Below, one piece after another: positions 1-64,000 of a DNA stretch of 64,000 nucleotides. This DNA is from a bacterium. GTDB taxonomy: Bacteria > Bacillota > Clostridia > Lachnospirales > Lachnospiraceae. Within the stretch, counting starts at the first letter, position 1; every line of letters begins with the position of its first letter. A program made the translations under genes and the position numbers. Location of the stretch: the NCBI GenBank assembly GCA_023664305.1, contig JAMPFT010000007.1, positions 80,947-144,946 of the forward strand, read 5' to 3'. Under the pieces are notes generated by a model, which had not been told where the DNA came from, did not search any database, and worked only from the letters and a program-made list of their open reading frames with translations.

Positions 1-1734
1 GGACATATCCAGCTCCGAAACCGCTTCCTTATTTCGGGAAGACATCTGGTTGCCTTTGAAGTTGTAATTCATGTGGCCCGAAACCGTCATATAATAGACA
101 TGGAACCTTTCGTCGTCAATATATTCCGGAAGCGTCGCCTGCATCATCTCGTAATCGGACTGAGGCCATGCGTTAGGATTTTCCATCGTGAAAAGCTGGC
201 CGCCCCATTCCTCCCGCGACAGGTCGCCAAGCTTTGCGGCCTTAAAGTCGTACCCCAGATTCGGATGGGACAGATGCCTGTCGTAGTAGGAAAGCGAGTT
301 ATCATGGTACGCTCTGCAGTATACTCCCTCTTTTGCAAAAAACCGGGCCAGCGTGTACGCCATGTTGATCTGCGAGCTTTTCCGCATACTGAACTGGCCG
401 TCCGGTATCAGACCGGTGCAGTTTACATACTCCCCGTCGCTGGTGCTGGTCTGCCAGAGGGGCACATAGTAATTTTCAAACACAAAGGACGAGTTGACCA
501 TCTTATAAAGGGTAGGCGTCAGCTCCTCCCGGATCGCGTAGGTGGAAAAGCCCTCCGCCGTCAGAAAGATAAGGTTGTATCCCTCAAACATGCCTGTATA
601 CTCGTTTCGGTTCGTAGGCGTCAGCCCTGCGATATAGTCCGCGAGCCATTTCGTTTCTTTGTTTGTCTGGGACAGCTCCGCCAGCCGCGCCATGTCGATT
701 TCCCAGGCGTTCGGGGATGTGTCCGGTTCCTCCGGCAAACCTGTTTCCCGGCCGTCCGAATCCTGACTGCCGTTCTGACCGTCTGCATTTTGACCATCTA
801 TGCCCTCGCCGCTGTTCTGGCCATCTACATTTTGGCCGTCTATGCCCTCGCCGCTGTTCTGACCGTCTACATTTTGGCCGTCTATGCCCTGACCGCTGTT
901 CTGGCCGTCTGCGTTTTGGCCATCTATGCCCTGGCCGCTGTTCTGGCCGTCTGCGTTTTGGCCATCTATGCCCTGGCCGCTGTTCTGGCCGTCCGCGTTT
1001 TGGCCGTCTAAGTCCTGACCGCCGTTCTGACCGTCCGCGCCCCGTCCGTTCGATGCCCGATCCGTGGAGCCGGCCGCGGACACCGTACCGCTTCCGTGAA
1101 ACAGCCCGGACATCAGATTCCCGATCTCATAAGCCCCGTCCCGCTGTACCATAGCCACCACACCCATATTGCACATCACGGTCTCCGGATCATAATATTC
1201 CCGGTACTCCTCCGAATATTCCGCATCCACCATGCCGCCGATAATAATACAACAGCAGCAGTAGAGCAAAAGCCCCCAGGACGCCAGCCCCATCCGAAGC
1301 TTCTGCATTCCGTTCAGAGGCCTCGGATTCCACCTTCCTTTCTTCCTCAGTACCTCCGCTATGACTATGGGCGCCGCCAGCAGAATCAGGATCGGAACCG
1401 CCTTTAAAACGCCCGCCAGCGCCTCCCGCCAGTAATTTGTCAGCGCGTCCTGGCCGCCTGTCACTGCCGCCGCCAGCTGCAGGGGCTGCCTGAACACACA
1501 GTAATACACCGTCTGCACGGCAAACACGGCATACTGCACCCAAACCATAATCCGAAACGCTCTTTTGCCGCCTTTTTCCCCAAAGCAGCCTCCGATCAGC
1601 GTCTGCACCGACGCCACCAGCAGAAGAAGACCCGCCGGAAACAGCGGATTTCCGGCCTGCAGTCCGAAGAAACGCAAGTGGAACACGGCCTCCATATAAA
1701 TTAATATTCCAACATAGACAAACCAACTGCTCAT
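1..1734 (-). CDS. LTA synthase family protein (phosphoglycerol transferase / sulfatase fold), C-terminus off the window
   Basis: The gene starts at an ATG with an AGAGGA ribosome site and runs off the left edge, leaving about 578 residues. The N-terminus (about 1-190) has several hydrophobic spans separated by basic loops, as in the membrane part of LtaS-like enzymes. A low-complexity linker of DGQN repeats follows (about residues 235-325). The extracellular catalytic domain then begins: NLIFLTAEGFS holds the metal-binding Glu, and TSTSDGEY matches the LtaS nucleophile region, with Thr as expected nucleophile. The family transfers glycerol phosphate from phosphatidylglycerol onto glycolipid or polymer outside the cell. 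The DGQN linker is unusual and could act as a flexible spacer. The family is well supported; the exact substrate is not known. Confidence 0.85.
   Translation of the reverse strand, partial: MSSWFVYVGILIYMEAVFHLRFFGLQAGNPLFPAGLLLLVASVQTLIGGCFGEKGGKRAFRIMVWVQYAVFAVQTVYYCVFRQPLQLAAAVTGGQDALTNYWREALAGVLKAVPILILLAAPIVIAEVLRKKGRWNPRPLNGMQKLRMGLASWGLLLYCCCCIIIGGMVDAEYSEEYREYYDPETVMCNMGVVAMVQRDGAYEIGNLMSGLFHGSGTVSAAGSTDRASNGRGADGQNGGQDLDGQNADGQNSGQGIDGQNADGQNSGQGIDGQNADGQNSGQGIDGQNVDGQNSGEGIDGQNVDGQNSGEGIDGQNADGQNGSQDSDGRETGLPEEPDTSPNAWEIDMARLAELSQTNKETKWLADYIAGLTPTNRNEYTGMFEGYNLIFLTAEGFSTYAIREELTPTLYKMVNSSFVFENYYVPLWQTSTSDGEYVNCTGLIPDGQFSMRKSSQINMAYTLARFFAKEGVYCRAYHDNSLSYYDRHLSHPNLGYDFKAAKLGDLSREEWGGQLFTMENPNAWPQSDYEMMQATLPEYIDDERFHVYYMTVSGHMNYNFKGNQMSSRNKEAVSELDMS
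765..1034 (-). repeat. 42-bp in-frame tandem repeat encoding DGQN-rich linker
   Basis: About six imperfect copies of a 42-bp unit encode a 14-residue motif of the type DGQNADGQNSGQGI. They lie between the membrane domain and the catalytic domain of the LTA-synthase-like gene. Copies differ mostly by single transitions. The unit is an exact multiple of three, so copy number can change without breaking the frame. Confidence 0.9.
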
Positions 1735-1785
1735 CGTTTTTCCTCTGTCTTTTGTAGTTCTCCGTTTTGGTTTTGATACCCCTAT

Positions 1786-1814
1786 ACTATACACCAATCT
1801 TCGACAGCAAACAA
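1786..1814 (-). promoter_or_regulatory. Sigma-A type promoter of the LTA-synthase-like gene
   Basis: Read on the minus strand, TTGTTT is followed by 17 bp and TATAGT, ending about 52 bp upstream of the ATG. The hexamers and spacing fit a vegetative promoter. Confidence 0.55.
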
Positions 1815-1876
1815 CATTTTTTTACAGGTCAAAGCAGTCCGCAATTCTTATTTTTTGTTTATAAACCCATACTCTT

Positions 1877-1894
1877 TGTCCGCTTAAGCGGACA
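1877..1894. promoter_or_regulatory. 18-bp perfect palindrome, candidate operator
   Basis: TGTCCGCTTAAGCGGACA is an uninterrupted perfect palindrome in the divergent region between the LTA-synthase-like gene and the LytTR regulator. It lies about 60 bp upstream of the promoter driving the LytTR gene. Related GTCCGC/GCGGA half-words recur nearby at about 1838, 1942 and 1962. It has no T-run, so an operator is more likely than a terminator. The binding protein is unknown. Confidence 0.5.
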
Positions 1895-1928
1895 TACGCT
1901 TTTGTTCCGCTCTCCGTCAAATCAACAC

Positions 1929-1957
1929 TTGTGAACATCCTGCGGATACCGTATAAT
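1929..1957 (+). promoter_or_regulatory. Sigma-A type promoter of the LytTR/GHKL pair
   Basis: TTGTGA, 17 bp, TATAAT, positioned 34 bp upstream of the chosen TTG start. A strong purine-rich ribosome site lies between them. Confidence 0.6.
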
Positions 1958-1990
1958 AAATAGCGGATATTGGGAAAGGGGGAGCGGGCC

Positions 1991-2701
1991 TTGCTGCATA
2001 TCGCCATTTGTGACGACGAAGAAAAATTTGTCGCTTATTTAACGCAGTTACTGGAGAAATTTGCCGCCGAGACAGGCGAAGAGTTCAAAATAACGGCTTA
2101 TTACGACGGGCTGCAATTGATCGAAAAGTATGATACCTCGACCGATTTGATTTTTCTCGATATCCAGATGCAGACGGTAAACGGCCTGCAGACCGCGGAG
2201 AGTATCCGCCGGATGGATGAAAATGTCGATATCATTTTCCTGACCTCGCTTACTCAATACAGTCTGGAGGGATACCGCTTTCGGGCCGCCGATTATATTG
2301 TAAAACCGATTCACTATGTGCGCCTGAAGGATGAAATGACAAGATGGCTGCAAAGATACCGCCGCGGCGAATCCCCTTTTGTCGTCGTTTCCAACGACAG
2401 CGGCAGATATAAGATCGCCTTAAAGGAGCTTCGGTACATAGAGACCTCCAACCACAGGCTGATCTTCCATACCGAGGGCAGGGATATTATCTGTTACAGA
2501 ACAATGCGGGAAATCGAAAAGGAGCTGACCCCTCACGATTTTGCCCGCTGTCATTCCGGCTATCTCGTAAATATGTATTTTATAAAGCGGATTGAAAAAC
2601 CGGATATTATCCTGTCTACGGGCGAGCACATTCCGATCAGCCAGCCGAAACGGAAGGAATTTATGAAGCGTCTGGCGGATTACTGGGGAGATATTTTATG
2701 A
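1991..2701 (+). CDS. LytTR-family response regulator (AgrA/VirR type)
   Basis: This 236-residue protein has a receiver domain with acidic residues D8/D9 and phospho-acceptor D57 in FLDIQM. Its C-terminal LytTR DNA-binding domain begins near residue 130 (VVSNDSGRYKIALKELRYIETS, given here as a position marker only in part: KELRYIETS). The start chosen is TTG at 1991, because AAGGGGGAG sits about six bases upstream; an upstream in-frame TTG at 1970 would overlap that ribosome site. It overlaps the following sensor kinase gene by 4 bp, so the two are translationally coupled. Members of this family bind direct repeats upstream of target operons and often control peptide signalling, bacteriocins or cell-envelope genes. 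Targets here are not known. Confidence 0.88.
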   Translation: MLHIAICDDEEKFVAYLTQLLEKFAAETGEEFKITAYYDGLQLIEKYDTSTDLIFLDIQMQTVNGLQTAESIRRMDENVDIIFLTSLTQYSLEGYRFRAADYIVKPIHYVRLKDEMTRWLQRYRRGESPFVVVSNDSGRYKIALKELRYIETSNHRLIFHTEGRDIICYRTMREIEKELTPHDFARCHSGYLVNMYFIKRIEKPDIILSTGEHIPISQPKRKEFMKRLADYWGDIL

Positions 2702-3975
2702 TTGCGCTGTATTTTACTTTAGACATTCTGGTTACGGTCGTCCACAAGTGGGTTCTGACACGCTGCACCGTCACTTCCCTGTGCAGGGAGAAAAGAGGCA
2801 GTCATGCCGCCTGGCTTCCCTATACCGTCTCCACGCTTGTGACCGTCTTATCCACATGGATCATTAAGCAGCCGGATTTACATCTGATCATCTGCCTGCT
2901 GGGAGATATCATCGCGGTAAAGCTAAGCTACAGAGATTCGGTTTATAAAGTGATGATCTGTATTTTCCTTTCCCAGACGGTCAGCTTCACCGTCGATTCC
3001 ATGCTTATGGCGGTCATCGGCAGCTTCATGAAGGAACCGTTTGTCATGATTGACGGCCTGCAGTTCGCGTCCTGGCAGGCTTACCTGATCTGTATTTCCC
3101 TGCTGTTTCTCGCGGCGTTTGTTATCCGCGCGGTGCTTCAGGATTTTCAGTATAAGGTCACTCTCCGGGATTTTGTGATTATTCTGATCTGGTATCTTCC
3201 CGTGTTTGTCCTGGGGCAGTCCGATCTGGTGCCGTTTTTGGGATTGAACCCGGATTGGTTCAGCCCTTTTAAATTACTTCTGACCGCCCTTTTGGGGCTT
3301 GTGTTTATGCTGGCCCTGCTGTGCGTCGAGAATCGGTTCTATCTTCGTGAAAAGGTGATGGAGTATAAGCTGGAGATCGAGCAGCGGGACCGCCAGTATA
3401 CCTATTATCAAAAGAAACAGGCGGATGAAGAAAAAATCCTCGCTTTATACCACGACATGAAAAACCATCTGCTCCTGCTGCGGGAAAATCAGGGGCCGGA
3501 GAGCGCAAAATTGGCGGAATCGCTTCTTGCCCAGATCTCGGACTACGAAAATTACCGACAGACTGGGAACGCTTTTTTGGATGTGATTATCCGGGATAAG
3601 GCCCAAAGGGCGAAAGAGTGCGGCGCGGATTTTAAATGCAGCATTTCGTTTGAGGACGGGGACTTTCTTCAGCCCCTGGATATCAGCACCGTTTTCGGCA
3701 ACGCCCTGGATAACGCAATCGAGGCCGTTGAAAAGCTGCCGCCGGAGGAGCGGATGATCACCGTCAAGGCCGGGCGCGTGCAGGATTCCCTTGTCATTGT
3801 CTTCGAAAACACCTTTTCGGGAGAGCCCGTTCGGAAAACCTCCAAATCGGACTCTTTTCTGCACGGCTTCGGGATTCCGAACATTCAAAAGGCGGCGGAA
3901 AAGTACGGAGGGGAATGTACGGTACACAGAGACGGCGGAAGGTTTGTCTTAAAAGTCCTCCTCCCGATTCCGTAA
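2698..3975 (+). CDS. GHKL-type sensor histidine kinase (AgrC/ComD-like)
   Basis: This 425-residue protein has an N-terminal region of about six hydrophobic spans (to about residue 220), then a short coiled linker, the phospho-acceptor motif HDMKNH with His252, and a C-terminal GHKL ATPase with NALDNAIEA (N-box) and GFGIPNI (G-box). It should sense a membrane or peptide signal and phosphorylate the LytTR regulator encoded just upstream, with which it overlaps by 4 bp. The layout matches AgrC-like kinases. A 39-residue hydrophobic peptide gene follows and could be part of the same system, but this is only inferred from proximity. Confidence 0.88.
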   Translation: MIALYFTLDILVTVVHKWVLTRCTVTSLCREKRGSHAAWLPYTVSTLVTVLSTWIIKQPDLHLIICLLGDIIAVKLSYRDSVYKVMICIFLSQTVSFTVDSMLMAVIGSFMKEPFVMIDGLQFASWQAYLICISLLFLAAFVIRAVLQDFQYKVTLRDFVIILIWYLPVFVLGQSDLVPFLGLNPDWFSPFKLLLTALLGLVFMLALLCVENRFYLREKVMEYKLEIEQRDRQYTYYQKKQADEEKILALYHDMKNHLLLLRENQGPESAKLAESLLAQISDYENYRQTGNAFLDVIIRDKAQRAKECGADFKCSISFEDGDFLQPLDISTVFGNALDNAIEAVEKLPPEERMITVKAGRVQDSLVIVFENTFSGEPVRKTSKSDSFLHGFGIPNIQKAAEKYGGECTVHRDGGRFVLKVLLPIP

Positions 3976-3977
3976 CG

Positions 3978-4010
3978 GCGCTTTTGCTGTGGCGCGGTTT
4001 CCTATGGAAT
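3978..4010 (+). repeat. Dispersed repeat family A, copy 1 (partial)
   Basis: Just after the kinase stop codon lies GCGCTTTTGCTGTGGCGCGG followed by TTTCCTATGGAAT, a diverged copy of the conserved box TTTCCTATAGAATAAAA found near 17.4, 36.4, 36.5, 50.7, 52.5 and 58.3 kb. This copy lacks the full hairpin. Confidence 0.55.
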
Positions 4011-4131
4011 TACCACACCAGCGGATAACGGATTAGTTTACGTCGTCAGGATATTAATTTAGTCGGTTTCCGTTGAAGATTTCTCCCGGAAGGATAAAAT
4101 GAGTTTACAAACAAGAAAGGGAGGTATCGAC

Positions 4132-4251
4132 ATGGATACGACAGCACTCGGAGCAATTGCGGCAATTCTTTTATGCTGTGTGTGCGGCGCGGCGCAATTA
4201 AACAAAAAGCACAGGGAGGAAGAACAGAATAAGGGTAATAAGGACAAATAA
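4132..4251 (+). CDS. Small membrane peptide, 39 residues
   Basis: An ATG with an excellent AAGGGAGG site seven bases upstream opens a 39-residue frame. The peptide starts MDTTALGAIAAILLCCVCG, a hydrophobic segment with three cysteines, and ends in a strongly charged tail (KKHREEEQNKGNKDK). An in-frame upstream ATG at 4099 with its own GGAAGGA site would add 11 residues. A strong terminator follows 5 bp after the stop. The gene sits downstream of a LytTR/GHKL pair on the same strand. It may be a small membrane regulator or target of that pair; it does not resemble AgrD. Its translation is likely but its role is unknown. Confidence 0.6.
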   Translation: MDTTALGAIAAILLCCVCGAAQLNKKHREEEQNKGNKDK

Positions 4252-4255
4252 TATC

Positions 4256-4304
4256 AATCCCGGAAGCAGAGGACCGTCAGTCTCCTCTCCTTCCGGGATT
4301 TTCC
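4256..4304. terminator. Rho-independent terminator between convergent genes
   Basis: An 11-bp stem AATCCCGGAAG / CTTCCGGGATT with an inner AGAGGA/TCCTCT pairing is followed by TTTT. It lies between the small peptide gene (+) and the Gfo/Idh gene (-) and can serve both. Confidence 0.85.
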
Positions 4305-4319
4305 CAAAATTACATCGCT

Positions 4320-5288
4320 CTATTTTTCAAAGGGATACTTCAGATTTAGCTGCGCACGGCACTCATCCATAATCTCCATCACATCCAGCGTAGCCTGAAA
4401 CGGTACGAATCTGCTCTCCCGTAATCCTTCCGTGATTTCCGCAGCCACAAGATCAAATTCGTTTAAATAATCGCTGCGGCCGGATACCCGATCCGCCGTC
4501 CCGTCGTTGCGGACAAGCTCCGCCTCCGCCACATAGTGAAAATCCGGGATCTCCGTTCTGGCCTTTGTCCCTTCAATGATAATCCTCTGTCCGCCGTTTG
4601 TGTCATGTATCGATACGGATGTAGAATAGCATTCCCCGGAAGGGAACTGAAAGTCAATGTCCTCCTCCCAATCGATTCCCCCGGATATGACGCCTCTACA
4701 CTTGATTTTCTCCGGTTTTCCGAACAGGCGGTACAGGTATGTGACAGGGTATACGCCCATATCCAGCAATGCGCCGCCTGCCGCATTGGGATCCGTCATT
4801 CTGGGCGCATAGTCTTTTGAGTTCAGGTGGCAGTTCACGACAACCTTCTGTATCTGACCAAATTCGCCGTTATCCAGCCAGCTCTTGACGCGGTTGGCTA
4901 CAGGGGCAAACCAGGTCCACATTGCCTCCGCCAGATACAGCTGTTTTGTCTTTGCAAGAGCAACCAGCTCCTGCGCCTGGGCGGCGGTAACGGTAAACGG
5001 TTTTTCACACAGAACCGGCTTACCCAGATTCAGTGCCAGCTTTGTATATGCGTAATGGCTGTCATGGGTTGTAACGACGTACACGCCTTCAACGCCCTCC
5101 GTCATAATCGCATCTTCCGCGCTGCCGCAGGCCGCCGCGCCGTACTGTCCGGCAAACCGATCGGCTCTTTCCGGATTGCGGGAATATACGGAAACGATCT
5201 TATGCCTGCCCGATTCCGTAATCTGCTTTGCCACCGTTTTTGCCAGCGTCCCGCAGCCGATAAAGCACCAGCCAAATTTCTCATTCAT
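4320..5288 (-). CDS. Gfo/Idh/MocA family NAD(P)-dependent oxidoreductase
   Basis: This 322-residue enzyme has an N-terminal Rossmann fold (CFIGCGTLAKTVAKQI, then YSRNPERA) and the family signature CEKPFTVTAAQA near residues 94-105. A C-terminal alpha/beta substrate domain contains AGGALLDMGVYPV. Such enzymes oxidise or reduce sugars, inositols or other polyols. The start used is the ATG at 5288, since GGAGGG lies just upstream; an in-frame ATG at 5306 overlaps this ribosome site. It ends in TAG next to a terminator. The neighbours are an FMN-dependent dehydrogenase and a xylanase, so a carbohydrate role is plausible. The substrate cannot be told from sequence. Confidence 0.85.
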   Translation of the reverse strand: MNEKFGWCFIGCGTLAKTVAKQITESGRHKIVSVYSRNPERADRFAGQYGAAACGSAEDAIMTEGVEGVYVVTTHDSHYAYTKLALNLGKPVLCEKPFTVTAAQAQELVALAKTKQLYLAEAMWTWFAPVANRVKSWLDNGEFGQIQKVVVNCHLNSKDYAPRMTDPNAAGGALLDMGVYPVTYLYRLFGKPEKIKCRGVISGGIDWEEDIDFQFPSGECYSTSVSIHDTNGGQRIIIEGTKARTEIPDFHYVAEAELVRNDGTADRVSGRSDYLNEFDLVAAEITEGLRESRFVPFQATLDVMEIMDECRAQLNLKYPFEK

Positions 5289-5395
5289 AAATTTTCCGCC
5301 CTCCATTCTTTTACTGGCACACCCGCCGCAAGGGCTGTGTTTCGCATATAAGAAGATACCTGTCTGTATTCTTCATAACTTTTCAGATGCTCTCC

Positions 5396-6298
5396 TTACC
5401 AGGAAAAGGAACCTAAATGTACTACGGTTGCATCCATATGCTGCAGATCCGGAGTGCAGGTCATCGCCATAGCGTATGCCAGCTCCCGTGTGACATCCTC
5501 AAGCACCCGGCGAACGCCGTCCGCCCCTTCTTCCCCCAGCTTCTTCATCAGCGGTCTGCCGATACAGCAGGCCGTCGCTCCCAGTGCCAGCGCCTTAAAA
5601 GCGTCTAATCCGGACTGCAGGCTGCAGTCAACAAACAAAGGAATTTTTCCTTTTGTCGCTTCACGGATCTTTGGCAAAACCATCAACGGCGGAACGGAAT
5701 AGTCGAGTCTGCCATTGTGGTGGGAAACAACGATACCCTGCACGCCGCATTCCATACACTCGACAGCGTCCTGGCAGCTCAGTACGCCCTTAATGACGAA
5801 CGGCAGCCTTGTCGCCCTGACCATATCCCGCAATTCTGCGCTTTGCAGCGGCCGCATTGCCATACCGTCAATCACGTCGTAGCCTCCCTGCCAGTGAAAA
5901 GCGTGGTCAATATCAATACCGACCGCCAGCGCGCCGCAGTTTTCCGCGTGGCGGATCTTGTCATAAATGCACTCCCGGTCTTCATAGGGCTTTATGATTT
6001 TGATGACAGAAGCCCCGGTAGCAGTCATGGCTTCCAACTCCTCCTTCGGCCCCATGCCGCTGAAAGCGATTGCACCGGCAGCGAAAGCGCCGCCTGCCAT
6101 CTCGGCCATACCGTTTTTGCGCACTCTTTCCAGATGGGAAAGCGCTGCCGTCGCCACCGGCGTGGAAAATTCCCTGCCGTAAAGAGTCAGTTTTGTGTCA
6201 GGCAGCACGGCGTTCATATGGCGCACCTCCAACAGCAGGCTGTCTAAATACGCACGGGTAATCACATCTGATGATCCTGTCCTACGTTTCTCATCCAT
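5396..6298 (-). CDS. FMN-dependent alpha-hydroxy-acid dehydrogenase/oxidase
   Basis: This 300-residue protein has the (beta/alpha)8 FMN-binding fold of the lactate oxidase / glycolate oxidase / lactate dehydrogenase (L-LDH) family. Visible motifs are PVATAALSHLERV near the N-terminus, FVIKGVLSCQDAVECMECG with the FMN-contacting Lys, IVVSHHNGRLDY holding the catalytic His and substrate Arg region, and LFVDCSLQSGLDAFKALALGA followed by IGRPLM. It is shorter at the N-terminus than the plant or lactococcal enzymes, as in many clostridial homologues. The expected reaction is flavin-dependent oxidation of a 2-hydroxy acid. Substrate and electron acceptor are unknown. Confidence 0.8.
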   Translation of the reverse strand: MDEKRRTGSSDVITRAYLDSLLLEVRHMNAVLPDTKLTLYGREFSTPVATAALSHLERVRKNGMAEMAGGAFAAGAIAFSGMGPKEELEAMTATGASVIKIIKPYEDRECIYDKIRHAENCGALAVGIDIDHAFHWQGGYDVIDGMAMRPLQSAELRDMVRATRLPFVIKGVLSCQDAVECMECGVQGIVVSHHNGRLDYSVPPLMVLPKIREATKGKIPLFVDCSLQSGLDAFKALALGATACCIGRPLMKKLGEEGADGVRRVLEDVTRELAYAMAMTCTPDLQHMDATVVHLGSFSW

Positions 6299-6345
6299 AG
6301 CTTATCTCTCCTATCTATCTTAAACCTTATTCAAAAACCCGTCCG

Positions 6346-7728
6346 TCACTTATAAACTGCCCGCATCATATCCCTGACTCTTTCAAACGCGGGCTTCGGT
6401 TGATAATTTTCGTCAAACAGTCTGGAATTGGTGGTATCGCCCGGGCGGTAATGGTCGATCAGTCCGAAAAAGGTCACGTTGGTAATATTCGCCTTGCCGC
6501 CGCCTTCGGTATCCAGCCCTTTCAGCGACATAAAGACAGAACCGTACCGACTGCCCTGCCTGGCAAAATTTTCCTCTGTTTCCTCATCCACCCCAACAGA
6601 AAGCTCCGTGATATGAATCTCCAAACCCAGCTCTGCAAACCGCGTAACGGTAAGCTCCAACGTTCCGATAGACGGATAGTCCAGTCCCCAGTAGCCCTGC
6701 ATCCCAATTCCGTCGATCAGCCCCTTTTCCTTCAGGGATTCACAGAGCGTATAAATCGCATCCCTCTTCTTCTCCTGATAAGTATTGAAGTCGTTATAAA
6801 AAAGCTTCACCCCGTCCGCGGCATATCTCCGGGCGTAGGTAAAGGCCATCTCTACATAGTCTTCCCCAATGGTCACATACCATGGATTCGGCTCCCCGTC
6901 ATTCTCCGTGCGGCATAAAAAAGCACTGTTTTGGTCTCCCCTATCGGGATCTACCGCCTCATTCACCACATCCCAGCAATAAACCACACCCGGATAACTG
7001 TCCTGCACATGTGTCATCAGCTGCGCAATATAGCTCTCCATCCGAAAAAGCATGGTTTCACGGTCAACAAAATCCCCCTTATCCGTGTAACCTTCCCGAA
7101 AGAACCAACCGGGAGCCTGGGCATGCCAGATTAGCGTATGTCCCCGCATCTGCATCCCATTCTCCATGCACCATTCCAGCGTAGGATCAATAGTATCAAA
7201 GGATAGTGCAGGGCTCTCATCGCCCTTTGCCGCATTCTCCGCCGAACCCTTCTGATCCAGAATATACGCGCTCTTCATCAGATTTGTCATCGTGCAGCTG
7301 TTGAAATGCTTTTTCGCCACAGCCATATATTCCGGCATATTCAAGGTCTGATTCTCTAAAGAGCTGCCGTTGATCCCCACTCCCAATGTAAAATACCCAC
7401 CGCAAAGATCCTTCAGGGCCGGCTCCATCAATGCCGCAGTCAGGTCGTACTCACTGTCCGCAAACTCCTTCAGCATTTCCTGCCAGTAAAGCTCTTCCGC
7501 CGTCCCGCCGCCGTTTTCCTCTTCGTTTTTCGGGTTGTCCGCCGCGACTGCTCCATCATTGGCGCCCTCCGCCCCGTTTATCTCCCCGCCGCCGTTTTCC
7601 CCCGGGTTCCCGGATGCGTCCGTCTCTTCCCGGATATCCGCGCCGTCCGTCTTTTCTCCGCATCCTGCCGCCGCCAGCGCAAACAGCGTTAAAAAGCATA
7701 GCAGCATCCGTACTATTTTCTTTTTCAC
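6346..7728 (-). CDS. GH10 endo-1,4-beta-xylanase, lipoprotein
   Basis: This 460-residue protein opens with a GTG start and a lipoprotein signal peptide ending LAAAGC, followed by a Gly/Asn/Glu-rich spacer (about residues 25-75). The rest is a GH10 barrel: MRGHTLIWHAQAP, the acid/base Glu257 in WDVVNEAVD, and the nucleophile Glu375 in IHITELSV. It should cleave internal beta-1,4 links of xylan at the cell surface. Its start overlaps the stop of the upstream AraC regulator gene by 4 bp, so the two are co-translated and the regulator probably controls xylan use. No carbohydrate-binding module is seen. Confidence 0.93.
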   Translation of the reverse strand: MKKKIVRMLLCFLTLFALAAAGCGEKTDGADIREETDASGNPGENGGGEINGAEGANDGAVAADNPKNEEENGGGTAEELYWQEMLKEFADSEYDLTAALMEPALKDLCGGYFTLGVGINGSSLENQTLNMPEYMAVAKKHFNSCTMTNLMKSAYILDQKGSAENAAKGDESPALSFDTIDPTLEWCMENGMQMRGHTLIWHAQAPGWFFREGYTDKGDFVDRETMLFRMESYIAQLMTHVQDSYPGVVYCWDVVNEAVDPDRGDQNSAFLCRTENDGEPNPWYVTIGEDYVEMAFTYARRYAADGVKLFYNDFNTYQEKKRDAIYTLCESLKEKGLIDGIGMQGYWGLDYPSIGTLELTVTRFAELGLEIHITELSVGVDEETEENFARQGSRYGSVFMSLKGLDTEGGGKANITNVTFFGLIDHYRPGDTTNSRLFDENYQPKPAFERVRDMMRAVYK

Positions 7729-8663
7729 AGATTTATCCCTCCAAAGCCGTCCTGCTCTCCTTCCTTCTCCCCACCCGCAGGCCGGATCAGGCTTTCAATC
7801 AGGCTCTCCACCTCCTGCAGCTGTTCCCTCGTGCTTTCCTTGTGGCTCATCTTACGGTATTGCGAGGGCGACATCCCCTTCATGGCGCGAAAGGCCTTTG
7901 TAAAAACCAGTGCGTCGCTGTACCCGCAGGAAAGTGCGATACTCTCAATCGGATAGGTCGTGGAATCCAAAAGCTCCCGGGCCTTCGTGATCCGAAAGGT
8001 AGTCAGAAACTGCTGGGGCGACATCCCCAGATAGCTCTGAAACAGCGTGTACAGATAGCTTCTGTTGATACATACATAATCCGCCACATCCGTGACCTTG
8101 ATCGGGTTACAGTAATTGCTCTGGATAAAGGAAACCGCTTTTTTCACATACTGATTCCCCTTATCCTTCTCTTCCTTCGCCACCACGCCGGCGCTTTCCG
8201 CCAAAACCGAAAGGAATACGCTCATCTGTCCGTTCCTGCGCAGATCGTTGGCCATGCTGAAGGTGTTGTGTTCCATCATATCCCGCACGATAGCGTAAAG
8301 CTCCTCGTCCCGGTCACAGGAAAAAATGGGGTGTCTGGCCGACAACCCCATAAGACTTAAATATTCCTGGGCGCGGGTTCCCCCGAAGCCCACCCAGAGG
8401 TAGCTCCAGGGATCCTCCTCGTCCGCCTGATAAAAGGCCAACTCATTGGGCTGTATCAGAAAACCGTACCCTGCCTCCAGCCGATATTCCTTGTCATGAA
8501 ACCGGAAAACCCCCTTGCCCTTCAACACATAATGGATGAGATAATGGGGCTTGGAGGCGGGGCCAAAGCTGTGGAGGCTCTCCGTCTGAGAGCATCCGCA
8601 GCAATTTACATACAGATTTCCTGTTTTATCGTTTTCAAAATCCAGTTTGAACGCTTTTTCCAT
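7725..8663 (-). CDS. AraC family transcriptional regulator
   Basis: The 312-residue protein has an N-terminal cupin-like sugar-sensing domain (HYLIHYVLKGKGVFRFHDKEY in part: KGKGVFRFHDKEY, about residues 45-65). Its C-terminal double helix-turn-helix contains INRSYLYTLFQSYLGMSPQ and IALSCGYSDALVFTKAFRAM-type motifs (about 205-275). It directly precedes and overlaps the GH10 xylanase gene. By analogy with XylR/AraC-like regulators, it probably activates that operon in response to xylan-derived sugars; the ligand is inferred. Confidence 0.9.
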   Translation of the reverse strand: MEKAFKLDFENDKTGNLYVNCCGCSQTESLHSFGPASKPHYLIHYVLKGKGVFRFHDKEYRLEAGYGFLIQPNELAFYQADEEDPWSYLWVGFGGTRAQEYLSLMGLSARHPIFSCDRDEELYAIVRDMMEHNTFSMANDLRRNGQMSVFLSVLAESAGVVAKEEKDKGNQYVKKAVSFIQSNYCNPIKVTDVADYVCINRSYLYTLFQSYLGMSPQQFLTTFRITKARELLDSTTYPIESIALSCGYSDALVFTKAFRAMKGMSPSQYRKMSHKESTREQLQEVESLIESLIRPAGGEKEGEQDGFGGINL

Positions 8664-8758
8664 CTTTTAACCGCTATCCTGCGCTATTCCTGCCATGTCG
8701 GCCCAATCAATTCGCAGTTACAGATCCCAGACCGGCATAATCGTTTTCCGCCCCAACA

Positions 8759-9910
8759 TTACAGCACAAATTCCTTCCGATCCAGATCCGCCTGCACCTT
8801 CTCCAAATCCGCCCGGATCGAGAGCTTCTGCGGGCAGGCCTGTTCGCACTTGCCGCACTTGACGCAGTTCTTTGCCTTATGCTCCTCGCCCACGCCGTTT
8901 TCCCATCTATCCCTGACCATATTGTAATTCCGATACATATGATACACGTTCCAGATGCGGAAGTTCTGGGGAATATTGACCCCTGCCGGGCAGGGCATAC
9001 AGTAGCCGCAGCCGGTGCAGCCATTCTGAATCCTGCTGTTGATCAGGGCTACCACCCTGTCTATGGTCGCCTTTTCTTCATCGGAAAGGGGAACAAACTG
9101 TCCAAAGGTTTTCAGATTGTCCTCCACCTGCTCCATGGTAGACATACCGCTGAGCACCACCTTCACATTCGGCAGACTTCCCACCCAGCGCAGTGCAAAG
9201 CTCGCCATGGAAGCTGACGGATCCAGACTGTGAAACATCTGTGTAATATCCTCCGGAAACGATGCCAGCGAACCTCCTTTTACAGGCTCCATAATAACCA
9301 GCGGCACCTGCTTCTTTTCCGCCAGAAAATATCCCTTCATCCCCGCCTGCTGAAACTCTTCCTTCTCAGCGGCGTCCATATAATTCAGCTGAATCTGGCA
9401 GAAATCCCAGTCCCTGTAATTTAAAATCTCTTCAAAGGCCTCGTAGCTGTCGTGGAAGGAAAAGCCCAGATTTTTTATCTTCCCTTCCGCCTTGAGCTCT
9501 TCCAGCCGCGCGACGACCCCCAGCTCCGCCATCTTCCGGAAGCTTCCCCGGTTCAGGGCGTGCAGCAGATAAAAGTCTATGTAATCCGTCTGCAGCCTGT
9601 CAAGCTGCTCCTGAAAGATCCTGTCCGCGTCCTCTGTCTTCTGAACCGACCAGCAGGGCAGCTTTGTGGCAAGATAAAAGCTGTCTCTCGGGTATTTCTT
9701 CAGCACCTTCCCCACAAAAGGCTCGCTCTTTCCGCCGTGATAAGGATACGCGGTATCGATATAGTTGACCCCGGCGGCAATAGCCTTATCCAGCATTTTT
9801 TCCGCCTCCGGCTCGTCGATCGCGCCGTCCTTCGTCACCGGAAACCGCATACAGCCGAATCCCAGAAGAGAAGTCTCGATTCCCAGTTTTTCCATCTTTC
9901 TTTTTTCCAT
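8759..9910 (-). CDS. Aldo/keto reductase with C-terminal 4Fe-4S ferredoxin domain
   Basis: This protein of about 383 residues has an aldo/keto reductase barrel: LGFGCMRFP, then YIDTAYPYHGGKSE with the catalytic Asp/Tyr region, and ATKLPCW with the Lys. A cysteine-rich C-terminus follows, with CTGCGYCMPCPAG and CVKCGKCEQACPQ, the latter typical of a 4Fe-4S cluster. This is the widespread anaerobe type of aldo/keto reductase, substrate unknown. Starts at 9940, 9910 and 9895 are all in frame; 9910 is preferred because GGGGTG lies five bases upstream, but this is uncertain. The upstream 300 bp hold repeats and no gene. Confidence 0.85.
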   Translation of the reverse strand: MEKRKMEKLGIETSLLGFGCMRFPVTKDGAIDEPEAEKMLDKAIAAGVNYIDTAYPYHGGKSEPFVGKVLKKYPRDSFYLATKLPCWSVQKTEDADRIFQEQLDRLQTDYIDFYLLHALNRGSFRKMAELGVVARLEELKAEGKIKNLGFSFHDSYEAFEEILNYRDWDFCQIQLNYMDAAEKEEFQQAGMKGYFLAEKKQVPLVIMEPVKGGSLASFPEDITQMFHSLDPSASMASFALRWVGSLPNVKVVLSGMSTMEQVEDNLKTFGQFVPLSDEEKATIDRVVALINSRIQNGCTGCGYCMPCPAGVNIPQNFRIWNVYHMYRNYNMVRDRWENGVGEEHKAKNCVKCGKCEQACPQKLSIRADLEKVQADLDRKEFVL

Positions 9911-10003
9911 CTCTGCACCCCATACCTTTCCTGATTTCAAGTCTGCCCTGCAACGCCTGCCTTACAGCGTTTTAGCGCACATTTCCGTGTTATTGTTATT
10001 ATT

Positions 10004-10074
10004 CCATGATTTCGTGCGCTTTAGCGCACATGGAATCAGAAGTTGACACAACGCCCTTCTGTGTCAACATTTTA
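10004..10074 (+). repeat. Dispersed repeat family B, copy 1
   Basis: A 71-bp element holds two hairpins: GTGCGCT/AGCGCAC, and TTGACAC/GTGTCAA around a nine-base loop. A second copy at 41203-41273, in the same orientation, differs at only four sites, all transitions. Both lie upstream of leftward genes. This copy abuts a family C element. Confidence 0.85.
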
Positions 10075-10149
10075 CCATGATTGCGTTGCAATCACGGTAT
10101 GGATGGCCATCCGGCCGTTTCCTGTCCTGAATAAGGACATTTTACCATA
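10072..10149 (-). repeat. Dispersed repeat family C, copy 1
   Basis: A 78-bp element begins and ends with TTACCAT/ATGGTAA inverted termini and contains small palindromes (GATTGC-GCAATC, GGATGGCCATCC, GTCCT-AAGGAC). A copy in the opposite orientation lies at 52635-52712 and differs at five sites, all transitions. Confidence 0.85.
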
Positions 10150-10169
10150 TCCTTTCCCCTCCGGAAAAT

Positions 10170-10211
10170 GGATTATCTTGTTTGGATTATCTTGTTTGGA
10201 TTATCTTGCCT
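10170..10211 (+). repeat. 14-bp tandem repeat, three copies
   Basis: GGATTATCTTGTTT is present twice exactly, followed by GGATTATCTTGCCT. It begins right after the family C element and ends four bases from the stop codon of the next leftward gene. Confidence 0.9.
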
Positions 10212-10214
10212 GCG

Positions 10215-10523
10215 CTATCTCTTTTTTAACATTTTTATCTCTATCTTGCTGTAGATTTTCAGCACCGCAAACGCCTCTATCAGCATTGCGACGGTTCCGA
10301 TCAGACTGCCGAGCCCGCCGAAAAAGAAGCTGAGAAAAAGCGTAATTTCCACCACAACCCCGAAACCGATGACGAGAAAACCGCAAAGCTGATTATATTT
10401 TTTGACGTCCACGACCTCGATGGGCCGCTTGTTAAACACCTGGTTGCGCTCCTCCGAGTTGAATATTTTTCCTGCAACATAGGCGCACAGACCGCCCACA
10501 AATACCATAATCGCTAAATCCAT
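10215..10523 (-). CDS. Small membrane protein, DUF3784-like
   Basis: The 102-residue protein has three hydrophobic spans (about 2-18, 45-65 and 68-90) separated by a polar loop with NKRPIEVVDVKKYNQLCG. This pattern resembles the DUF3784 group of small clostridial membrane proteins. No catalytic motif is visible and the function is unknown. It ends in TAG beside the tandem 14-bp repeat. Confidence 0.65.
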   Translation of the reverse strand: MDLAIMVFVGGLCAYVAGKIFNSEERNQVFNKRPIEVVDVKKYNQLCGFLVIGFGVVVEITLFLSFFFGGLGSLIGTVAMLIEAFAVLKIYSKIEIKMLKKR

Positions 10524-10578
10524 CCTTATACCCCCAGTCTCTTTTCAAATCCGTTTTATTCTGCCTCGGCCGGAAACC

Positions 10579-10624
10579 GGAACGGGCAGCCGTTCGTTCC
10601 TAACGGCCGCCCGTTCCCTGTTTT
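10579..10624. terminator. Terminator hairpin downstream of the GH3 gene
   Basis: A nine-bp stem GGAACGGGC/GCCCGTTCC encloses a second pairing GCCGTT/AACGGC. It lies 20 bp beyond the leftward GH3 stop codon; TTTT follows on the plus side and a weaker T-run on the minus side. Confidence 0.6.
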
Positions 10625-10636
10625 GCCGGATCCCTG

Positions 10637-13066
10637 TCAATCTATCTTCAGAATCAGCCCCAAAATTCTCCGGGCACAAATCTCCATCTCCTCACGGGTC
10701 AGGGCTCCTTTTTCCTTAGCCTCCAAAAGCCTCTTCGGGAAACCGCAGCCCATCTTCACGTCGTTTCCGGCCTTCGTCTCCTTGTAATGCTCGCTGTGCG
10801 CCCACCAGTCCGTAGTCACCATCCCGTCAAAGCCCCACTCGCCGCGGAGGATATCCTCCAGCAGCTCACGGTTTTCGGAAGCCCTGCGGCCGTTGATGAT
10901 GTTGTAGGAGGTCATAATGCTCCAGGGCTTCGCCTCCTTCACGATAATCTCAAAGCCCTTCAGGTAAATCTCCCGGATCGCGCGCTCGGACGCCCGCGAA
11001 TCGCTTTCCACCCGGTTCGTCTCCTTATTGTTCAGGGCGAAATGCTTTACCGTCGCCGCCACATGATTACTCTGGATCCCGGTGACCATGGCTCCCGCCA
11101 TCTTACCGGTCAGATAAGGATCCTCGGAATAATACTCAAAGTTTCTGCCGCAGAGAGGACTCCTGTGGATATTGACGGCGGGAGTCAGCCACGCGCCGAT
11201 ATTGTTCTCCTTCGCTTCCAGTCCCCCGGCAGCTCCCACTCGCTCTACCAGCTCCGGATTCCAGGTGCAGGCCAGCATGGTGGAGCAAGGCCAGGCCGTA
11301 GTACACACGCCGCACTGAGGCGCGATCCGCACGCCCGCAGGGCCATCCGCCGTCATGATGTTGGGAACGCCGTAGTCCGGCAGATTGCCGTACCCAAAGG
11401 TATTCGCCACACCCGTGTTCGGCTGCCCTCCCAAAAGCTCCGCAAGCTCCTCGTCGGGCAGCTTTGCCACAAACTCCTTTAGGGCAATCCGTCCTTCCGC
11501 CACATCGATCAGCTGAGGCTTGTCGCTCCGGTTTCCCCAGAGACGGCGGCTGTCCCGATGCTTCACCACAGGTGTCATCCCGCTTGATTCCGCCGGGGAC
11601 AGCTTCGACGCAAAGACGCTTGCATCCGTATCGACCGGCTCTCCCTGGGGAAGCTCCTCAAAGCTTCCGTCCGCCAGCATCCTTTTGCCAAGCTGCACGG
11701 GAACCATCTTCGGCGAAAGCTGCTTTGCCACCTCGTCCTCCGCCAGCGTCAGGACATAATCCGTCTCCGCGGCGTCACGGACAGAGGTTCCCACAAAGAA
11801 ACGGTACTCGCCCTTTTCCAGAACATAAGCCGATTTTGCAACCTTGCCCAGATCGTCGTAGGAAGCCATGTCGCTCACCGCAAAACGCATCGTAACCCGC
11901 TGTGTCTCTCCCGGCGCAAGCTCTCTTGTCTTGCAGAATGCCGCCAGCGCCCTGGCCGGTTTCCCAAGCTTTCCCTGGGGCGCGCTGTAGTATACCTGAA
12001 CCACTTCTTTTCCCGCTCTTGTGCCGATATTGCAGACATCCGCAGTGACCAGAATATCGTTCCCCTGCCGCTTTGCCTTCCTGTCGGAGACGGTAAACTC
12101 CGTGTAAGAAAGACCAAAGCCAAAGGGATAATTTACTTTCTCCGCCGCTCCGGGAACCGTCTCGAAATAACGGTAGCCCACATAGATATCGTCCGTATAT
12201 TCCACATAATCCGCCGATTCATGGAAATTACAGGTGGACGGATAATCCTCCAGACGTTTTGCAAAGGTATCCGACAGCTTTCCGCAGGGATTCCCCTGTC
12301 CGATCAGAAGCTCCGCAGCCGCCAGACCTCCTTCGATGCCGCCCTGCCAGGCCATAAGCACCGATTGGATTCTGTCTTCGCCCGCGAACCAGTCCGTGTC
12401 TACCATGCCGCCTACATTCATCACTACGGCGACCTTCGGGAAGCGGCTCTTTACGGCCTCTACCATAGCCTTTTCCGCATGGGTCAGATAAAAATCCCCG
12501 TCCTCAAAAAGCTCCGGCTCCTTGCCCTCGGACTCTTCCAGCCCCGCGATGACCATATCGTCCTTCGGCTTCTTTTTGTCGTAGACGCTCTTTCGGTCCC
12601 AGCCCTCGCCGGAAAATCTGCAGATGCTGATCACCGCCGTGTCCGTGAACGCCCTCGCCTTTTTAAGCAGCTCCTCCGGCACCTTCGGCTCCACCGTCAT
12701 GCCGGGCTGCCGTCCCGCGGCATACTGTTCCTTCACGTTTTTCCGGTAGTAGTCCGCAAGCTCCTCAAAGACCTCCACATGACCCTTCTTTTCCTGCAGA
12801 CCATCGTACAGATTGCGGGTGTAGGCAACGGTTACATCCCCGCTTCCGCCGCCGCCCTTCACATAGTCGAAGGTCGCCTTGCCGAACAGCGCTACCCTGC
12901 TTCCCTTTTTTAACGGCAGCAGACCGCCTTCATTTTTCAGCAGCACCATACCCTCCTTCGCCGCATCCTTCGAAAGCGCGATATGCTCCCTGCTTCCCGT
13001 AATCCTCCTTCCGCCTTCCCCCAGAGGAAGAACCGGCTGATACTTTGCTCTGGCCCATCTTTCCAT
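10637..13066 (-). CDS. GH3 beta-glucosidase, permuted domain order
   Basis: This 809-residue cytoplasmic enzyme lacks a signal peptide. Its domains are swapped relative to most GH3 enzymes: the alpha/beta GH3_C domain is first (GMVLLKNEGGLLPL, residues about 40-290), then a fibronectin-III-like domain (about 300-430, GFGLSYTEF at its start), and the TIM-barrel GH3_N domain last (about 520-809). The nucleophile is expected to be Asp753 in TTDWWAHSEHY, and KHFALNNKE holds substrate-binding residues. The same inverted order is known in Ruminococcus albus and Butyrivibrio beta-glucosidases. It probably hydrolyses imported beta-linked oligosaccharides; glycosidic specificity is not determined. Confidence 0.92.
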   Translation of the reverse strand: MERWARAKYQPVLPLGEGGRRITGSREHIALSKDAAKEGMVLLKNEGGLLPLKKGSRVALFGKATFDYVKGGGGSGDVTVAYTRNLYDGLQEKKGHVEVFEELADYYRKNVKEQYAAGRQPGMTVEPKVPEELLKKARAFTDTAVISICRFSGEGWDRKSVYDKKKPKDDMVIAGLEESEGKEPELFEDGDFYLTHAEKAMVEAVKSRFPKVAVVMNVGGMVDTDWFAGEDRIQSVLMAWQGGIEGGLAAAELLIGQGNPCGKLSDTFAKRLEDYPSTCNFHESADYVEYTDDIYVGYRYFETVPGAAEKVNYPFGFGLSYTEFTVSDRKAKRQGNDILVTADVCNIGTRAGKEVVQVYYSAPQGKLGKPARALAAFCKTRELAPGETQRVTMRFAVSDMASYDDLGKVAKSAYVLEKGEYRFFVGTSVRDAAETDYVLTLAEDEVAKQLSPKMVPVQLGKRMLADGSFEELPQGEPVDTDASVFASKLSPAESSGMTPVVKHRDSRRLWGNRSDKPQLIDVAEGRIALKEFVAKLPDEELAELLGGQPNTGVANTFGYGNLPDYGVPNIMTADGPAGVRIAPQCGVCTTAWPCSTMLACTWNPELVERVGAAGGLEAKENNIGAWLTPAVNIHRSPLCGRNFEYYSEDPYLTGKMAGAMVTGIQSNHVAATVKHFALNNKETNRVESDSRASERAIREIYLKGFEIIVKEAKPWSIMTSYNIINGRRASENRELLEDILRGEWGFDGMVTTDWWAHSEHYKETKAGNDVKMGCGFPKRLLEAKEKGALTREEMEICARRILGLILKID

Positions 13067-13188
13067 ATTCGTTTTTCCCTTTCTGCGGGTTTCCTGCAGC
13101 TACTGCTTTCTGACAACGTCCTTTTGCCTGGCTTTTCCCGGACCCGCCGGTCTCCCATTCGTCAGGAGACATCCATCCTATCGTTTCT

Positions 13189-13217
13189 ATTGTAATCGAT
13201 TCTCCACACAATTTCAA
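13189..13217 (-). promoter_or_regulatory. Promoter of the GH3 gene
   Basis: On the minus strand TTGAAA is followed by 17 bp and TACAAT, about 120 bp upstream of the ATG. The long leader between them holds no obvious regulatory fold. Confidence 0.5.
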
Positions 13218-13244
13218 CAAATACCTGTCTTCTTCTATAACGAA

Positions 13245-13274
13245 AGTCCGCAAAATCACAGGATTTTGCGGACT
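13245..13274. terminator. Terminator of the alarmone-synthetase operon
   Basis: A 13-bp perfect stem AGTCCGCAAAATC / GATTTTGCGGACT with a four-base loop lies 12 bp past the last leftward gene of the operon. It separates this operon from the GH3 promoter. Confidence 0.8.
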
Positions 13275-13286
13275 AAAAAATTTATT

Positions 13287-13820
13287 TTACTGTTCTGTCT
13301 TTTGAAATTCAATTCCCATCTTAAAAGTCTCGATCAATAACTCCAGCGCCTGGGGGCTGCATTCCCGATATTTGAAATAATAAAGCAGGAAATCCAAATA
13401 TTCATCAAATTTTTTCTGTCCTTCCGCACCGAGCGCGTAATTCACTCCTTCTAACAAGCACTCGTTTATGACCAGAAATAAGGCAAACCGTTCATTTACA
13501 AAAATGTCAGGTTCCTCAATATCGTCATTTATAAACTGCAACGGTTTCCTGCGCAGTATCCAATAGGCAATATACGCAAATACCTTGTTGGTTCTTACAT
13601 CCTCAATGTGATGAAATTGTTTCAGTCTCTCAATATCAGAATAATAATCCAATATGGCATGAAACAATATCCTGTCGTTGCAGACTACGCTCCCTTTATA
13701 GGAAGCTTCCCGTAAAAACAGTTCGCACTGTTCCTGCAGAAAACGCATAAATTCATCTACGGTATTATCCCCAATCTTTTCGATAAGGGACTGATATGTG
13801 TCCTTTTTTCCTTCCGTCAT
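13287..13820 (-). CDS. Uncharacterised helical protein, third gene of alarmone-synthetase operon
   Basis: A soluble, mainly helical protein of 177 residues starting MTEGKKDTYQSLIEKIG, with no recognised catalytic motif. Sequences such as VFAYIAYWILRRKPLQF and FALFLVINECLLEG suggest a packed alpha-helical bundle. The ATG at 13820 has AAGGTGA just upstream; a GTG two codons earlier would overlap it. It begins seven bases after the 79-residue gene stop. Its position in a tight operon with a RelA/SpoT-like synthetase suggests a role as partner, neutraliser or sensor, but there is no homology evidence that I can recall. Confidence 0.65.
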   Translation of the reverse strand: MTEGKKDTYQSLIEKIGDNTVDEFMRFLQEQCELFLREASYKGSVVCNDRILFHAILDYYSDIERLKQFHHIEDVRTNKVFAYIAYWILRRKPLQFINDDIEEPDIFVNERFALFLVINECLLEGVNYALGAEGQKKFDEYLDFLLYYFKYRECSPQALELLIETFKMGIEFQKTEQ

Positions 13821-13827
13821 AATCACC

Positions 13828-14067
13828 TTATCCCCTGCCTGTTACCCGGTAAAAATCAGGAGTCTTATCTTTGTGATTCTCCATAATCATGTGCGCCAAA
13901 ACCGAGGCCATAAAGATTCTGCTCCTGGCGGCGTAACCGGCAAGCAGCGAACCGGAAAATGCATATGCAGAGTTAGGCAGAGTGTCCCTTTCAATCTTAC
14001 CCTCCTGCGCTTCCTGAATCAAAATCCTGCGGTGGGACTCTTTCAGATCTTCATAATGTTTGTCCAT
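13828..14067 (-). CDS. Uncharacterised 79-residue protein, second gene of alarmone-synthetase operon
   Basis: A small protein beginning MDKHYEDLKESHRRILIQEA, with an amphipathic N-terminus and a more hydrophobic centre (SAYAFSGSLLAGYAARSRIF in part). It starts at the ATG at 14067 because AAGGAGA lies six bases upstream; it begins 11 bp after the synthetase stop. It is followed within 7 bp by the 177-residue gene. Size and position fit a small antitoxin-like partner of a toxic small alarmone synthetase, but no known antitoxin family is recognised. Confidence 0.6.
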   Translation of the reverse strand: MDKHYEDLKESHRRILIQEAQEGKIERDTLPNSAYAFSGSLLAGYAARSRIFMASVLAHMIMENHKDKTPDFYRVTGRG

Positions 14068-14078
14068 ACCCAATCTCC

Positions 14079-14966
14079 TTATCGCCTCAAAATTTTTTTG
14101 TTGGCAATTGTCCTGGCATCCATCGATCCGGTTAATGTTTTTTCTTCATTGTCAGCTACCGGAGGTTTATTTCTTACAACGAAATCCGCGTACACGTCAC
14201 CGCCAAATTCCCTGTCGCACCTGTCCCACAGCTCCTCGGACATCTGTAAACAGGTTGAGACAAGCTCGTCCGCCGCTGCCATTATCTGAGCCATGGTTGT
14301 AGTATACCTCAAGAGAAATTTATTATCCTTGCGATAAGGATATCTGACCTTATGATCAAATTCACCGTATACTTCTTCTGCTATGGTTCTTACCTGAATC
14401 TCACAATAATGCCCCTTATACGCTATAATATAATGCTGGGATCGATATCCTTTATTAGAATATTGCGTATGTATTTTATTATGAAAAACATCTCTGTCCC
14501 CATATCTTATATATGCTTCCGGTTCTTCCTTCATGTAATACCGGGAATCCTTTTCCACGCTGTCCTCGGCCTTAAATACGCTGCAAAGTACATCATGTAC
14601 CTGCTCCCAGCCCTCCTTGGAAAGGACCAGAACCCGTATTCCAATCAGATCCCGGATAATCTCACAATAATTGTCCTTGCATATCTTTTCGTACTTATTA
14701 TTGTCTTCGATACATTTTTTTCGTATGATCTTTTCTATCAGATGTTCCGGATTTTTGATCCGGCTTTCAATGGAATGACAGCTGCCTTTTAATTTAGTCT
14801 TTAATAATTCCAGGATGTCCTTTTGGGCGTCCTCAAGTTCCTGAATTTTTTGTTCCCCGAAATCATCATATATACTCTGAATCGTATCCCAGCTGATCAG
14901 CTCTTCCCTGTAAAAATCCCGTAGCCTATACTCTGTCAGAAACCTCTCTTTATCCAAGGTTTTCAT
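14079..14966 (-). CDS. Small alarmone synthetase-like protein (RelA/SpoT synthetase domain)
   Basis: This 295-residue protein carries a single RelA/SpoT synthetase domain. Seen motifs are IKNPEHLIEKI (69-80), DLIGIRVL (106-113), the G-loop-like GYRSQHYI (173-180), CEIQVRTIAEEVYGEFDH (188-205) and KVRYPY. There is no HD hydrolase, TGS or ACT domain, so it cannot be a long RSH. The helical C-terminal 80 residues are not recognised. Housekeeping small synthetases make (p)ppGpp; toxic relatives (toxSAS) make ppApp or pyrophosphorylate tRNA and are paired with small antitoxins. Here it leads an operon with two small unknown genes, which is compatible with the toxic type. Which activity it has is not resolved. 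Confidence 0.85.
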   Translation of the reverse strand: MKTLDKERFLTEYRLRDFYREELISWDTIQSIYDDFGEQKIQELEDAQKDILELLKTKLKGSCHSIESRIKNPEHLIEKIIRKKCIEDNNKYEKICKDNYCEIIRDLIGIRVLVLSKEGWEQVHDVLCSVFKAEDSVEKDSRYYMKEEPEAYIRYGDRDVFHNKIHTQYSNKGYRSQHYIIAYKGHYCEIQVRTIAEEVYGEFDHKVRYPYRKDNKFLLRYTTTMAQIMAAADELVSTCLQMSEELWDRCDREFGGDVYADFVVRNKPPVADNEEKTLTGSMDARTIANKKILRR

Positions 14967-15266
14967 AATGTACTCCTCAATTTATCATTCTGTAATAAGG
15001 CGAACAGGCCACCTTTGTAGAGCAATGACAAGTATAGCATAATTCATTATGATTATCAACCGGAATTTATTTTTGTTTTGATCACTCTTAATGTCAGTCT
15101 AACTGTTTTGCATATAAATAGCAAGCATAAAATAAATTTTCCCCTCTGATGAAGACAGCCCGTCCCGCCGATATAAGATATGGTAAAGATTCGCCGAAGG
15201 TAAGGCCGGCCGTCGGAAATTGCTTTCGCCCGGCCTGACAACAGGCAATCAACAGCATTTCGCGAT
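14967..15266. other. Intergenic region, divergent
   Basis: No gene is seen. It contains the leftward promoter of the alarmone-synthetase operon, an AT-rich stretch, and a GC-rich inverted repeat GGCCGG/CCGGCC at about 15203-15236 that could be a terminator or operator upstream of the nucleotidase gene. Confidence 0.5.
15031..15059 (-). promoter_or_regulatory. Promoter of the alarmone-synthetase operon
   Basis: TTGATA, 17 bp, TATACT on the minus strand, a near-consensus vegetative promoter. A GAGGAG ribosome site follows before the ATG at 14966. This indicates the operon can be well expressed. Confidence 0.7.
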
Positions 15267-17282
15267 ATGAAAAAGAAAGGTACGGTAACCCCTATGAAGC
15301 ATTCCCTGAAACCCCTATTACGGCGCGCCGCCCTCGGCCTGACCGCGGCGCTTCTGCTCCTCGTTTCGATTTATCCGGCCGTTCAGGCGGCACAGCCTCC
15401 CGCGGATGCCGCGAGGTTAGACATTCTTTTTACCCACGATACCCATTCCCACCTTGACAGCTTTATCACGGTGGAAAACGGCGAGTCGGCCACGGTGGGC
15501 GGCTTTGCCCGGATCAAGACCCTGATCAATGAAGCCAAAGACAAAAATCCGGATACCTTCGTGCTGGACGCCGGGGACTTTTCCATGGGCACCCTGGTGC
15601 AAACCATATACGACAGCGAAGCCGCCGAGCTTCGCATGCTGGGGGCTTTGGGCTGCGACGTCACCACCCTGGGCAACCATGAATTTGACTACCGCTCCGC
15701 CGGGCTGGCGGGAACCCTTAACGCCGCCGCTGCCAGCGGGGAGCCCGTTCCCTCCCTCGTTCTCTGCAATATCGACTGGGAGACCATGGAAACCGAGGGC
15801 CTCACCGCAGAGCAGCAGCTGCTCCGGGACGCCTTTGACGCATACGGGATGCGGGACTACGTCGTCGTCACAAAGGGCGACATTAAAATTGCCGTTCTCG
15901 GCGTTTTCGGCATAGATTCGCTGGCCTGCGCCCCTACCTGTGTCCTGAAATTCCGGGACGCCTCGGAGGCTGCCGCGGAAACCGTGACACAGATCAAGGC
16001 CAACGAAACCGTTGACATGATCGTCTGCGTGTCCCACAGCGGCACGAGCGAGGACGAAAAAAAGTCCGAGGATGAGATTCTGGCAAAGAACGTACCCGAT
16101 ATCGATCTGATCATCAGCGGCCACACCCACACGACGCTGGCGGAACCCATCCGCCACGGCAACACCTACATCGTCTCCTGCGGGGAATACGGTAAAAATC
16201 TTGGCTCCCTCTCCATGTCCCAAAGAGAAGACGGGCGCTGGGAGCTTACAGCCTATTCCCTGATTCCCATCACTCCCGCCATCGCCGCCGATCAGCCCAC
16301 ACAGAAAAAGATCGACGGATTTATGGAGGCAGTGGACTCCTCCTATCTGGCCCGGTTCGGATACACCAGAAGCCGCATTTTGGCGCAAAACGACATTGTC
16401 TTTGCAACCGTGGACGATCTGTACACGGTTCATACGGATCACAATCTGGGCAACCTTTTGTCCGACGCCTTCAAATACGCCGTCTCAAATGCCGAAACGG
16501 AAGACACAAACCCGGTTGCCGTGGCGATCGCGCCTTCCGGCTGTATCCGCGATACCTTTGCCGCCGGCGATATCAGCGTGGAGGACGTCTTTAACGCCTA
16601 CTCTCTGGGAATCGGTCTGGACGGCGTTGCGGGCTATCCCCTGATCAGCATTTATCTCACAGGCGCGGAGCTGAAGACCGGCGCGGAAATCGACGCCTCC
16701 GTGTCGGACCTGATGACTACCGCAAGACTGTATACCTCGGGGCTGAATTTCTCTTTCAATCCCCACCGCATCATCCTCAACCGGATCACAGACTGTTACC
16801 TGACGGACGACGCCGGAAACCGCGTGGAAATCGAGGACGACAAGCTGTACCGCGTGGTCTGCGATCTCTACAGCGGCCAGATGCTGGGAGCAGTCACGGA
16901 CGTATCCTACGGTATTTTATCCATTCAGCCCAAATTTGCGGACGGCTCTCCTATTGAAAACATCGAGGACGCCATCATCACCGCCGACGGACAGGAAATA
17001 AAGGCGTGGGCAGCTATCGCGGGATTCTTGGAAACCTTCGAGGATACCGACGGCGACGGCATTCCCAACGTCCCCGCGCTCTACGGAAGTCTTCACGGCC
17101 GTAAGGTCGTAGAGGACAGCACAAGCCTGCCGGATCTGGTAAAGGGCCTCAACAAATACGCCGTCATCATCCTTCTGGCCGTATTGCTGGTTCTCGTTAT
17201 CCTGATTCTGCTCATCGTGCTGATTGTAAAGTTGATCCGCAGGATATGGAAGAAGCGCTCCCGCAAGGCGGCAGACAAATAA
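15267..17282 (+). CDS. Surface-anchored 5'-nucleotidase / metallophosphatase
   Basis: The protein of up to 671 residues has a signal peptide (hydrophobic core LGLTAALLLLVSIYPAVQA) and a calcineurin-like metallophosphatase domain: FTHDTHSHLDS, DAGDFSMG, GNHEFDY and GHTHT supply the metal ligands. A 5'-nucleotidase C-terminal domain follows (NLLSDAFKYAV, SGCIRDTF). A C-terminal transmembrane helix (VIILLAVLLVLVILILLIVL) and a basic tail anchor it. It should dephosphorylate nucleotides or related esters outside the cell. Two in-frame ATGs (15267, 15294) are possible; neither has an ideal ribosome site, and 15294 puts AAAGG upstream. The C-terminal EDTDGDGIPN resembles a calcium-binding loop. Confidence 0.88.
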   Translation: MKKKGTVTPMKHSLKPLLRRAALGLTAALLLLVSIYPAVQAAQPPADAARLDILFTHDTHSHLDSFITVENGESATVGGFARIKTLINEAKDKNPDTFVLDAGDFSMGTLVQTIYDSEAAELRMLGALGCDVTTLGNHEFDYRSAGLAGTLNAAAASGEPVPSLVLCNIDWETMETEGLTAEQQLLRDAFDAYGMRDYVVVTKGDIKIAVLGVFGIDSLACAPTCVLKFRDASEAAAETVTQIKANETVDMIVCVSHSGTSEDEKKSEDEILAKNVPDIDLIISGHTHTTLAEPIRHGNTYIVSCGEYGKNLGSLSMSQREDGRWELTAYSLIPITPAIAADQPTQKKIDGFMEAVDSSYLARFGYTRSRILAQNDIVFATVDDLYTVHTDHNLGNLLSDAFKYAVSNAETEDTNPVAVAIAPSGCIRDTFAAGDISVEDVFNAYSLGIGLDGVAGYPLISIYLTGAELKTGAEIDASVSDLMTTARLYTSGLNFSFNPHRIILNRITDCYLTDDAGNRVEIEDDKLYRVVCDLYSGQMLGAVTDVSYGILSIQPKFADGSPIENIEDAIITADGQEIKAWAAIAGFLETFEDTDGDGIPNVPALYGSLHGRKVVEDSTSLPDLVKGLNKYAVIILLAVLLVLVILILLIVLIVKLIRRIWKKRSRKAADK

Positions 17283-17317
17283 AATTCACGCTTCGCGAAA
17301 GTTCCGGTGTCATAAAA

Positions 17318-17391
17318 AAGTGCCGCAAGCGGCACTTAGAAGAATGCTCCGCATTCTTCCCTTGCCACGACGAAATTTCTTGTAGAATAAC
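17318..17391 (+). repeat. Dispersed repeat family A, copy 2, with two hairpins
   Basis: Two hairpins (AAGTGCC/GGCACTT and AAGAATGC/GCATTCTT) precede CCCTTGCCACGACGAAATTT and the box ending TTGTAGAATAAC. The same two hairpins in the same order occur in the copy at 52.36 kb. It lies after the nucleotidase stop codon. Confidence 0.75.
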
Positions 17392-17396
17392 AAACG

Positions 17397-17455
17397 CAGG
17401 GCTGCCACACCGCAGATCATTTCACTGATCGCCGATGCGGCAGCCCTGTTCATGT
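17397..17455. terminator. Long hairpin between convergent genes
   Basis: A 10-bp stem CAGGGCTGCC/GGCAGCCCTG encloses a 32-base arm with a further GCAGATCA...TGATCGCC-type pairing. TTCATGTTTTCTTTT follows on the plus side. It can end the nucleotidase transcript and the leftward surface-protein operon. Confidence 0.7.
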
Positions 17456-17471
17456 TTTCTTTTCTGTTCCG

Positions 17472-17666
17472 TTATCCCTGACTGCCGTCAAGCTGTACGG
17501 AGTCATTCGCATATATTTCGGAGACCTGATCCTCCAGATCCTTTTCCTGCTTCTTCATATCATGGTGCTTCCACACGAATACTGCGATAACGGCAATCAG
17601 TATAATCGCTGCCGGAATGTCCCACCAGCAAAAGCCCAATGCGCTGTGCTCAAAAACATATGACAT
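17472..17666 (-). CDS. Small single-pass membrane protein (paralogue of next gene)
   Basis: A 64-residue protein with ALGFCWWDIPAAIILIAVIA leading into a transmembrane helix, then a charged tail (KHHDMKKQEKDLEDQVSEIY). It aligns by eye with the adjacent 70-residue protein and with the last 60 residues of the giant surface protein encoded upstream in the same operon. The ribosome site GGAGGGATTGGT is good. It may help anchor, assemble or export the large protein; this is inferred from similarity and operon position. Confidence 0.75.
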   Translation of the reverse strand: MSYVFEHSALGFCWWDIPAAIILIAVIAVFVWKHHDMKKQEKDLEDQVSEIYANDSVQLDGSQG

Positions 17667-17681
17667 ACCAATCCCTCCTTC

Positions 17682-17894
17682 TTACCGCTGCTTCGCAGCA
17701 TCCTTTGCAAGCTCTTTGCGGAGCGCTTCGATCTGCTTTTGTCCTTCTTTGTCAAAATCATCCTCGCGCTTTCTCTGGTTGCGCACATGCACAACCAGAA
17801 TCACCGCAAGCGCCGCCGCTAATACAAGTGCAGGCAGATCCCAGAAATGTAAACCCAACACATTGTGTACCGCTTCATACATATTGTAAAACAT
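17682..17894 (-). CDS. Small single-pass membrane protein (paralogue of previous gene)
   Basis: A 70-residue protein with VLGLHFWDLPALVLAAALAV as the membrane segment and a long charged, coiled-coil-like tail (QRKREDDFDKEGQKQIEALR). It shares the (L/F)G-x-x-(F/W)WD(I/L)PA pattern with the 64-residue neighbour. It lies 29 bp after the giant surface protein gene, with an AGGAGGAAACC site. Confidence 0.75.
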   Translation of the reverse strand: MFYNMYEAVHNVLGLHFWDLPALVLAAALAVILVVHVRNQRKREDDFDKEGQKQIEALRKELAKDAAKQR

Positions 17895-17923
17895 ACGGTT
17901 TCCTCCTCTCTGCTCACACTGTA

Positions 17924-20900
17924 TTATTCAGTGGCCTTTCTCTTAATCGTCTCGGTATTGTATTTGCCCATCAGCTCCGCGATCTTCTTCTGGTGCTTCT
18001 TCATGCTCTTCGTATAGCAGATCGCCACGATGAGCGCCGCCAGCATCAGCAGGAAATGCAGTATACAGCAGATATGGCCGTCGTGGAAATTAGCCAGAGG
18101 CGTCTCTTCCTCTTCGATGGGGATGATAATGACGTCTCCGTCCTCATTTTCATCGATCACTCCGCCGGGCGCCAGAGGCGCTGTCTCTTCCTCGATCTCA
18201 ACCCCGGGGTCTGCAGGCGCTTCAGGCCCTCCTGCAGGCACGTTCGCCACTACGGGCACGATAACGGGTACAATCGGCGCGGGCTCCACGGGAGCAGGCG
18301 TTTCATCCGTCGGTTCGGGATCCGGCGTAGGAACCGGCGCGGGTCCCGGGACAACCGCATTCAGCGTATAAACGACTGTCAGCTCTACATCTCGCGCGGG
18401 CATTCCGTTCTCACCCGGTCTCAAGAATGCATAGTTCGGTGTATATCCTCCGATCGTCGGCGAATAAATTGCCTCAAGGTCATCTCCCGCCCGGAATGCT
18501 CTTCTGACGTCGGGCGCTGCCTGAACGCCGTTTGCGTATACATAATGGATCACCAGGCTGTAGATATTCTCCACGTTTACGGGATCCGTTTCCGTTACCT
18601 TGGGCTCGGGATTAATCGGTTCCGGCTTAACATCAGGCTTTTCGGGATCTACAGGTCCTGTGGGCTGCACGGGATCCACCGTCACTCTCACTCCGTTGAC
18701 AATCGCGTTTCCTGCATCTGCCTCCTGAACCGTATACTCGCAAATCAGCGTAAAGGTTTCGCCGGGCTCCAGGGAATCTACCGTCACGGTGTTATCCTCA
18801 TTCAGCGTATATCCCGCTGCCGCAAGGGCATCCGCATCCTCTGCGAGAATGCCGTTCAGCTCTGTAAATACCACCTGTCCCGCCGCATTCTGAAGCAAAT
18901 CTGTAACCGTCACACCGTGAAGCGTCACATTCGCGTTGCTGCTTACGGTGATCTGGTATCTGATCACATCGTCCGTGTCATACTCATCCTGAGGATCCAG
19001 CACTACCTTGCTGACCGCGTAGTCCGTGCGGATCGGTTCTGTGCCAACCGTCACTTCACCGGGAACTACGTCAGGATTCTCCGGCGCACCGTTCGGCGTA
19101 TTCTCGGGCATCTTTCCTGTGACAGTCGCCCTGTTAAACACCTGACCCGCCTTGATATCTTCCTCCGTCACGGTGTAGGTTACCTTATACTCCGCGGACT
19201 CGGTCTGCGGTGCGAGCGTTCCAACCTCGATGATGTCTCCGGTAAGTTCGTCCTTCACCACGATATCCGTCACGGTGACATTACCCGTATTCTTTACGGT
19301 GATGGTATAAACAATATCCTCGCCAAGCGCATATCCTCTGTCCGGACTGTCCGCCGTCTTCGTCACCGTGAGCTCGCCGTTCACCGTTGTGGACTGCGCC
19401 GTTGCCTCGGCCTGATACTCATGCCCCTTATAGGACGCCGTCACTTCATTCTTAAAGCTGCCTGCCTTAATGTCCGCTTCCGTGATGACATAGCTTGCCT
19501 TGATTGTCTCTTCTTCGCCTGCTCCCAGGTCGATATCAATGATCTCCTCGCCGCTGTTGCTGAAAAAGGCTGTTATGGCTCTCCAAATCCTTGTAAGCAG
19601 ACCGGCATCGTTTACTCCCGTTTCGAAGGTCACGCCGGGAAGCTCTTTCAACGTTACGGTCACAGGCTCGTCGTAAATGTTCTTCACGGTAATGGTAAAG
19701 TTCACGGTCTGGCCGATCTGGTATTCGGACACATTTCCGTCTACGACTTTGGTCACCACCAGGTCATCACTTACTTCGATAGGATCACCATTTTCATCTT
19801 TGGCGACATCCGTCACCTCCAGAACGCCTTCCTTGCGTTCAATTACATAGTTAGCGGTTACATCGACATTTTCCTTCGTCAAAATCTGTACATCGTATAC
19901 ATCGTCTCCAACGATGTTCGGGCCGGAGCCTACCAGAGTCTGGCTGCCGATGATCTTCGCTTTCACATCCTGCTGGCTTACAAGGCCACGGTTTTCTTCT
20001 GCGTTGAACTCCTCAACGGTATACTCATTCGCCGTCAGCGCCTCGCCGGTATAAATTCTGGTCGCCGACTTTGCGGTAATCGTAAGAGGGCGGGGCTTAA
20101 TGGTCAGGAAACCGGAGACAGGCTTTACATTAAATTGATCCGTCACATCGTTTCCGGCCGCATCCCAAACTGTGTAATTTCCCTGTACAGGAATAGTTTC
20201 CTTGCTGTCCGTTACAATTGTTCCGCTGGCTTCCGAGGTCAGGCCTGTCACATAGTAATTTTGGCCGTCTTCCACTACGAGGATTCCCTTTTCAGGCGTT
20301 TCTGCCGTTCCGGTCGAAAAAGGTAATTCCTCCTCATTTTCAAACCCGCTTACGGTCTGCAACGTTCCGTCATAAAATGTTTCGAGTCTCTTCGCCGTTA
20401 CCGTTACTTCACTTGCGTCGCGGTTGTTTACCGTCAGCGTTCCTTCTGATTTAACAATTGTGTAGTTATCTTCCTTCGTATTCGCGTTCAGTTTATAGGT
20501 AAACTCGTTAGCGGAGAATCCCACCAAAGTCTGGGTGCCGGTAAAGGTATAGGTTGCGCCTTCTCCTGTCGCCCAGCCGTCCCCTGATACTATAATAGCC
20601 GCATCGCCGTTTGTCAGTGCCTTTCCGTCGTACTCTTTATCGAGGTTATCCGAAATCAGCGTTACATGCCGCTTCTCAATCGTCAAATGTCCGGGAGTGA
20701 TTGTAACGTTAAACTGAGCGGTCACATCGTTCCCTGCCGCATCCAGCACTGCGGGGGTTCCGGTCACAGAAATCTCTGCCACACTGTCCTCTACATTCTT
20801 ACCGCTGGCTTCCGAGGTCAGACCTGTCACATAGTAGGTCTTGCCGTTTGCGGTTACGGGGATTCCCTTTACGGTCGTTCCGTCCGGCAGGGTTACATCG

Positions 20901-23900
20901 GCTTCCCCTTCTTTAAATCCGCTTACGGTTTTCGGCGTTCCGTCATAGGTATCCGTGAGGCTCTCTGCCGTCACCGTTACCTGATACAGATCAGTATCAG
21001 GACGGTTTCTTACCGTCAACGTTCCTTCCGTCTTTGTGATATCGTAGTTATCGGCATTCGTGCCATCCTTTAACGTATAGGTGAACGCGTTAGCGGACTC
21101 GCCCACTAAAGTCTGGGAGCCGGTAAACTCATAGTCCGCGCCATCCTCACCTACCCAGCCGGTCTCTTCTGCAAGCGCCGTATCGCCGTTCGTCAGTTCC
21201 GATCCGTTGTATGCCTTGCTCAGAGTCGCCGAGGTCAACGTTACAGGCTGCTTTTTAATCGTCAAATATCCGGGCTCAACTGTAACATCAAACTGAGCGG
21301 TCACATCGTTCCCCTCTGCATCCTTCACTACCACAGCATCAGTTCCGGTCACTTCGGTTTTTCTGCCTACTACCACCTTAACAGTTTCACCGGTCTCTGT
21401 GGTTTCTTCTTTTACCACAACATCCTTACCGGTCGCTTTAGAGGTCAGACCCGTCACATAATAGGTTTTGGAAACGGTTTCACCGTTTATCTCTTCCTCT
21501 ACCGTTACAGGGATTCCCTGCGCGGTTTCGCCTACAAACCCTTCTACCGTATGTTCCGTTCCGTCATAGGTCGGTTCAAGGCTGCTCGCCGTTACCGTTA
21601 CCTGATACTTCTCGGTACGGTCGATTACTGTCAGCGTTCCTTCCGTCTTTGTGATATCGTAGTTACCGGCCTTCGTATTGGCGTTCAATTTATAGCTGAA
21701 CGCATTAGCGGACTCGCCCACCAAAGTCTGGGTTCCGGTGAAGGTATAGGTTGCGCCTTCTCCTTCTGCCCAACCGGTCTCTGTTGCAAGTTCTGTCTCG
21801 CCGTTTGTCAGCGCTGTTCCGTCGTATTCCTTTTCCAGAGTCGCCGAGGTCAGCGTTACCGCACGCTTGCTGATCGTCAGGGAGCCGGACTTCTTTGTAA
21901 CCTCAAACTGATCGGTTACATCGTTCCCCGCTACATCCTTCACTACAGCGGTTCCGCTTATAACGGTATCCTTGCTGTCCGCCACATTCGTACCGCTGGC
22001 CTTGGAAGTCAAGCCTGTCACATAGTAGGTCAGGCTATAGGTTTTGCCGTCTACCGTCGTCTCTACTACGACAGGGATTCCCTTTTCGGTCGTTCCGTTC
22101 GAGAATGTTACTTCCTCTTCTCCCTCAAACCCGTCTACGGTCTTCACTGTCCCGTCATAAGGTTCTGTATGGCTCTTCGCCTTTACCGTTACCTGATACT
22201 TCTCATTACGGTCGCTCACCGTCAATGTTCCCGGCTGCATAGTGATTTCGTAGTTATTCGCATCCGTACCCGTCTTCAGGGTATAGCTGAATGTGTTTTC
22301 GGAGCTGCCGACCAAGGTCTGGGTGCCGGTGAACGAGTAGGTTGCGCCTTCTCCTTTCACCCAGCCGTCCCCTGTTATGGCAATCGCGTTCCTGCCATTC
22401 GTCAGCGGCGTTCCGTCATACTCCTTGCTCAGAATCGCCGAAGTCAACGTTACGGTTCTCTTATTAATCGTCAAAGTTCCGGGAATGCCTGTAACCGTAA
22501 ACTGTCCGGTCACATCTTTTCCGTTCTCATCAAACACCTGAGCGGTTCCGCCTATAACGGTTTTCTTGCTGTCCGCCACGTTTGTACCGCTGGCCGTAGA
22601 AGTCAGACCCGTCACATAATAAGTTTTGGAAGTGGCTTGACCTTCTGCTGTTACCTTTACGGGGATTGCAAGAATCGTCCTTTTATTTTCAGTACCTTCC
22701 CCAAGAGTTACTTCCTTTTCTTCCTCAAACCCGCTTACGGTCTGCACTGTTCCGTCATAGGTTGTTGTAAGGCTCTTTGCCGTTACCTGGATTCCTTTCA
22801 GTTCTTCTACCTGTACTACTACCGGCTCCGGCTCTTTCCCGGTAACCTCAATAGCTCCCGAGACGATCTTCGCCGTATTGCTGATTGCAGCGCCCGCATC
22901 CTGAACAGCTATCGTGTAATCATATGTAATAACCGCTTTTCCCTTCGCGCCGATGCTCGCAATGGTAAACGTCTTTTCTGTTTCGTTCCATACCGCGCCG
23001 CTTACATTGCTGATCTCTCCCGCGCCGCTCAGAGTATCCTGCACCACTACATTTTTTAACTCTTTTGCTTCTGTATTCTTGACCGTAATGGTATAGTGAA
23101 CCGTCTCTCCCACTGCAGCCCGGCTCGCATCAGACGTCTTGTCAAGCCCGACCTGGGACTTTCTGTACTTGAGGATCATCTTATTGGTCTGCAGTCCGAG
23201 CGAAATGCTTACGCCCTCTACGATTTTATCGCCGAGCAGCTCCACGCCCTCATATACATAATTGTCAATATCCTTTTTATATTCGGCAACAGAAAGCACC
23301 TGTCCGAAAGCGCCAGTTTCCTCGACGGAGTCGGCTATTTTATTGCCGTCGCTGTCTACATATTCTACCGTGTAAAGCAGATTTGAAAGGTACTCCGAAA
23401 GATCAAGATATCCGTCTAAATGCCATGCGAGCGTTTCCCACCCTATATTAAAATCGTTCGCTCCTTCGCTCGTCAGCAGGTTTTTCCACTCTATCTTCGC
23501 AATGTCAACCGTATCCTTCGGAAACGTACTAAAATACTCGATACTTCCAAGCGCATTTATAACTGTATTAAAATGCTCCGTTTCGGTTAATGTTTTGCCC
23601 TTTTCCGTCGCTAAAGGGATGGCCGCCCTAACCTTTCCTACCGTAATCCAGCCAGCACCGTTCGTTTTCAGGCCCAGCGCCTTTAACGCCTCTGTATTCT
23701 TCATGGTAGCGGAATCCAGCTGCGCATACACATAAACCGTGCGTTCCTCCACCTGCTGCGCTGCACCCGTCACATTGACAAGATATTCTGTCCCACAGAT
23801 ATCAACCGTCGTCGTTCCTGCACTTTTGCCGGTTACTTTGAAGACATTGCCATAACCGGTCCACTCTACGGTGGCAATCGCAAGATCATAGCTGCTATAC

Positions 23901-24361
23901 TGCCCATTATGCCGATTCGAGCCTCCAGACCCCTTATCATGACTCGTATTTCGGCACCAAGCCCATGTAGAGCCTCCCACCACTAAATCTATCACATTCT
24001 CCTCCGCGTAAACGGAAGCAGTCTCCGCGCCGAAAGAATCCGCCGAAAGCATAGCGCTGCCCGCTTCCCGGACATTATCCGCCGAAGCCGCAGCATCCTC
24101 CGAAAGCTTCTCATCTTCCGAAACCGTGTTTTCCGCCGGAAGACCTTCCGTCAGCGCTCCGTCCTCCTCAGGCTCCCCGGGAATCACAATCACCTGTGTT
24201 TCCACCGTGTTCTGCGCATTGCCGCCGGACACCGTGCTGCCATCGGTAACCGCCCACAAAAGGCTGTCCGAAGACGAGTATACACATGCGGTTATCACAA
24301 GTGTTATCGTCAGCAGAAATGCAAGCGCTCTCTTTACTCTCTGCCAGTTTTTCTTTTTCAT
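17924..24361 (-). CDS. Giant surface protein with YDG/MBG-like tandem modules and DUF11 repeats
   Basis: This 2145-residue protein starts at the ATG at 24361 (AAGGAGAAAGGT upstream). In order it has a signal peptide (ALAFLLTITLVITAC), an acidic Ser/Glu-rich region (about 45-125), a unique domain (125-400), and a DUF11-like repeat (about 415-510). Five tandem ~200-residue modules follow (about 520-1515), each pairing a VTAKSL...YDGT...YYVTGLTS unit with a VTLTSA.LSKEYDGT unit. Three more DUF11-like repeats (about 1530-1930) precede an InlB-like segment, a Pro/Glu-rich wall-spanning region, and a C-terminal transmembrane helix with a basic tail. No LPxTG is seen. It is probably an adhesin or stalk-like envelope protein; the ligand is unknown. 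Confidence 0.85.
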   Translation of the reverse strand: MKKKNWQRVKRALAFLLTITLVITACVYSSSDSLLWAVTDGSTVSGGNAQNTVETQVIVIPGEPEEDGALTEGLPAENTVSEDEKLSEDAAASADNVREAGSAMLSADSFGAETASVYAEENVIDLVVGGSTWAWCRNTSHDKGSGGSNRHNGQYSSYDLAIATVEWTGYGNVFKVTGKSAGTTTVDICGTEYLVNVTGAAQQVEERTVYVYAQLDSATMKNTEALKALGLKTNGAGWITVGKVRAAIPLATEKGKTLTETEHFNTVINALGSIEYFSTFPKDTVDIAKIEWKNLLTSEGANDFNIGWETLAWHLDGYLDLSEYLSNLLYTVEYVDSDGNKIADSVEETGAFGQVLSVAEYKKDIDNYVYEGVELLGDKIVEGVSISLGLQTNKMILKYRKSQVGLDKTSDASRAAVGETVHYTITVKNTEAKELKNVVVQDTLSGAGEISNVSGAVWNETEKTFTIASIGAKGKAVITYDYTIAVQDAGAAISNTAKIVSGAIEVTGKEPEPVVVQVEELKGIQVTAKSLTTTYDGTVQTVSGFEEEKEVTLGEGTENKRTILAIPVKVTAEGQATSKTYYVTGLTSTASGTNVADSKKTVIGGTAQVFDENGKDVTGQFTVTGIPGTLTINKRTVTLTSAILSKEYDGTPLTNGRNAIAITGDGWVKGEGATYSFTGTQTLVGSSENTFSYTLKTGTDANNYEITMQPGTLTVSDRNEKYQVTVKAKSHTEPYDGTVKTVDGFEGEEEVTFSNGTTEKGIPVVVETTVDGKTYSLTYYVTGLTSKASGTNVADSKDTVISGTAVVKDVAGNDVTDQFEVTKKSGSLTISKRAVTLTSATLEKEYDGTALTNGETELATETGWAEGEGATYTFTGTQTLVGESANAFSYKLNANTKAGNYDITKTEGTLTVIDRTEKYQVTVTASSLEPTYDGTEHTVEGFVGETAQGIPVTVEEEINGETVSKTYYVTGLTSKATGKDVVVKEETTETGETVKVVVGRKTEVTGTDAVVVKDAEGNDVTAQFDVTVEPGYLTIKKQPVTLTSATLSKAYNGSELTNGDTALAEETGWVGEDGADYEFTGSQTLVGESANAFTYTLKDGTNADNYDITKTEGTLTVRNRPDTDLYQVTVTAESLTDTYDGTPKTVSGFKEGEADVTLPDGTTVKGIPVTANGKTYYVTGLTSEASGKNVEDSVAEISVTGTPAVLDAAGNDVTAQFNVTITPGHLTIEKRHVTLISDNLDKEYDGKALTNGDAAIIVSGDGWATGEGATYTFTGTQTLVGFSANEFTYKLNANTKEDNYTIVKSEGTLTVNNRDASEVTVTAKRLETFYDGTLQTVSGFENEEELPFSTGTAETPEKGILVVEDGQNYYVTGLTSEASGTIVTDSKETIPVQGNYTVWDAAGNDVTDQFNVKPVSGFLTIKPRPLTITAKSATRIYTGEALTANEYTVEEFNAEENRGLVSQQDVKAKIIGSQTLVGSGPNIVGDDVYDVQILTKENVDVTANYVIERKEGVLEVTDVAKDENGDPIEVSDDLVVTKVVDGNVSEYQIGQTVNFTITVKNIYDEPVTVTLKELPGVTFETGVNDAGLLTRIWRAITAFFSNSGEEIIDIDLGAGEEETIKASYVITEADIKAGSFKNEVTASYKGHEYQAEATAQSTTVNGELTVTKTADSPDRGYALGEDIVYTITVKNTGNVTVTDIVVKDELTGDIIEVGTLAPQTESAEYKVTYTVTEEDIKAGQVFNRATVTGKMPENTPNGAPENPDVVPGEVTVGTEPIRTDYAVSKVVLDPQDEYDTDDVIRYQITVSSNANVTLHGVTVTDLLQNAAGQVVFTELNGILAEDADALAAAGYTLNEDNTVTVDSLEPGETFTLICEYTVQEADAGNAIVNGVRVTVDPVQPTGPVDPEKPDVKPEPINPEPKVTETDPVNVENIYSLVIHYVYANGVQAAPDVRRAFRAGDDLEAIYSPTIGGYTPNYAFLRPGENGMPARDVELTVVYTLNAVVPGPAPVPTPDPEPTDETPAPVEPAPIVPVIVPVVANVPAGGPEAPADPGVEIEEETAPLAPGGVIDENEDGDVIIIPIEEEETPLANFHDGHICCILHFLLMLAALIVAICYTKSMKKHQKKIAELMGKYNTETIKRKATE
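19810..22800 (-). repeat. Five tandem ~600-bp coding modules in the surface protein
   Basis: Each module spans about 590-620 bp and encodes two related Ig-like YDG/MBG units. Conserved words include YYVTGLTS, ASGTNVADSK, TFTGTQTLVG and GTLTV. The fifth module is the most diverged. The modules are similar enough at DNA level to allow recombination and copy-number change. Confidence 0.85.
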
Positions 24362-24665
24362 ACCTTTCTCCTTTTCTTTTTGGGATAAACCTTCTCCACC
24401 CCGTTCTTTTTCTTTTCCCGTTCTTTTTCTTTTCCCGTTCTTTTCGTTTCCGTTCTTTTTTCCGCTCTTTTTCTCTTTCCGTATGCTTTCTTTCCGTCCG
24501 TTTGTCTTTCCCCGCGCTTTTCCGTTCTTTTCTTTCGGAAAATTACGCCGTAACAGGTGTCGCAAAGGGACGTTTTTTTGCCGTTTCATATATAAAAGAG
24601 CGTTCAAATCAGAAAAATGGCTCAAAAAAAATTTAAAAAATTTAAAATTTTATGAAAACTGTAAT
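24362..24665 (-). other. Purine-rich untranslated leader of the surface protein gene
   Basis: Upstream of the ribosome site the minus strand is almost pure A/G for about 180 bases, with repeated AAAAGAAAAAGAACGGG words. Beyond it lie AT-rich stretches. The frame is open back to 24625 and would encode a Lys/Gly-rich extension, but the strong ribosome site and signal peptide at 24361 argue this part is leader RNA. No other gene is seen. Confidence 0.6.
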
Positions 24666-24693
24666 TTTACAAAGGGAAAACATGTGCTATACT
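24666..24693 (+). promoter_or_regulatory. Promoter of the GGDEF/sigma operon
   Basis: TTTACA, 16 bp, TATACT, with TGTG just before the -10 (extended -10 character). Transcription should start near 24700, which excludes upstream ATGs at 24704 and 24713 as good starts. Confidence 0.65.
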
Positions 24694-24736
24694 ACACTTA
24701 ATTGTGATAATTATGAGATGGAAGGATGATAGCGTT

Positions 24737-25426
24737 ATGAAAAGATTTGATAAACACAAAACCGTGCAGTTGGTCTTGACAGTGGTCCTCGCTGTTATCA
24801 GTTTGTACATAATCCTGTCGGACGGCGAGCTATACCAGCTGGTGGGCCGGGATCCCCATATCAGGGCTCTTTGCATTCTGTTATGGCTTTCCTTTGTTTT
24901 ATCCTTCCTGTTTATATTTGTAGACTTCAGTCTTTTCAGCAAATTTAAAAGAGATTACAGGGAACTGGACTTTGCCGTATCTTCGGATCCGGTGTCGGGA
25001 ATTGCCAACCGTTACAGCTGCGACATGCTGATTGAAAAATATGTGGATCAGCCGCTTCCCGACGGGATTGGCTGTATCATGTTTGATCTGACGAATCTTC
25101 GGGAAACAAACCGGCGGCAGGGGCACAAGGCGGGCGATATCCTGATTCAGGCCTTTTCCGGCATCCTGCAGTCCTCCGCAAAGGATCTGTGTTTTGTGGG
25201 ACGCAACGGCGGAAATACTTTTCTTGCTCTTTTTGAATCCTGCAGCGATAAAAAAATGAACACCTTCCTAAAACGGATCGCGGACAAGGTGGAGCATTAT
25301 AACAGTTCTTCTTCTTTTCCGATTCATTACCGTTACGGAGCCGCTTTCGACGAAGAATCCGATATCGAGACAATCACGGATTTGATCGCGCTTTCCAACA
25401 AGCGCATACACGAGGATGAAACGTAA
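24737..25426 (+). CDS. Membrane protein with degenerate GGDEF domain
   Basis: A 229-residue protein with two transmembrane helices (about 7-25 and 38-58) and a C-terminal GGDEF-like domain. DPVSGIANR matches the usual DxLTGLxNR start and IMFDLTNLRETN the metal-binding strand. The signature loop is GGNTF in place of GGDEF, so the catalytic acidic pair is lost. It probably does not make cyclic di-GMP and may bind a nucleotide or act as a scaffold. It lies 23 bp before a sigma factor gene and appears co-transcribed with it. The start at 24737 follows GGAAGGATG and the promoter position. Confidence 0.8.
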   Translation: MKRFDKHKTVQLVLTVVLAVISLYIILSDGELYQLVGRDPHIRALCILLWLSFVLSFLFIFVDFSLFSKFKRDYRELDFAVSSDPVSGIANRYSCDMLIEKYVDQPLPDGIGCIMFDLTNLRETNRRQGHKAGDILIQAFSGILQSSAKDLCFVGRNGGNTFLALFESCSDKKMNTFLKRIADKVEHYNSSSSFPIHYRYGAAFDEESDIETITDLIALSNKRIHEDET

Positions 25427-25449
25427 AATTATAACGGGAGAAAATACAA

Positions 25450-26037
25450 ATGCCTACGTTGGATTACAGCTATATTGCCGATCTGGTTGTCCGGGCACAG
25501 TCAGACGACAGCGATGCATTTGCAGAACTGTATGCTGCTACTTATCAAAGACAGTATCATTTTTCCTATCGCTACTTAAAGGATGAGTACCTCGCGCAGG
25601 ATGCTCTGCAGGAGACCTACACCATCGCCCTTGAAAATCTTTCCAAATTAAAAGAGCCCAGCCTGGTGATCGCCTGGTTAAATCAGATTAACTTTCGCGT
25701 CTGCTATAATCTGAGTGTAAAGCAGAAAAACTTTTATCAGGAAATGACAGACTACAACGCCTCGGCGGAAGAGCTTGTCTCCGCCGCGTCGCCCCACGAC
25801 AGCGATCCGGAGGCCGCCGTCATATAGGTGGATTCCAGAAAATATCTGATGAACCAGATTTTAAAGCTGCCCTTTACGGAGTCTCAGGTGATTCTTCTGA
25901 AATACTATCGGCATATGAAGCAGGATGAAATTGCCCTGCTGATGGATATCAGCCGCAGCTCCGTCAAGCGGTATCTGTCGAGCGGGCTTAAGCGGTTGCA
26001 GCAAATACTTCAGAAAGGAGAGACGATCGGCATATGA
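25450..26037 (+). pseudogene. ECF-like sigma factor interrupted by an in-frame TAG
   Basis: The reading frame encodes sigma region 2 (YQRQYHFSYRYLKDEYLAQD, then ALQETYTIALENL) and, after one TAG codon at 25825-25827, continues in the same frame with sigma region 4 (LPFTESQVILLKYYRHMKQD, EIALLMDISRSSVKRYLSSG). Without the stop the protein would be 195 residues, a normal ECF length. The TAG sits in the linker where CAG (Gln) would be one transition away. A GTG directly follows, and GGAGG lies 14 bases upstream, so separate translation of region 4 is possible but not ideal. Options are nonsense mutation, amber readthrough, two split subunits, or sequence error. The anti-sigma-like gene overlaps the end by 4 bp. 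Confidence 0.75.
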
Positions 26038-26750
26038 AACTGTTTAAAAAGGATCCACCGCCGCAGCTTGATATCGAAACGGCAAGAGAAATTCTGCAGC
26101 ATACCTTTGAAGTCACCCAAAACGAGCCGAACTCCGTCCCTCTGGAAGTATTGGCTTCTTACAGTAATTACCGCAAGGAACGCTTTTCCCTGCAAAAAAC
26201 GGTATTGGTTCTCCTGACGGTCTTTTTCCTGCTGATTCCGCTTTTGTTTATCCCGCCTTCCTTCACGCTGTCTGTAAAGACAGACGAGAACGGGGTAAAT
26301 CCTGTGTACCGGCTGGAGCTGGAGTCGTTTATGCTGGTGGATCAGCTGACCGTCCGGATCGGGGATCGCAATATCCCTGCGTATGAGGTGGATTCGCATG
26401 TTTATTCCATAGAACCTCCCGTGAACGGGCAGATGGTCATCACGGTCAAGCTGATCAACCGACAGACCTACACAGAGTATATCGAAGTGACAAACGTAGA
26501 CAAGGAAGCCCCCGTTATCGAGAGCTATGAGGTGATAGATCATCTGCTTCATCTCTTTGTGACGGACAGCGGCATCGGCGTGGATTTTGGCGGAATCGTC
26601 GCCCTCAATTCGGACGGGCAGGAGGTCGCTCCTCTAAAAATCGACGAGGCCTCCGGAGAAGTGATTTTTGAGCATCCCTCCCAGATTGTCAATATTACGT
26701 TTCCCGATAAGGCGGGCAACGTTCTGCAGGTTATGCTTGTGACGGAGTAG
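26034..26750 (+). CDS. Membrane-anchored anti-sigma-like protein with Ig-like extracellular part
   Basis: This 238-residue protein has a cytoplasmic N-terminus (about 1-50), one transmembrane helix (TVLVLLTVFFLLIPLLFI) and an extracytoplasmic portion of two beta-rich segments, including VTNVDKEAPVIESYEV. It overlaps the sigma factor frame by 4 bp (ATGA), as is usual for a sigma and its regulator. The likely role is holding or releasing the sigma factor in response to an envelope signal. No zinc-binding anti-sigma motif is seen, so the assignment relies on context. Confidence 0.65.
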   Translation: MKLFKKDPPPQLDIETAREILQHTFEVTQNEPNSVPLEVLASYSNYRKERFSLQKTVLVLLTVFFLLIPLLFIPPSFTLSVKTDENGVNPVYRLELESFMLVDQLTVRIGDRNIPAYEVDSHVYSIEPPVNGQMVITVKLINRQTYTEYIEVTNVDKEAPVIESYEVIDHLLHLFVTDSGIGVDFGGIVALNSDGQEVAPLKIDEASGEVIFEHPSQIVNITFPDKAGNVLQVMLVTE

Positions 26751-26762
26751 GGCAGACGGCGT

Positions 26763-26815
26763 GGAAAGCAGCGACTCGTTTGAGCCGCTGCCTTCCTTCC
26801 CACATTTCTATTGTC
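26763..26815. terminator. Terminator hairpin between convergent operons
   Basis: GGAAAGCAGCG pairs with CGCTGCCTTCC around a short loop containing CTCGTTTGAG. It lies 13 bp after the anti-sigma-like gene and 18 bp from the end of the HepT gene. The T-run is weak. Confidence 0.6.
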
Positions 26816-27149
26816 ATAAATATTTTTCTATTTCTGCTTTCAATTCAGGTAAATCTTCATGAATGGTATCCCAGATAATATTCATATCTACGCCTGAGTA
26901 TCCATGGACAATCCGATTCCTCATACCATAGAGCTGCTTCCACGGTATTGTCCTGATTTTGTTCTTCGCGTCATCGCTTATGGATGTTTTGGCAAGTTCT
27001 CCTATCTGCATAAGATTAAATACGCAAGCCTCTACCCTCATAGAATCTTTTTGAAATTCGTTAAGCTCTTTGCAGTCATTACAATAGCTCAATATCGAGA
27101 CTACATGTTCATATATTTTTTGTAAAACCCTTCTGTCTTTATTATCCAT
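26814..27149 (-). CDS. HepT-like HEPN toxin
   Basis: A 111-residue all-helical protein with the HEPN RNase-type motif R-x4-H at Arg77-His82 in MRNRIVHGY. It overlaps the upstream MNT gene by 8 bp. In characterised HEPN/MNT pairs the HEPN protein is the toxin and the MNT protein AMPylates it near the R-x4-H motif (a GYS sequence follows here, providing the tyrosine). The layout here, with MNT first and HEPN second, is common. Confidence 0.88.
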   Translation of the reverse strand: MDNKDRRVLQKIYEHVVSILSYCNDCKELNEFQKDSMRVEACVFNLMQIGELAKTSISDDAKNKIRTIPWKQLYGMRNRIVHGYSGVDMNIIWDTIHEDLPELKAEIEKYL

Positions 27150-27441
27150 AAATCACCTTCCCGCTTTGCCTGATTTCCTCGTCGATCTGTGAATTTGGTG
27201 CAATTTGCGACACGTCAATCAGATCAACATCTTTTCCCAAAGATGTCACAACATCTTCAAGCAGTCCAAAAAAGGCAAGTCCTTTTAATCCGCTGTCAAC
27301 CAAAATATCAACATCACTTTGCTCTCTTGCAGTACCTTTTGCATAAGAACCAAAAATGATTGCCGTTTTTACTTTGTAATCAGAAAAAATTGGATTTAAT
27401 ATCATCTGTATTTGCTGTACGGTGTATACTTTATTCTGCAT
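27142..27441 (-). CDS. MNT-like nucleotidyltransferase antitoxin
   Basis: The 99-residue protein has the minimal nucleotidyltransferase signature GSYAKGTAREQSDVDILVD, with Gly31-Ser32 and metal-binding Asp43 and Asp45. It is the expected antitoxin of the HepT-like protein encoded immediately downstream. The GGAAGGAATTATT ribosome site is good. The 8-bp overlap with hepT couples the two. Confidence 0.88.
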   Translation of the reverse strand: MQNKVYTVQQIQMILNPIFSDYKVKTAIIFGSYAKGTAREQSDVDILVDSGLKGLAFFGLLEDVVTSLGKDVDLIDVSQIAPNSQIDEEIRQSGKVIYG

Positions 27442-27456
27442 AATAATTCCTTCCTG

Positions 27457-28047
27457 CTATCCAAAATATTTCTGCATAAGACTGTCAAACAAAAGCTGTG
27501 TGTTTGGCGAAATACAGGATATTGTTTTCAGATAAGCCCATCCCACGCGAAGCAGTATCTTCCCTTTTATCTGCCGGGTTCCCACCACGCCAAAGCTCCT
27601 GGAGTCCATGGACTGCGCCCGGTTATCCCCCATCACAAACAGCTGTCCCTCCTGCAGGGTGAGAGGATACCGCACCGCTCCTTCCTGCTCCAGGGTCTCC
27701 CCCACGGCATACGGTTCCTCCAGGGGCGTACCGTTCCGGTATACCTTTCCGTCCCTTATCTCAACCGTATCTCCGGCCACCGCGATGATGCGCTTTAGAT
27801 AATATTCCCCCGAGGGGATTCTGACCGACACCACATCCCCCGGCTTGTACCCAAAGTTGATTCTCCGGTAGAAAACCAACTCGCCGTCGTACAGCGTCGG
27901 CTCCATGGAATCTCCCTTTACAAAGGAGATTCCCACCGCCAAACGGAGGATGACAAATACGGCGATCAGCAGAATCAGTATTTTTTTTGCGCTTTTCAGC
28001 CAGCCGTATTTCAGTCCGTCCACTTTTCTGAAAGATTTTCTTTTCAT
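27457..28047 (-). CDS. lepB: Signal peptidase I
   Basis: A type I signal peptidase of 196 residues. One N-terminal transmembrane helix (about 21-43) precedes GDSMEPTL with catalytic Ser47, and YYLKRIIAVAGD holds the general base Lys85; VMGDNRAQSMDSRSFG is the conserved box E region. It removes signal peptides from exported proteins on the outer face of the membrane. An in-frame GTG at 28074 would add nine residues; the ATG at 28047 is preferred for its AGG spacing. It ends with about 35 extra residues after the usual core. Neighbouring genes do not indicate a dedicated substrate. Confidence 0.88.
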   Translation of the reverse strand: MKRKSFRKVDGLKYGWLKSAKKILILLIAVFVILRLAVGISFVKGDSMEPTLYDGELVFYRRINFGYKPGDVVSVRIPSGEYYLKRIIAVAGDTVEIRDGKVYRNGTPLEEPYAVGETLEQEGAVRYPLTLQEGQLFVMGDNRAQSMDSRSFGVVGTRQIKGKILLRVGWAYLKTISCISPNTQLLFDSLMQKYFG

Positions 28048-28087
28048 AAATTGCCTATACCGCTCCCCGGTCACAAACGCCGGTCCG

Positions 28088-31048
28088 TTATTCTCCCGCG
28101 TTTTCCTTGCGCTTTTTGATTGCCTCGCGTATTCTCTCTTCCATGGATTCCTCCATAACGATTTTCATGTCCTTCAGCTCCATGCCGCTCATCCCGAAGA
28201 ACAGCTTCAGGAAGAAAGTATAATGGAACAGGGGCATCGGAAAATGTACCGTCTTTTTCTTCCACTCCTTCTCGGAACCGGCCAGCGTCACGGTCTCTAT
28301 CAGCTGTTTGTCCTGAAATACCGAGAGCGGAAGCTGCGCCAGATCCGCGGTCTCTGCGGAAGCCCTGCAGAAAAATTCCAGCCGGAACGTACCTCTCTCC
28401 TTCACCGCCACCTGTACAGTTGTGGTCTTTCCCTTTGCGGTGTCGATCAGCGCCGTATCGACGGCGGCCTCATCCCTCATCTCCACCTTCAGAAGCGCTC
28501 CCACGGACAGGCTGTCCTGCTCCGCGCATTCCCTGAGCTCTCTGTCAAGCTCCGTCTCTGCTCCCACGCTTCTCTGATAAGCGGGGGACGCCAGCAGGAA
28601 TCTGCAGATATTGGCCGCGCTGCGCTGAAACTCGCCTCTTGTGACAGTACCTTTCTGCAGCTCCGCCATCGAGTTATCCTCGTTGGAATTGCTCAGGGAA
28701 TCTCCCGTCACCATATACAGGTCGTTCTGGCTGCGCACCATGGCTGCGGTGTTTTCGATGGAGGCGGGCTTTCCTTCGTCGTTTGCCTTCGCCCACCAGT
28801 CCGTCATGACAATCCCGCGATAGCCCCATTCTCCCCTGAGTATTGTCGTCAGCAGATCGTAATTTCCCGCGGTCCACAGTCCGTTTACGGGGCCGTAGGT
28901 AGACATGACTGACCTTGCCATGCCTTCCTTCACCGCAATCTCAAAGCCCTTGAGATAGATTTCGCGGAGGGCTCTCTCGGAAACCGCCGCTTCCGCAAAG
29001 TTACGGCTGTGCTCTTGATTGTTGCAGGCAAAATGCTTTACCGTCCCCGTCACGCCGTACCGCTGCATCCCCAGAAGCTGGGCCGCCGCCATCCTTCCGG
29101 TGAGTACCGGATCCTCCGAAAAATATTCGAAATTCCGCCCGTTCAACGGGTTTCTGTGGATGTTCATGCCCGGCCCGAGAAGGGTATCCACCTGATTTTT
29201 CCGCAGCTCCATGCCCTCAAAACGGTAAAGCTCCTCCACCAGCTTCAGGTTAAAGGTACACGCCAGACATGTGCCGTTCGGCATGGCAAAGGCAACCGTC
29301 CCGCAGTCCATGCGGATACCGCTTGGACCGTCCGCGCAGCAGCCCGCCGGAATACCGTACTTTTGCAGACTCTCCGTGACGCCGCCGAAAGCGCCCGCCG
29401 TTCCGGGCGTCACCTTGGGCGAACACATTCCCTCGCCGCGGATCATACAGCAAAGCTCCTCATCCGTCAGCTGTGCCAGAAAATCTCCCATGGAAGCCCG
29501 CCCGGCTTCCACGTCCGCCAGCCGATATCCTTTATCCCCCGTATAGGCGTACTCCTCCGGCAGTCTCTTAAGTCTTCTCTCTGCGGGATCCGTCGTCCGC
29601 AGCGGAACCTCCTGCCAGCCCTGCTCATAAACGCCGTCCGCTTTTCGCTCTGCGGGCCTCATCCGCTCGAACGGGGTCACGGGCGCCATGGCTTCCTCCA
29701 GCCTCTCCACCGCCGCCGTCGTGCCACAGGTTATACTGCCTGCGGCTTTCGCGTCCCGCACATTTTCTCCCACATAGAAAACGTACTCTCCCGCCTCCAG
29801 CACATAGCAGGACTTATACCCCGTAGCGCCGCTGTCGTCGTAAGACGCCAGCTCGTAAGCGGAAAAGTCAAGCAGCAACTCCTCGCTTTCCCCGGGAGAG
29901 AGCTCCCCCGTCTTGGCAAAGCCGCAGAGGACTCTCCCCGCTTTTCCCAGTACGCCCTGAGGCGCTTCACAGTATACCTGTACCACTTCTTTCCCGGCGC
30001 GGCTCCCCACATTTTTTACCTGTATTTTGACGGTGACGGCTTTCCCTGTGTTTTTACCGCTCACCGCTTCTTTTCCCGCCTCTCCCGTGTAGGCCCGGGT
30101 TTCCTCTTTACGGCCTGTGCCGTCGGTTCCTTTCCCGAAATCTCCCGTTTCGTCACTCTTTTCAGCCGCCCCGGGAAGCTCTCCCTCTACCCCGGCGGAA
30201 ATCTCGAACCGGGTATAGGAAAGACCGAATCCGAAGGGATACAAAACTTTTTCCGGCGCAAAGGTCGAAAAATAGCGGTATCCCACATAAATGTCCTCCG
30301 CATAAAAATTTCTGACAGTGTTGCCATAAAATTTTGCAGAGGGGTAATCCGCAAGGTCAAAGGCAATCGTATCGGATAATCTGCCCGAAGGATTCACGTC
30401 CCCGGACAGCACGTCCGCCACGCCGTTTCCTCCCTCCTGGCCTCCCTGCCAGACGTAGAGCACCGCGGAAGGACAATACTTTTCCACCCACTTCATGTCG
30501 ATGATATTTCCCACGTTTAAGAGCACTACCGTCCGCTCGAACGCGCGGCACACCGTCTTTAGCATCCGCTCCTCTGTCCCGGTCAGAAGATAGCTGCCCT
30601 CCTCCTTCAGGTTATCCTTATCTTCCCCGGCTGTCCGCCCGATTATGATGACAGCTGTGTCAGATTCCTTTCTGGCCTGTGCCGCCAGCTCTTCGGAGAC
30701 CGGCATTTCCTCCTGAAACCACGGCTCCTGGGCCCAGCCCTTCCCGCCGTCAAAAGGATGAGTCTCCAGCCATTTCTCATAGACCCTCATCAACTCCCCG
30801 TTCAGCTCAAACCGCCCGTCAGCCTTTAACGCGTCCAGAATCCCCGTCACATACGCCGTATTTACCAGCCCGCCGGAGCCTGTCCCACTCTTATAATAGC
30901 AAAACTGGCTTCTGCCAAACAGCGCGATTTTACTCCCGGCAGGAAGCGGAAGCACGCCGTCCTCGTTTTTCAGCATCACAATTCCTTCCGCTGCCGCCTG
31001 CCTGGCCGCCGCCTTGTATTTTTCCGGATCAAATTGTTTTTCTTTCAT
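28088..31048 (-). CDS. Large GH3 glycosidase, permuted domain order
   Basis: A 986-residue cytoplasmic GH3 enzyme with the same inverted layout as the one near 12 kb: GH3_C first (GIVMLKNEDGVLPL, about 20-290), fibronectin-III-like domain interrupted by a 50-residue Gly/Lys/Thr-rich insertion (about 290-345), then the GH3_N barrel (about 520-870). The nucleophile is expected at Asp750 in MTDWWAKAND. A C-terminal extension of about 120 residues resembles a beta-rich accessory domain. It is likely a beta-glucosidase or beta-xylosidase of imported sugars. AAAGGGA precedes the ATG. Confidence 0.9.
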   Translation of the reverse strand: MKEKQFDPEKYKAAARQAAAEGIVMLKNEDGVLPLPAGSKIALFGRSQFCYYKSGTGSGGLVNTAYVTGILDALKADGRFELNGELMRVYEKWLETHPFDGGKGWAQEPWFQEEMPVSEELAAQARKESDTAVIIIGRTAGEDKDNLKEEGSYLLTGTEERMLKTVCRAFERTVVLLNVGNIIDMKWVEKYCPSAVLYVWQGGQEGGNGVADVLSGDVNPSGRLSDTIAFDLADYPSAKFYGNTVRNFYAEDIYVGYRYFSTFAPEKVLYPFGFGLSYTRFEISAGVEGELPGAAEKSDETGDFGKGTDGTGRKEETRAYTGEAGKEAVSGKNTGKAVTVKIQVKNVGSRAGKEVVQVYCEAPQGVLGKAGRVLCGFAKTGELSPGESEELLLDFSAYELASYDDSGATGYKSCYVLEAGEYVFYVGENVRDAKAAGSITCGTTAAVERLEEAMAPVTPFERMRPAERKADGVYEQGWQEVPLRTTDPAERRLKRLPEEYAYTGDKGYRLADVEAGRASMGDFLAQLTDEELCCMIRGEGMCSPKVTPGTAGAFGGVTESLQKYGIPAGCCADGPSGIRMDCGTVAFAMPNGTCLACTFNLKLVEELYRFEGMELRKNQVDTLLGPGMNIHRNPLNGRNFEYFSEDPVLTGRMAAAQLLGMQRYGVTGTVKHFACNNQEHSRNFAEAAVSERALREIYLKGFEIAVKEGMARSVMSTYGPVNGLWTAGNYDLLTTILRGEWGYRGIVMTDWWAKANDEGKPASIENTAAMVRSQNDLYMVTGDSLSNSNEDNSMAELQKGTVTRGEFQRSAANICRFLLASPAYQRSVGAETELDRELRECAEQDSLSVGALLKVEMRDEAAVDTALIDTAKGKTTTVQVAVKERGTFRLEFFCRASAETADLAQLPLSVFQDKQLIETVTLAGSEKEWKKKTVHFPMPLFHYTFFLKLFFGMSGMELKDMKIVMEESMEERIREAIKKRKENAGE

Positions 31049-31155
31049 GAGTTTTCCCTTTGCCCCTTCCTACTTTTTCCGTCAAACTCATTCTACCACA
31101 AATTTTTGTTTCGTCCACCGGAAATCGCTGCGACGGTATTATATTTGCTCTTTCC

Positions 31156-31836
31156 CTACTGCTGCCGTCTCAGCGCCCCCGCCAGGGCTCTCTTTGACAT
31201 AGGCGCTTTATACACCGCCAGCGACAGCAGATACTGCAGAACCCCGCAGATCAGAATCGCGGCAAACCCTGCCGCCCCGACCAGCCCGAAGGTTCTCCAG
31301 CTCCCTGCGCCGATTCCGCTCAGCCAGTTTCTGCTCCGGTTCGCATAATATCCGAAGGTCAAAAAGAACATCGCCATAAACAAAGCGGAGGACACGAAGA
31401 AATATTTGTAGGCTGCCCCCATGTACAGCATAAGGCATCCTATGACCACCGCTGAAAACAAAATCTGCTCACAGACGCTTCCCATTGCATCGGGCCAAAG
31501 CGCCGCCGCAACCCCCTCCGTCAGCAAGAGCGCAGAATAGCCGCATATCATACAAAACACGCTCATCACCGCCGGAACGGAGGTCTGCAGCTTCTTTTTC
31601 ATCGGGGAAGCCTGGATCACATCAGACATGCTGCAGGTGTAGAGCAGCTGTACCATAAACATTGCCGTCAACGCCAGAAAATACCCTCCGGGAATCGTCC
31701 CGTCTTCCGTCATCGAGGCCTGCAGGAAGCACAGCGCAATTCCGATCAGGCTTACGATGATTCCGCTGATCACCGTGCTTTTGTAGTTGAGCCCAAATTT
31801 TAAAATCCGAAATCCCAGTTTCAAATTACTTATCAT
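31156..31836 (-). CDS. ABC exporter permease subunit (YtrA-type operon)
   Basis: A 226-residue membrane protein with six hydrophobic spans and no catalytic motif. It overlaps the preceding permease gene by 11 bp and belongs to the GntR-ATPase-permease-permease operon. Two dissimilar ABC-2-like permeases with one ATPase fit the Ytr/Bcr-type exporters that respond to cell-wall-active compounds. The exported substrate is unknown. Confidence 0.75.
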   Translation of the reverse strand: MISNLKLGFRILKFGLNYKSTVISGIIVSLIGIALCFLQASMTEDGTIPGGYFLALTAMFMVQLLYTCSMSDVIQASPMKKKLQTSVPAVMSVFCMICGYSALLLTEGVAAALWPDAMGSVCEQILFSAVVIGCLMLYMGAAYKYFFVSSALFMAMFFLTFGYYANRSRNWLSGIGAGSWRTFGLVGAAGFAAILICGVLQYLLSLAVYKAPMSKRALAGALRRQQ

Positions 31837-32470
31837 GATAGCCCTCCTTCACCTTCCGCATTGCCGTCTTTACCGCCAGCGCTCCGACGCCCGCTCCCAA
31901 AAGAGCCGCCGCCCCGCAAGAAACCCAGAGCGGGCAAACCTCGACCTCCGCAAGGGCAAAGCATACGATACCGATGATCGCGGCAACGTACCCTATCAGC
32001 ATATTCATATTCAGTGTGCTCCAAAATCTGGCGATCAGCGTCCCGGCTACGGAAAGACAGCCGGTTTCCAAAATCGGCAGCGCCAGTCCGCCCAATACCC
32101 CAAGGGTTTCTCCTCCGAGCAGCAGACTTATCAAAAAACAGCTTCCGAAGATAGCGGCTGCCTCCAGAAAATGCCTTATGACATCCAGAATTAGCACGCT
32201 TTCCATCATCTGCATCCCTCTGGACGAGGTTTTCAGACAGTCCAGCTTTTCGGCATTTTTCTCCTGAATCCCTCCTAAAAACCAGTGATCCGCCAGAATC
32301 TCCAGCAAAATCAGTGCAGTCATAACCGCGGGGACGCCGCTTCCCCCCATCTTTATCAGGAAAAGCAGCTGGATTCCTGCCGCGGACAGCGGCACAGCCA
32401 GGTACATGACCAGCCGGTAACCCAGCGAGGTAAACGCCAGATAACTTTTTATTCTCATCTTCACACTCAT
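31826..32470 (-). CDS. ABC exporter permease subunit (YtrA-type operon)
   Basis: A 214-residue protein with about six hydrophobic spans beginning YLAFTSLGYRLVMYLAVPLS. It lies 22 bp after the ATPase gene and overlaps the next permease gene. No soluble domain is present. The role as membrane subunit is inferred from operon structure. Confidence 0.75.
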   Translation of the reverse strand: MSVKMRIKSYLAFTSLGYRLVMYLAVPLSAAGIQLLFLIKMGGSGVPAVMTALILLEILADHWFLGGIQEKNAEKLDCLKTSSRGMQMMESVLILDVIRHFLEAAAIFGSCFLISLLLGGETLGVLGGLALPILETGCLSVAGTLIARFWSTLNMNMLIGYVAAIIGIVCFALAEVEVCPLWVSCGAAALLGAGVGALAVKTAMRKVKEGYHDK

Positions 32471-32492
32471 TTCATACCCCTTTATGCGCCAT

Positions 32493-33371
32493 TTAACGCA
32501 GGCTTGTGTTGGTCTTCATGACCGCCACGCAGATCTGCGACAACGTAGGCGTCTCCACGGAAATATCCATTCCCGCCAGCCGATTCATATTTTCGGCAAG
32601 ACAGATCCCCTCGAACCCGTAGGAGCTTTTCGATATCGTGTACAGAATTTTCCCGGCTGCCTCCGCGTCCGCCGCCTCTCCCTTTACCGACACATACTTC
32701 TCCTTCAGATCCTCCACAAAGCCCTGCTCCACAATGTTCCCGTGCTCCAGGATGATCGCGTAATCCGTCACATTTTCCATGTCGGAAATGTTATGAGTGG
32801 AGAAAAACACGGACCGTTCCCCGCCTCCCTGCTCCAGATACTCCCGCAGGATGTCGCAGAGTCTGTCCCGCATCAGGGGATCCAGAGGCGACGCAGGCTC
32901 ATCCAGAATCAAAAGCTGCGTATCTCTCGCCAGAACCATGGCCAGCATCAGCTTGATCTTGTTTCCGTCGGACAGACTTTTCACATCCTTGACCGCCCCG
33001 GTGGGAATACTCAGCTCTTCGCAAATCTCCCGAAACTTCTCCCTGCTAAAGCCCTCATACAGGATTTCGCCGAGCTCCTCCACCTGCTTCACCGTCCATT
33101 GCGGCAAAAAGTAGTTCCCCGGCCCGGTATAGCCGATCCGCTCCTGCACTGCGCCGCTCATCTTTTCCTCTCCGTCAAAATAGCGGATTTCTCCTTTGTA
33201 GTCCAGACGGATCCCCGTCAAAAGATTCAGCAGGGTCGTCTTCCCCGCCCCGTTCTCTCCGATCAGCGCGGTGGCGTAGCCCTTCGGGATCTCCAGCCGC
33301 GGTACGGACAATTCAAATCCCTTAAATTTTTTCTGCAGATTTGATAGCTTGATTACGCTGTTTGTTTCCAT
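32493..33371 (-). CDS. ABC transporter ATP-binding protein
   Basis: A 292-residue ATPase with Walker A GENGAGKTT, a signature LSDGNKIKL, Walker B LLILDEP and the switch His in STHNISDM. The signature lacks the usual second Gly (SDGNK for SGGQ), as in the Ytr/Bcr-type subfamily. It is encoded between a GntR-type regulator and two permeases, with AAAGGAGAGG upstream. It powers export by the two permease products. Confidence 0.9.
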   Translation of the reverse strand: METNSVIKLSNLQKKFKGFELSVPRLEIPKGYATALIGENGAGKTTLLNLLTGIRLDYKGEIRYFDGEEKMSGAVQERIGYTGPGNYFLPQWTVKQVEELGEILYEGFSREKFREICEELSIPTGAVKDVKSLSDGNKIKLMLAMVLARDTQLLILDEPASPLDPLMRDRLCDILREYLEQGGGERSVFFSTHNISDMENVTDYAIILEHGNIVEQGFVEDLKEKYVSVKGEAADAEAAGKILYTISKSSYGFEGICLAENMNRLAGMDISVETPTLSQICVAVMKTNTSLR

Positions 33372-33459
33372 GGTCCTCTCCTTTTTCGGTTAAGTCGTCG
33401 CCTGCGAAAACGGCGGTTCTCCGATGCCTGCAAAGGCGCAGACATGCTTCCCGCTCTTC

Positions 33460-33831
33460 TCATACCTCCAGATTCAGCAGCGTCTCCAGGGTTTTCAGCA
33501 GCTCTTCCCGCGTAATTCCCGCCATCTTTGCCGCGCGAATCGCCTCCAGCAGAGCCTCCTCCACCTTTCTCGCATGCTGCTCCTTCAGCATCTCGCTGTC
33601 CTGGGCGTTGACATAAAAGCCCTTGCCCTGAACCGCCGTCACCAGTCCTTCCTCCGCCAGCTGTTCATAGGCCTTCATCGTGGTAATCACGCTGATCTTC
33701 AGATCCCGTGCCAGCCCGCGGATAGACGGGAGATATTCTCCCTCCTTCAGTTTTCCTGCCAGGATATCGGCTCTCAGCTGATCCGCAATCTGCTGATAAA
33801 TCGGAATCCCGGAATTTTGTAATAGTTTCAA
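33460..33831 (-). CDS. GntR family repressor, YtrA subfamily
   Basis: A 123-residue protein with an N-terminal winged helix (IPIYQQIADQLRADILAG, LPSIRGLARDLKISVITTMK in part) and a short C-terminal dimerisation helix pair; it lacks a large ligand domain, as in YtrA. The start chosen is TTG at 33831 because GAGGTGG lies five bases upstream; an in-frame TTG at 33849 overlaps it. It is first in its operon, and a dyad overlapping the promoter suggests autoregulation. Confidence 0.85.
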   Translation of the reverse strand: MKLLQNSGIPIYQQIADQLRADILAGKLKEGEYLPSIRGLARDLKISVITTMKAYEQLAEEGLVTAVQGKGFYVNAQDSEMLKEQHARKVEEALLEAIRAAKMAGITREELLKTLETLLNLEV

Positions 33832-33849
33832 AGTGGCCACCTCTTTCAA

Positions 33850-33892
33850 CTGTCTATATGTTATATATACAGCATAATCAGTTTCCTGTCAA
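33850..33892 (-). promoter_or_regulatory. Promoter and YtrA-type operator
   Basis: TTGACA, 17 bp, TATATA on the minus strand is a near-consensus promoter (-35 at 33887-33892, -10 at 33864-33869). A 23-bp imperfect dyad CTGTATATA...TATAGACAG (33850-33872) covers the -10 and start site, where the GntR-type repressor would block transcription. Confidence 0.7.
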
Positions 33893-33967
33893 CACCTTTT
33901 TGAAATTATTTTGAAGATATTCTTGAAGACAACAGAATCCACATCCCGCGGAAATTCTATCGCCATC

Positions 33968-33997
33968 AAAAAACGACCCCGCAGCAAAGCTGCGGGG
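33968..33997 (-). terminator. Terminator of the second ABC exporter operon
   Basis: A nine-bp stem CCCCGCAGC/GCTGCGGGG with a three-base loop is followed on the minus strand by TCGTTTTTTG. It lies 19 bp past the ATPase stop codon. Confidence 0.85.
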
Positions 33998-34015
33998 AAA
34001 CAAGCCCAAAGTATG

Positions 34016-35626
34016 TCAAATACCGGCGTTCTGCGGGTTTACCGGAACGATCTTCCCTCCCGTAAACTCAAAGACGGCGTCCGCCAGCTCCTCGATGTCG
34101 CCGGGAATATGGCTTGTGAGCAAAATAAGCCGCTCCGGCGACTTCAGTTCGAAGAGCAGCCGCTTGATCTGCGCCGCGCCCTGTTTATCCAGACCGTTAA
34201 AGGGTTCGTCCAGGACAAGGATTTTCTGGTGCTCCATAATCGCCTGTGCTATCGCAAGCCGCTGGCGCATCCCGAGAGAAAAGTTCTTTACCTTTTCCCT
34301 GTTGGCGGGGTCCAGCCCGACCAGCTCCAGTGCGGCTCTTATTTCCTCATCCTTTATGATGCCCTTGATCTGCGCAAGATATCTTAAATTCTCAAGCTGT
34401 GTGTAATTCTCTATAAATCCGGGTTTTTCAATGAGGACGCCCAGCTCCGGCAAAAAATCGATATCCCTTCCGATCACTTTGCCGTCTAAAGCGACGGTTC
34501 CTCCGTCGGCCTTCAGGAAGCCGCAGATTATTTTAAAAAACACGGATTTTCCCGAACCGTTTGCTCCCGTAAATCCGTAGATATTGCCAAATTCCAGCTC
34601 CAGATTGATATCATCCAGAACCGTCCGCTTCTTAAATTTTTTCGTTAATCCGCTTATTTTTAACATGTAACCGCTCTCCCTTCTCTTTTCGGCGTATATA
34701 CAATCATTTTTTCCTGCACGGCGAAGTGCTGCTCCGGTTTCCTGCCCGGCACTTTGCGGCAGACCGTGACCTCCTTTTCCCGCACGGCAGAGTATTTCCC
34801 CGGTTTCCTGCCCGGCGCTTTGCGGCAGACCGTGACCTCCTTTTCCCGCACGGCAGAGTATTTCCCCGGTTTCCTGCCCGGCGCTTTGCGGCAGACCGTG
34901 ACCTTTCTTCCCCGCACGGCGAAGCGTCGGCCCACGCGACATCCGCCGGATTTCACGGCAATAGAGCGCCGCCGCGGCCAAATCCGTGCCTGCCGTCAAC
35001 AAAACTAAGGGGACTTCCGTAATCCGCTTTTTTGCGATAAAAAACTGCGCCGTTGACATAGCCAAAACCGGCGTCGGCAAAACGGTGTTGACGAGATAAA
35101 GCGCAATAATGCAGATCAGGCTGTGCTCCAACGCATAACAATTGTTCAGGATGACGTAGATGACGACGATACCGAAAAAACCCAGACAGTCCATGAACAA
35201 ATAAAAAAGAGTGGATGCCGCCTGTTCCGCATAAAATCCCGCGAAGCAGTAATACACAATATGGGAAACCGCAAGGAGCGCTTCCCCCGACAGAAGGAGC
35301 ACTGTCAAATGCGCATATAAAAATTTTCTGTAATCCGTGATCCGGGCGAGGAGACAGGGCATGATATCGCCGGATAATTTGTCGGCTATCTTCCCTACCG
35401 TAAGGAAAACGGCCGAGATATTTAAAAGCTTTAACAGTACAGTGCTTAAACCGAACTGATAAGTCTCGTTCCCGCCCTGCCAGAGAATCGTGCCGCTTTC
35501 TCTGCCGAGCTCGATCCCGGTAAAATTTGCATAGACAAAATCCAGGAAGACAAAAAGTAAAACGGAAAGAAGGAAATCTTTTCTAAACTCTCTGACAATT
35601 ATTTTGAAAAGCTTACTCACTTTCAT
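34016..35626 (-). CDS. ABC permease fused in frame to its ATPase
   Basis: One open frame of 536 codons. Residues 1-230 are a permease with about six hydrophobic spans; 235-310 are a linker of 22-residue repeats (GHGLPQSAGQETG words); 321-536 are a complete ATPase with Walker A GANGSGKS, signature LGMRQRLAIAQ and Walker B ILVLDEP. The ATPase has its own candidate start, ATG at 34664-34666 with AAGGGAGAG eight bases upstream, so it may be made both as a fusion and alone, or only alone. The next upstream gene (a permease) overlaps the start by 14 bp. The ATPase resembles lantibiotic-immunity and bacitracin-type exporters. Whether the fusion protein is made is open. Confidence 0.8.
   Translation of the reverse strand: MKVSKLFKIIVREFRKDFLLSVLLFVFLDFVYANFTGIELGRESGTILWQGGNETYQFGLSTVLLKLLNISAVFLTVGKIADKLSGDIMPCLLARITDYRKFLYAHLTVLLLSGEALLAVSHIVYYCFAGFYAEQAASTLFYLFMDCLGFFGIVVIYVILNNCYALEHSLICIIALYLVNTVLPTPVLAMSTAQFFIAKKRITEVPLVLLTAGTDLAAAALYCREIRRMSRGPTLRRAGKKGHGLPQSAGQETGEILCRAGKGGHGLPQSAGQETGEILCRAGKGGHGLPQSAGQETGAALRRAGKNDCIYAEKRRESGYMLKISGLTKKFKKRTVLDDINLELEFGNIYGFTGANGSGKSVFFKIICGFLKADGGTVALDGKVIGRDIDFLPELGVLIEKPGFIENYTQLENLRYLAQIKGIIKDEEIRAALELVGLDPANREKVKNFSLGMRQRLAIAQAIMEHQKILVLDEPFNGLDKQGAAQIKRLLFELKSPERLILLTSHIPGDIEELADAVFEFTGGKIVPVNPQNAGI
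34717..34926 (-). repeat. 66-bp minisatellite linking permease and ATPase
   Basis: Three copies plus a partial copy of a 66-bp unit; two of the copies are almost identical. The word CCTGCCCGGC recurs at 34741, 34807 and 34873, exactly 66 bases apart. The unit is a multiple of three and keeps the reading frame open between the two domains. Confidence 0.92.
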
Positions 35627-36359
35627 TTTCCAAAAACTCCCATTTTACAGACAGATATTTCACGGTTATAAAGGCAAAAAGCGCCAGATACGCGACTAAA
35701 TGAAGGTTCCGAAGCACAACGGTCTCCCACAAACCGTCGGCGGTGAAAAAAACGCTTCCGCCCGCCGAGAAGTCCAGAAGCTGCGGATACAGCCCTTTTA
35801 TTCTCAAAAACTCCATCGGAAACGTGAATACGCAAAAGAGAAGGAAGGGAACGGCACAAATACTGCCTCCCCTCTTTTGGAAATCAGGAAAAGCATACCG
35901 GACAGCGTACAGGACATACTGGATCAATAAACCGACCAGCACATACCGCGTCAGGAAAAAGGACATGCCTGTAAGCAGCTCCCGGCTGACAGGCGCGCTC
36001 CCCTTAAGCCAAAGAAAAATCAGAGGGGTAAACAGCACAGCAGAAACGGACAGGCAGGTGGAAGCCGCCAGCGTGAGAAAATCGGCAAGAATCATCCTAC
36101 GGATACCGCCAACTCTGGAAATACAGCCGTAAAACGTTGAAAAAACGCCTGCCTTATGCTGGATTGCCAGAATCGGAATACAGATAAGCCACAAAAAATA
36201 ATCCTTTTGCAGAAGGGAAAAATAATCCGAAGCCGCAGCAGCTTTACCGACATATAGGTAAATAACCGCAAAGGAGACCTGAAGAAAAATCAACAGATAC
36301 AGTAAAGGCGACGTATAAATTAATCTCATTTTACATTTTATGAAACGCAACAGATTCAT
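35613..36359 (-). CDS. ABC exporter permease subunit
   Basis: A membrane protein of 248 residues from the chosen ATG at 36359 (MNLLRFIKCKMRLIYTSPLL), with about six hydrophobic spans. GGAGAGG lies upstream; an open extension to 36458 runs through repeat family A sequence and is probably not translated. It overlaps the permease-ATPase gene by 14 bp. Together with the next upstream permease it suggests an exporter with three membrane subunits and one ATPase, like the LanFEG immunity type; the substrate is unknown. Confidence 0.72.
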   Translation of the reverse strand: MNLLRFIKCKMRLIYTSPLLYLLIFLQVSFAVIYLYVGKAAAASDYFSLLQKDYFLWLICIPILAIQHKAGVFSTFYGCISRVGGIRRMILADFLTLAASTCLSVSAVLFTPLIFLWLKGSAPVSRELLTGMSFFLTRYVLVGLLIQYVLYAVRYAFPDFQKRGGSICAVPFLLFCVFTFPMEFLRIKGLYPQLLDFSAGGSVFFTADGLWETVVLRNLHLVAYLALFAFITVKYLSVKWEFLENESE

Positions 36360-36383
36360 CCGAGTCAACTGCCTCTCCGCCGA

Positions 36384-36416
36384 CAAAAGCGTCACAGAAT
36401 TTCCTGTAGAATAAAA
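36384..36416 (+). repeat. Dispersed repeat family A, copy 3 (partial)
   Basis: CAAAAGCGTCACAGAATTTCC followed by TGTAGAATAAAA, given in parts: the box TTTCCTGTAGAATAAAA is intact but the hairpin is degraded. It lies in the 5' leader of the leftward permease gene, 40 bases from its ATG. Confidence 0.6.
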
Positions 36417-36456
36417 TTTCCGGCCATTCTTCAGCAGAAGGCTGAACGGCGACGGC

Positions 36457-36510
36457 AAAAAGCGTCTCTTCGTGATGCTTTTTGCTGCGACGGAGTTTCC
36501 TATAGAGCAA
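36457..36510 (+). repeat. Dispersed repeat family A, copy 4, supplying a stop codon
   Basis: A hairpin with AAAAAGC/GCTTTTT ends, then GCTGCGACGGAG and the box TTTCCTATAGAGCAA. On the minus strand the CTATAG of this box provides the Leu codon and TAG stop of the upstream permease gene, so the element has entered the 3' end of that gene. Confidence 0.75.
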
Positions 36511-37282
36511 GGAACTCCGATACCGCCAGTAAGAGAACCCCGACAGCCACATACATACCGATCAGGATACCGTACCCGCCGACAGAAAATGTCCCAAAAT
36601 ACGGCCGCATTGCAACATTGGGCTGCAATGCCGTCGGCAATACCATATCCAACACCCCCACCGCAATAAAGGGCATCACCGTGACGACAATTTTATTCTT
36701 AAAAAAGGACGTTATTCCCAGAGCAAAAATCAGGAAGCAAAAATAGTACGCCACATGGGAGGCATACAGAAAAACAAAGTAGAGCAGCGGCTTTGCCAGA
36801 AAGAAATCTTCCCGGAAAGACACGATTCCCTGCATAAATTCCGCCGAAGTGTCATGCTGCGTGAGGAAACAAGCAGTCACCGCAAAAAGCATCTCGCAAA
36901 AGGCCAGCAGAACCGTACCCGATACCGCGATGGCAAGCGCTTTCTGCAGGACATATTTCGCATTCCCCTTTCGGCTCACACAAAAATACCGGAAACGGCT
37001 TTTCTTTTCCGACAGATAGCTGCTTAAATACGGCGCGACAAGTATCAGCGGCGCGAATATCTGAGCCGAATAATACGAATCCGCCCATACCCTGTACATG
37101 TTGCCGAAATATTTTTTATAAAATACAACGTCTTCCGGATTCAGGATATCCTGAGCGGAATCTGCGGTCAAAGCAGTTTTCCATCCGTTGTAATATGCAT
37201 TGATAAACATCAGGCACACAACGGCAACGATGAGAATTATGTTTGACTTTTTCAACAGAGCTCTTTTCAGTTCGTTTTTCAT
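36500..37282 (-). CDS. ABC exporter permease subunit, first gene of operon
   Basis: A 260-residue membrane protein with an extracytoplasmic loop after the first helix (about 30-75) and five further hydrophobic spans. It begins MKNELKRALLKKSNIILIVA, with a start site reading AAAGGACTT upstream. The stop codon lies inside a repeat family A element, so the last few residues (EFLAL) may be foreign to the ancestral protein. It is the first of three exporter genes transcribed leftward. Confidence 0.72.
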   Translation of the reverse strand: MKNELKRALLKKSNIILIVAVVCLMFINAYYNGWKTALTADSAQDILNPEDVVFYKKYFGNMYRVWADSYYSAQIFAPLILVAPYLSSYLSEKKSRFRYFCVSRKGNAKYVLQKALAIAVSGTVLLAFCEMLFAVTACFLTQHDTSAEFMQGIVSFREDFFLAKPLLYFVFLYASHVAYYFCFLIFALGITSFFKNKIVVTVMPFIAVGVLDMVLPTALQPNVAMRPYFGTFSVGGYGILIGMYVAVGVLLLAVSEFLAL

Positions 37283-37520
37283 AAGTCCTTTGCGTTTTCC
37301 CTCTTTTCAAAAGAAATGATTTTAGAAAACTGTTTCCTGCTCTCATTTTACCACAGACACAGGCGCGGCTTTCTTTCGTTTTTCTTTCAAGTTTCTGTCT
37401 TTTTTCTGTCGTTTTCCGGCGCTCGCCTGCACTGTCTTTGATTCCCGCGAGCAAAATGTGTCCTTCAGACACATGGCCAAACGGCCATGCTTGCATGGAC
37501 AATTGGCGAATGCCGCGAGG

Positions 37521-37587
37521 GTCAAATACCCCGCCCCTTGGGGCGTTTCAAGCCTGATGCCCCGCTGCTTGCGGCGGGGTATTTGAC
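37521..37587. repeat. Inverted repeat, 15-bp perfect arms
   Basis: Arms GTCAAATACCCCGCC and GGCGGGGTATTTGAC are perfect complements; the 37-base centre can itself pair (GCCCC/GGGGC). It could be a bidirectional terminator or a palindromic repeat unit. Confidence 0.75.
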
Positions 37588-37760
37588 TCTAATGCAAGTT
37601 CGTTGTCAAATTTGATTATATTGTTTTCTCCCTTCGGAAAGATGCTTCCACTGCTATTATTCCACTGCTATTATCAAAGAATTTAGTGTATATTTATAAA
37701 GATCTTAATTTTTTGCTCATTTTGAGTGACTGCATTTTAATTTCACTTACTGAATATTGG

Positions 37761-37794
37761 AAAAAGGCTATCCGTTTGATTGGATAGCCTTTTT
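37761..37794. terminator. Terminator of the PIN toxin-antitoxin operon
   Basis: A 13-bp perfect stem AAAAAGGCTATCC/GGATAGCCTTTTT with an eight-base loop. It works in either direction and lies 57 bp past the end of the leftward PIN operon. Confidence 0.85.
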
Positions 37795-37850
37795 CACTGT
37801 TTCAGCTTGATCAATTTTAATTGATTTGGTACGATTATGGGGAACACTTT

Positions 37851-38078
37851 TTAAAGAATAATTTTCGCATTACCTTTGTATGGATGACTATCAGCATAAG
37901 CAGATGCTTTCTCCATAAATTCATCCGTTTCCATTCTGTCATAATACTCCCTTTGCCATACAGTATAATCAAAATCATCTCTTTTAAGCATCGAAATAAA
38001 ATACTCTGCATCAAGTACGCCCAACTTTTCAATAAGGCAGGCAATTCCCTGTTCCATTAACTGTGCTGTGTTCATCAT
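37851..38078 (-). CDS. Small partner protein of the PIN pair
   Basis: A 75-residue acidic protein (MNTAQLMEQGIACLIEKLGV after the first Met) ending SHPYKGNAKIIL. It overlaps the PIN gene by 4 bp and lies downstream of it. No DNA-binding motif is evident. Size and coupling suit an antitoxin, but toxin-first order is less usual, so this role is inferred. Confidence 0.65.
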   Translation of the reverse strand: MMNTAQLMEQGIACLIEKLGVLDAEYFISMLKRDDFDYTVWQREYYDRMETDEFMEKASAYADSHPYKGNAKIIL

Positions 38079-38521
38079 AACTCATCCGCCTCCATTTTTC
38101 TTATAAACTCGCAGGGAGAAACCAACTGTATTTGTTCAGAACAATACTTTAACAATCTGTCATCTGTAGTAATAAAATAATTGCACTCTGCCAAAATTGC
38201 ACAAGCTACATGACAGGCATCCTTTACCTTAATGCCGGTTTCCATGATAGAACGTGCATTTCTTTCTACAATTTCTTTATCCTTATTTGTCACATAAACT
38301 GTGGCATTGGCATTCATAAAATTTTCAATGGCAAGTCTTTTTTGCATTGACCGATTATTACTGTTTTCAAATTCCAGAACATAAGAGGTGACAAGTTCCA
38401 ACTGCCCTCTTTTTACCGTATCCTGAATATAAAGTTTAGCTTGTGTTTCCAAACTTATTCTAATCTGTGATTGATCATCATAAGGGCGATTATAACAACA
38501 ATTATCCAAATAGATTCTCAC
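38075..38521 (-). CDS. PIN-domain protein, putative RNase toxin
   Basis: A 148-residue protein with the PIN active-site pattern: Asp6 in IYLDNCCYNRP, an acidic residue near Glu50/52, Asp101 in VKDACHVACAILA and Asp120/121 in ITTDDRLL. Such proteins cleave RNA with Mg2+. It starts at GTG with AGAGGAT upstream. A small gene overlapping its end by 4 bp is the likely partner. It fits a VapC-like toxin-antitoxin unit, though the NCCYNRP variant is a less studied subgroup. Confidence 0.8.
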   Translation of the reverse strand: MRIYLDNCCYNRPYDDQSQIRISLETQAKLYIQDTVKRGQLELVTSYVLEFENSNNRSMQKRLAIENFMNANATVYVTNKDKEIVERNARSIMETGIKVKDACHVACAILAECNYFITTDDRLLKYCSEQIQLVSPCEFIRKMEADEL

Positions 38522-38683
38522 ATCTATATCCTCTTAACTTCCGGTTTACCTTCATAAATCTTAACATTTTTATCATACTATATTTTTCTGCTTGCATCAA
38601 GGTATGGAAAAAACATTTATTCACAAAAATGCGGATATACGCAATTTTATTTCAAGTATATATTCTGCCCTTATGTTAAACAA

Positions 38684-38744
38684 AATCTGCCCTCCCTTGC
38701 AGGATCTCTCAAAGACAAAGCAAGGGCAGGGCAGATTCCTTTTG
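38684..38744 (-). terminator. Terminator of the MBL-fold hydrolase transcript
   Basis: AATCTGCCCTCCCTTGC pairs with GCAAGGGCAGGGCAGATT, with one bulge, around a 19-base loop. On the minus strand TTTTGTTT follows. It lies 56 bp beyond the gene end. Confidence 0.75.
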
Positions 38745-38799
38745 AGATCGGGAACTCCGCTTCCGCAAGGCAGACTCTGCCCTTACAATTCAGTACGCC

Positions 38800-39552
38800 T
38801 TATTTCCCGGCGCGATATACGATAAGCGAATTACCGTCTCCGTAGGGATGCTGCTTCGCCGGTCCGCCAAACCAGGAATAGTCCTTATCCTCTTCCGTAT
38901 GACCTTCCACAAGCTCCCGCAGGCCCTCATGCAGCTCCTCCAGCAGCGAAATCGGCTCAAAATCTTTTGCATGCCCGTGCAGAATCCTGTCCGCTTCCTC
39001 TTTCAAGTGCATCACCTTGTCAAGCGCCCGCAAAGCCTCCTCCGGCAAAAGACTGTCATCCACCTGCAGCCAGAGATGACGGTTGACCGCATCTCCCGTG
39101 AACAGAATCCTGTCTTCTTTTAACAGCAGCAGAATACTTCCCGCCGTATGGCCCGGAAGGTCGATCACCTCCACCGTCAGGCCGCCCAGGTCGATAACGT
39201 CACCGCCCCGAATTTCCCGAAACGGCGGCATGGAAAGACCTTTTTCCTTCGTTTCCGCAACAAAATCATCAAAATTCGCGTGTTTCTCTGCCAGACTCAG
39301 ATCCGCCGGATGCAGATAAGCCTCTTCAAAAAAGATGTTGCCGAAAATATGGTCGCAATGACCGTGGGTGTTCACTACCGTGATCGGAAGATCGGTGATT
39401 TCCCGCACCACCGCCTTTACGTCCTCATGGCCGTTCATTGTATCGATGACCAACGCCTTTTTATCGCCGACCACCACATATCCTGTGGACTCTCCCGCAT
39501 CATCCATCAGATAAACGTGCGGATTTAACTGTTTTACCTTGATTCTTTCCAT
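38800..39552 (-). CDS. MBL-fold metallo-hydrolase
   Basis: A 250-residue metallo-beta-lactamase-fold enzyme with the zinc motif THGHCDHI (His63, His65, Asp67, His68), DLPGHTAGS with a further His, and FTGDAVNRHLW with the bridging Asp. Relatives include glyoxalase II and lactonase-like hydrolases. The exact substrate is unknown. AGGAGGAGCAAA precedes the ATG. A 150-bp purine-rich leader separates it from the GH3 gene and they may be co-transcribed. Confidence 0.85.
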   Translation of the reverse strand: MERIKVKQLNPHVYLMDDAGESTGYVVVGDKKALVIDTMNGHEDVKAVVREITDLPITVVNTHGHCDHIFGNIFFEEAYLHPADLSLAEKHANFDDFVAETKEKGLSMPPFREIRGGDVIDLGGLTVEVIDLPGHTAGSILLLLKEDRILFTGDAVNRHLWLQVDDSLLPEEALRALDKVMHLKEEADRILHGHAKDFEPISLLEELHEGLRELVEGHTEEDKDYSWFGGPAKQHPYGDGNSLIVYRAGK

Positions 39553-39702
39553 TTTGCTCCTCCTTTTGTGTTTCCTGTGTGTTTTCGGTTTCCTGTTCTT
39601 GGCTTTTTTGTTTTCAGTTTTTCTGTTCTTGGCTTTCTGCTCTCCTCTTTTCTGTTTTCGGTTTCCCTGCTCTCATTTTCCTGCTCCCGGCTTCCCGGCA
39701 TC

Positions 39703-41151
39703 CTACTGCAGAATCCCCCGCTCCTGTTTCAGCCTTAAAATTCTCCTGACGCTTTCGTCCAGACGCTCCTGTGTGATTTCTCCCGACTCCACCGCCCGGA
39801 TCAGCGCATCCGCGGCTTCTTCCAGATCCCCGGGACACAAGAGCATATCAACTCCCGCCTTCACCGCCTTCACGGCGATCTCTCCGTTTCCGTAGTAATC
39901 CGTCATCGCCTTCATCTGGAGGCTGTCCGTGATCACGACCCCTTCAAAATGCATCTCTTCTCTCAAAAGCTCGGTGACCAGCCGGTAGGAAAAAAGCGCC
40001 GGTTCTTCTTCCACATCCGAAACAATCAGATGTCCCATCATCACCGCGTCCACCCCCGCATCGATACCGGCCTGAAAGGGCAGAAGCTCCTGCTCCCGTA
40101 TTTCGTCCAGAGATTTGTAAACGTAAACCGCGCCGTAATGACTGTCCGCCGAGGTATCTCCGTGCCCGGGAAAATGCTTTAACGTACAGGCTGCTCCGCC
40201 CTCCCGGAATCCTGCCACCGCGGCGGCCACCAGCTCTGCCGCCTCCTGAAAGTCATCGCTGTAGGCCCTGTCGCCGATCACCGTATTCTGCGGGTTGGAC
40301 CAGACATCCGCCACTGGCGCCAGATCCATATTAAAGCCCAGATCCGTCAAATCACCGGCTATCGTCTTCGCATTTTGCTTTGCCACAGCCGCCCCGTCTT
40401 CACGGTAGTCAAACATCGGCCCCACTTTCGTCGTCCCCACGGTATTCATCAACCGGCTTACCCGGCCGCCCTCTTCGTCACAGGTAAGGATCAGCGGAAT
40501 CTTTGTGTAGGACTGCACATTTGTAAGCATTGTGCGCAACTGCTCCTTGCTCACTATATTTGATTTATCGTAGATCAGGCCGCCTACCGGGTATTTTTCC
40601 AGCGCCAGGCGCGTGGTTTCCCCGGCCTGCGTGACCTTGGAGACTCCCGTAATTGCCGACGGGAATACCACAAAAAGCTGATACACCTTCTCTTTTAGAG
40701 TCATTTCCGCCAAAAGCTTCTCTACGGCGTCCCGCTCGGGGTCCGCGCCGTTTCCGCTGTTTCCTGAATTTTCTTCTCCTGCTCCGTTTCTGTCGCTTCC
40801 TGAACCCTCTTCGCCCGCCCCGTTTCCGTCGGCTCCTAAACCGTTTTCTCCGTCTCCTGAATTTTCTTCGCCCGCTCCGTTTTCGCCGCTTCCCGAACCC
40901 TCTTCTCCTGCCCCGCTTCCGCTGCTCCCTGAACCCGGGTTCCCCGCGCCGTCTCCTGAACCTTCTCCCCCCTGCAAACCCGCCGCAGAAGAATTTTCAG
41001 CATCCTGCATCCCGGGGGAAGGATCGCCGTCTCCCCGCGTTCCCGCGCCCCAACACAGCAGTAATACCGCGGCAATTCCCGCCAGAACGACTGCTGCCGT
41101 CATCATCGCCGTATCGTTATATTTCCCTTTTCGCCTTTTCTTTCTCTTCAT
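39703..41151 (-). CDS. Membrane-anchored GH3 beta-N-acetylhexosaminidase (NagZ-like)
   Basis: A 482-residue protein starting at ATG 41151, chosen because GGAGGGCA lies just upstream. It has a basic N-terminus, one transmembrane helix (MMTAAVVLAGIAAVLLLCWG), a 90-residue Gly/Ser/Glu/Asn-rich linker with repeated NGAGEE words, and a GH3_N catalytic domain: LTCDEEGGRVSRL, KHFPGHGDTSADSH with the catalytic Asp-His pair of NagZ enzymes, and nucleophile region ITDSLQMKAM. It should release GlcNAc from muropeptides or glycans outside the membrane. Confidence 0.88.
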   Translation of the reverse strand: MKRKKRRKGKYNDTAMMTAAVVLAGIAAVLLLCWGAGTRGDGDPSPGMQDAENSSAAGLQGGEGSGDGAGNPGSGSSGSGAGEEGSGSGENGAGEENSGDGENGLGADGNGAGEEGSGSDRNGAGEENSGNSGNGADPERDAVEKLLAEMTLKEKVYQLFVVFPSAITGVSKVTQAGETTRLALEKYPVGGLIYDKSNIVSKEQLRTMLTNVQSYTKIPLILTCDEEGGRVSRLMNTVGTTKVGPMFDYREDGAAVAKQNAKTIAGDLTDLGFNMDLAPVADVWSNPQNTVIGDRAYSDDFQEAAELVAAAVAGFREGGAACTLKHFPGHGDTSADSHYGAVYVYKSLDEIREQELLPFQAGIDAGVDAVMMGHLIVSDVEEEPALFSYRLVTELLREEMHFEGVVITDSLQMKAMTDYYGNGEIAVKAVKAGVDMLLCPGDLEEAADALIRAVESGEITQERLDESVRRILRLKQERGILQ

Positions 41152-41202
41152 TCTGCCCTCCTGCATCCCGCCCCGCAGAACCCAGACTTCTTTTTTATTG
41201 TA

Positions 41203-41273
41203 CCATGATTTCGTGCGCTTCAGCGCACATGGAATCAAAAGTTGACACAATGCCCTTCCGTGTCAACATTTTA
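41203..41273 (+). repeat. Dispersed repeat family B, copy 2
   Basis: A 71-bp copy matching 10004-10074 in the same orientation, with four transitions. The hairpins GTGCGCT/AGCGCAC and TTGACAC/GTGTCAA are fully kept. It lies 52 bp upstream of the leftward GH3 hexosaminidase gene. Confidence 0.85.
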
Positions 41274-41456
41274 ACACAGTCCGGACCTTTCAATCTACTA
41301 AAATTATAAACATTCTCTCCGGCCGAATCTGTTTATATATCAGGAAGGATTATTCCTCCCGCTGAATTATATGCACCGTAGGGCAGGTTTATCATGTATC
41401 AGATTCCTCTTTGGAATTTCTCCTTTGGGAATTGTGTATTTGGCGAAAACAGACGG

Positions 41457-41485
41457 TTGTCGGCTTTTCCGAAATGTGTTAAACT
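41457..41485 (+). promoter_or_regulatory. Promoter of the hemerythrin gene
   Basis: TTGTCG, 17 bp, TAAACT, 44 bases before the TTG start codon. Confidence 0.45.
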
Positions 41486-41528
41486 GATTACAGCGAAAGC
41501 GGAAAAAGTTGAAGGAGGGATCCTTTTC

Positions 41529-42443
41529 TTGAAAGAGATTAAATGGAACGATCGGTATAATATAGGCGTGGAAAGCATCGACAAGGCGCACCGACGTCTT
41601 TTTTCCATTGTGAGTAAGCTGATCAGCCTCAACGAAGACGAGGCAAAGCAGCAGCACGCATGTCGGGAAGGCATCAAATACTTTAAGAACTATACGTTAA
41701 AGCATTTTGCCGACGAGGAAGCCTATATGCAGTCCATCGGCTACAGCGACTACGCCATACATAAAAGCCTGCACGACAATCTGCGGGACAAAACGCTCCC
41801 GGCTCTGGAAAACGAGCTGGAAACCCAAAATTACTCCACCGAGTCCGTTCAGCATTTTATCGGCATCTGCGTGGGCTGGCTGAACGCGCATGTTATGATC
41901 GAGGATCATGCGATTACGGGGCGCACCGCCAATAAATGGATCCATCAGGCTTCGGAGAATGAACTGGCCTCTCTGGAAAAAGCGATCATTCAGGCGCTGA
42001 ACGAGCTGTTTCAGGCAAACTCTCATATCGTCAGCGAACACTACAGCGGCGAGGATTTTGCGTCTGGCAGGGCGCTGTGTTACCGCCTGACTTACGCCTC
42101 CACGGAAAAGAAGCCGCTGCAGGTCTATCTGATTTATGAGGAGCGGATGATCCTGAACATCTTAAGCGAGATGCTTGACCGGCAGATCAAGAAGGTTGAC
42201 AAGACGGTCTGCGACGCCTTCCGTCTCCTCTCGCAGAGATTTATGAAAAGCCTTTCCTCTCACTTTGTCCTGACAGAGGGCTACCGTCTGGAAAAGGTTG
42301 ACGTACTGACCTTCGCCCAGATCCAAAAGGTATTTTCCATGGATAAACAGTATCCTCTCTACAGTCTTTTGTTTAACACGGAAAAAAATAATTATTTTGC
42401 TTTCTGCCTGAGAAAAAGACAGGAAAGCGCCAAAACAGAGTAA
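41529..42443 (+). CDS. Bacteriohemerythrin with unrecognised C-terminal domain
   Basis: A 304-residue protein starting at TTG 41529, with GGAGGG nine bases upstream. Residues 5-130 form a hemerythrin fold with all seven expected diiron ligands: His21, His59, Glu63, His78, His82, His121 and Asp126. The C-terminal half (about 170-300) contains LNILSEMLDRQIKKVDKTVC and a long helix followed by beta segments; this may be a CheX/CheC-like fold, but I am not sure. It could couple oxygen or nitric oxide binding to signalling. The gene stands alone and ends at a strong terminator. Confidence 0.82.
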   Translation: MKEIKWNDRYNIGVESIDKAHRRLFSIVSKLISLNEDEAKQQHACREGIKYFKNYTLKHFADEEAYMQSIGYSDYAIHKSLHDNLRDKTLPALENELETQNYSTESVQHFIGICVGWLNAHVMIEDHAITGRTANKWIHQASENELASLEKAIIQALNELFQANSHIVSEHYSGEDFASGRALCYRLTYASTEKKPLQVYLIYEERMILNILSEMLDRQIKKVDKTVCDAFRLLSQRFMKSLSSHFVLTEGYRLEKVDVLTFAQIQKVFSMDKQYPLYSLLFNTEKNNYFAFCLRKRQESAKTE

Positions 42444-42478
42444 AAAATACGCGGCGGCCGCCGCGTATTTTTCTGTCT
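42443..42478. terminator. Perfect palindromic terminator
   Basis: AAAAATACGCGGCGG and its complement CCGCCGCGTATTTTT form a gap-free 30-bp palindrome that overlaps the hemerythrin stop codon and serves the convergent bile salt hydrolase gene too. Confidence 0.85.
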
Positions 42479-42483
42479 TTTCC

Positions 42484-43458
42484 CTAATTCTGCATCCGAA
42501 TCTGTTCTTCCCGAATCATGGGATAGCTGATCAGTTTGTTTCCCTCCAGCTCTTCCTTTCTCATATCCACCCCCGTGATCTGATGATTGTCGTAGGAGGT
42601 GTAATAATAGATTCCCTGATCCGCATTGCAGCAGGAGGTATAGATCGTAATCTCATATTTCCCCTCTGCCACCTCGCAGCAGCCTCTCTGCTGATCCACG
42701 GAACCGAGAATGTGGAAAAACTGGCTGACGCTCTCCGCCTCCGATTCCCCGGAAAGGGCGTTCATCTTTGTAAAAGCCACCCGGACAAAGCGGGACTGCG
42801 AGGACAAATCTCCCGGCAGACCCATGGCGCCCATTCCCCGGCTGTAGCGCTGCAGGGAAAGCTTGTCGGAAAAGTGGTTCTGCGGATCCTTTACCGATAA
42901 ATGCATAAAATTGTTCAGGTGAAACAGCTGCTTGTCAAAGGGCGGATTGTTTGTCAGTACTCCCACCGGATTATCATAAATCTTAAGCCCTTCTTCCACG
43001 GACTCCACCGTCAGCGCTCCGTCTTTGTCCGCGATAATCCAATGCAGCTGGGACACCGGCAGGTTTTGACTGAAAGGAGTATCTGTCAGCTGAAGCTTCT
43101 CCAGAAGTTCTCTGGCCTCCCTTACCGTAGTACACTGCGCCAGTATCCAGGGAATGAACTCAAAAGAAGCGATATTGTCCTTCCCCTGCAGCTCTTTGCC
43201 GTAGCGGGCGTTTCCCACAAAATTCAGCCCAGCCATTCCCAGACCCTTCTCGTTGACCGCGTCGTAATACAGCGGATAGTCCTCCGCCACATGCGCGGTG
43301 CCGATCATCGCGTAATGATTCCTCAGATCCCCCATATGCCGAAAATGAAACACATAATTCCGCGGGGTTACCGTGATCTGCTCCCCGTAGGAAAATTCAT
43401 AATCCAGCGTCCGTCCAAAGTAAAAATCCTTCGTTTTGTAAGTTGCCGCCGTACACAT
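42484..43458 (-). CDS. Choloylglycine hydrolase family protein (bile salt hydrolase-like)
   Basis: A 324-residue Ntn hydrolase starting MCTAATY, where Met removal exposes nucleophile Cys2. Other active-site residues are in place: Arg16 and Asp19 in FGRTLDY, Asn79 in GLNFVG, Asn170/171 in LTNNPPF, and Arg223 in SSQSRFVR. MGLPGDLSSQSR is the typical BSH segment. Bile salt hydrolases cleave glycine or taurine from bile acids; penicillin V acylases share the fold, so specificity is likely but not certain. It has GGAGGAAAG upstream and is separated from neighbours, with no bile-acid transporter nearby. Confidence 0.85.
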   Translation of the reverse strand: MCTAATYKTKDFYFGRTLDYEFSYGEQITVTPRNYVFHFRHMGDLRNHYAMIGTAHVAEDYPLYYDAVNEKGLGMAGLNFVGNARYGKELQGKDNIASFEFIPWILAQCTTVREARELLEKLQLTDTPFSQNLPVSQLHWIIADKDGALTVESVEEGLKIYDNPVGVLTNNPPFDKQLFHLNNFMHLSVKDPQNHFSDKLSLQRYSRGMGAMGLPGDLSSQSRFVRVAFTKMNALSGESEAESVSQFFHILGSVDQQRGCCEVAEGKYEITIYTSCCNADQGIYYYTSYDNHQITGVDMRKEELEGNKLISYPMIREEQIRMQN

Positions 43459-43584
43459 ATTCGTCTTTCCTCCAATCTGCCGTTTTCGCGCCGCCCGTCC
43501 GGGCTTTTTTGCGTCTTTCCGTATCTTTCCGTTTCTTCCCCGGTTTGCTTTTTCCGGGACCTTCCGCGTCTTTCCCGCTCTTCC

Positions 43585-43803
43585 TTAAAACATCTTCTTC
43601 AAAAATCCCGCCGCATCCGAAATTTTATCGACCGTGATCTTTCCCTTTACGCCCGCAACAATCTTTTCAATCAGATCGTCCGGCAGATCCACGCCCAACA
43701 CCTTTTCCACCGCCTTCACAGGTTCCTTCTGGAACTACGCGCGCAACTCGTCGTCCTTTGTGATTTTTTCCACCATTTTGTTGATTTGCTCTTTGATATC
43801 CAT
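43585..43803 (-). pseudogene. Small helical protein gene with in-frame TAG at codon 23
   Basis: An ATG with AAGGAGCGGG upstream opens MDIKEQINKMVEKITKDDEL, then RA, then TAG at 43735-43737, and the frame continues FQKEPVKAVEKVLGVDLPDD, LIEKIVAGVKGKITVDKISD and ends MF-TAA. The continuous 72-codon frame is typical of a small clostridial protein in which an N-terminal amphipathic helix precedes F-x-x-x-PVKAVE-x-x-x-G-x-DLP; those proteins have no stop there, from memory. CAG to TAG would be one transition. It is either a young nonsense allele, subject to readthrough, or a sequence error. Function of the family is unknown. Confidence 0.65.
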
Positions 43804-43972
43804 TTTTCCCGCTCCTTTTTCCTTTTATGAAAACTTTGAGTATCTGTTTTTATTTTAGCGGCTATTCCGGTAAATTACAAGCGCAATTTCTCAGTCGCGC
43901 TGACAAATTGAAAAATCAGAGATTTCTCAGCCGCAAGCTTATTCCTGCGGAAACATACAAAAACTGCCTCCT

Positions 43973-45250
43973 TCAGAGATTCTGCAATAACAGAATGACG
44001 GAGCCTATGGAGGTCGGCATCATGTGATACTCCTTTTTCTCACCGTTCTTCTCTGCAATCATTTTATCAACGCCGAATCGGCACCTCTTCAGCTCGTCTA
44101 TCGTAAAATATTCAAAGATCTCCCCATCGACAATCTGCTTTTTCTTATTTTCTTTCCTGTTTGCCTTTTTTGACATGACAGCTTTAAAATGACTTTCAAA
44201 CTGCTCTTTACTATACCGATCCGTTTTATAATAGAACAAAAACTGCGGCTTGCCGCCCTCCACCAAATCGCGGTAAAATGCAAAAACGCTGTTGCACATA
44301 TCTTCCTGCGTGTCGATCTCTATTTTTAACTCGTCCGTAATTTCATTCCGTATCGCTTTGGAAAGTCCTTCTTTTGTAAAACGGCCACCCTCTTCCAGAC
44401 AGTATTTGGTCTTCAGCGACGCGCCCACGCTCTGCGACCACATCCCTTTTGCAATCGAAACGTTTCTGCCTCGCAGAACGAAAATAATGTTTCCGTCGTT
44501 TAACTCGACAAAACCGTTAAACCCCAGGTGGTTCGACAGCTTTGACTCGCACAGCGCCGACAGCATCGGACCGGGCTCATACACCTCCCGAATCGTTCTT
44601 GTATTCTTAAATTTATAATCCATCGCCCTGTTTGTGATCAGCGAATCGTAATATGTCGTAAAGCTGTACTTTAAAATTACTTCACGGCCGTCCTCCTGAT
44701 ACCGCAGGTCGTCCAGCCGGATATTGATATTGTTATAGACCGTCGAGCTTTTATGAGCCTCGAACAAAACAGACGAATTGTCCGACACCTGCTTTGGCAG
44801 AGTATACTTTTTGATCTGCCGGTCGTCCTTAAGATTTGCCTCCACGCTGATCTGAAAGGGAGCCCCGTTTATTTTCCTCTGCAGCAATACGATTTCCGGA
44901 ACATATAATTTCTTCCCGTCCTGTTCGACAAATACCATATCCTTTTTATTCACGACATATTTGTTTACCAGCGCGGCATAATCTTCCGTCAGCTTTACGG
45001 AATCCTCCGTATATTTCGAGATAACAGTCATAACGATAGACGCTATTGCCTCACAGACGAAAACGATCAGGAAGGATACCAGAATGCTGGTATCATAGAA
45101 GTCTTCCAGAATAAATTCTCCCTGTGAAATCTGTTTCGCCAGCAGATAGACGAGCGGGATAAACAGAATCAGCAATTTCACATTTTCCGAATTTATATGC
45201 TTGTTGGAAAATTCATATAACTTCTTCTTGTCAATCTTGATTTTCTTCAT
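43973..45250 (-). CDS. Two-transmembrane protein with weak Nudix-like C-terminal motif
   Basis: A 425-residue protein with two N-terminal transmembrane helices (about 24-41 and 55-76) and a large cytoplasmic part. Near residues 286-308, G-x5-E-x7-NE-I-T-D-E-x-x-I resembles the Nudix box G-x5-E-x7-REUxEExGU with two substitutions (N for R, D for E), and KPQFLFYYKTDRY follows as a typical later strand. 2TM-Nudix proteins occur as effectors in cyclic-oligonucleotide immunity (CBASS, Cap14 type), but no nucleotidyltransferase gene is near. It is a solitary gene with AAGAGGAG upstream. The Nudix assignment is tentative. Confidence 0.55.
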   Translation of the reverse strand: MKKIKIDKKKLYEFSNKHINSENVKLLILFIPLVYLLAKQISQGEFILEDFYDTSILVSFLIVFVCEAIASIVMTVISKYTEDSVKLTEDYAALVNKYVVNKKDMVFVEQDGKKLYVPEIVLLQRKINGAPFQISVEANLKDDRQIKKYTLPKQVSDNSSVLFEAHKSSTVYNNINIRLDDLRYQEDGREVILKYSFTTYYDSLITNRAMDYKFKNTRTIREVYEPGPMLSALCESKLSNHLGFNGFVELNDGNIIFVLRGRNVSIAKGMWSQSVGASLKTKYCLEEGGRFTKEGLSKAIRNEITDELKIEIDTQEDMCNSVFAFYRDLVEGGKPQFLFYYKTDRYSKEQFESHFKAVMSKKANRKENKKKQIVDGEIFEYFTIDELKRCRFGVDKMIAEKNGEKKEYHMMPTSIGSVILLLQNL

Positions 45251-45385
45251 GTAAATTCTCCTCTTATGTGTTTATTATCCGACTTTTTCAGGCGAATTTC
45301 AACATTTTCCGCACCTGAATTTCCGCCGTTTTCCCCGCCGCCGTATTTCTGCCCTTTCCCACCCCTCTCCCGCGCAAAAATATAA

Positions 45386-45414
45386 TTGAAAAATGTATTA
45401 ATCTATGATATGCT
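45386..45414 (+). promoter_or_regulatory. Promoter of the envelope operon
   Basis: TTGAAA, 17 bp, TATGCT, 73 bases upstream of the dipeptidase ATG. Confidence 0.55.
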
Positions 45415-45486
45415 TGCAAAAGAAAAAGGCGCTTTTTGATGATAGAAAGCGGATGATATACGGTTTGGCTGTTAAAGGAATGAGTT

Positions 45487-47634
45487 ATGTTGAAAAGAAG
45501 AAAGAATGACAATGAATTAATACCGGTAGAGAAAAGGAAAAGAGTTATCGTCTTAGATGACGGAAGAAAAAGGGCAAGAAGAAGAGGTTCGCGGAGAGGG
45601 CGGAGAGGGATAGAAATGGCGGGATATATCGTCACCGTGCTGCTCGTTCTGCTTGTCGTCAGCATCGCCGCCGCGTTTGTCCTGGTACAGTCCCATCTGT
45701 CTAAAGTGCAGAAGCTGGCGGACAACGCCATGCCCGAGCTCTGGGAGGCTGAGGACGGAACCTATGAACTGAGCTGGCACGATCTGGAAGAGACCGACTC
45801 GAACGTCTTTTTTGTAGACGTCAGTACATACGCTTTGGGCAGCGGAACGGAAAAGGAAACCTTCTTCAGCGGATATATTAACGACTATTCCATCCGTCTC
45901 CCGGCCCTGCCGACGGACGAGGGACTGGTTCTTCAGATCGACCTTATCAAAAAAAGGTCTGTGTTCGGAAAAGAGAGCACATGGAAACAGGCTTCTATCA
46001 AGCGTTATTTTTATATCCAGAATCCCGAAATCAGGAATCTGGACTGGGAGGTCGATTCGGACGCGGGAACGGCTTCGGTCAGCTTTGATTTTCACGGCAG
46101 CAACAGCTGCAGTATCTATGTTCTGGATCCGAACGGCGGCAGGAATTTTTTGAAAATTGTGGATGAAAACACCGTGGATCTGAACTTAAACGAAGAGGAA
46201 GCCCTGTGGATACCGACGCCCGGCAACCCCTGCACATTATCGTTCGTGCCCGGCAACCGTGTAAACGGCATGGCTCTTTACGGCGGCGAATCAAAAGAGA
46301 TGACCGTCACCTGGGAGGATTTTGCGGCCCGTGACATTCATCTGTCGGTAGAGGTTCTCGACGGATGTATCTGCCGTCTGGAGTGGGACAAGGTAGACTG
46401 CGATTATTATGAGATCCAGATGCTGAACCGGGACACCGGCGTATGGAAATCGTTAAAATCCCTCACCCGTGAGGATGACTGCACCTATGTCACGCCCCGC
46501 TTAAGTCCGGGAGCCGGTTATTCCTTCCGCGTAGCCGCGGTGCTGGAGGATTATGTGGCGGTTTCCGAGGTGCAGGACTGCGAAATAGCAGTTACCCCCT
46601 TATACTGCACCGTCTGGCCGGTCAAGGATCTGAAGGCCTACAGCGACGCCTCGAAGAGCGAATCGGTGGGTGAGGTGCGGGCTTTGGACGCGCACTGCGT
46701 AATCGCCGTGGAAAACGGCATGTTCGGCGTCAGCGTAAACGGCCAGGTCGGATATATCGACAGCAATTTCTGTATGATCAATCTTCCGGAATATGTAGGC
46801 GCTCTGTGCAATTACGACATCACAAACAGCTACGATTCCATTTTTATGGCGCACGGATTTGAGATTCCCGGCCTGACGGGAAATGTTATAAAGGGGTTTG
46901 AGGATGTGCGGCTGGATGACAGCAGCTTCCTTGTGCCGCTGCTTTATCCCTCCGCCATAAAGCTGGAGACAGCGATCGATACCGCCCGTGAAAAGGGCTA
47001 TCGGCTGAAGATTTACGAGGCTTTCCGCCCTCACGAGGCGTCCGTTTACATGTACCAGAAGGCGTCTGAGGTACAGTATACCACGCTGCCGGAGAGCACC
47101 TATTGGGGAGACGAACCGGGCGTTGTCGTCACCGTGCGCGACACGGATGAAAACGGTAACGTCATCCAGAGACGTAAAACGTACTGGGAGCTGATGAATG
47201 ACAGCAACAATTCCTTTACGCTGAGCGCTTTCGTGAGCGCGGGTATCTCCAAGCACAACCTCGGCGTAGCCATGGACCTGACTCTGGAAAGCCTGGATAC
47301 CGGATATGAGCTGACAATGCAGACGGATCTGCACGATCTGAGCCAGTATTCCGCACGGGTCCAGAATAACGAGTATGCGAAAGAGCTTTCCAGAATTATG
47401 ATGTCTTCGGGATATAACGACCTGTACAGCGAATGGTGGCATTTCCAGGACGACGAGATCAGGGCGAAGCTTTCCCTGCCCTGCGTCAACGAGGGCGTCA
47501 CGGCGGACTGCTGGATGTCAAACGGCTTCGGCTGGAGATACCGCGATGCAAGCGGCGCCTATGTCACAGACTGCACCCTTACCATTGACGGCAGCGAATA
47601 CACATTTGACTCTGACGGATATGTGCAGAACTAA
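45487..47634 (+). CDS. Membrane-anchored VanX/VanY-like peptidase (M15)
   Basis: A 715-residue protein with a very basic cytoplasmic N-terminus, one transmembrane helix (about 44-65), beta-rich Ig/fibronectin-like segments (about 75-410), an SH3-like part and a C-terminal M15 peptidase domain. Zinc ligands and catalytic residues are His590 and Asp597 in SKHNLGVAMDL, and Glu649 and His652 in SEWWHF; FRPHEAS supplies the Arg seen in VanX. The last 45 residues resemble a choline/cell-wall binding repeat (WMSNGFGWRYRD, YTFDSDGYV). It should cut D-Ala-D-Ala-type peptides in the wall. It heads a five-gene rightward operon. Confidence 0.85.
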   Translation: MLKRRKNDNELIPVEKRKRVIVLDDGRKRARRRGSRRGRRGIEMAGYIVTVLLVLLVVSIAAAFVLVQSHLSKVQKLADNAMPELWEAEDGTYELSWHDLEETDSNVFFVDVSTYALGSGTEKETFFSGYINDYSIRLPALPTDEGLVLQIDLIKKRSVFGKESTWKQASIKRYFYIQNPEIRNLDWEVDSDAGTASVSFDFHGSNSCSIYVLDPNGGRNFLKIVDENTVDLNLNEEEALWIPTPGNPCTLSFVPGNRVNGMALYGGESKEMTVTWEDFAARDIHLSVEVLDGCICRLEWDKVDCDYYEIQMLNRDTGVWKSLKSLTREDDCTYVTPRLSPGAGYSFRVAAVLEDYVAVSEVQDCEIAVTPLYCTVWPVKDLKAYSDASKSESVGEVRALDAHCVIAVENGMFGVSVNGQVGYIDSNFCMINLPEYVGALCNYDITNSYDSIFMAHGFEIPGLTGNVIKGFEDVRLDDSSFLVPLLYPSAIKLETAIDTAREKGYRLKIYEAFRPHEASVYMYQKASEVQYTTLPESTYWGDEPGVVVTVRDTDENGNVIQRRKTYWELMNDSNNSFTLSAFVSAGISKHNLGVAMDLTLESLDTGYELTMQTDLHDLSQYSARVQNNEYAKELSRIMMSSGYNDLYSEWWHFQDDEIRAKLSLPCVNEGVTADCWMSNGFGWRYRDASGAYVTDCTLTIDGSEYTFDSDGYVQN

Positions 47635-47694
47635 AGACTGACCGCGGAAAACGGTCGTAAAGTACGACACGGAAAAGAGGAATCAAGGCCAAAG

Positions 47695-49287
47695 ATGATT
47701 ATAAAAGTAAAAAAATGGCTGTTGGAGTTTTGGAGGGAACACCGTATGTGGGTGTGCTGCTGTGTCGTTGTGGCCATAATGGCAGGATGGATCACATACT
47801 GGTTTTACTCCCAGCCCAGATTCCATGATCTAACCGTGGAGCTCGGAACTCAAAACATAAACATCGAAGCCTTTATGACCGGTTTTGCCAATCCCCGGAA
47901 CGCCGGTATGGTCACGGATCCTTCCACCGTAGATATCGGCTCCGTGGGCAGTACGTCCCTGACGCTGAAAAGCGGATTCAAGACGGAAACGGTGACGCTT
48001 ACCGTGCAGGATACCACTCCCCCCAGAGTAGTGTTTGTCTCCCGCCTGGAAAAAACTCCTGATTATATTCCGAATCCCTATGATTTTATATCGTCCTGCT
48101 ATGACCTGTCCGAGGTTACCGTCCGTTTTTCCGGAAATGTAACAATTCCCCTGAATTACGAAGATCAGCGCTGTACCGTGGTAGTGCAGGATGTCTACGG
48201 GAATACCGTATCGCATGTGTGTACGCTTTCCATCGTCTGGCTGAAAAGCGAATATACCATGGAGCTGGGAGAGGTGCTGGAAAAGGGCGACTTACTCTTC
48301 AATCCGGATCGGGACGGCTGTATGCTCGACCAGAATGAAATTGATATCATCAATGCCTCCGGCATCGGAGAATATACGGTTACCAGTCTTGTGGACGAGA
48401 ATGTCTGTCAGATTCAGGTCGTAGATACCACGCCGCCGGAGCTTGTTTTGACGGATATCTCCGTTTTTCAGGGAGAGGAAGTCACGGTAGACAGCTTTGT
48501 GGAGTCCTGCTTCGACGCCTCCGGGGACGTGCAGCTGCGTCTCACAACGGAGCCGGACATAAACACTCTGGGGATTCAGACAATGACCGTCGAAGCTGCT
48601 GACGTCAACGGAAACGTCACTACCGCCACCGCCACGCTGGCCGTGGTGAAGGATAAAACGCCTCCGGAAATCAAAGGGCTCTCCACCTTAAGGGTTCAGA
48701 AGAGATCGAACCCCGATTACCTTGCAGGCGTCAGCGCAACGGACAAGGTAGACGGCCCCTGCGAGGTAACTTACAATGCCAACGGGGTGGACCTTACCGC
48801 TGCCGGAACCTATTATGTCACTTATACGTCAAAGGATAAGGACGGCAATACGGCCAAGATAAAGCGGACGGTCATCGTGGAGCACGATCAGGAGGATACG
48901 AAAGCGCTGGCGGCCTCCATTGCGGCGGGACTGAGCAGCGATCCGGAGGAAATCCGGGATTATGTCCGCGACTCTATCAAGTACAGCCATAACTCCGGCG
49001 GATCGGACCCGACCTGGTACGGGTTTACCAACTGGTCGGGAGACTGTCTGGTACATGCCTGCTGCCTGCAGAGCCTTTTGACGGAGAAGGGCTATGAAAC
49101 TCAGCTGATCTGGGTAACCGACAGATCGCATTACTGGCTGATTATCAATTTGGACGGAGTCTGGCGGCATATCGATGCGACGCCCGGCGTCCGCCATACG
49201 AAATACAGTCTGATGACAGACGAACAGAGATATTCCATCTTACAGGGCAGAAACTGGGACCGTTCCGCATGGCCGGCGTGCGAATAG
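47695..49287 (+). CDS. Membrane-anchored transglutaminase-like protein with Ig-like domains
   Basis: A 530-residue protein with one N-terminal transmembrane helix (VCCCVVVAIMAGWITYWF) and four beta-sandwich segments, several starting after DTTPP (about 40-410; DUF5011/HYR-like). The C-terminal transglutaminase core has Cys451 in SGDCLVHACCL, His in RSHYWLII and Asp in WRHIDATPG. In bacteria such extracellular domains act as peptidases or crosslinkers of surface proteins. It lies 60 bp after the dipeptidase gene and may act in the same wall process. Substrate unknown. Confidence 0.82.
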   Translation: MIIKVKKWLLEFWREHRMWVCCCVVVAIMAGWITYWFYSQPRFHDLTVELGTQNINIEAFMTGFANPRNAGMVTDPSTVDIGSVGSTSLTLKSGFKTETVTLTVQDTTPPRVVFVSRLEKTPDYIPNPYDFISSCYDLSEVTVRFSGNVTIPLNYEDQRCTVVVQDVYGNTVSHVCTLSIVWLKSEYTMELGEVLEKGDLLFNPDRDGCMLDQNEIDIINASGIGEYTVTSLVDENVCQIQVVDTTPPELVLTDISVFQGEEVTVDSFVESCFDASGDVQLRLTTEPDINTLGIQTMTVEAADVNGNVTTATATLAVVKDKTPPEIKGLSTLRVQKRSNPDYLAGVSATDKVDGPCEVTYNANGVDLTAAGTYYVTYTSKDKDGNTAKIKRTVIVEHDQEDTKALAASIAAGLSSDPEEIRDYVRDSIKYSHNSGGSDPTWYGFTNWSGDCLVHACCLQSLLTEKGYETQLIWVTDRSHYWLIINLDGVWRHIDATPGVRHTKYSLMTDEQRYSILQGRNWDRSAWPACE

Positions 49288-49393
49288 ACACGTCAGAATA
49301 CCAAAGAATGCCCGAAAACGCAAGTTTGAACCGCAAAGTACATACTTTGTCTCACGGAGGATGTGTCGTGCTGCACGGCAGGATGAGGAACAT

Positions 49394-50653
49394 ATGATAA
49401 TAAATCTGATTATTTTAATTGTAGGGCTGGCGGTTTACGCCGGATACGGTATCTCGGTTCTGTATCTGCTGGCCGTGACCCTGTTGGGCTATCTGGTGGG
49501 GCGGCTGATCCCAAAGCGCCGCCAAATCGCATGGGTCAGTATTGTTCTGCTGGCGCTTCCGCTTCTCTTTTTTCGGATTCAACGCTTCACTCCGTGGCAG
49601 TCCATTATCGCCCCGCTCGGCATTTCCTATTTTACGCTCCAGATTATAGCATATCATGTGGATTTGTACCTGGGCAAATACGAGCCGGAAAAGAATCTGC
49701 TGCGGTTCGGCCTGTTTGTCACTTATCTGCCTCATATCTTCATCGGACCGATCGAGCCTTACCCCACAATGCGCGCCGCGCTGGAGGAAAGACATATCAA
49801 CGGGGACAGTTTTTTGAAGGGTGCTGTCCGTGCGCTGTGGGGACTGTTCAAAAAGCTGGTGATCGCCGCCAGGCTCGGTGTCATCGTATCTGCGATTTCC
49901 GCGAAACCGGAGGAGTTCAACGGCGCTTACGCCCTTGCAGCGATGCTTCTGTACGCGATTCAGCTTTACGCGGATTTTTCCGGCGGAATCGATATTGTGC
50001 TTGGCGTATCCCGAATGCTGGGCATCCGAATGAGCGAGAATTTTGACGCGCCTTACTTTTCCCAGTCGATCCAGGAATTTTGGCGGCGCTGGCATATCAC
50101 GCTGGGCAGCTGGCTCCGGGAATATGTGTACTTTCCGCTGGGCGGCAACCGCAAGGGAAAGCTGCGGAAATATATAAATACCCTCGTGACGTTCCTGGTC
50201 TCCGGCCTCTGGCACGGCGAAACCTATCTCCTCTGGGGAGTAATACACGGAATCTTCGTCTCCTTTGGGGAAAAGCTTAAGACAAAGAGCAAAACGCTGA
50301 ACCGTATCGGCACCTTCCTGCTGGTCAGCTTTCTCTGGTCGTTTTTCATCTGGCCGGACACGGTTACCGTACTGCGGATGATCGGTTCTGTATTCACCGT
50401 CTTTAATTACAACGCTCTCTTTGCGGGAATCGGCTCGATGGGGCTTGCCGCGGGAGACTGGATCGTCTTAGGCGTCGCCTGTGTGCTGCTCTGGATTTAT
50501 GACTGGAAAAGCAAGAGCCTGAAGGCCGGCTTCTGCGCGTTTGCACCGGCGGCAAAGGTCGGCGTGATCGCTCTGCTGGCGCTGACGGTTCTCACCTTTG
50601 GAATGTACGGCTTTGGCTTTACGGCTTCCGAGTTTATTTACAGCCGTTTTTGA
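49394..50653 (+). CDS. MBOAT family O-acyltransferase (DltB/PatA/AlgI-like)
   Basis: A 419-residue polytopic membrane protein starting at ATG 49394 (GAGGAACAT upstream). It has about ten hydrophobic spans and the MBOAT landmarks FWRRWHITLGSWLREYVYFP, GLWHGETYLLWGVIHG (expected catalytic His in the HG pair). Such enzymes pass acetyl or D-alanyl groups across the membrane to a wall polymer or polysaccharide with an SGNH partner. The next gene encodes such a partner. Which polymer is modified is not known. Confidence 0.9.
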   Translation: MIINLIILIVGLAVYAGYGISVLYLLAVTLLGYLVGRLIPKRRQIAWVSIVLLALPLLFFRIQRFTPWQSIIAPLGISYFTLQIIAYHVDLYLGKYEPEKNLLRFGLFVTYLPHIFIGPIEPYPTMRAALEERHINGDSFLKGAVRALWGLFKKLVIAARLGVIVSAISAKPEEFNGAYALAAMLLYAIQLYADFSGGIDIVLGVSRMLGIRMSENFDAPYFSQSIQEFWRRWHITLGSWLREYVYFPLGGNRKGKLRKYINTLVTFLVSGLWHGETYLLWGVIHGIFVSFGEKLKTKSKTLNRIGTFLLVSFLWSFFIWPDTVTVLRMIGSVFTVFNYNALFAGIGSMGLAAGDWIVLGVACVLLWIYDWKSKSLKAGFCAFAPAAKVGVIALLALTVLTFGMYGFGFTASEFIYSRF

Positions 50654-50657
50654 CCGG

Positions 50658-50710
50658 AAAAAAGCGAGCTTCGCTCGCTTGCTGCGGCGGGATTTCCTAT
50701 AGAGTAAAAA
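50658..50710 (+). repeat. Dispersed repeat family A, copy 5
   Basis: AAAAAGCGAGC ttc GCTCGCTT hairpin, then GCTGCGGCGGGA and TTTCCTATAGAGTAAAA. It fills the gap between the MBOAT and SGNH-like genes, ending 16 bases before the latter's ATG, so it lies inside the operon mRNA. Confidence 0.85.
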
Positions 50711-50725
50711 TTTTGAGGTGTGGAT

Positions 50726-51778
50726 ATGAAGAAAAAGGGAAAAACGATTATTTCCGTGGGAGCCGTCCTGGCGGCTTTCTGCGTTGCGTTCGTGCTGATC
50801 TCCATGCTTCTCCAGCCGAAATATATGACAGACCTGGAGGAGGGCAGCTTTATCGCCGAGTATTACGACGAGGCGGGCGGCCACGACGTCATATTTCTCG
50901 GGGACTGTGAGGTATACGCAAACTTTTCTCCCATGGAGCTGTACCGAAACAACGGCATTACGTCCTACATCAGGGGAACCCCGCAGCAGCTTGTCTGGAT
51001 GAGCTATTATGTGGCGGAAGAAACCTTCCGGTATGAGACGCCCCGCGCGATAGTGTTTAACGTGAATGCCATGCGTTATTCCGAGCCGGTCAGCGAAGCT
51101 TATAACCGCCTGACCATCGATAAGATGCGCTGGTCCAAAAGTAAGGCCGGTATTGTCTCGGCTTCCATGACGGAGGGGGAACAATTCCTTTCCTATGTGT
51201 TTCCCATCCTCCGCTATCACTCCCGGTTCGATAAGCTGACACAGGAGGATTTTTCCTATCTGTTCCGAACCAGGGACAATACCTTCAACGGCTTCCAGCT
51301 TCACACGGAAATTGTGCCTGAAGGATCTTTTCCGGTAAAGAGAGCTTTGTCCGATTATCGGTTTGGGGATATCTGCTACGAATATCTGGATAAAATCCGT
51401 CTGCTTTGCGAGGAAAACGAAACGGAGCTGATCCTTGTCAAGGCTCCCAGTCTCTATCCTTACTGGTACGACGAATACGACGGACAGATAAGAGAATATG
51501 CCGCAAAGTACGGGCTTTCGTTTTATAATTTTGTAGAGCGGACGGAAGAAATCGGGCTGGACTTCTCGAAGGATACTTACGACGGCGGTTACCACCTGAA
51601 TCTGTCCGGGGCGGTCAAGCTGTCCCGGTATTTCGGAGATATCCTGACGGAAGAACACGGGATGGAGGATCACCGCCAGGATCCCGAAATTGCAGCCGTT
51701 TACGCTGAAAAACTGCAGACCTATGACAAGACGATTGAAGAAAGAATGAGGTTACAAAAAGATGAAGAAAATAACTAA
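50726..51778 (+). CDS. Membrane-anchored SGNH/GDSL-like protein, MBOAT partner
   Basis: A 350-residue protein with one N-terminal transmembrane helix (about 10-29). FLGDCEVYANFSP fits the block I position of SGNH proteins, but with Asp-Cys instead of Asp-Ser. DGGYHLNLSGAVKLSRYF has the conserved Asp and His of block V. DltD, AlgX and PatB proteins have this layout and complete acyl transfer outside the membrane. GAGGTG sets the ATG at 50726. It overlaps the lipoprotein gene by 17 bp. The Cys in the nucleophile block could be a real variant and deserves attention. Confidence 0.75.
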   Translation: MKKKGKTIISVGAVLAAFCVAFVLISMLLQPKYMTDLEEGSFIAEYYDEAGGHDVIFLGDCEVYANFSPMELYRNNGITSYIRGTPQQLVWMSYYVAEETFRYETPRAIVFNVNAMRYSEPVSEAYNRLTIDKMRWSKSKAGIVSASMTEGEQFLSYVFPILRYHSRFDKLTQEDFSYLFRTRDNTFNGFQLHTEIVPEGSFPVKRALSDYRFGDICYEYLDKIRLLCEENETELILVKAPSLYPYWYDEYDGQIREYAAKYGLSFYNFVERTEEIGLDFSKDTYDGGYHLNLSGAVKLSRYFGDILTEEHGMEDHRQDPEIAAVYAEKLQTYDKTIEERMRLQKDEENN

Positions 51779-52358
51779 GATACTTTTGCCGCTGGGAATT
51801 GCCGTGATGCTTGCAGGCTGCGGCCAGGCAAACCCGGCCGGAAACATGGAACAGAATATCACTCTTGGCTCAGGCAGCCTGGAAAACGCCGCGGGGGATA
51901 TCGCCGGAGGAAACGGGACGCAGCAGGAACCGGAGGCGTCAAATCAGGAAAAGGACTCCGCGGAGGAGGGCGTATACAGCTTTGTCTACGAAAATGTTAC
52001 TTTGACCCCGGGAGAGATTTTTGATCAGACCGCGCTGGGCGATCCCGCCACGGTCTCTGAGGTTCCCAGCTGTGCCTTTGAGGGAAACGACAAAATGTAT
52101 AACTATGAGGCCTTTGAGCTGACGGCTTACATCGAGGAGGACGGAGAACGCATTTATTCCATCTATTTTATCGATCCCAATCTGCCTACGACGGAAGGCC
52201 TGTGCCTCGGAGACACGGTGGAGGACATGAAGTCCCGTTACGGGGAAAACTATGCTGTAGAGGGTTCCTCCTACGTTTACACAAGAGGGGATACCCTGCT
52301 GTCCGTCGTCACCCAAAACGATACGATCGTCGGTATCGAGTACCGGCTGAACCGTTAA
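51762..52358 (+). CDS. Lipoprotein of unknown function
   Basis: A 198-residue protein with a lipobox (GIAVMLAGC), a 50-residue Gly/Asn/Glu-rich spacer and a compact C-terminal domain (about 70-198) with LTPGEIFDQTALGDPATVSE and GLCLGDTVEDMKSRYGENY, a PepSY/BLIP-like alpha-beta pattern seen in some clostridial lipoproteins. It overlaps the SGNH-like gene by 17 bp and closes the operon. A role in envelope modification is inferred from context only. Confidence 0.75.
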   Translation: MKKITKILLPLGIAVMLAGCGQANPAGNMEQNITLGSGSLENAAGDIAGGNGTQQEPEASNQEKDSAEEGVYSFVYENVTLTPGEIFDQTALGDPATVSEVPSCAFEGNDKMYNYEAFELTAYIEEDGERIYSIYFIDPNLPTTEGLCLGDTVEDMKSRYGENYAVEGSSYVYTRGDTLLSVVTQNDTIVGIEYRLNR

Positions 52359-52359
52359 C

Positions 52360-52510
52360 AAAGTGCCTCTGCGCGGCACTTGAAAGAATGCTTCGCATTC
52401 TTCCCTTGCTGCGGCGAGGTTTCAAAAGTGCTTTTATGTGACGCTTTGTGGCGAAGCTTCAAAGTGTCCTATGTAACGCTTAGCGAGCGAAGCTTCCTAT
52501 CGAATAAAAT
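52360..52510 (+). repeat. Dispersed repeat family A, copy 6 (compound)
   Basis: Starts with the hairpins AAGTGCC/GGCACTT and AAGAATGC/GCATTCTT as at 17.3 kb, then shows three successive versions of the box: GCGGCGAGGTTTC, GTGGCGAAGCTTC and GAGCGAAGCTTCCTATCGAA ending TAAAAT. This suggests internal duplication or nested insertion. Confidence 0.75.
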
Positions 52511-52634
52511 AGTCCATATAGAAAGTGCTGCGGTCTGTTTTGACAGACAGCAGTTTTTCTATGGGCAAATTAGACCGACGGTTTTAAAACTTCTAAACCA
52601 AATAAACCAATCGTGCCTTCCTTTTGCGGGTTTC

Positions 52635-52712
52635 TATGGTAAAATATCCTTATTCAGGGCAGGAAACGGCCGAATGGCCATCCGTACCGTGATTGCAATG
52701 CAATCATGGTAA
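52635..52712 (+). repeat. Dispersed repeat family C, copy 2
   Basis: A 78-bp near copy (five transitions) of 10072-10149 in the opposite orientation, with TATGGTAA and CATGGTAA ends. It lies 60 bp upstream of the HTH regulator ATG and may carry or overlap its promoter. Confidence 0.85.
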
Positions 52713-52771
52713 AACAAATTCATCCGGAATGCCTGCTGCCGGATCAAGCGATTGCAAAACGGAGGTTCCAA

Positions 52772-53869
52772 ATGAAACTGACTCTTCCCGAAAACATATG
52801 TCGGCTGCGAAAAGCCCATTCCATGACCCAGGAACAGCTGGCGGAAGCCCTGGGCGTCACCTTTGCCGCCGTCTCAAAGTGGGAGCGGGGAATTGCAACT
52901 CCCGATTTAAGCTATATCACAGAGATGGCCGGACTTTTTGAGGTCTCGCTGGATGTGCTGGTAGGATATCAGGTGTACAGCGGCGTCTGTGCCGCGCTGG
53001 AACAGCGGATTTTCAGCCTCCAGCAGGAAAAGAAGCTGGACGAGGCGGCCCGGGAAGCCGAAAAGGCGTTAGTTCGATATCCCAACGATTTCTGTCTCGT
53101 GTACCGATGCGGCGAACTGTATCAGTTAAAGGGCCTTGAGCACTCGGATCCGAAAGCCCTGGAGCGTTCGATCGAGCTGCTGAATCATTCCCTGCTGCTT
53201 TTGTCGCAGAACACGGATCCGGAAATCAACGAGTATTCCATCCGGACCAAAATTGCCCTGTGCTATATTTCTCTGGGGCGGAATGAACAGGGTCTGGAGC
53301 TTTTGAAAAAGTATAATATCGGCGGTATCCACAACGCCCTGATCGGCATGACCTACTCGGCATCGGAAGCGGACGACCCGGAAGCGGCGATTCCGTATCT
53401 GACAAAAGCCTTTGCCAACTGCATTACGGAGGTTTCGCGGGTCATGAACGGCTATGCAAACTACTACGCCCGCAAAAACGATCCGGCATCCGCCCTGGAC
53501 GCCGTGCTCTGGCTGACGGAATATCTCGAATCCGTCAGTCCCGGCGACGATACCGTGACCTACATGGATAAGCTCCGCAGCGCCTTTTATGCGGCGTGCG
53601 CCCATCTCTCCGATAAGATGGGCAAAACGGAGGATATGGCATTCTATTTGCGCAAAGCCTTTTCCCTTGCGCAAAAATTTGACGCGTCGCCGACCTATAA
53701 TATTTACAATAATCGGTTTGCGATCGGCGAACTGCCGAACAGCACCGCTTACGACGATGTGGGCGCTACAGCCATGGATTCCATTGAAGGTCAGATGCGG
53801 CAGGGGGAAGACTGGAGCGACGGCATGCGCGCCCTCTGGCAGAAGCTTAAGGAGGAAAACGGCGTCTGA
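52772..53869 (+). CDS. HTH (XRE family) regulator with TPR-like C-terminus
   Basis: A 365-residue protein: helix-turn-helix at about 5-65 (MTQEQLAEALGVTFAAVSKW), then a helical repeat region with TPR-like units (DEAAREAEKALVRYPNDF). CGGAGG sets the ATG at 52772. It lies 80 bp before an ABC exporter gene in the same direction. XRE-TPR regulators of this kind often respond to peptides or stress; here it probably controls the exporter. Confidence 0.85.
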   Translation: MKLTLPENICRLRKAHSMTQEQLAEALGVTFAAVSKWERGIATPDLSYITEMAGLFEVSLDVLVGYQVYSGVCAALEQRIFSLQQEKKLDEAAREAEKALVRYPNDFCLVYRCGELYQLKGLEHSDPKALERSIELLNHSLLLLSQNTDPEINEYSIRTKIALCYISLGRNEQGLELLKKYNIGGIHNALIGMTYSASEADDPEAAIPYLTKAFANCITEVSRVMNGYANYYARKNDPASALDAVLWLTEYLESVSPGDDTVTYMDKLRSAFYAACAHLSDKMGKTEDMAFYLRKAFSLAQKFDASPTYNIYNNRFAIGELPNSTAYDDVGATAMDSIEGQMRQGEDWSDGMRALWQKLKEENGV

Positions 53870-53948
53870 CATGCCGTACAGTCAACAACCCGCGGCCGCC
53901 CGGCTCATTACTCGCGAAATCATCAAACACAAGGAGGCATTTACCGTC

Positions 53949-55667
53949 ATGAATGAAAAACACGCGGACATCCGCCCTTTTACCCGGCAATTTTACCGGA
54001 ATAATACCCTGCGCTTTGCAATGGCGTTAGTCCCCACACTCCTGCTGACCGCCGTCAATTTGACGATCTCCTGGCAGATCCAGCAGCTTCTGGACCTGGC
54101 CGCCGGTGTGGATACCGGGTTTACCCTAACGCAGCTTGCGGTCATCTCGCTTCTCTGTATGGCGATGATCTGCCTGATTTTTCTCTGTCTGACTTTTTCC
54201 AGACCCCGGTTTCTGTCGCGGGCCATCGGGCAGTACAAGGAGTATGCTTTCCTGCAGATTTCAAAGAAAGGAATCTCCGCCTTTTCCCGGGAAAACACGG
54301 GACTTTACGTCTCCGCGCTGAGCAACGATGCGGCGGTTATCGAAACCAGCTACCTTTCCAATCTTTTTTCCGTCGTCAGTCAGTCCGTCCTGTTCGCGGC
54401 GGCTCTCGTCATGATGTTTTTGTACGACCGCCTGCTGACGGTTCTCTCGATCGTACTCTCGCTTCTGCCTATGCTGGTATCCCTGACGGCCGGCAGGCGG
54501 GCAGCCGCGGCGGAAAAGAATATTTCGGATTTGAATGAGCGTTATATGTCAACCCTCCGGGACAGTCTGGCCGGATTTTCCGTGATCAAATCCTTCCGGG
54601 CAGAGCTTCAGATGTGCCGCATCTTTGCGGAAAGCATCAAAAAGGTTTCTGATGCAAAGGAAAAGCGCGATAAAATCACGCTTTTGATTGAAATGATGTC
54701 CTCGCTGGCCGGGTTTATCGTACAGATCGGCGTCTTTTTGGCCGGAACCTTCCTTGCGCTTTCCGGCAGGGATATGACGGTTGGTACTATCCTGATCTTT
54801 GTACAGCTGCTGAATTTTGTCCTTGGGCCTATCGGTACGGTTCCAAACCTCCTCGCGCAGCGTAAGGCCGCCAAAGCCCTGATCCAAAAGCTGGCTGACG
54901 CGCTGACGGAAAACCTCCGGGAGGAGGGAACCGTTGAAAAGCATACGCTTACCGACGGCATCCGGCTTCACGGCCTGACCGTCTCCTATGAGCCGGAAAA
55001 GCCGGTTTTACAAAATCTCTCCTTTACCTTTCACGCGGGAAAAAGCTACGCAATCGTCGGCGCATCCGGCAGCGGAAAGTCTACGCTGCTGAACACGCTC
55101 ATGGCGTCCGGCAGCGGTTACGCCGGAAGCGTTTTGTTCGACGGCACGCAGCTGAAAGAAATGTCCGGCGAATCCCTGTATGAAATCATCTCCGTCATAC
55201 AACAGAACGTATTTATTTTCAACGCCTCCATCCGGGACAATATCACCATGTTCTCAGACTTTTCGAGGGAGGAGGTAGACCGTGTCATCGAACTGTCCGG
55301 CCTTTCCCGCCTGATCGCCGAACGCGGGGAAGACTACCTTTGCGGGGAAAACGGCTGTCTGCTCTCCGGCGGGGAAAAACAGCGGATTTCCATCGCGCGG
55401 AGCCTGTTAAAGAAGTCTCAGGTGCTTCTGGCGGACGAGGTTACGGCAGCGCTGGACGCTCAGACAGCATTCCAGATCTTTGACATGATTCTCGGCCTGA
55501 CAGGAATGACCCGCATTGTGGTCACCCACGCTCTGGATCCGAATCTGCTGAAACGCTGCGACTGCATTCTGGCGCTTAAAAACGGCGTTATCGCGGAATC
55601 CGGAACCTTTGAGGAGCTCATGCAGAAAAGGGACTATTTTTATTCTCTGTATACGGTGTCCCAATAG
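53949..55667 (+). CDS. ABC exporter, fused membrane and ATPase domains
   Basis: A 572-residue half-transporter. Residues about 15-300 hold six transmembrane helices; the ATPase has Walker A VGASGSGKST, signature LSGGEKQRISIARSL, Walker B VLLADEVTAALD and switch His in VTHALD. It should work as a homodimer exporting a lipid, drug or peptide; no peptidase C39 domain is present. AAGGAGG is placed 10 bases upstream of the ATG. It converges on the TIR-LRR gene, with six bases between stop codons. Confidence 0.9.
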   Translation: MNEKHADIRPFTRQFYRNNTLRFAMALVPTLLLTAVNLTISWQIQQLLDLAAGVDTGFTLTQLAVISLLCMAMICLIFLCLTFSRPRFLSRAIGQYKEYAFLQISKKGISAFSRENTGLYVSALSNDAAVIETSYLSNLFSVVSQSVLFAAALVMMFLYDRLLTVLSIVLSLLPMLVSLTAGRRAAAAEKNISDLNERYMSTLRDSLAGFSVIKSFRAELQMCRIFAESIKKVSDAKEKRDKITLLIEMMSSLAGFIVQIGVFLAGTFLALSGRDMTVGTILIFVQLLNFVLGPIGTVPNLLAQRKAAKALIQKLADALTENLREEGTVEKHTLTDGIRLHGLTVSYEPEKPVLQNLSFTFHAGKSYAIVGASGSGKSTLLNTLMASGSGYAGSVLFDGTQLKEMSGESLYEIISVIQQNVFIFNASIRDNITMFSDFSREEVDRVIELSGLSRLIAERGEDYLCGENGCLLSGGEKQRISIARSLLKKSQVLLADEVTAALDAQTAFQIFDMILGLTGMTRIVVTHALDPNLLKRCDCILALKNGVIAESGTFEELMQKRDYFYSLYTVSQ

Positions 55668-55673
55668 TAATAT

Positions 55674-58121
55674 TTACCAGCGCGCTCCTGACCATGCCTG
55701 TGCGATATCCGCCTCGATTTCCTCCTCTGTCAGGAAATTAACGGTTCCCCGGATATTATTTTTCGTCGCAACCTGCCTGTCCGCCGGGCAGTCCAGGATC
55801 CCGAACCAGGTAAACGTACCGCCAAAGCCCTCCGTTCCCGCCTCGTCGAGATAAGTAAAATACAGACGCGTTCCCTTTATCTCCTGAAGGAAATCCAGCG
55901 ACGTCAGCGGATTTCCGTACACTGCCAGCCGATCGTAATTTATGCTTCCCCCGAGCTGCAGGGAAGAAATGGCGTTGCTGCTCACATCCAATACATAATA
56001 AGAGTCCTCCGCTTTTGCCGTCAGGGCCTCCAGGGTTTCCACGTCTTCAATCCGGTTGTGCGCCAGATACAGATACCGAAGCCTGACCGCGTTTTCCAGA
56101 CCGTCCGTAGAGGTAATCAGGTTATGCTCGGCAGACAGCCCGCGTAACGCAGCGGAATCCGCCAACGGCTCCAGGGAAACAATCCCGTTCCCGTCCAGAT
56201 TCAGGTACTCTAAAGCCGCGGTTCCTTTCAGGGCGTCAATGCTTTCGAGCCGGTTGCCGCCCAGATACACCTTCTTCAGCGTTGCCGCGCTCTTTGCAAG
56301 AATCGAAATGTCTGAAATCCCGTTGTCCGTCAAATCGACATGCGTTAAAACCGTACAGTTCTGCAGGCCGTCGATCTCCGCGATCTCGTTTTCCGCCGCC
56401 TCAATCTCCTTTAACTCCAAAGCCTGCTCCAACCCGGTCAGGCCGGTCAGGCGGTTCCGGTTCACCCGCACGGTGCTCAGCTTCGCACAGCCCGACAGGG
56501 GAGCAAGGCTTGCAACCGCGTTATCGTTCAGCTCAAGAACCGTGAGCTGCGCCATACCCGCAAGCGGCGAAATATCCTCGATACGGTTTCCGCTCAGATC
56601 CAGCTCGCGGACCGTTTCGTTTCCGGCAAACGAAGACAGGCTCTCGATCTCGTTATCCGCAAGGCTTAAATAGACGATTCCCTGACCCTTCAGGGAAGAA
56701 AGATCCCGGATCCCGCAGCCGTCCGCCGATAACGTCCGAAGAGCGGTACAGGCCGACAACACCGTAAAGTCTGTGACGGAAGTGTTGTTCACCTGTAAAT
56801 CCGACAGAGCAGAAGCAGTCTTTAAGGGAGTGAGATCCGACAGCTCCCCGTTTCCGTTCAGGAAAATATCCGTTATCACGTCACTGAAGGTAACGGCTCC
56901 CAGCTCCGCATCGGTAAGACCGCAGCTGTCTATTTTCAGCCTTTTAAGAGACCTCAGCTCCGAAAGCACGCCGTAGTCCTTTATTCCGGTACATTCGGTA
57001 AGCTCCAGCGTCGTCAGCGTAGGCGAAAGGGAACCCAGCCGATCCGCCGCGCCCTCCTCAAAGCTGCACCCGTTAAAGTACAGGTATTTTAATTCCTCCA
57101 AAGACGCCAGATTTCGGACATCTTCCTCGGTAACCGTCACCCTGGAAAGAGACACGCTGGTCTCTCCGGGCTTGACCTCTTTCCCGGCTACCGTCACCGC
57201 GCCGCCTCCCGATGCGGCTGAAAAAACAATGATAAGGAGAATCAGCAGGGCGGCCGCAGCGCCTCCCGCCGTCAGCAGTATCTTCTTCTTTTTTCCGCTT
57301 CCCTCCTGCGTATCCTGCTTTTTATTTTCCGTCGGATTTTCGGTCTTTTTCTTTTTGCCGAGATTCTGCAGGGAGATTCCTTTATGGGGTATGACAGGTG
57401 CGTCATTTTCTGTTTCTGTCTTCGGCGCTTCCTTAGCTGCATCTTTTGGCTCCGCAGCCGAGGCAGGAGGTTTTTCTGCTTCTCTCTCCGTTGCCTTGCC
57501 TGCCTTCTTTGGCTCCGCAGTCGAGGCAGGAGGTTTTTCTGCTTCCGCCTTTGACGCCGCTTCTCCTGTTCCCGCTGCTTTCGCCGCTTCAAGACCGCGC
57601 GCGTCTCTTCCCGATTCTTTCTCCGAAACCCGCGCCTCCACATGGGATGTTTCCCGGCTCTCTCCGCTTTTTTCCCGGGGCTGCGCCATACACGCGCTCA
57701 AAAACTTCGCGGTGCAGACCTTCGCGTAAAAAGCCTCGTCATCGGGGAACGTGTATTTTGAGACGGACTGTGTTGCGGATAACTGCATCTCCATCCCCAG
57801 CGACAGCTCCACCGGTTCGAGAACAATCGTGATAAAGGACTTCTTTTTTCTCAGGGCAAAATTAATTTCTCTCCGACAATTGTGTGAATTGAGATAATTC
57901 TCCGACAAAAAGGCAATACACACCTCGCAGTTGTTCAAATGCTCCGCAATGGTTTCCGGCCATTCCGAGCCGGGATCTATCCCTTCGTCATACCAGATCC
58001 GATAACCCATCTCGGCGAGCCTTTCCACGATCGGATACACGCGGTCATTGTCTTTGTGGGCATAACTGATGAAAATGTATTTTTCCTTACCCTCGTAAGG
58101 CTCCAGCGAACAACGTATCAT
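55674..58121 (-). CDS. TIR - transmembrane - leucine-rich-repeat receptor-like protein
   Basis: An 815-residue protein. The N-terminal TIR domain (about 13-145) has YIFISYAHKDND, WYDEGIDPGSEW and SENYLNSHNCRREINFA; Glu85 fits the position of the NADase catalytic Glu of active TIRs. A low-complexity Lys/Ala/Pro/Glu linker (about 150-275, with AEKPPAS repeats) leads to KKKK and one transmembrane helix (about 279-300). About 17 LRR units of 21-23 residues follow (about 335-760; pattern LxxLxLxxNxIxDIxPLxxL), then an 80-residue cap. By positive-inside rule the TIR lies in the cytoplasm and the LRR outside. It probably senses a surface signal and triggers NAD+ cleavage or signalling; this is inference. 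Confidence 0.87.
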   Translation of the reverse strand: MIRCSLEPYEGKEKYIFISYAHKDNDRVYPIVERLAEMGYRIWYDEGIDPGSEWPETIAEHLNNCEVCIAFLSENYLNSHNCRREINFALRKKKSFITIVLEPVELSLGMEMQLSATQSVSKYTFPDDEAFYAKVCTAKFLSACMAQPREKSGESRETSHVEARVSEKESGRDARGLEAAKAAGTGEAASKAEAEKPPASTAEPKKAGKATEREAEKPPASAAEPKDAAKEAPKTETENDAPVIPHKGISLQNLGKKKKTENPTENKKQDTQEGSGKKKKILLTAGGAAAALLILLIIVFSAASGGGAVTVAGKEVKPGETSVSLSRVTVTEEDVRNLASLEELKYLYFNGCSFEEGAADRLGSLSPTLTTLELTECTGIKDYGVLSELRSLKRLKIDSCGLTDAELGAVTFSDVITDIFLNGNGELSDLTPLKTASALSDLQVNNTSVTDFTVLSACTALRTLSADGCGIRDLSSLKGQGIVYLSLADNEIESLSSFAGNETVRELDLSGNRIEDISPLAGMAQLTVLELNDNAVASLAPLSGCAKLSTVRVNRNRLTGLTGLEQALELKEIEAAENEIAEIDGLQNCTVLTHVDLTDNGISDISILAKSAATLKKVYLGGNRLESIDALKGTAALEYLNLDGNGIVSLEPLADSAALRGLSAEHNLITSTDGLENAVRLRYLYLAHNRIEDVETLEALTAKAEDSYYVLDVSSNAISSLQLGGSINYDRLAVYGNPLTSLDFLQEIKGTRLYFTYLDEAGTEGFGGTFTWFGILDCPADRQVATKNNIRGTVNFLTEEEIEADIAQAWSGARW

Positions 58122-58202
58122 ATCCCTTTTCGGACACAGTGAAAAACTGTGTCTTTCTCCTCTCGTCCGTCAAATTCTTGTCGGCAAAATCTGCTATCCA
58201 AA

Positions 58203-58301
58203 TTCTATTATAGGAAAAAATGCCTGAAAAAGCAATTGCCGGGCGGCAAAAAGCGTCCTATCGGACGCTTTTGTCGTGGCGAAGTTTCCTATAAGATAAA
58301 A
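58203..58301 (+). repeat. Dispersed repeat family A, copy 7, with inverted box
   Basis: Hairpin AAAAGCGTCC tatc GGACGCTTTT, then GTCGTGGCGAAG and TTTCCTATAAGATAAAA. An inverted version of the box, TTCTATTATAGGAAAAAA, lies 40 bp to the left, so this copy may show both ends of the element. It lies between the RecQ gene end and the TIR-LRR gene start. Confidence 0.75.
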
Positions 58302-58341
58302 AGCCTGCACACCGATTAAGGTTCCGCCATGCAGAAATGTT

Positions 58342-60192
58342 CTACATACTGATTACCACACCCGGATTTTCTTCCAGAAAAGAGCGGATAGCGCTTAAAA
58401 ACTTCTCCCCGTATTTCTTCTGTTTGTTTTCTCCGATGCCGGATACCCTGAGCAGCTCCCTTTCATTCTTTGGCAGCTTTACGCACAGATCGATCAGCGT
58501 TTTGTCATTAAAAATGATATAAGGCGGCAGCGCTTCCTCCCTTGCAATCTCAAGGCGCAGCCTGCGCAACACCTCAAACAACGCATAGCCCGCGGAGGTA
58601 AGAGCGTCGGTTCCCTTTCGCTTAGGCGTTTTTTTGCTTCTGCCCGGCTCTTTCTCCTCGTAGGTACGCAGGATCACACGGGTTTTTTCATCCTTCAACG
58701 GCTCGATCTTCCCTATCTTCAAAACGCTGTACTGATCCTGCGTCTGGTATAAATAACCTTCTTCTATCAACAGATTGATCAGACTTCGGATCAAGGCTTC
58801 CCCGGCATCCTTTAACGCTCCGTAGGATTTATAGTTTACGGTATGAAGCTCCCGCAGTCTCGCCCGATCCGCCCCGGCCAGCGTTCCGAGAATCACGGTC
58901 AGCCCGTAACGTCCCCTTGCCTCCGCGACACAGTTAATCACCTGCTTCGCCTCCGCAGTCATATCCGTCTCCTGATAATTTCTGTGGCAATTACCGCAAT
59001 TATCACAGGGTTCGCCGTTCTTCTCTCCAAAATAATCCAGAATATAATTTCGAAGGCACTGCGTCGTTCTGCAATAGCCCTCCATCGTCTGAAGACGCCG
59101 CATATCCCGCTGCCTTATCAGTCCGGCGTCCTCCGGGTCTATGTCCGAAAAATCCTTTTTCTCCAGCAGGAATTTGTTAATCATGATATCATGGACCGAA
59201 AAAAGCAGGATACACTGCGCCGGTTCTCCGTCCCGCCCGGCACGCCCGGCTTCCTGATAATAGTTTTCCATGCTCTGGGGCATGTTGTAATGAATCACAT
59301 ATCTGACGTTTGACTTGTCAATTCCCATACCAAACGCATTCGTGGCCACAATCACAGGTGCGCGGTCATACAGAAAATCATCCTGATTTTCCTTTCTGAC
59401 CGCATTCTCCAGACCCGCGTGATACCTGGTGACAGGAACCCCTCTTCCACGCAATGTCTCAAAAAGCGTATCGACATTTTTCCGCGTGGCACAGTAAATG
59501 ATCCCGCTGTCCGCCGGATGTCTTCCCACATAGTCAATTACAAAATCCTCTTTCCGCCGGATGTTTTCCACGGTATAATACAGATTTTCCCTGTCAAAGC
59601 CTGTGACGGTCACCTTCGGATCCACAAGTCTTAAGATACACAGAATGTCTTCCTTCACTTCCTCCGTGGCAGTCGCGGTAAATGCGCTGACAATCGGCCT
59701 TTTCGGCAGACTGTCTATAAAATCCACAATTTTCAGATAGCTGGGTCTGAAATCCTGCCCCCACTGTGAAATACAGTGAGCCTCGTCCACTGTCACCATG
59801 GAGATATCCGCATGATCTGCAAAACGGATGAAATCATTGCTTTCCAACCGCTCCGGAGCCACATAAATGATCTTATATCTGCCCTCCGCCGCCAATCCCA
59901 ACGCTTTCCTGATCTGTGCTTCCGTAAGCGACGAATTGATAAACGCCGCATGAATACCTGTCTCGTTAAGCGCCTTCACCTGATCCTGCATCAGGGAAAT
60001 GAGCGGCGATATGACAACGGTAACACCGGGCAGCATCAGAGCCGGGACCTGATAGCATATGGATTTCCCGGCTCCTGTCGGCATAATCGCAAGACCATCG
60101 CGCCCTGCCGCAAGGGATTCAATTATTTCTTCCTGCCCTTCCCGGAAAGAATCATACCCGAAAAAGACCTTCAACGCTTCTTTTGCATTCAC
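58342..60192 (-). CDS. recQ: ATP-dependent DNA helicase RecQ
   Basis: A 616-residue helicase from the GTG at 60192. Motifs: Walker A MPTGAGKSICYQ, VDEAHCISQWGQDFR (DEAH and RecQ motif), SAFTATAT, and YYQEAGRAGRDG (motif VI). A zinc-binding region with CRTTQCLRNYILDYF and CDNCGNC, a winged helix and a C-terminal HRDC domain (LPPYIIFNDKTLIDLC) follow. It unwinds DNA for recombination and repair. An in-frame TTG at 60228 overlaps the stop of the upstream M48 protease; GTG is preferred since AGAGG lies upstream. Confidence 0.92.
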   Translation of the reverse strand: MNAKEALKVFFGYDSFREGQEEIIESLAAGRDGLAIMPTGAGKSICYQVPALMLPGVTVVISPLISLMQDQVKALNETGIHAAFINSSLTEAQIRKALGLAAEGRYKIIYVAPERLESNDFIRFADHADISMVTVDEAHCISQWGQDFRPSYLKIVDFIDSLPKRPIVSAFTATATEEVKEDILCILRLVDPKVTVTGFDRENLYYTVENIRRKEDFVIDYVGRHPADSGIIYCATRKNVDTLFETLRGRGVPVTRYHAGLENAVRKENQDDFLYDRAPVIVATNAFGMGIDKSNVRYVIHYNMPQSMENYYQEAGRAGRDGEPAQCILLFSVHDIMINKFLLEKKDFSDIDPEDAGLIRQRDMRRLQTMEGYCRTTQCLRNYILDYFGEKNGEPCDNCGNCHRNYQETDMTAEAKQVINCVAEARGRYGLTVILGTLAGADRARLRELHTVNYKSYGALKDAGEALIRSLINLLIEEGYLYQTQDQYSVLKIGKIEPLKDEKTRVILRTYEEKEPGRSKKTPKRKGTDALTSAGYALFEVLRRLRLEIAREEALPPYIIFNDKTLIDLCVKLPKNERELLRVSGIGENKQKKYGEKFLSAIRSFLEENPGVVISM

Positions 60193-60224
60193 TGTTTCAT
60201 ACCCTCTGCAAACGGGATTTCTTC

Positions 60225-61475
60225 TCAAAGCTCTTTGGCATCTTCCTTCGGCAAGCCGCCTGCCTGTTTCTCAATCGCCTCGATCCGCTGACTGAGCGTC
60301 GGATGCGAATATTCCAGCTTTACTAACAGCGGATCCGGCGCCAGATCCGCAAAATTCTCTTTTGCCAGCTTTTTCAGCGCGGATATAAGCGCCTCGCCGT
60401 ACCCCTCCTGCACCGCCTGCGCATCCGCCCGGTATTCCGCACGGCGGGAAACCGCGTTTACAAGCAGGCCGAAAAGCGGCGCAACCAGCGCAAACTCTAC
60501 GCCCATGATCAGAAGAAGCGCAAATCCGTAATTAACCGCGGAAAATCCGAACGGTTTAAAAATATCCGCCGACTGCAGGGTAAACCAGGCAAGCAGTCCT
60601 AAGATAATCATCTGTAAAAAGGACAGCACCTGATTTTTCAGGGTGTCCCTGTGCAGACCGTGTCCCATCTCATGCGCAAAGACGGCGCAGATTTCCTCCG
60701 GCGTCATGGCCTGAATCAACGTGTCATAGAGGACAATGGTTTTCATTTTTCCAAAGCCGGAGAAATAAGCGTTAGATTTTGTGGAGCGCCTGGAGGCATC
60801 CATGACCTGAATCGCGCGGACGCGGTAGCCGTATTTTTCCAGCAGACCGGTCAGCTTATCCTTCAGCTCCCCGTCCTCAAGAGGCGTAAACTTGTTGAAG
60901 ACCTTGCTGAACACGGGATAGAGGAAGGCAACCGCCAGCACCAGAAGCGTCATGACGATCGCAAACACCGGAATAAACCAGTCGCCCAATGTCCGATGAA
61001 TCCCCATCAGCAGGGCACCGATCGCCGTCAGCAGGAGCAGCTCAATCAAAAAACTCTTAAACCGATCCAACCAGAATGTTTTCTTTGTGGAGCGGTTAAA
61101 GCCGTACTTTTCCTCAATAACCATCGTGTCGTAATAGGTAAAGGGCAGCATAACCACTGAGCTTACGGCGGAGAGCAGCAACACCGCAAACATCTGCATA
61201 AACAACGCTTCCGGAAACAGCCCGGCAAAGACCGCATAGACATTAAGCAGAATCAGCAGAAACTCTACCGCAAAGCTGACCGTGCTCTGCATCAGGCCCA
61301 GACGGCTCTTTTCCGCATGATAAGCACGCCATTTCTGATAGGATTCCTGATCATAGACATCCGCTACATTCGCAGGAATCGGGTTGCGCGCGGAACGCCA
61401 CTGAATCACCTTTAACAGCATTCCGTAAAGATATACCACGGCCAAAATAATCATTACAATCACTTTATAAGTCAT
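60225..61475 (-). CDS. M48 family zinc metallopeptidase (Ste24/CAAX protease-like)
   Basis: A 416-residue membrane protease with the zinc motif HEMGHGLHRD near residue 268 and a downstream EYRADAQAV that supplies the third ligand. Several transmembrane spans surround the site, as in Ste24 and HtpX. It probably degrades or trims membrane proteins. It overlaps the RecQ open frame slightly and may be co-transcribed with it; no functional link is evident. Confidence 0.9.
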   Translation of the reverse strand: MTYKVIVMIILAVVYLYGMLLKVIQWRSARNPIPANVADVYDQESYQKWRAYHAEKSRLGLMQSTVSFAVEFLLILLNVYAVFAGLFPEALFMQMFAVLLLSAVSSVVMLPFTYYDTMVIEEKYGFNRSTKKTFWLDRFKSFLIELLLLTAIGALLMGIHRTLGDWFIPVFAIVMTLLVLAVAFLYPVFSKVFNKFTPLEDGELKDKLTGLLEKYGYRVRAIQVMDASRRSTKSNAYFSGFGKMKTIVLYDTLIQAMTPEEICAVFAHEMGHGLHRDTLKNQVLSFLQMIILGLLAWFTLQSADIFKPFGFSAVNYGFALLLIMGVEFALVAPLFGLLVNAVSRRAEYRADAQAVQEGYGEALISALKKLAKENFADLAPDPLLVKLEYSHPTLSQRIEAIEKQAGGLPKEDAKEL

Positions 61476-61558
61476 ATGTACCGTCCTTTCTCTTTTTTGA
61501 CTTTTCTTTGAAACAATATTTTCCTCTTTACAAGTCGCCTGAAATAATCTGCCTGCCG

Positions 61559-62053
61559 TTAAAACTCCTTCATCTCCGTGAATACTACGCCTGATTCTGT
61601 TGCGGCTCCGGCATACAACACATCCGTCTTTTTTCCAATCTCCAGATAATGCTTAACGACATAACGCGCCGTAAAGGGCATCTCAGACATGACGTCCGGC
61701 AGCTCTTCCATCTGAAACCATTTCAGTCTGCCCTCAGTGCTCGTCATTGCTTTGCTGCGGTCAGCCACGTCCGCAAAAAAATAATAATTCTGGCGTATTT
61801 CCCCGTTTTTCAGCCGAAGCGTAACATAGCGCAGGGACAAATTGCGGATATCTTCCTCACAAAGCCCTGTCTCCTCCTGCAATTCCCGCAGGACACAGGC
61901 TCTGGCATTGTTCAGTTCTTCTTTCTCAAAATGTCCTCCGGCCGACGCGGTAAAAGAATCGGCGATAACCTTTGAACCGATCCGGTACAAAAGCAGCATC
62001 TCGTTCCCCGACCGAAGGTACAGGCTCGTCATATTCCTGAGGTTACCGTTCAT
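61559..62053 (-). CDS. Nudix hydrolase
   Basis: A 164-residue protein with a good Nudix box: GGHFEKEELNNARACVLREL followed by QEETGL, which holds the Gly, Glu, Arg-Glu and Glu-Glu positions. It should cleave a nucleoside diphosphate linked to another moiety; MutT-like or sugar-nucleotide substrates are possible. AAGGAGACTCTGAAA precedes the ATG. It lies 83 bp upstream of the M48 gene. Confidence 0.9.
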   Translation of the reverse strand: MNGNLRNMTSLYLRSGNEMLLLYRIGSKVIADSFTASAGGHFEKEELNNARACVLRELQEETGLCEEDIRNLSLRYVTLRLKNGEIRQNYYFFADVADRSKAMTSTEGRLKWFQMEELPDVMSEMPFTARYVVKHYLEIGKKTDVLYAGAATESGVVFTEMKEF

Positions 62054-62259
62054 TTTCAGAGTCTCCTTATCCTTATGTTTTATTTTACATTAAATATCTA
62101 ATTAAGGAAACAGGAATTTATAACTTTTGGGCGGGAATTTTCCAGAGGACTCGCCAAACCTGGCGGGGAGAAAATAATAATTTGATCGGAGTAAATTATC
62201 CAAACATGTTGAAGCAAAACAACACGAGCGGGGATTACCGCACACAAAAGGAGACCACT

Positions 62260-62400
62260 ATGTATAGAATACTAAAAATCGGGATGGATGTCCATAGTAC
62301 AAATTACACTTGTGCAACGGGCGTTGCACTTTTTGCAGCAACTGCCTTTCTAAAAAACTTACTAATTAGTTTCCATCTGCGGCAATCCCGATGTATTTAA
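62260..62400 (+). pseudogene. IS110 family transposase remnant (5' end)
   Basis: An ATG with AAAAGGAGACC upstream encodes MYRILKIGMDVHSTNYTC, the typical N-terminus of IS110-type DEDD transposases with the first catalytic Asp. After Cys18 the homology stops abruptly at a small palindrome (TGCAACGGGCGTTGCA). Some 300-380 residues are missing. The 60-100 bp upstream may be the left end of the insertion sequence, which in intact IS110 elements encodes the bridge RNA. The KilA-N gene converges on and overlaps the truncated frame. Confidence 0.75.
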
Positions 62401-63213
62401 GGACTCCATCGTCCGCATCTGTTTTACCGCCAAATCACGCAACGCAATCAATCTTTCCGACTGCTTTTTACCCTGCTCGATCAGTATGGCATTATAGCTC
62501 TCCATATTTGCAAGCACCAGTAATTGATTAAGTGTTGCATAATCTCTGATATTCCCTTTTTTGTCTATATTTTCTGTACGCCATTGCCTTGCGGTTTTAC
62601 CAAATAGAGCCATATTCAGTAGATCAGCTTCACTTGCATAAGTAAAATTAATCTGCTCCGATGTTAATTCAGGCGGTATCAAGTTCGCCTTGATTGCATC
62701 GGTATGAATGCGATAATTCAATTTAGAAATCTCTCTGTTCAAATTCCAATTCAAAGACAGCCTGCTGTTTTCATCCAATTTCAAACGACGATAGTCTTTC
62801 ATAATATATAATTGAAATTCAGGAGAAATCCATGTGGCAAAAGACATTGCAATATCACTGTGAGCATATGTACCACCGCCATAGCGTCCCGCTTTTGATA
62901 TAATGCCAATAGCACTCATTTGCTCTATTCATTTCGTCGGTGTCATTACAAAGCGATTTAATCCTGCTTCATTTTTAACCGCCTCGAATTGCACACGGTT
63001 AAAATCAGGATTATGTAATTCTTCCCAGACTGCCAAAAATTCTATCGTATTTCGATTACGCATCCAGTTTTGAATTACAAATCTCGGATCGTCTTCATTG
63101 CGATATTTGGCAATATCCGTCAATGAGATAAACTCATTTTCAAAATCCGTTGTATATATGCCTATCTCGATACCTTTTGCATGAATTGTTTCTTCTATAA
63201 TCTTTTTCCCCAT
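62362..63213 (-). pseudogene. KilA-N domain protein interrupted by an in-frame TGA
   Basis: The frame from ATG 63213 (AAAGGAG upstream) encodes the first half of a KilA-N domain (YTTDFENEFISLTDIAKYRN, then WMRNRNTIEFLAVWE) up to MTPTK, then TGA at 62929-62931, and continues in the same frame IEQMSAIGIISKAGRYGGGT, AHSDIAMSFATWISPEFQLY. KilA-N proteins carry Trp at this point (TPKKWIE-like), so TGG has become TGA. Total length without the stop would be 283 residues. KilA-N proteins are phage- or plasmid-derived DNA-binding proteins. The gene is probably a recent pseudogene, unless the TGA is read through or is a sequence error. Confidence 0.8.
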
Positions 63214-63307
63214 CTGCATCTCCTTTATTATTTTCTCCAGGCAATGTTTGGACATGTTTATCACATTTAGTATATCGCATGGCACCATTCACCACAAGAG
63301 AAAATCT

Positions 63308-63454
63308 CTATTCTTTCGTTTTTCTACTTTCTCTCTCATTTTCCATGTTACTTTTTATTTCTATATCAAGCAATTTATCAATATCTAACTCTGATGCATA
63401 CTTTTCAATCAGATTCGCAAGCAAATCTGCTAACCCGCTCCATTCATCAACCAT
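63308..63454 (-). CDS. Small acidic protein, 48 residues
   Basis: MVDEWSGLADLLANLIEKYA then SELDIDKLLDIEIKSN and a charged tail: a short helical acidic protein. GGGGGTG lies four bases upstream of the ATG at 63454; an in-frame upstream Met at 63499 is less likely. It precedes the interrupted KilA-N gene by 95 bp on the same strand. Function unknown. Confidence 0.55.
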   Translation of the reverse strand: MVDEWSGLADLLANLIEKYASELDIDKLLDIEIKSNMENERESRKTKE

Positions 63455-63898
63455 AAACACCCCCATTTGAAAAAAACACAAAGACATATTATCCCGCAAT
63501 GTAATCCGAAGCTCAAAGTCAAATTATATTCCATTGATAGAATAACAAGCACTGCCTGTGTCATGACACAGGGCAAAATAGCAAGCACTGCTCACGAACG
63601 TCTGTGGACAGGATTTTCACAGATTTTTCTTTTCAAAATATCTATGAAAATCGGCTTGCGTAGGGGAAATCCATAACCCCTTTTTATTACAAATCACTAC
63701 CTTTTTTATTCCTTTTCCGTATTGCATTAACGTCTCTGCTTTACTGAGACAATGTGCATAAATCGGTTGTGGCAGACAACATATTTTATGATATAATGCA
63801 AAACAGTGACCTTGTATTTCACTTCAAAATCACTGTTTCTTCACTACTTTCATTTTCTGTTTTTATACGTCTCTTATGAGAAAAAAATTCTCCCCACA
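63455..63898. other. 444-bp intergenic region
   Basis: No gene is seen. It holds a perfect 18-bp palindrome CCTGTGTCATGACACAGG (63555-63572) flanked by two AAGCACTGC words 36 bp apart, an AT-rich stretch with an isolated TATAAT near 63794, and a short C-rich/T-run (ACCCCTTTTTATT) that may be a weak terminator. Confidence 0.5.
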
Positions 63899-64000
63899 TC
63901 AATCGTTTCGTCTGATTTCATATGTTACCATTTTAGAAATTTTGCTGTCATCTATTTCATCCATTTTGAACCCTGCACTACGCATTGCTTCCACTATCAC
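63899..64000 (-). CDS. C-terminal end of an unrecognised protein, cut by the window edge
   Basis: The last 33 codons of a leftward gene: IVEAMRSAGFKMDEIDDSKI then SKMVTYEIRRND and TGA. The start lies beyond the right edge. The segment looks like a helical C-terminus; the family cannot be told. Confidence 0.5.
   Translation of the reverse strand: MIVEAMRSAGFKMDEIDDSKISKMVTYEIRRND

Follow-up and report, generated by a model that had tools for sequence, protein, structure and literature searches.

Locus and protein layout

The window, a 64,000 nt stretch of a contig from a gut bacterium of the Lachnospiraceae, carries on its minus strand an open reading frame of exactly 55674-58121 with no internal stop codons. 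Judged by its sequence, the encoded protein consists of a TIR domain, a linker, one transmembrane (TM) helix and a series of leucine-rich repeats (LRRs), with TIR_2 and LRR_4 matches that are above chance (Table 1). The first-pass annotation had described an N-terminal TIR domain and a low-complexity linker followed by a KKKK patch and one TM helix, and these elements hold: the Pfam TIR_2 match covers residues 16-106 (E = 1.6e-23), and the helix, the sole 19-residue stretch whose Kyte-Doolittle mean exceeds 1.9, directly follows the four lysines. The glutamate that it singled out, Glu85, lies in the motif NCRREINFAL. Its internalin/SDS22-type assignment of the repeats also stands, and its count of about 17 is plausible, yet a relaxed pattern counts 14, with starts between residues 344 and 681 that are mostly 21-23 residues apart and two gaps in the series, each about two repeats long. 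Among PDB chains, the LRRs match 5il7 best (E = 9.7e-59), then internalin A (E = 8.7e-43), and also protein phosphatase 1 regulatory subunit 7 (E = 2e-18); NCBIfam internalin models match with E-values of 8e-30 or weaker, every one of them far under its whole-protein cut-off.

Table 1. Features of the gene and its protein product in window coordinates.
Feature	Position	Strand	Basis or remark
Whole gene, 815 aa TIR-linker-TM-LRR	55674..58121	-	ATG start; ORF and Pfam
TIR domain, residues 16-106	57804..58076	-	Pfam TIR_2, E 1.6e-23; predicted cytoplasmic output
E85 codon, candidate NADase glutamate	57867..57869	-	Invariant in 16 rows of alignment A1
Low-complexity A/E/K/P-rich linker, residues 148-276	57294..57680	-	Sequence; predicted cytoplasmic
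KKKK positive patch, stop-transfer side, residues 277-280	57282..57293	-	Sequence
Single transmembrane helix, residues 281-299	57225..57281	-	Kyte-Doolittle mean 2.76
Ectodomain N-terminal cap, residues about 308-356	57054..57200	-	HMM matches in L120, L087, L119
LRR solenoid, residues about 344-735	55917..57092	-	Pfam LRR_4, E 5.5e-45; 14 repeat starts
Ectodomain non-LRR C-terminal cap, residues about 740-815	55677..55904	-	Alignment A3; HMM of the part after GNPL

In agreement with the earlier description of a single gene with no defence partner next to it, the gene is flanked by RecQ, encoded upstream on the same strand, and by an ABC transporter that converges from the other side; a tRNA scan of the window found none. 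When the neighbours at 19 TIR loci, several of them on short contigs, were compared all-against-all, no family spanned more than three loci, and a partner-based operon for the fused form is therefore not supported. Elsewhere in the window, positions 49361-53869 encode an MBOAT acyltransferase, a Pfam-less protein, a small lipoprotein-like ORF and an HTH gene; the MBOAT, the small ORF and the HTH gene have counterparts next to the TIR gene of L086, and the group is common to the window and that locus only. Further, two adjacent ORFs at 62362-63288 (minus strand), in a stretch of 37% GC, appear by eye to be pieces of one broken gene, presumably of the KilA-N type.

A mobile or viral origin was considered and rejected. 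A plasmid search at E = 1e-15 gave no match, viral contigs gave one 34% match (L103), and the one phage-labelled record (L104, MT836178.1) is an unannotated, 'UNVERIFIED' entry whose TPR-TIR ORF lies among genes that look bacterial by eye. In the window's genome, caspase was not found, nor were ThsA-type effectors (STALD and ThsA_Macro), with the STALD control silent and the ThsA_Macro control giving one genome below cut-off.

The TIR family and its predicted topology

In an alignment of 16 TIR domains (A1), both E85 and its C-x-x-E context are invariant throughout. The A1 profile matches 17 distinct sequences of solved structures at E <= 0.01, the best of which is Cat1, a CRISPR-associated TIR (E = 7.1e-8), followed by TLR and MyD88 TIRs. 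The profile alignment places E85 in the same C-x-x-E column as in Cat1, with a glutamate present at the catalytic position; in this column MyD88 has a glutamine, and the glutamate is also kept in TIRs that are not known as NADases, such as TLR15. NADase activity through E85, the candidate glutamate of the first-pass annotation, would be the most likely output of the window TIR. Other matches include the Pfam ThsB_TIR model, at 18.9 bits and under its 21.2-bit cut-off, and TIR-only PADLOC models, the best being PDC-S66 (E = 3.3e-10).

The TIR family is rare in its own taxonomic family, where the A1 profile matches 15 of 298 genomes at E <= 1e-25; in a sample of the phylum it matches 3 of 398, the window's own genome being included in both counts. 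In a genus sample, the whole protein is matched in 21 of 61 genomes at 1e-10, with a full-length match only in the window's genome and G050, most of the others being LRR-only and two TIR-only. The nearest relative, L035, comes from a Roseburia MAG and equals contig C74 of the genome G050, which belongs to the window's genus. Most of the named relatives are MAG sequences from Lachnospiraceae, Oscillospiraceae and further Clostridia; two stem from Coriobacteriia and one from an archaeon. The majority are host-associated or of rumen origin.

Across the 40 TIR relatives examined, a set from which L046 was dropped as it shares a contig with L084, a single TM was seen in 29, three TMs in one and no TM in 10. 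The survey of homologues shows that the TIR-TM-LRR order with caps recurs, but that the part after the TM varies and the neighbourhood is not conserved. In particular, the TM is followed by the capped LRR in some relatives, by short LRRs in L097 and L098, by BspA-type LRRs in L036 and L037, by Sel1 in L091 and L094, and by PASTA in the related TIR protein L096 (E = 2.7e-12); in the other TIR-TM relatives this part has no domain assignment. The TM-less relatives carry TPR (L047), FHA (L052 and the TIR-FHA gene of L087), BspA-type LRRs (L090a, L090b and L099), BspA and other LRRs (L100 and L101) or, in an archaeal MAG (L055), WD40 and LRR, and in L093 the C-terminal part has no assigned domain. 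Homologues with intracellular LRRs had been named as a sign against the surface reading, and this is borne out in part: some of the 10 TM-less proteins do have LRRs, but these are BspA-type or lack the caps. The TM-less TIR-LRR relatives show that not all TIR-LRR proteins depend on a membrane.

The window's genome encodes four TIR_2 proteins, in all of which a single TM comes after the TIR. The three beside the window protein are one whose beta-propeller match is weak and under the cut-off (L061:3291-6782, minus strand), one with repeats and DUF6273 (L062:3769-6963, plus strand) and one with MORN repeats (L063:5817-7922, minus strand).

The charge distribution predicts an N-in/C-out topology for the window protein, with the TIR inside and the LRRs outside. 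Lysine and arginine number six in the 20 residues before the TM and two in the 20 after it. Among 29 one-TM relatives, counted over 20 residues on each side, K/R before exceeds K/R after in 27 (mean 6.3 versus 2.5), the exceptions being a tie in L038 and a reversal in L053, a mis-started fragment. For the capped ectodomain described below, each of the 18 distinct carriers, 14 of which were themselves used to build the C-cap model, has a single TM that is preceded by more K/R than follow it. The proposed surface receptor therefore stands, by prediction, as a one-pass protein with its LRRs outside. Composition differs as well: compared with the C-terminal parts of the 10 TM-less relatives, the ectodomains contain less K/R (7.8% versus 11.9%; Mann-Whitney p = 0.0007) and more N/S/T (24.1% versus 17.0%; p = 0.00009), p-values that are not corrected for relatedness. 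Cysteine content shows no difference between the two groups, and the TM group is not cysteine-depleted.

The capped ectodomain and its effector partners

The LRRs of aligned relatives are flanked by a common N-cap and C-cap. In the window's family, 14 of 298 genomes have a match to the C-cap profile (A3) at E <= 1e-6; eight of these matches span at least 106 of its 130 positions, and the other six span at most 78, on the LRR side. The eight long matches comprise six TIR-TM-LRR proteins, a diverged TIR protein in G257 (L120) and a Ser/Thr kinase in G078 (L119). A repeat with profile A4 gave 9 of 397 genomes, namely the same eight and one partial match. Class-wide, the cap search found 1 of 391 genomes, the window's own, so the wider spread rests on the loci of named relatives.

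Cap HMMs from which the LRR columns had been removed were run on 1229 ORFs of 132 loci and found 18 distinct proteins, 14 in the C-cap building set and four outside it. The C-cap HMM matches these four in L048 (3e-18), L120 (4e-13), L119 (1.4e-4) and L087 (1.6e-4), and the N-cap HMM matches L120 (1.8e-9) and the kinases of L087 (1.6e-12) and L119 (0.0069). L120 is a diverged TIR-TM-LRR protein (TIR_2, E = 2.2e-20), L119 a kinase-TM-LRR protein (Pkinase, E = 1.5e-35) and L087 a zinc-ribbon kinase-TM-LRR protein (Pkinase, E = 9.8e-25; LRR_4, E = 7.8e-42). By these scores the ectodomain link is firm for L120 and L048 and good, through the N-cap, for L087; it is weakest for L119, since it comes largely from a profile that includes the LRRs (1.5e-19). 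The outputs of the 18 carriers are this TIR in 15, the diverged TIR in one and a Ser/Thr kinase in two, the kinase cap matches being weak. Within the same ORFs, the capped ectodomain was not found on plain secreted proteins. On profile evidence, the ectodomain is a portable unit, probably a sensor, that is fused to this TIR or a diverged one and, with weaker cap similarity, to Ser/Thr kinases. From a different genome of the window's genus, a kinase-like-TM-LRR protein (L022:289-2247) gave no match to the cap models.

In G307, the receptor kinase of L087 has a TIR-FHA gene (L132:10450-11766, minus strand, equal to L087:5450-6766) 5 bp upstream of it, a gap that becomes 8 bp should translation begin at the next ATG. 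FHA domains are described as binding phosphorylated Ser/Thr peptides (PMC7159879). The arrangement reads as if a phosphothreonine relay took the place of direct fusion, and the fused TIR-TM-LRR protein and the kinase/TIR-FHA pair may be alternative versions of one principle. Apart from this gene, a single TIR-FHA gene was found; it lies in a Peptococcaceae locus (L052:3842-10433) with the order TIR-FHA, PP2C, kinase-FHA, PP2C and kinase-TM, in which a TcaA-like domain is below cut-off.

Two further kinase neighbourhoods were observed. At L119:183-5840, the kinase-TM-LRR gene is followed by an FHA-model match (1.2e-7) that by eye resembles an ABC ATPase, and by a membrane protein, possibly an ABC output for the same receptor type. 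In the window's genome, L138:1864-8909 encodes two zinc-ribbon kinases, both with a single TM; one of them has repeats that by eye resemble PASTA, and two PP2C-like genes come next.

The TIR and the ectodomain have diverged at different rates. Across seven pairs of TM relatives, which are not independent as L048 was used three times, TIR identity exceeds ectodomain identity by 12 to 34 points, for example 97.1 versus 84.9% for window/L035, 100 versus 78.7% for L044/L045 and 72.9 versus 39.0% for L049/L085. The linker diverges fastest (54% identity to L035 from residue 141 on, versus 97% in the TIR), and for window/L035 the TIR has an omega of 0.03 and the ectodomain one of 0.285. In the TM-less pair L100/L101, identity is 80.7% in the TIR, 70.4% in the middle part and 79.1% in the last part. 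Positive selection on the LRR concave face is not claimed: concave-face omega for window/L035 is 1.1 with 11 repeats and 0.88 with 14, versus 0.30 at other exposed positions (Fisher p = 0.03 with 14 repeats, uncorrected), but p stays above 0.05 in each of the five remaining pairs that have nine or more TM-LRR repeats (0.25, 1.0, 0.29, 0.87 and 0.085), two further pairs being excluded for too few repeats. On a TIR tree of 37 rows, from which L050 and L051 (truncated) and L053 (a fragment) were also dropped, the TM-LRR label needs 7 changes versus 12.5 in shuffles. Repeated exchange of the ectodomain is suggested but not proven, because the starred branches force only 2 changes and long branches meet.

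A receptor model, its alternatives and known systems

We consider it probable that the window protein is a one-pass receptor. The capped LRR ectodomain outside the cell would bind an external ligand, ligand binding or clustering would bring the cytoplasmic TIR domains together, and the assembled TIRs would act, most likely by cleaving NAD+ through E85, with the result that a signal is made or NAD+ is drained. At rest, the membrane tether and the long linker would keep the TIRs apart. Enzyme TIRs that need self-association are described (PMC8635717), and an amoebal TIR NADase may serve as a limited precedent for tethering as a restraint: its report describes toxicity in amoeba cells once the N-terminal membrane helix is removed, and its authors say that elsewhere autoactivation is not prevented by the helix alone (PMC13142454). 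Phage, wall or host ligands are candidates, and the PASTA relative leans to envelope material.

As a tentative extension, which may well prove wrong, Clostridia and Coriobacteriia would possess a class of surface LRR receptors in which one capped ectodomain is exchanged between TIR, diverged TIR and Ser/Thr kinase outputs and whose split form is a phospho-relay; such a class would be the bacterial counterpart of both TLRs and LRR receptor kinases, with a TIR that is fired from outside.

Of the alternatives, the one that survives best, though we think it unlikely, is a lone anti-phage defence protein that recognises phage at the surface and responds with abortive NAD+ depletion. TIR domains are common in phage defence, as the PADLOC matches illustrate, and the spread over 15 of 298 genomes is patchy. 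However, nothing was found that speaks positively for a defence role, the gene has neither a defence neighbour nor, over the 19 loci, a conserved one, the search for plasmid copies was empty at its threshold, the distant phage-labelled record looks bacterial, and the PASTA relative and the kinase links point equally to wall or envelope sensing.

Somewhat less credible is a protein with the same receptor topology whose TIR is a non-enzymatic scaffold, as in TLR/MyD88, that recruits another TIR protein or a partner. The invariant E85 with its C-x-x-E context in 16 A1 rows and the best solved relative, Cat1, which is a TIR effector, argue against this reading; the profile matches to MyD88 and TLR TIRs, the three further TIR-TM proteins encoded in the genome and the failure to find known NAD-signal effector families there (STALD control silent) are in its favour.

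We regard as very improbable an internalin-type adhesin on a signal-anchor helix, in which the TIR only oligomerises or ties the protein to the cytoplasm and nothing is sensed. The LRRs are internalin-like and most named relatives are host-associated or from the rumen, but the TIR is the most conserved part, neither a signal peptide nor a cell-wall sorting signal is seen by eye, and the ectodomain also occurs with kinases and with a diverged TIR and was not found on plain secreted capped proteins. Equally doubtful is a cytoplasmic LRR part, with the hydrophobic segment as a monotopic or peripheral anchor and both domains in the cytosol, for which TM-less TIR-LRR relatives and several cysteines in LRRs of a TM group without cysteine depletion speak, and against which stand the consistent charge bias (18/18), the shifted ectodomain composition and the PASTA after the TM in L096.

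The one-pass receptor reading can be set against known systems. A bacterial TIR-TM-LRR protein was absent among the literature matches listed, which did not cover the Yirmiya et al. 2025 preprint on bacterial TIR systems. The part of one survey that treats bacterial TIR groups lists diverse architectures, naming TIR-TPR and not TIR-TM-LRR (PMC7075850), and TIR domains also occur in STAND/vWA systems (PMC8195603, PMC7159879). With Thoeris ThsB and other defence TIRs, the window protein has the TIR fold family in common (the sub-cut-off ThsB_TIR match), but it has the architecture of a membrane receptor, and a ThsA-like gene was not found in its genome (STALD control silent). Listeria internalins have the same LRR type; the window protein differs in having a TIR and a TM, and secretion and wall-sorting signals were not seen in it by eye.

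A parallel in layout is provided by StkP and other PASTA Ser/Thr kinases, which are described with an N-terminal cytoplasmic effector, a long juxtamembrane linker, one TM and an external sensor (PMC12077195). The window protein has this layout, its sides being predicted, and differs in that its output is a TIR rather than a kinase; its relative L096 even has a PASTA sensor. The kinase-TM-LRR proteins of L119 and L087 have in common with it an LRR ectodomain with similar caps, a TM and a cytoplasmic effector, with a kinase in place of the TIR. Plant LRR receptor kinases, whose LRRs are at the N terminus, likewise have in common an LRR ectodomain, a TM and a cytoplasmic effector, and there too a kinase replaces the TIR. 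As relatives bear a similar outer part on a protein kinase, bacteria seem to combine receptor parts much as animals and plants do. Moreover, the LRR ectodomain common to TIR and kinase proteins, together with the pairing of TIR-FHA and receptor kinase, suggests that NAD-based and phosphorylation-based outputs are interchangeable within a single receptor design.

With animal Toll-like receptors, the window protein has in common an LRR ectodomain, one TM and a cytoplasmic TIR (PMC8635717): by prediction, a single TM and an external LRR ectodomain are found in all 18 carriers, and the TIR_2 domain lies on the K/R-rich side of the TM. The first-pass label of an inside-out receptor is thus wrong, as the LRR and TIR sides are the same as in a TLR; it is the N-to-C order that is reversed, being TIR-TM-LRR and not the LRR-TM-TIR of a type I protein. 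The window protein also differs in that no N-terminal signal peptide is seen by eye, in its internalin-like 22-residue repeats and other caps, and in a TIR that is nearer to bacterial Cat1 by profile score. The bacterial TIR systems described so far, as presented in the sources cited here, fire on events inside the cell. If the receptor reading is true, activation of a bacterial TIR by an extracellular ligand becomes testable, and bacteria would have, in a membrane TIR coupled to an LRR sensor on the outside, the TLR-like division between sensing outside and a TIR inside.
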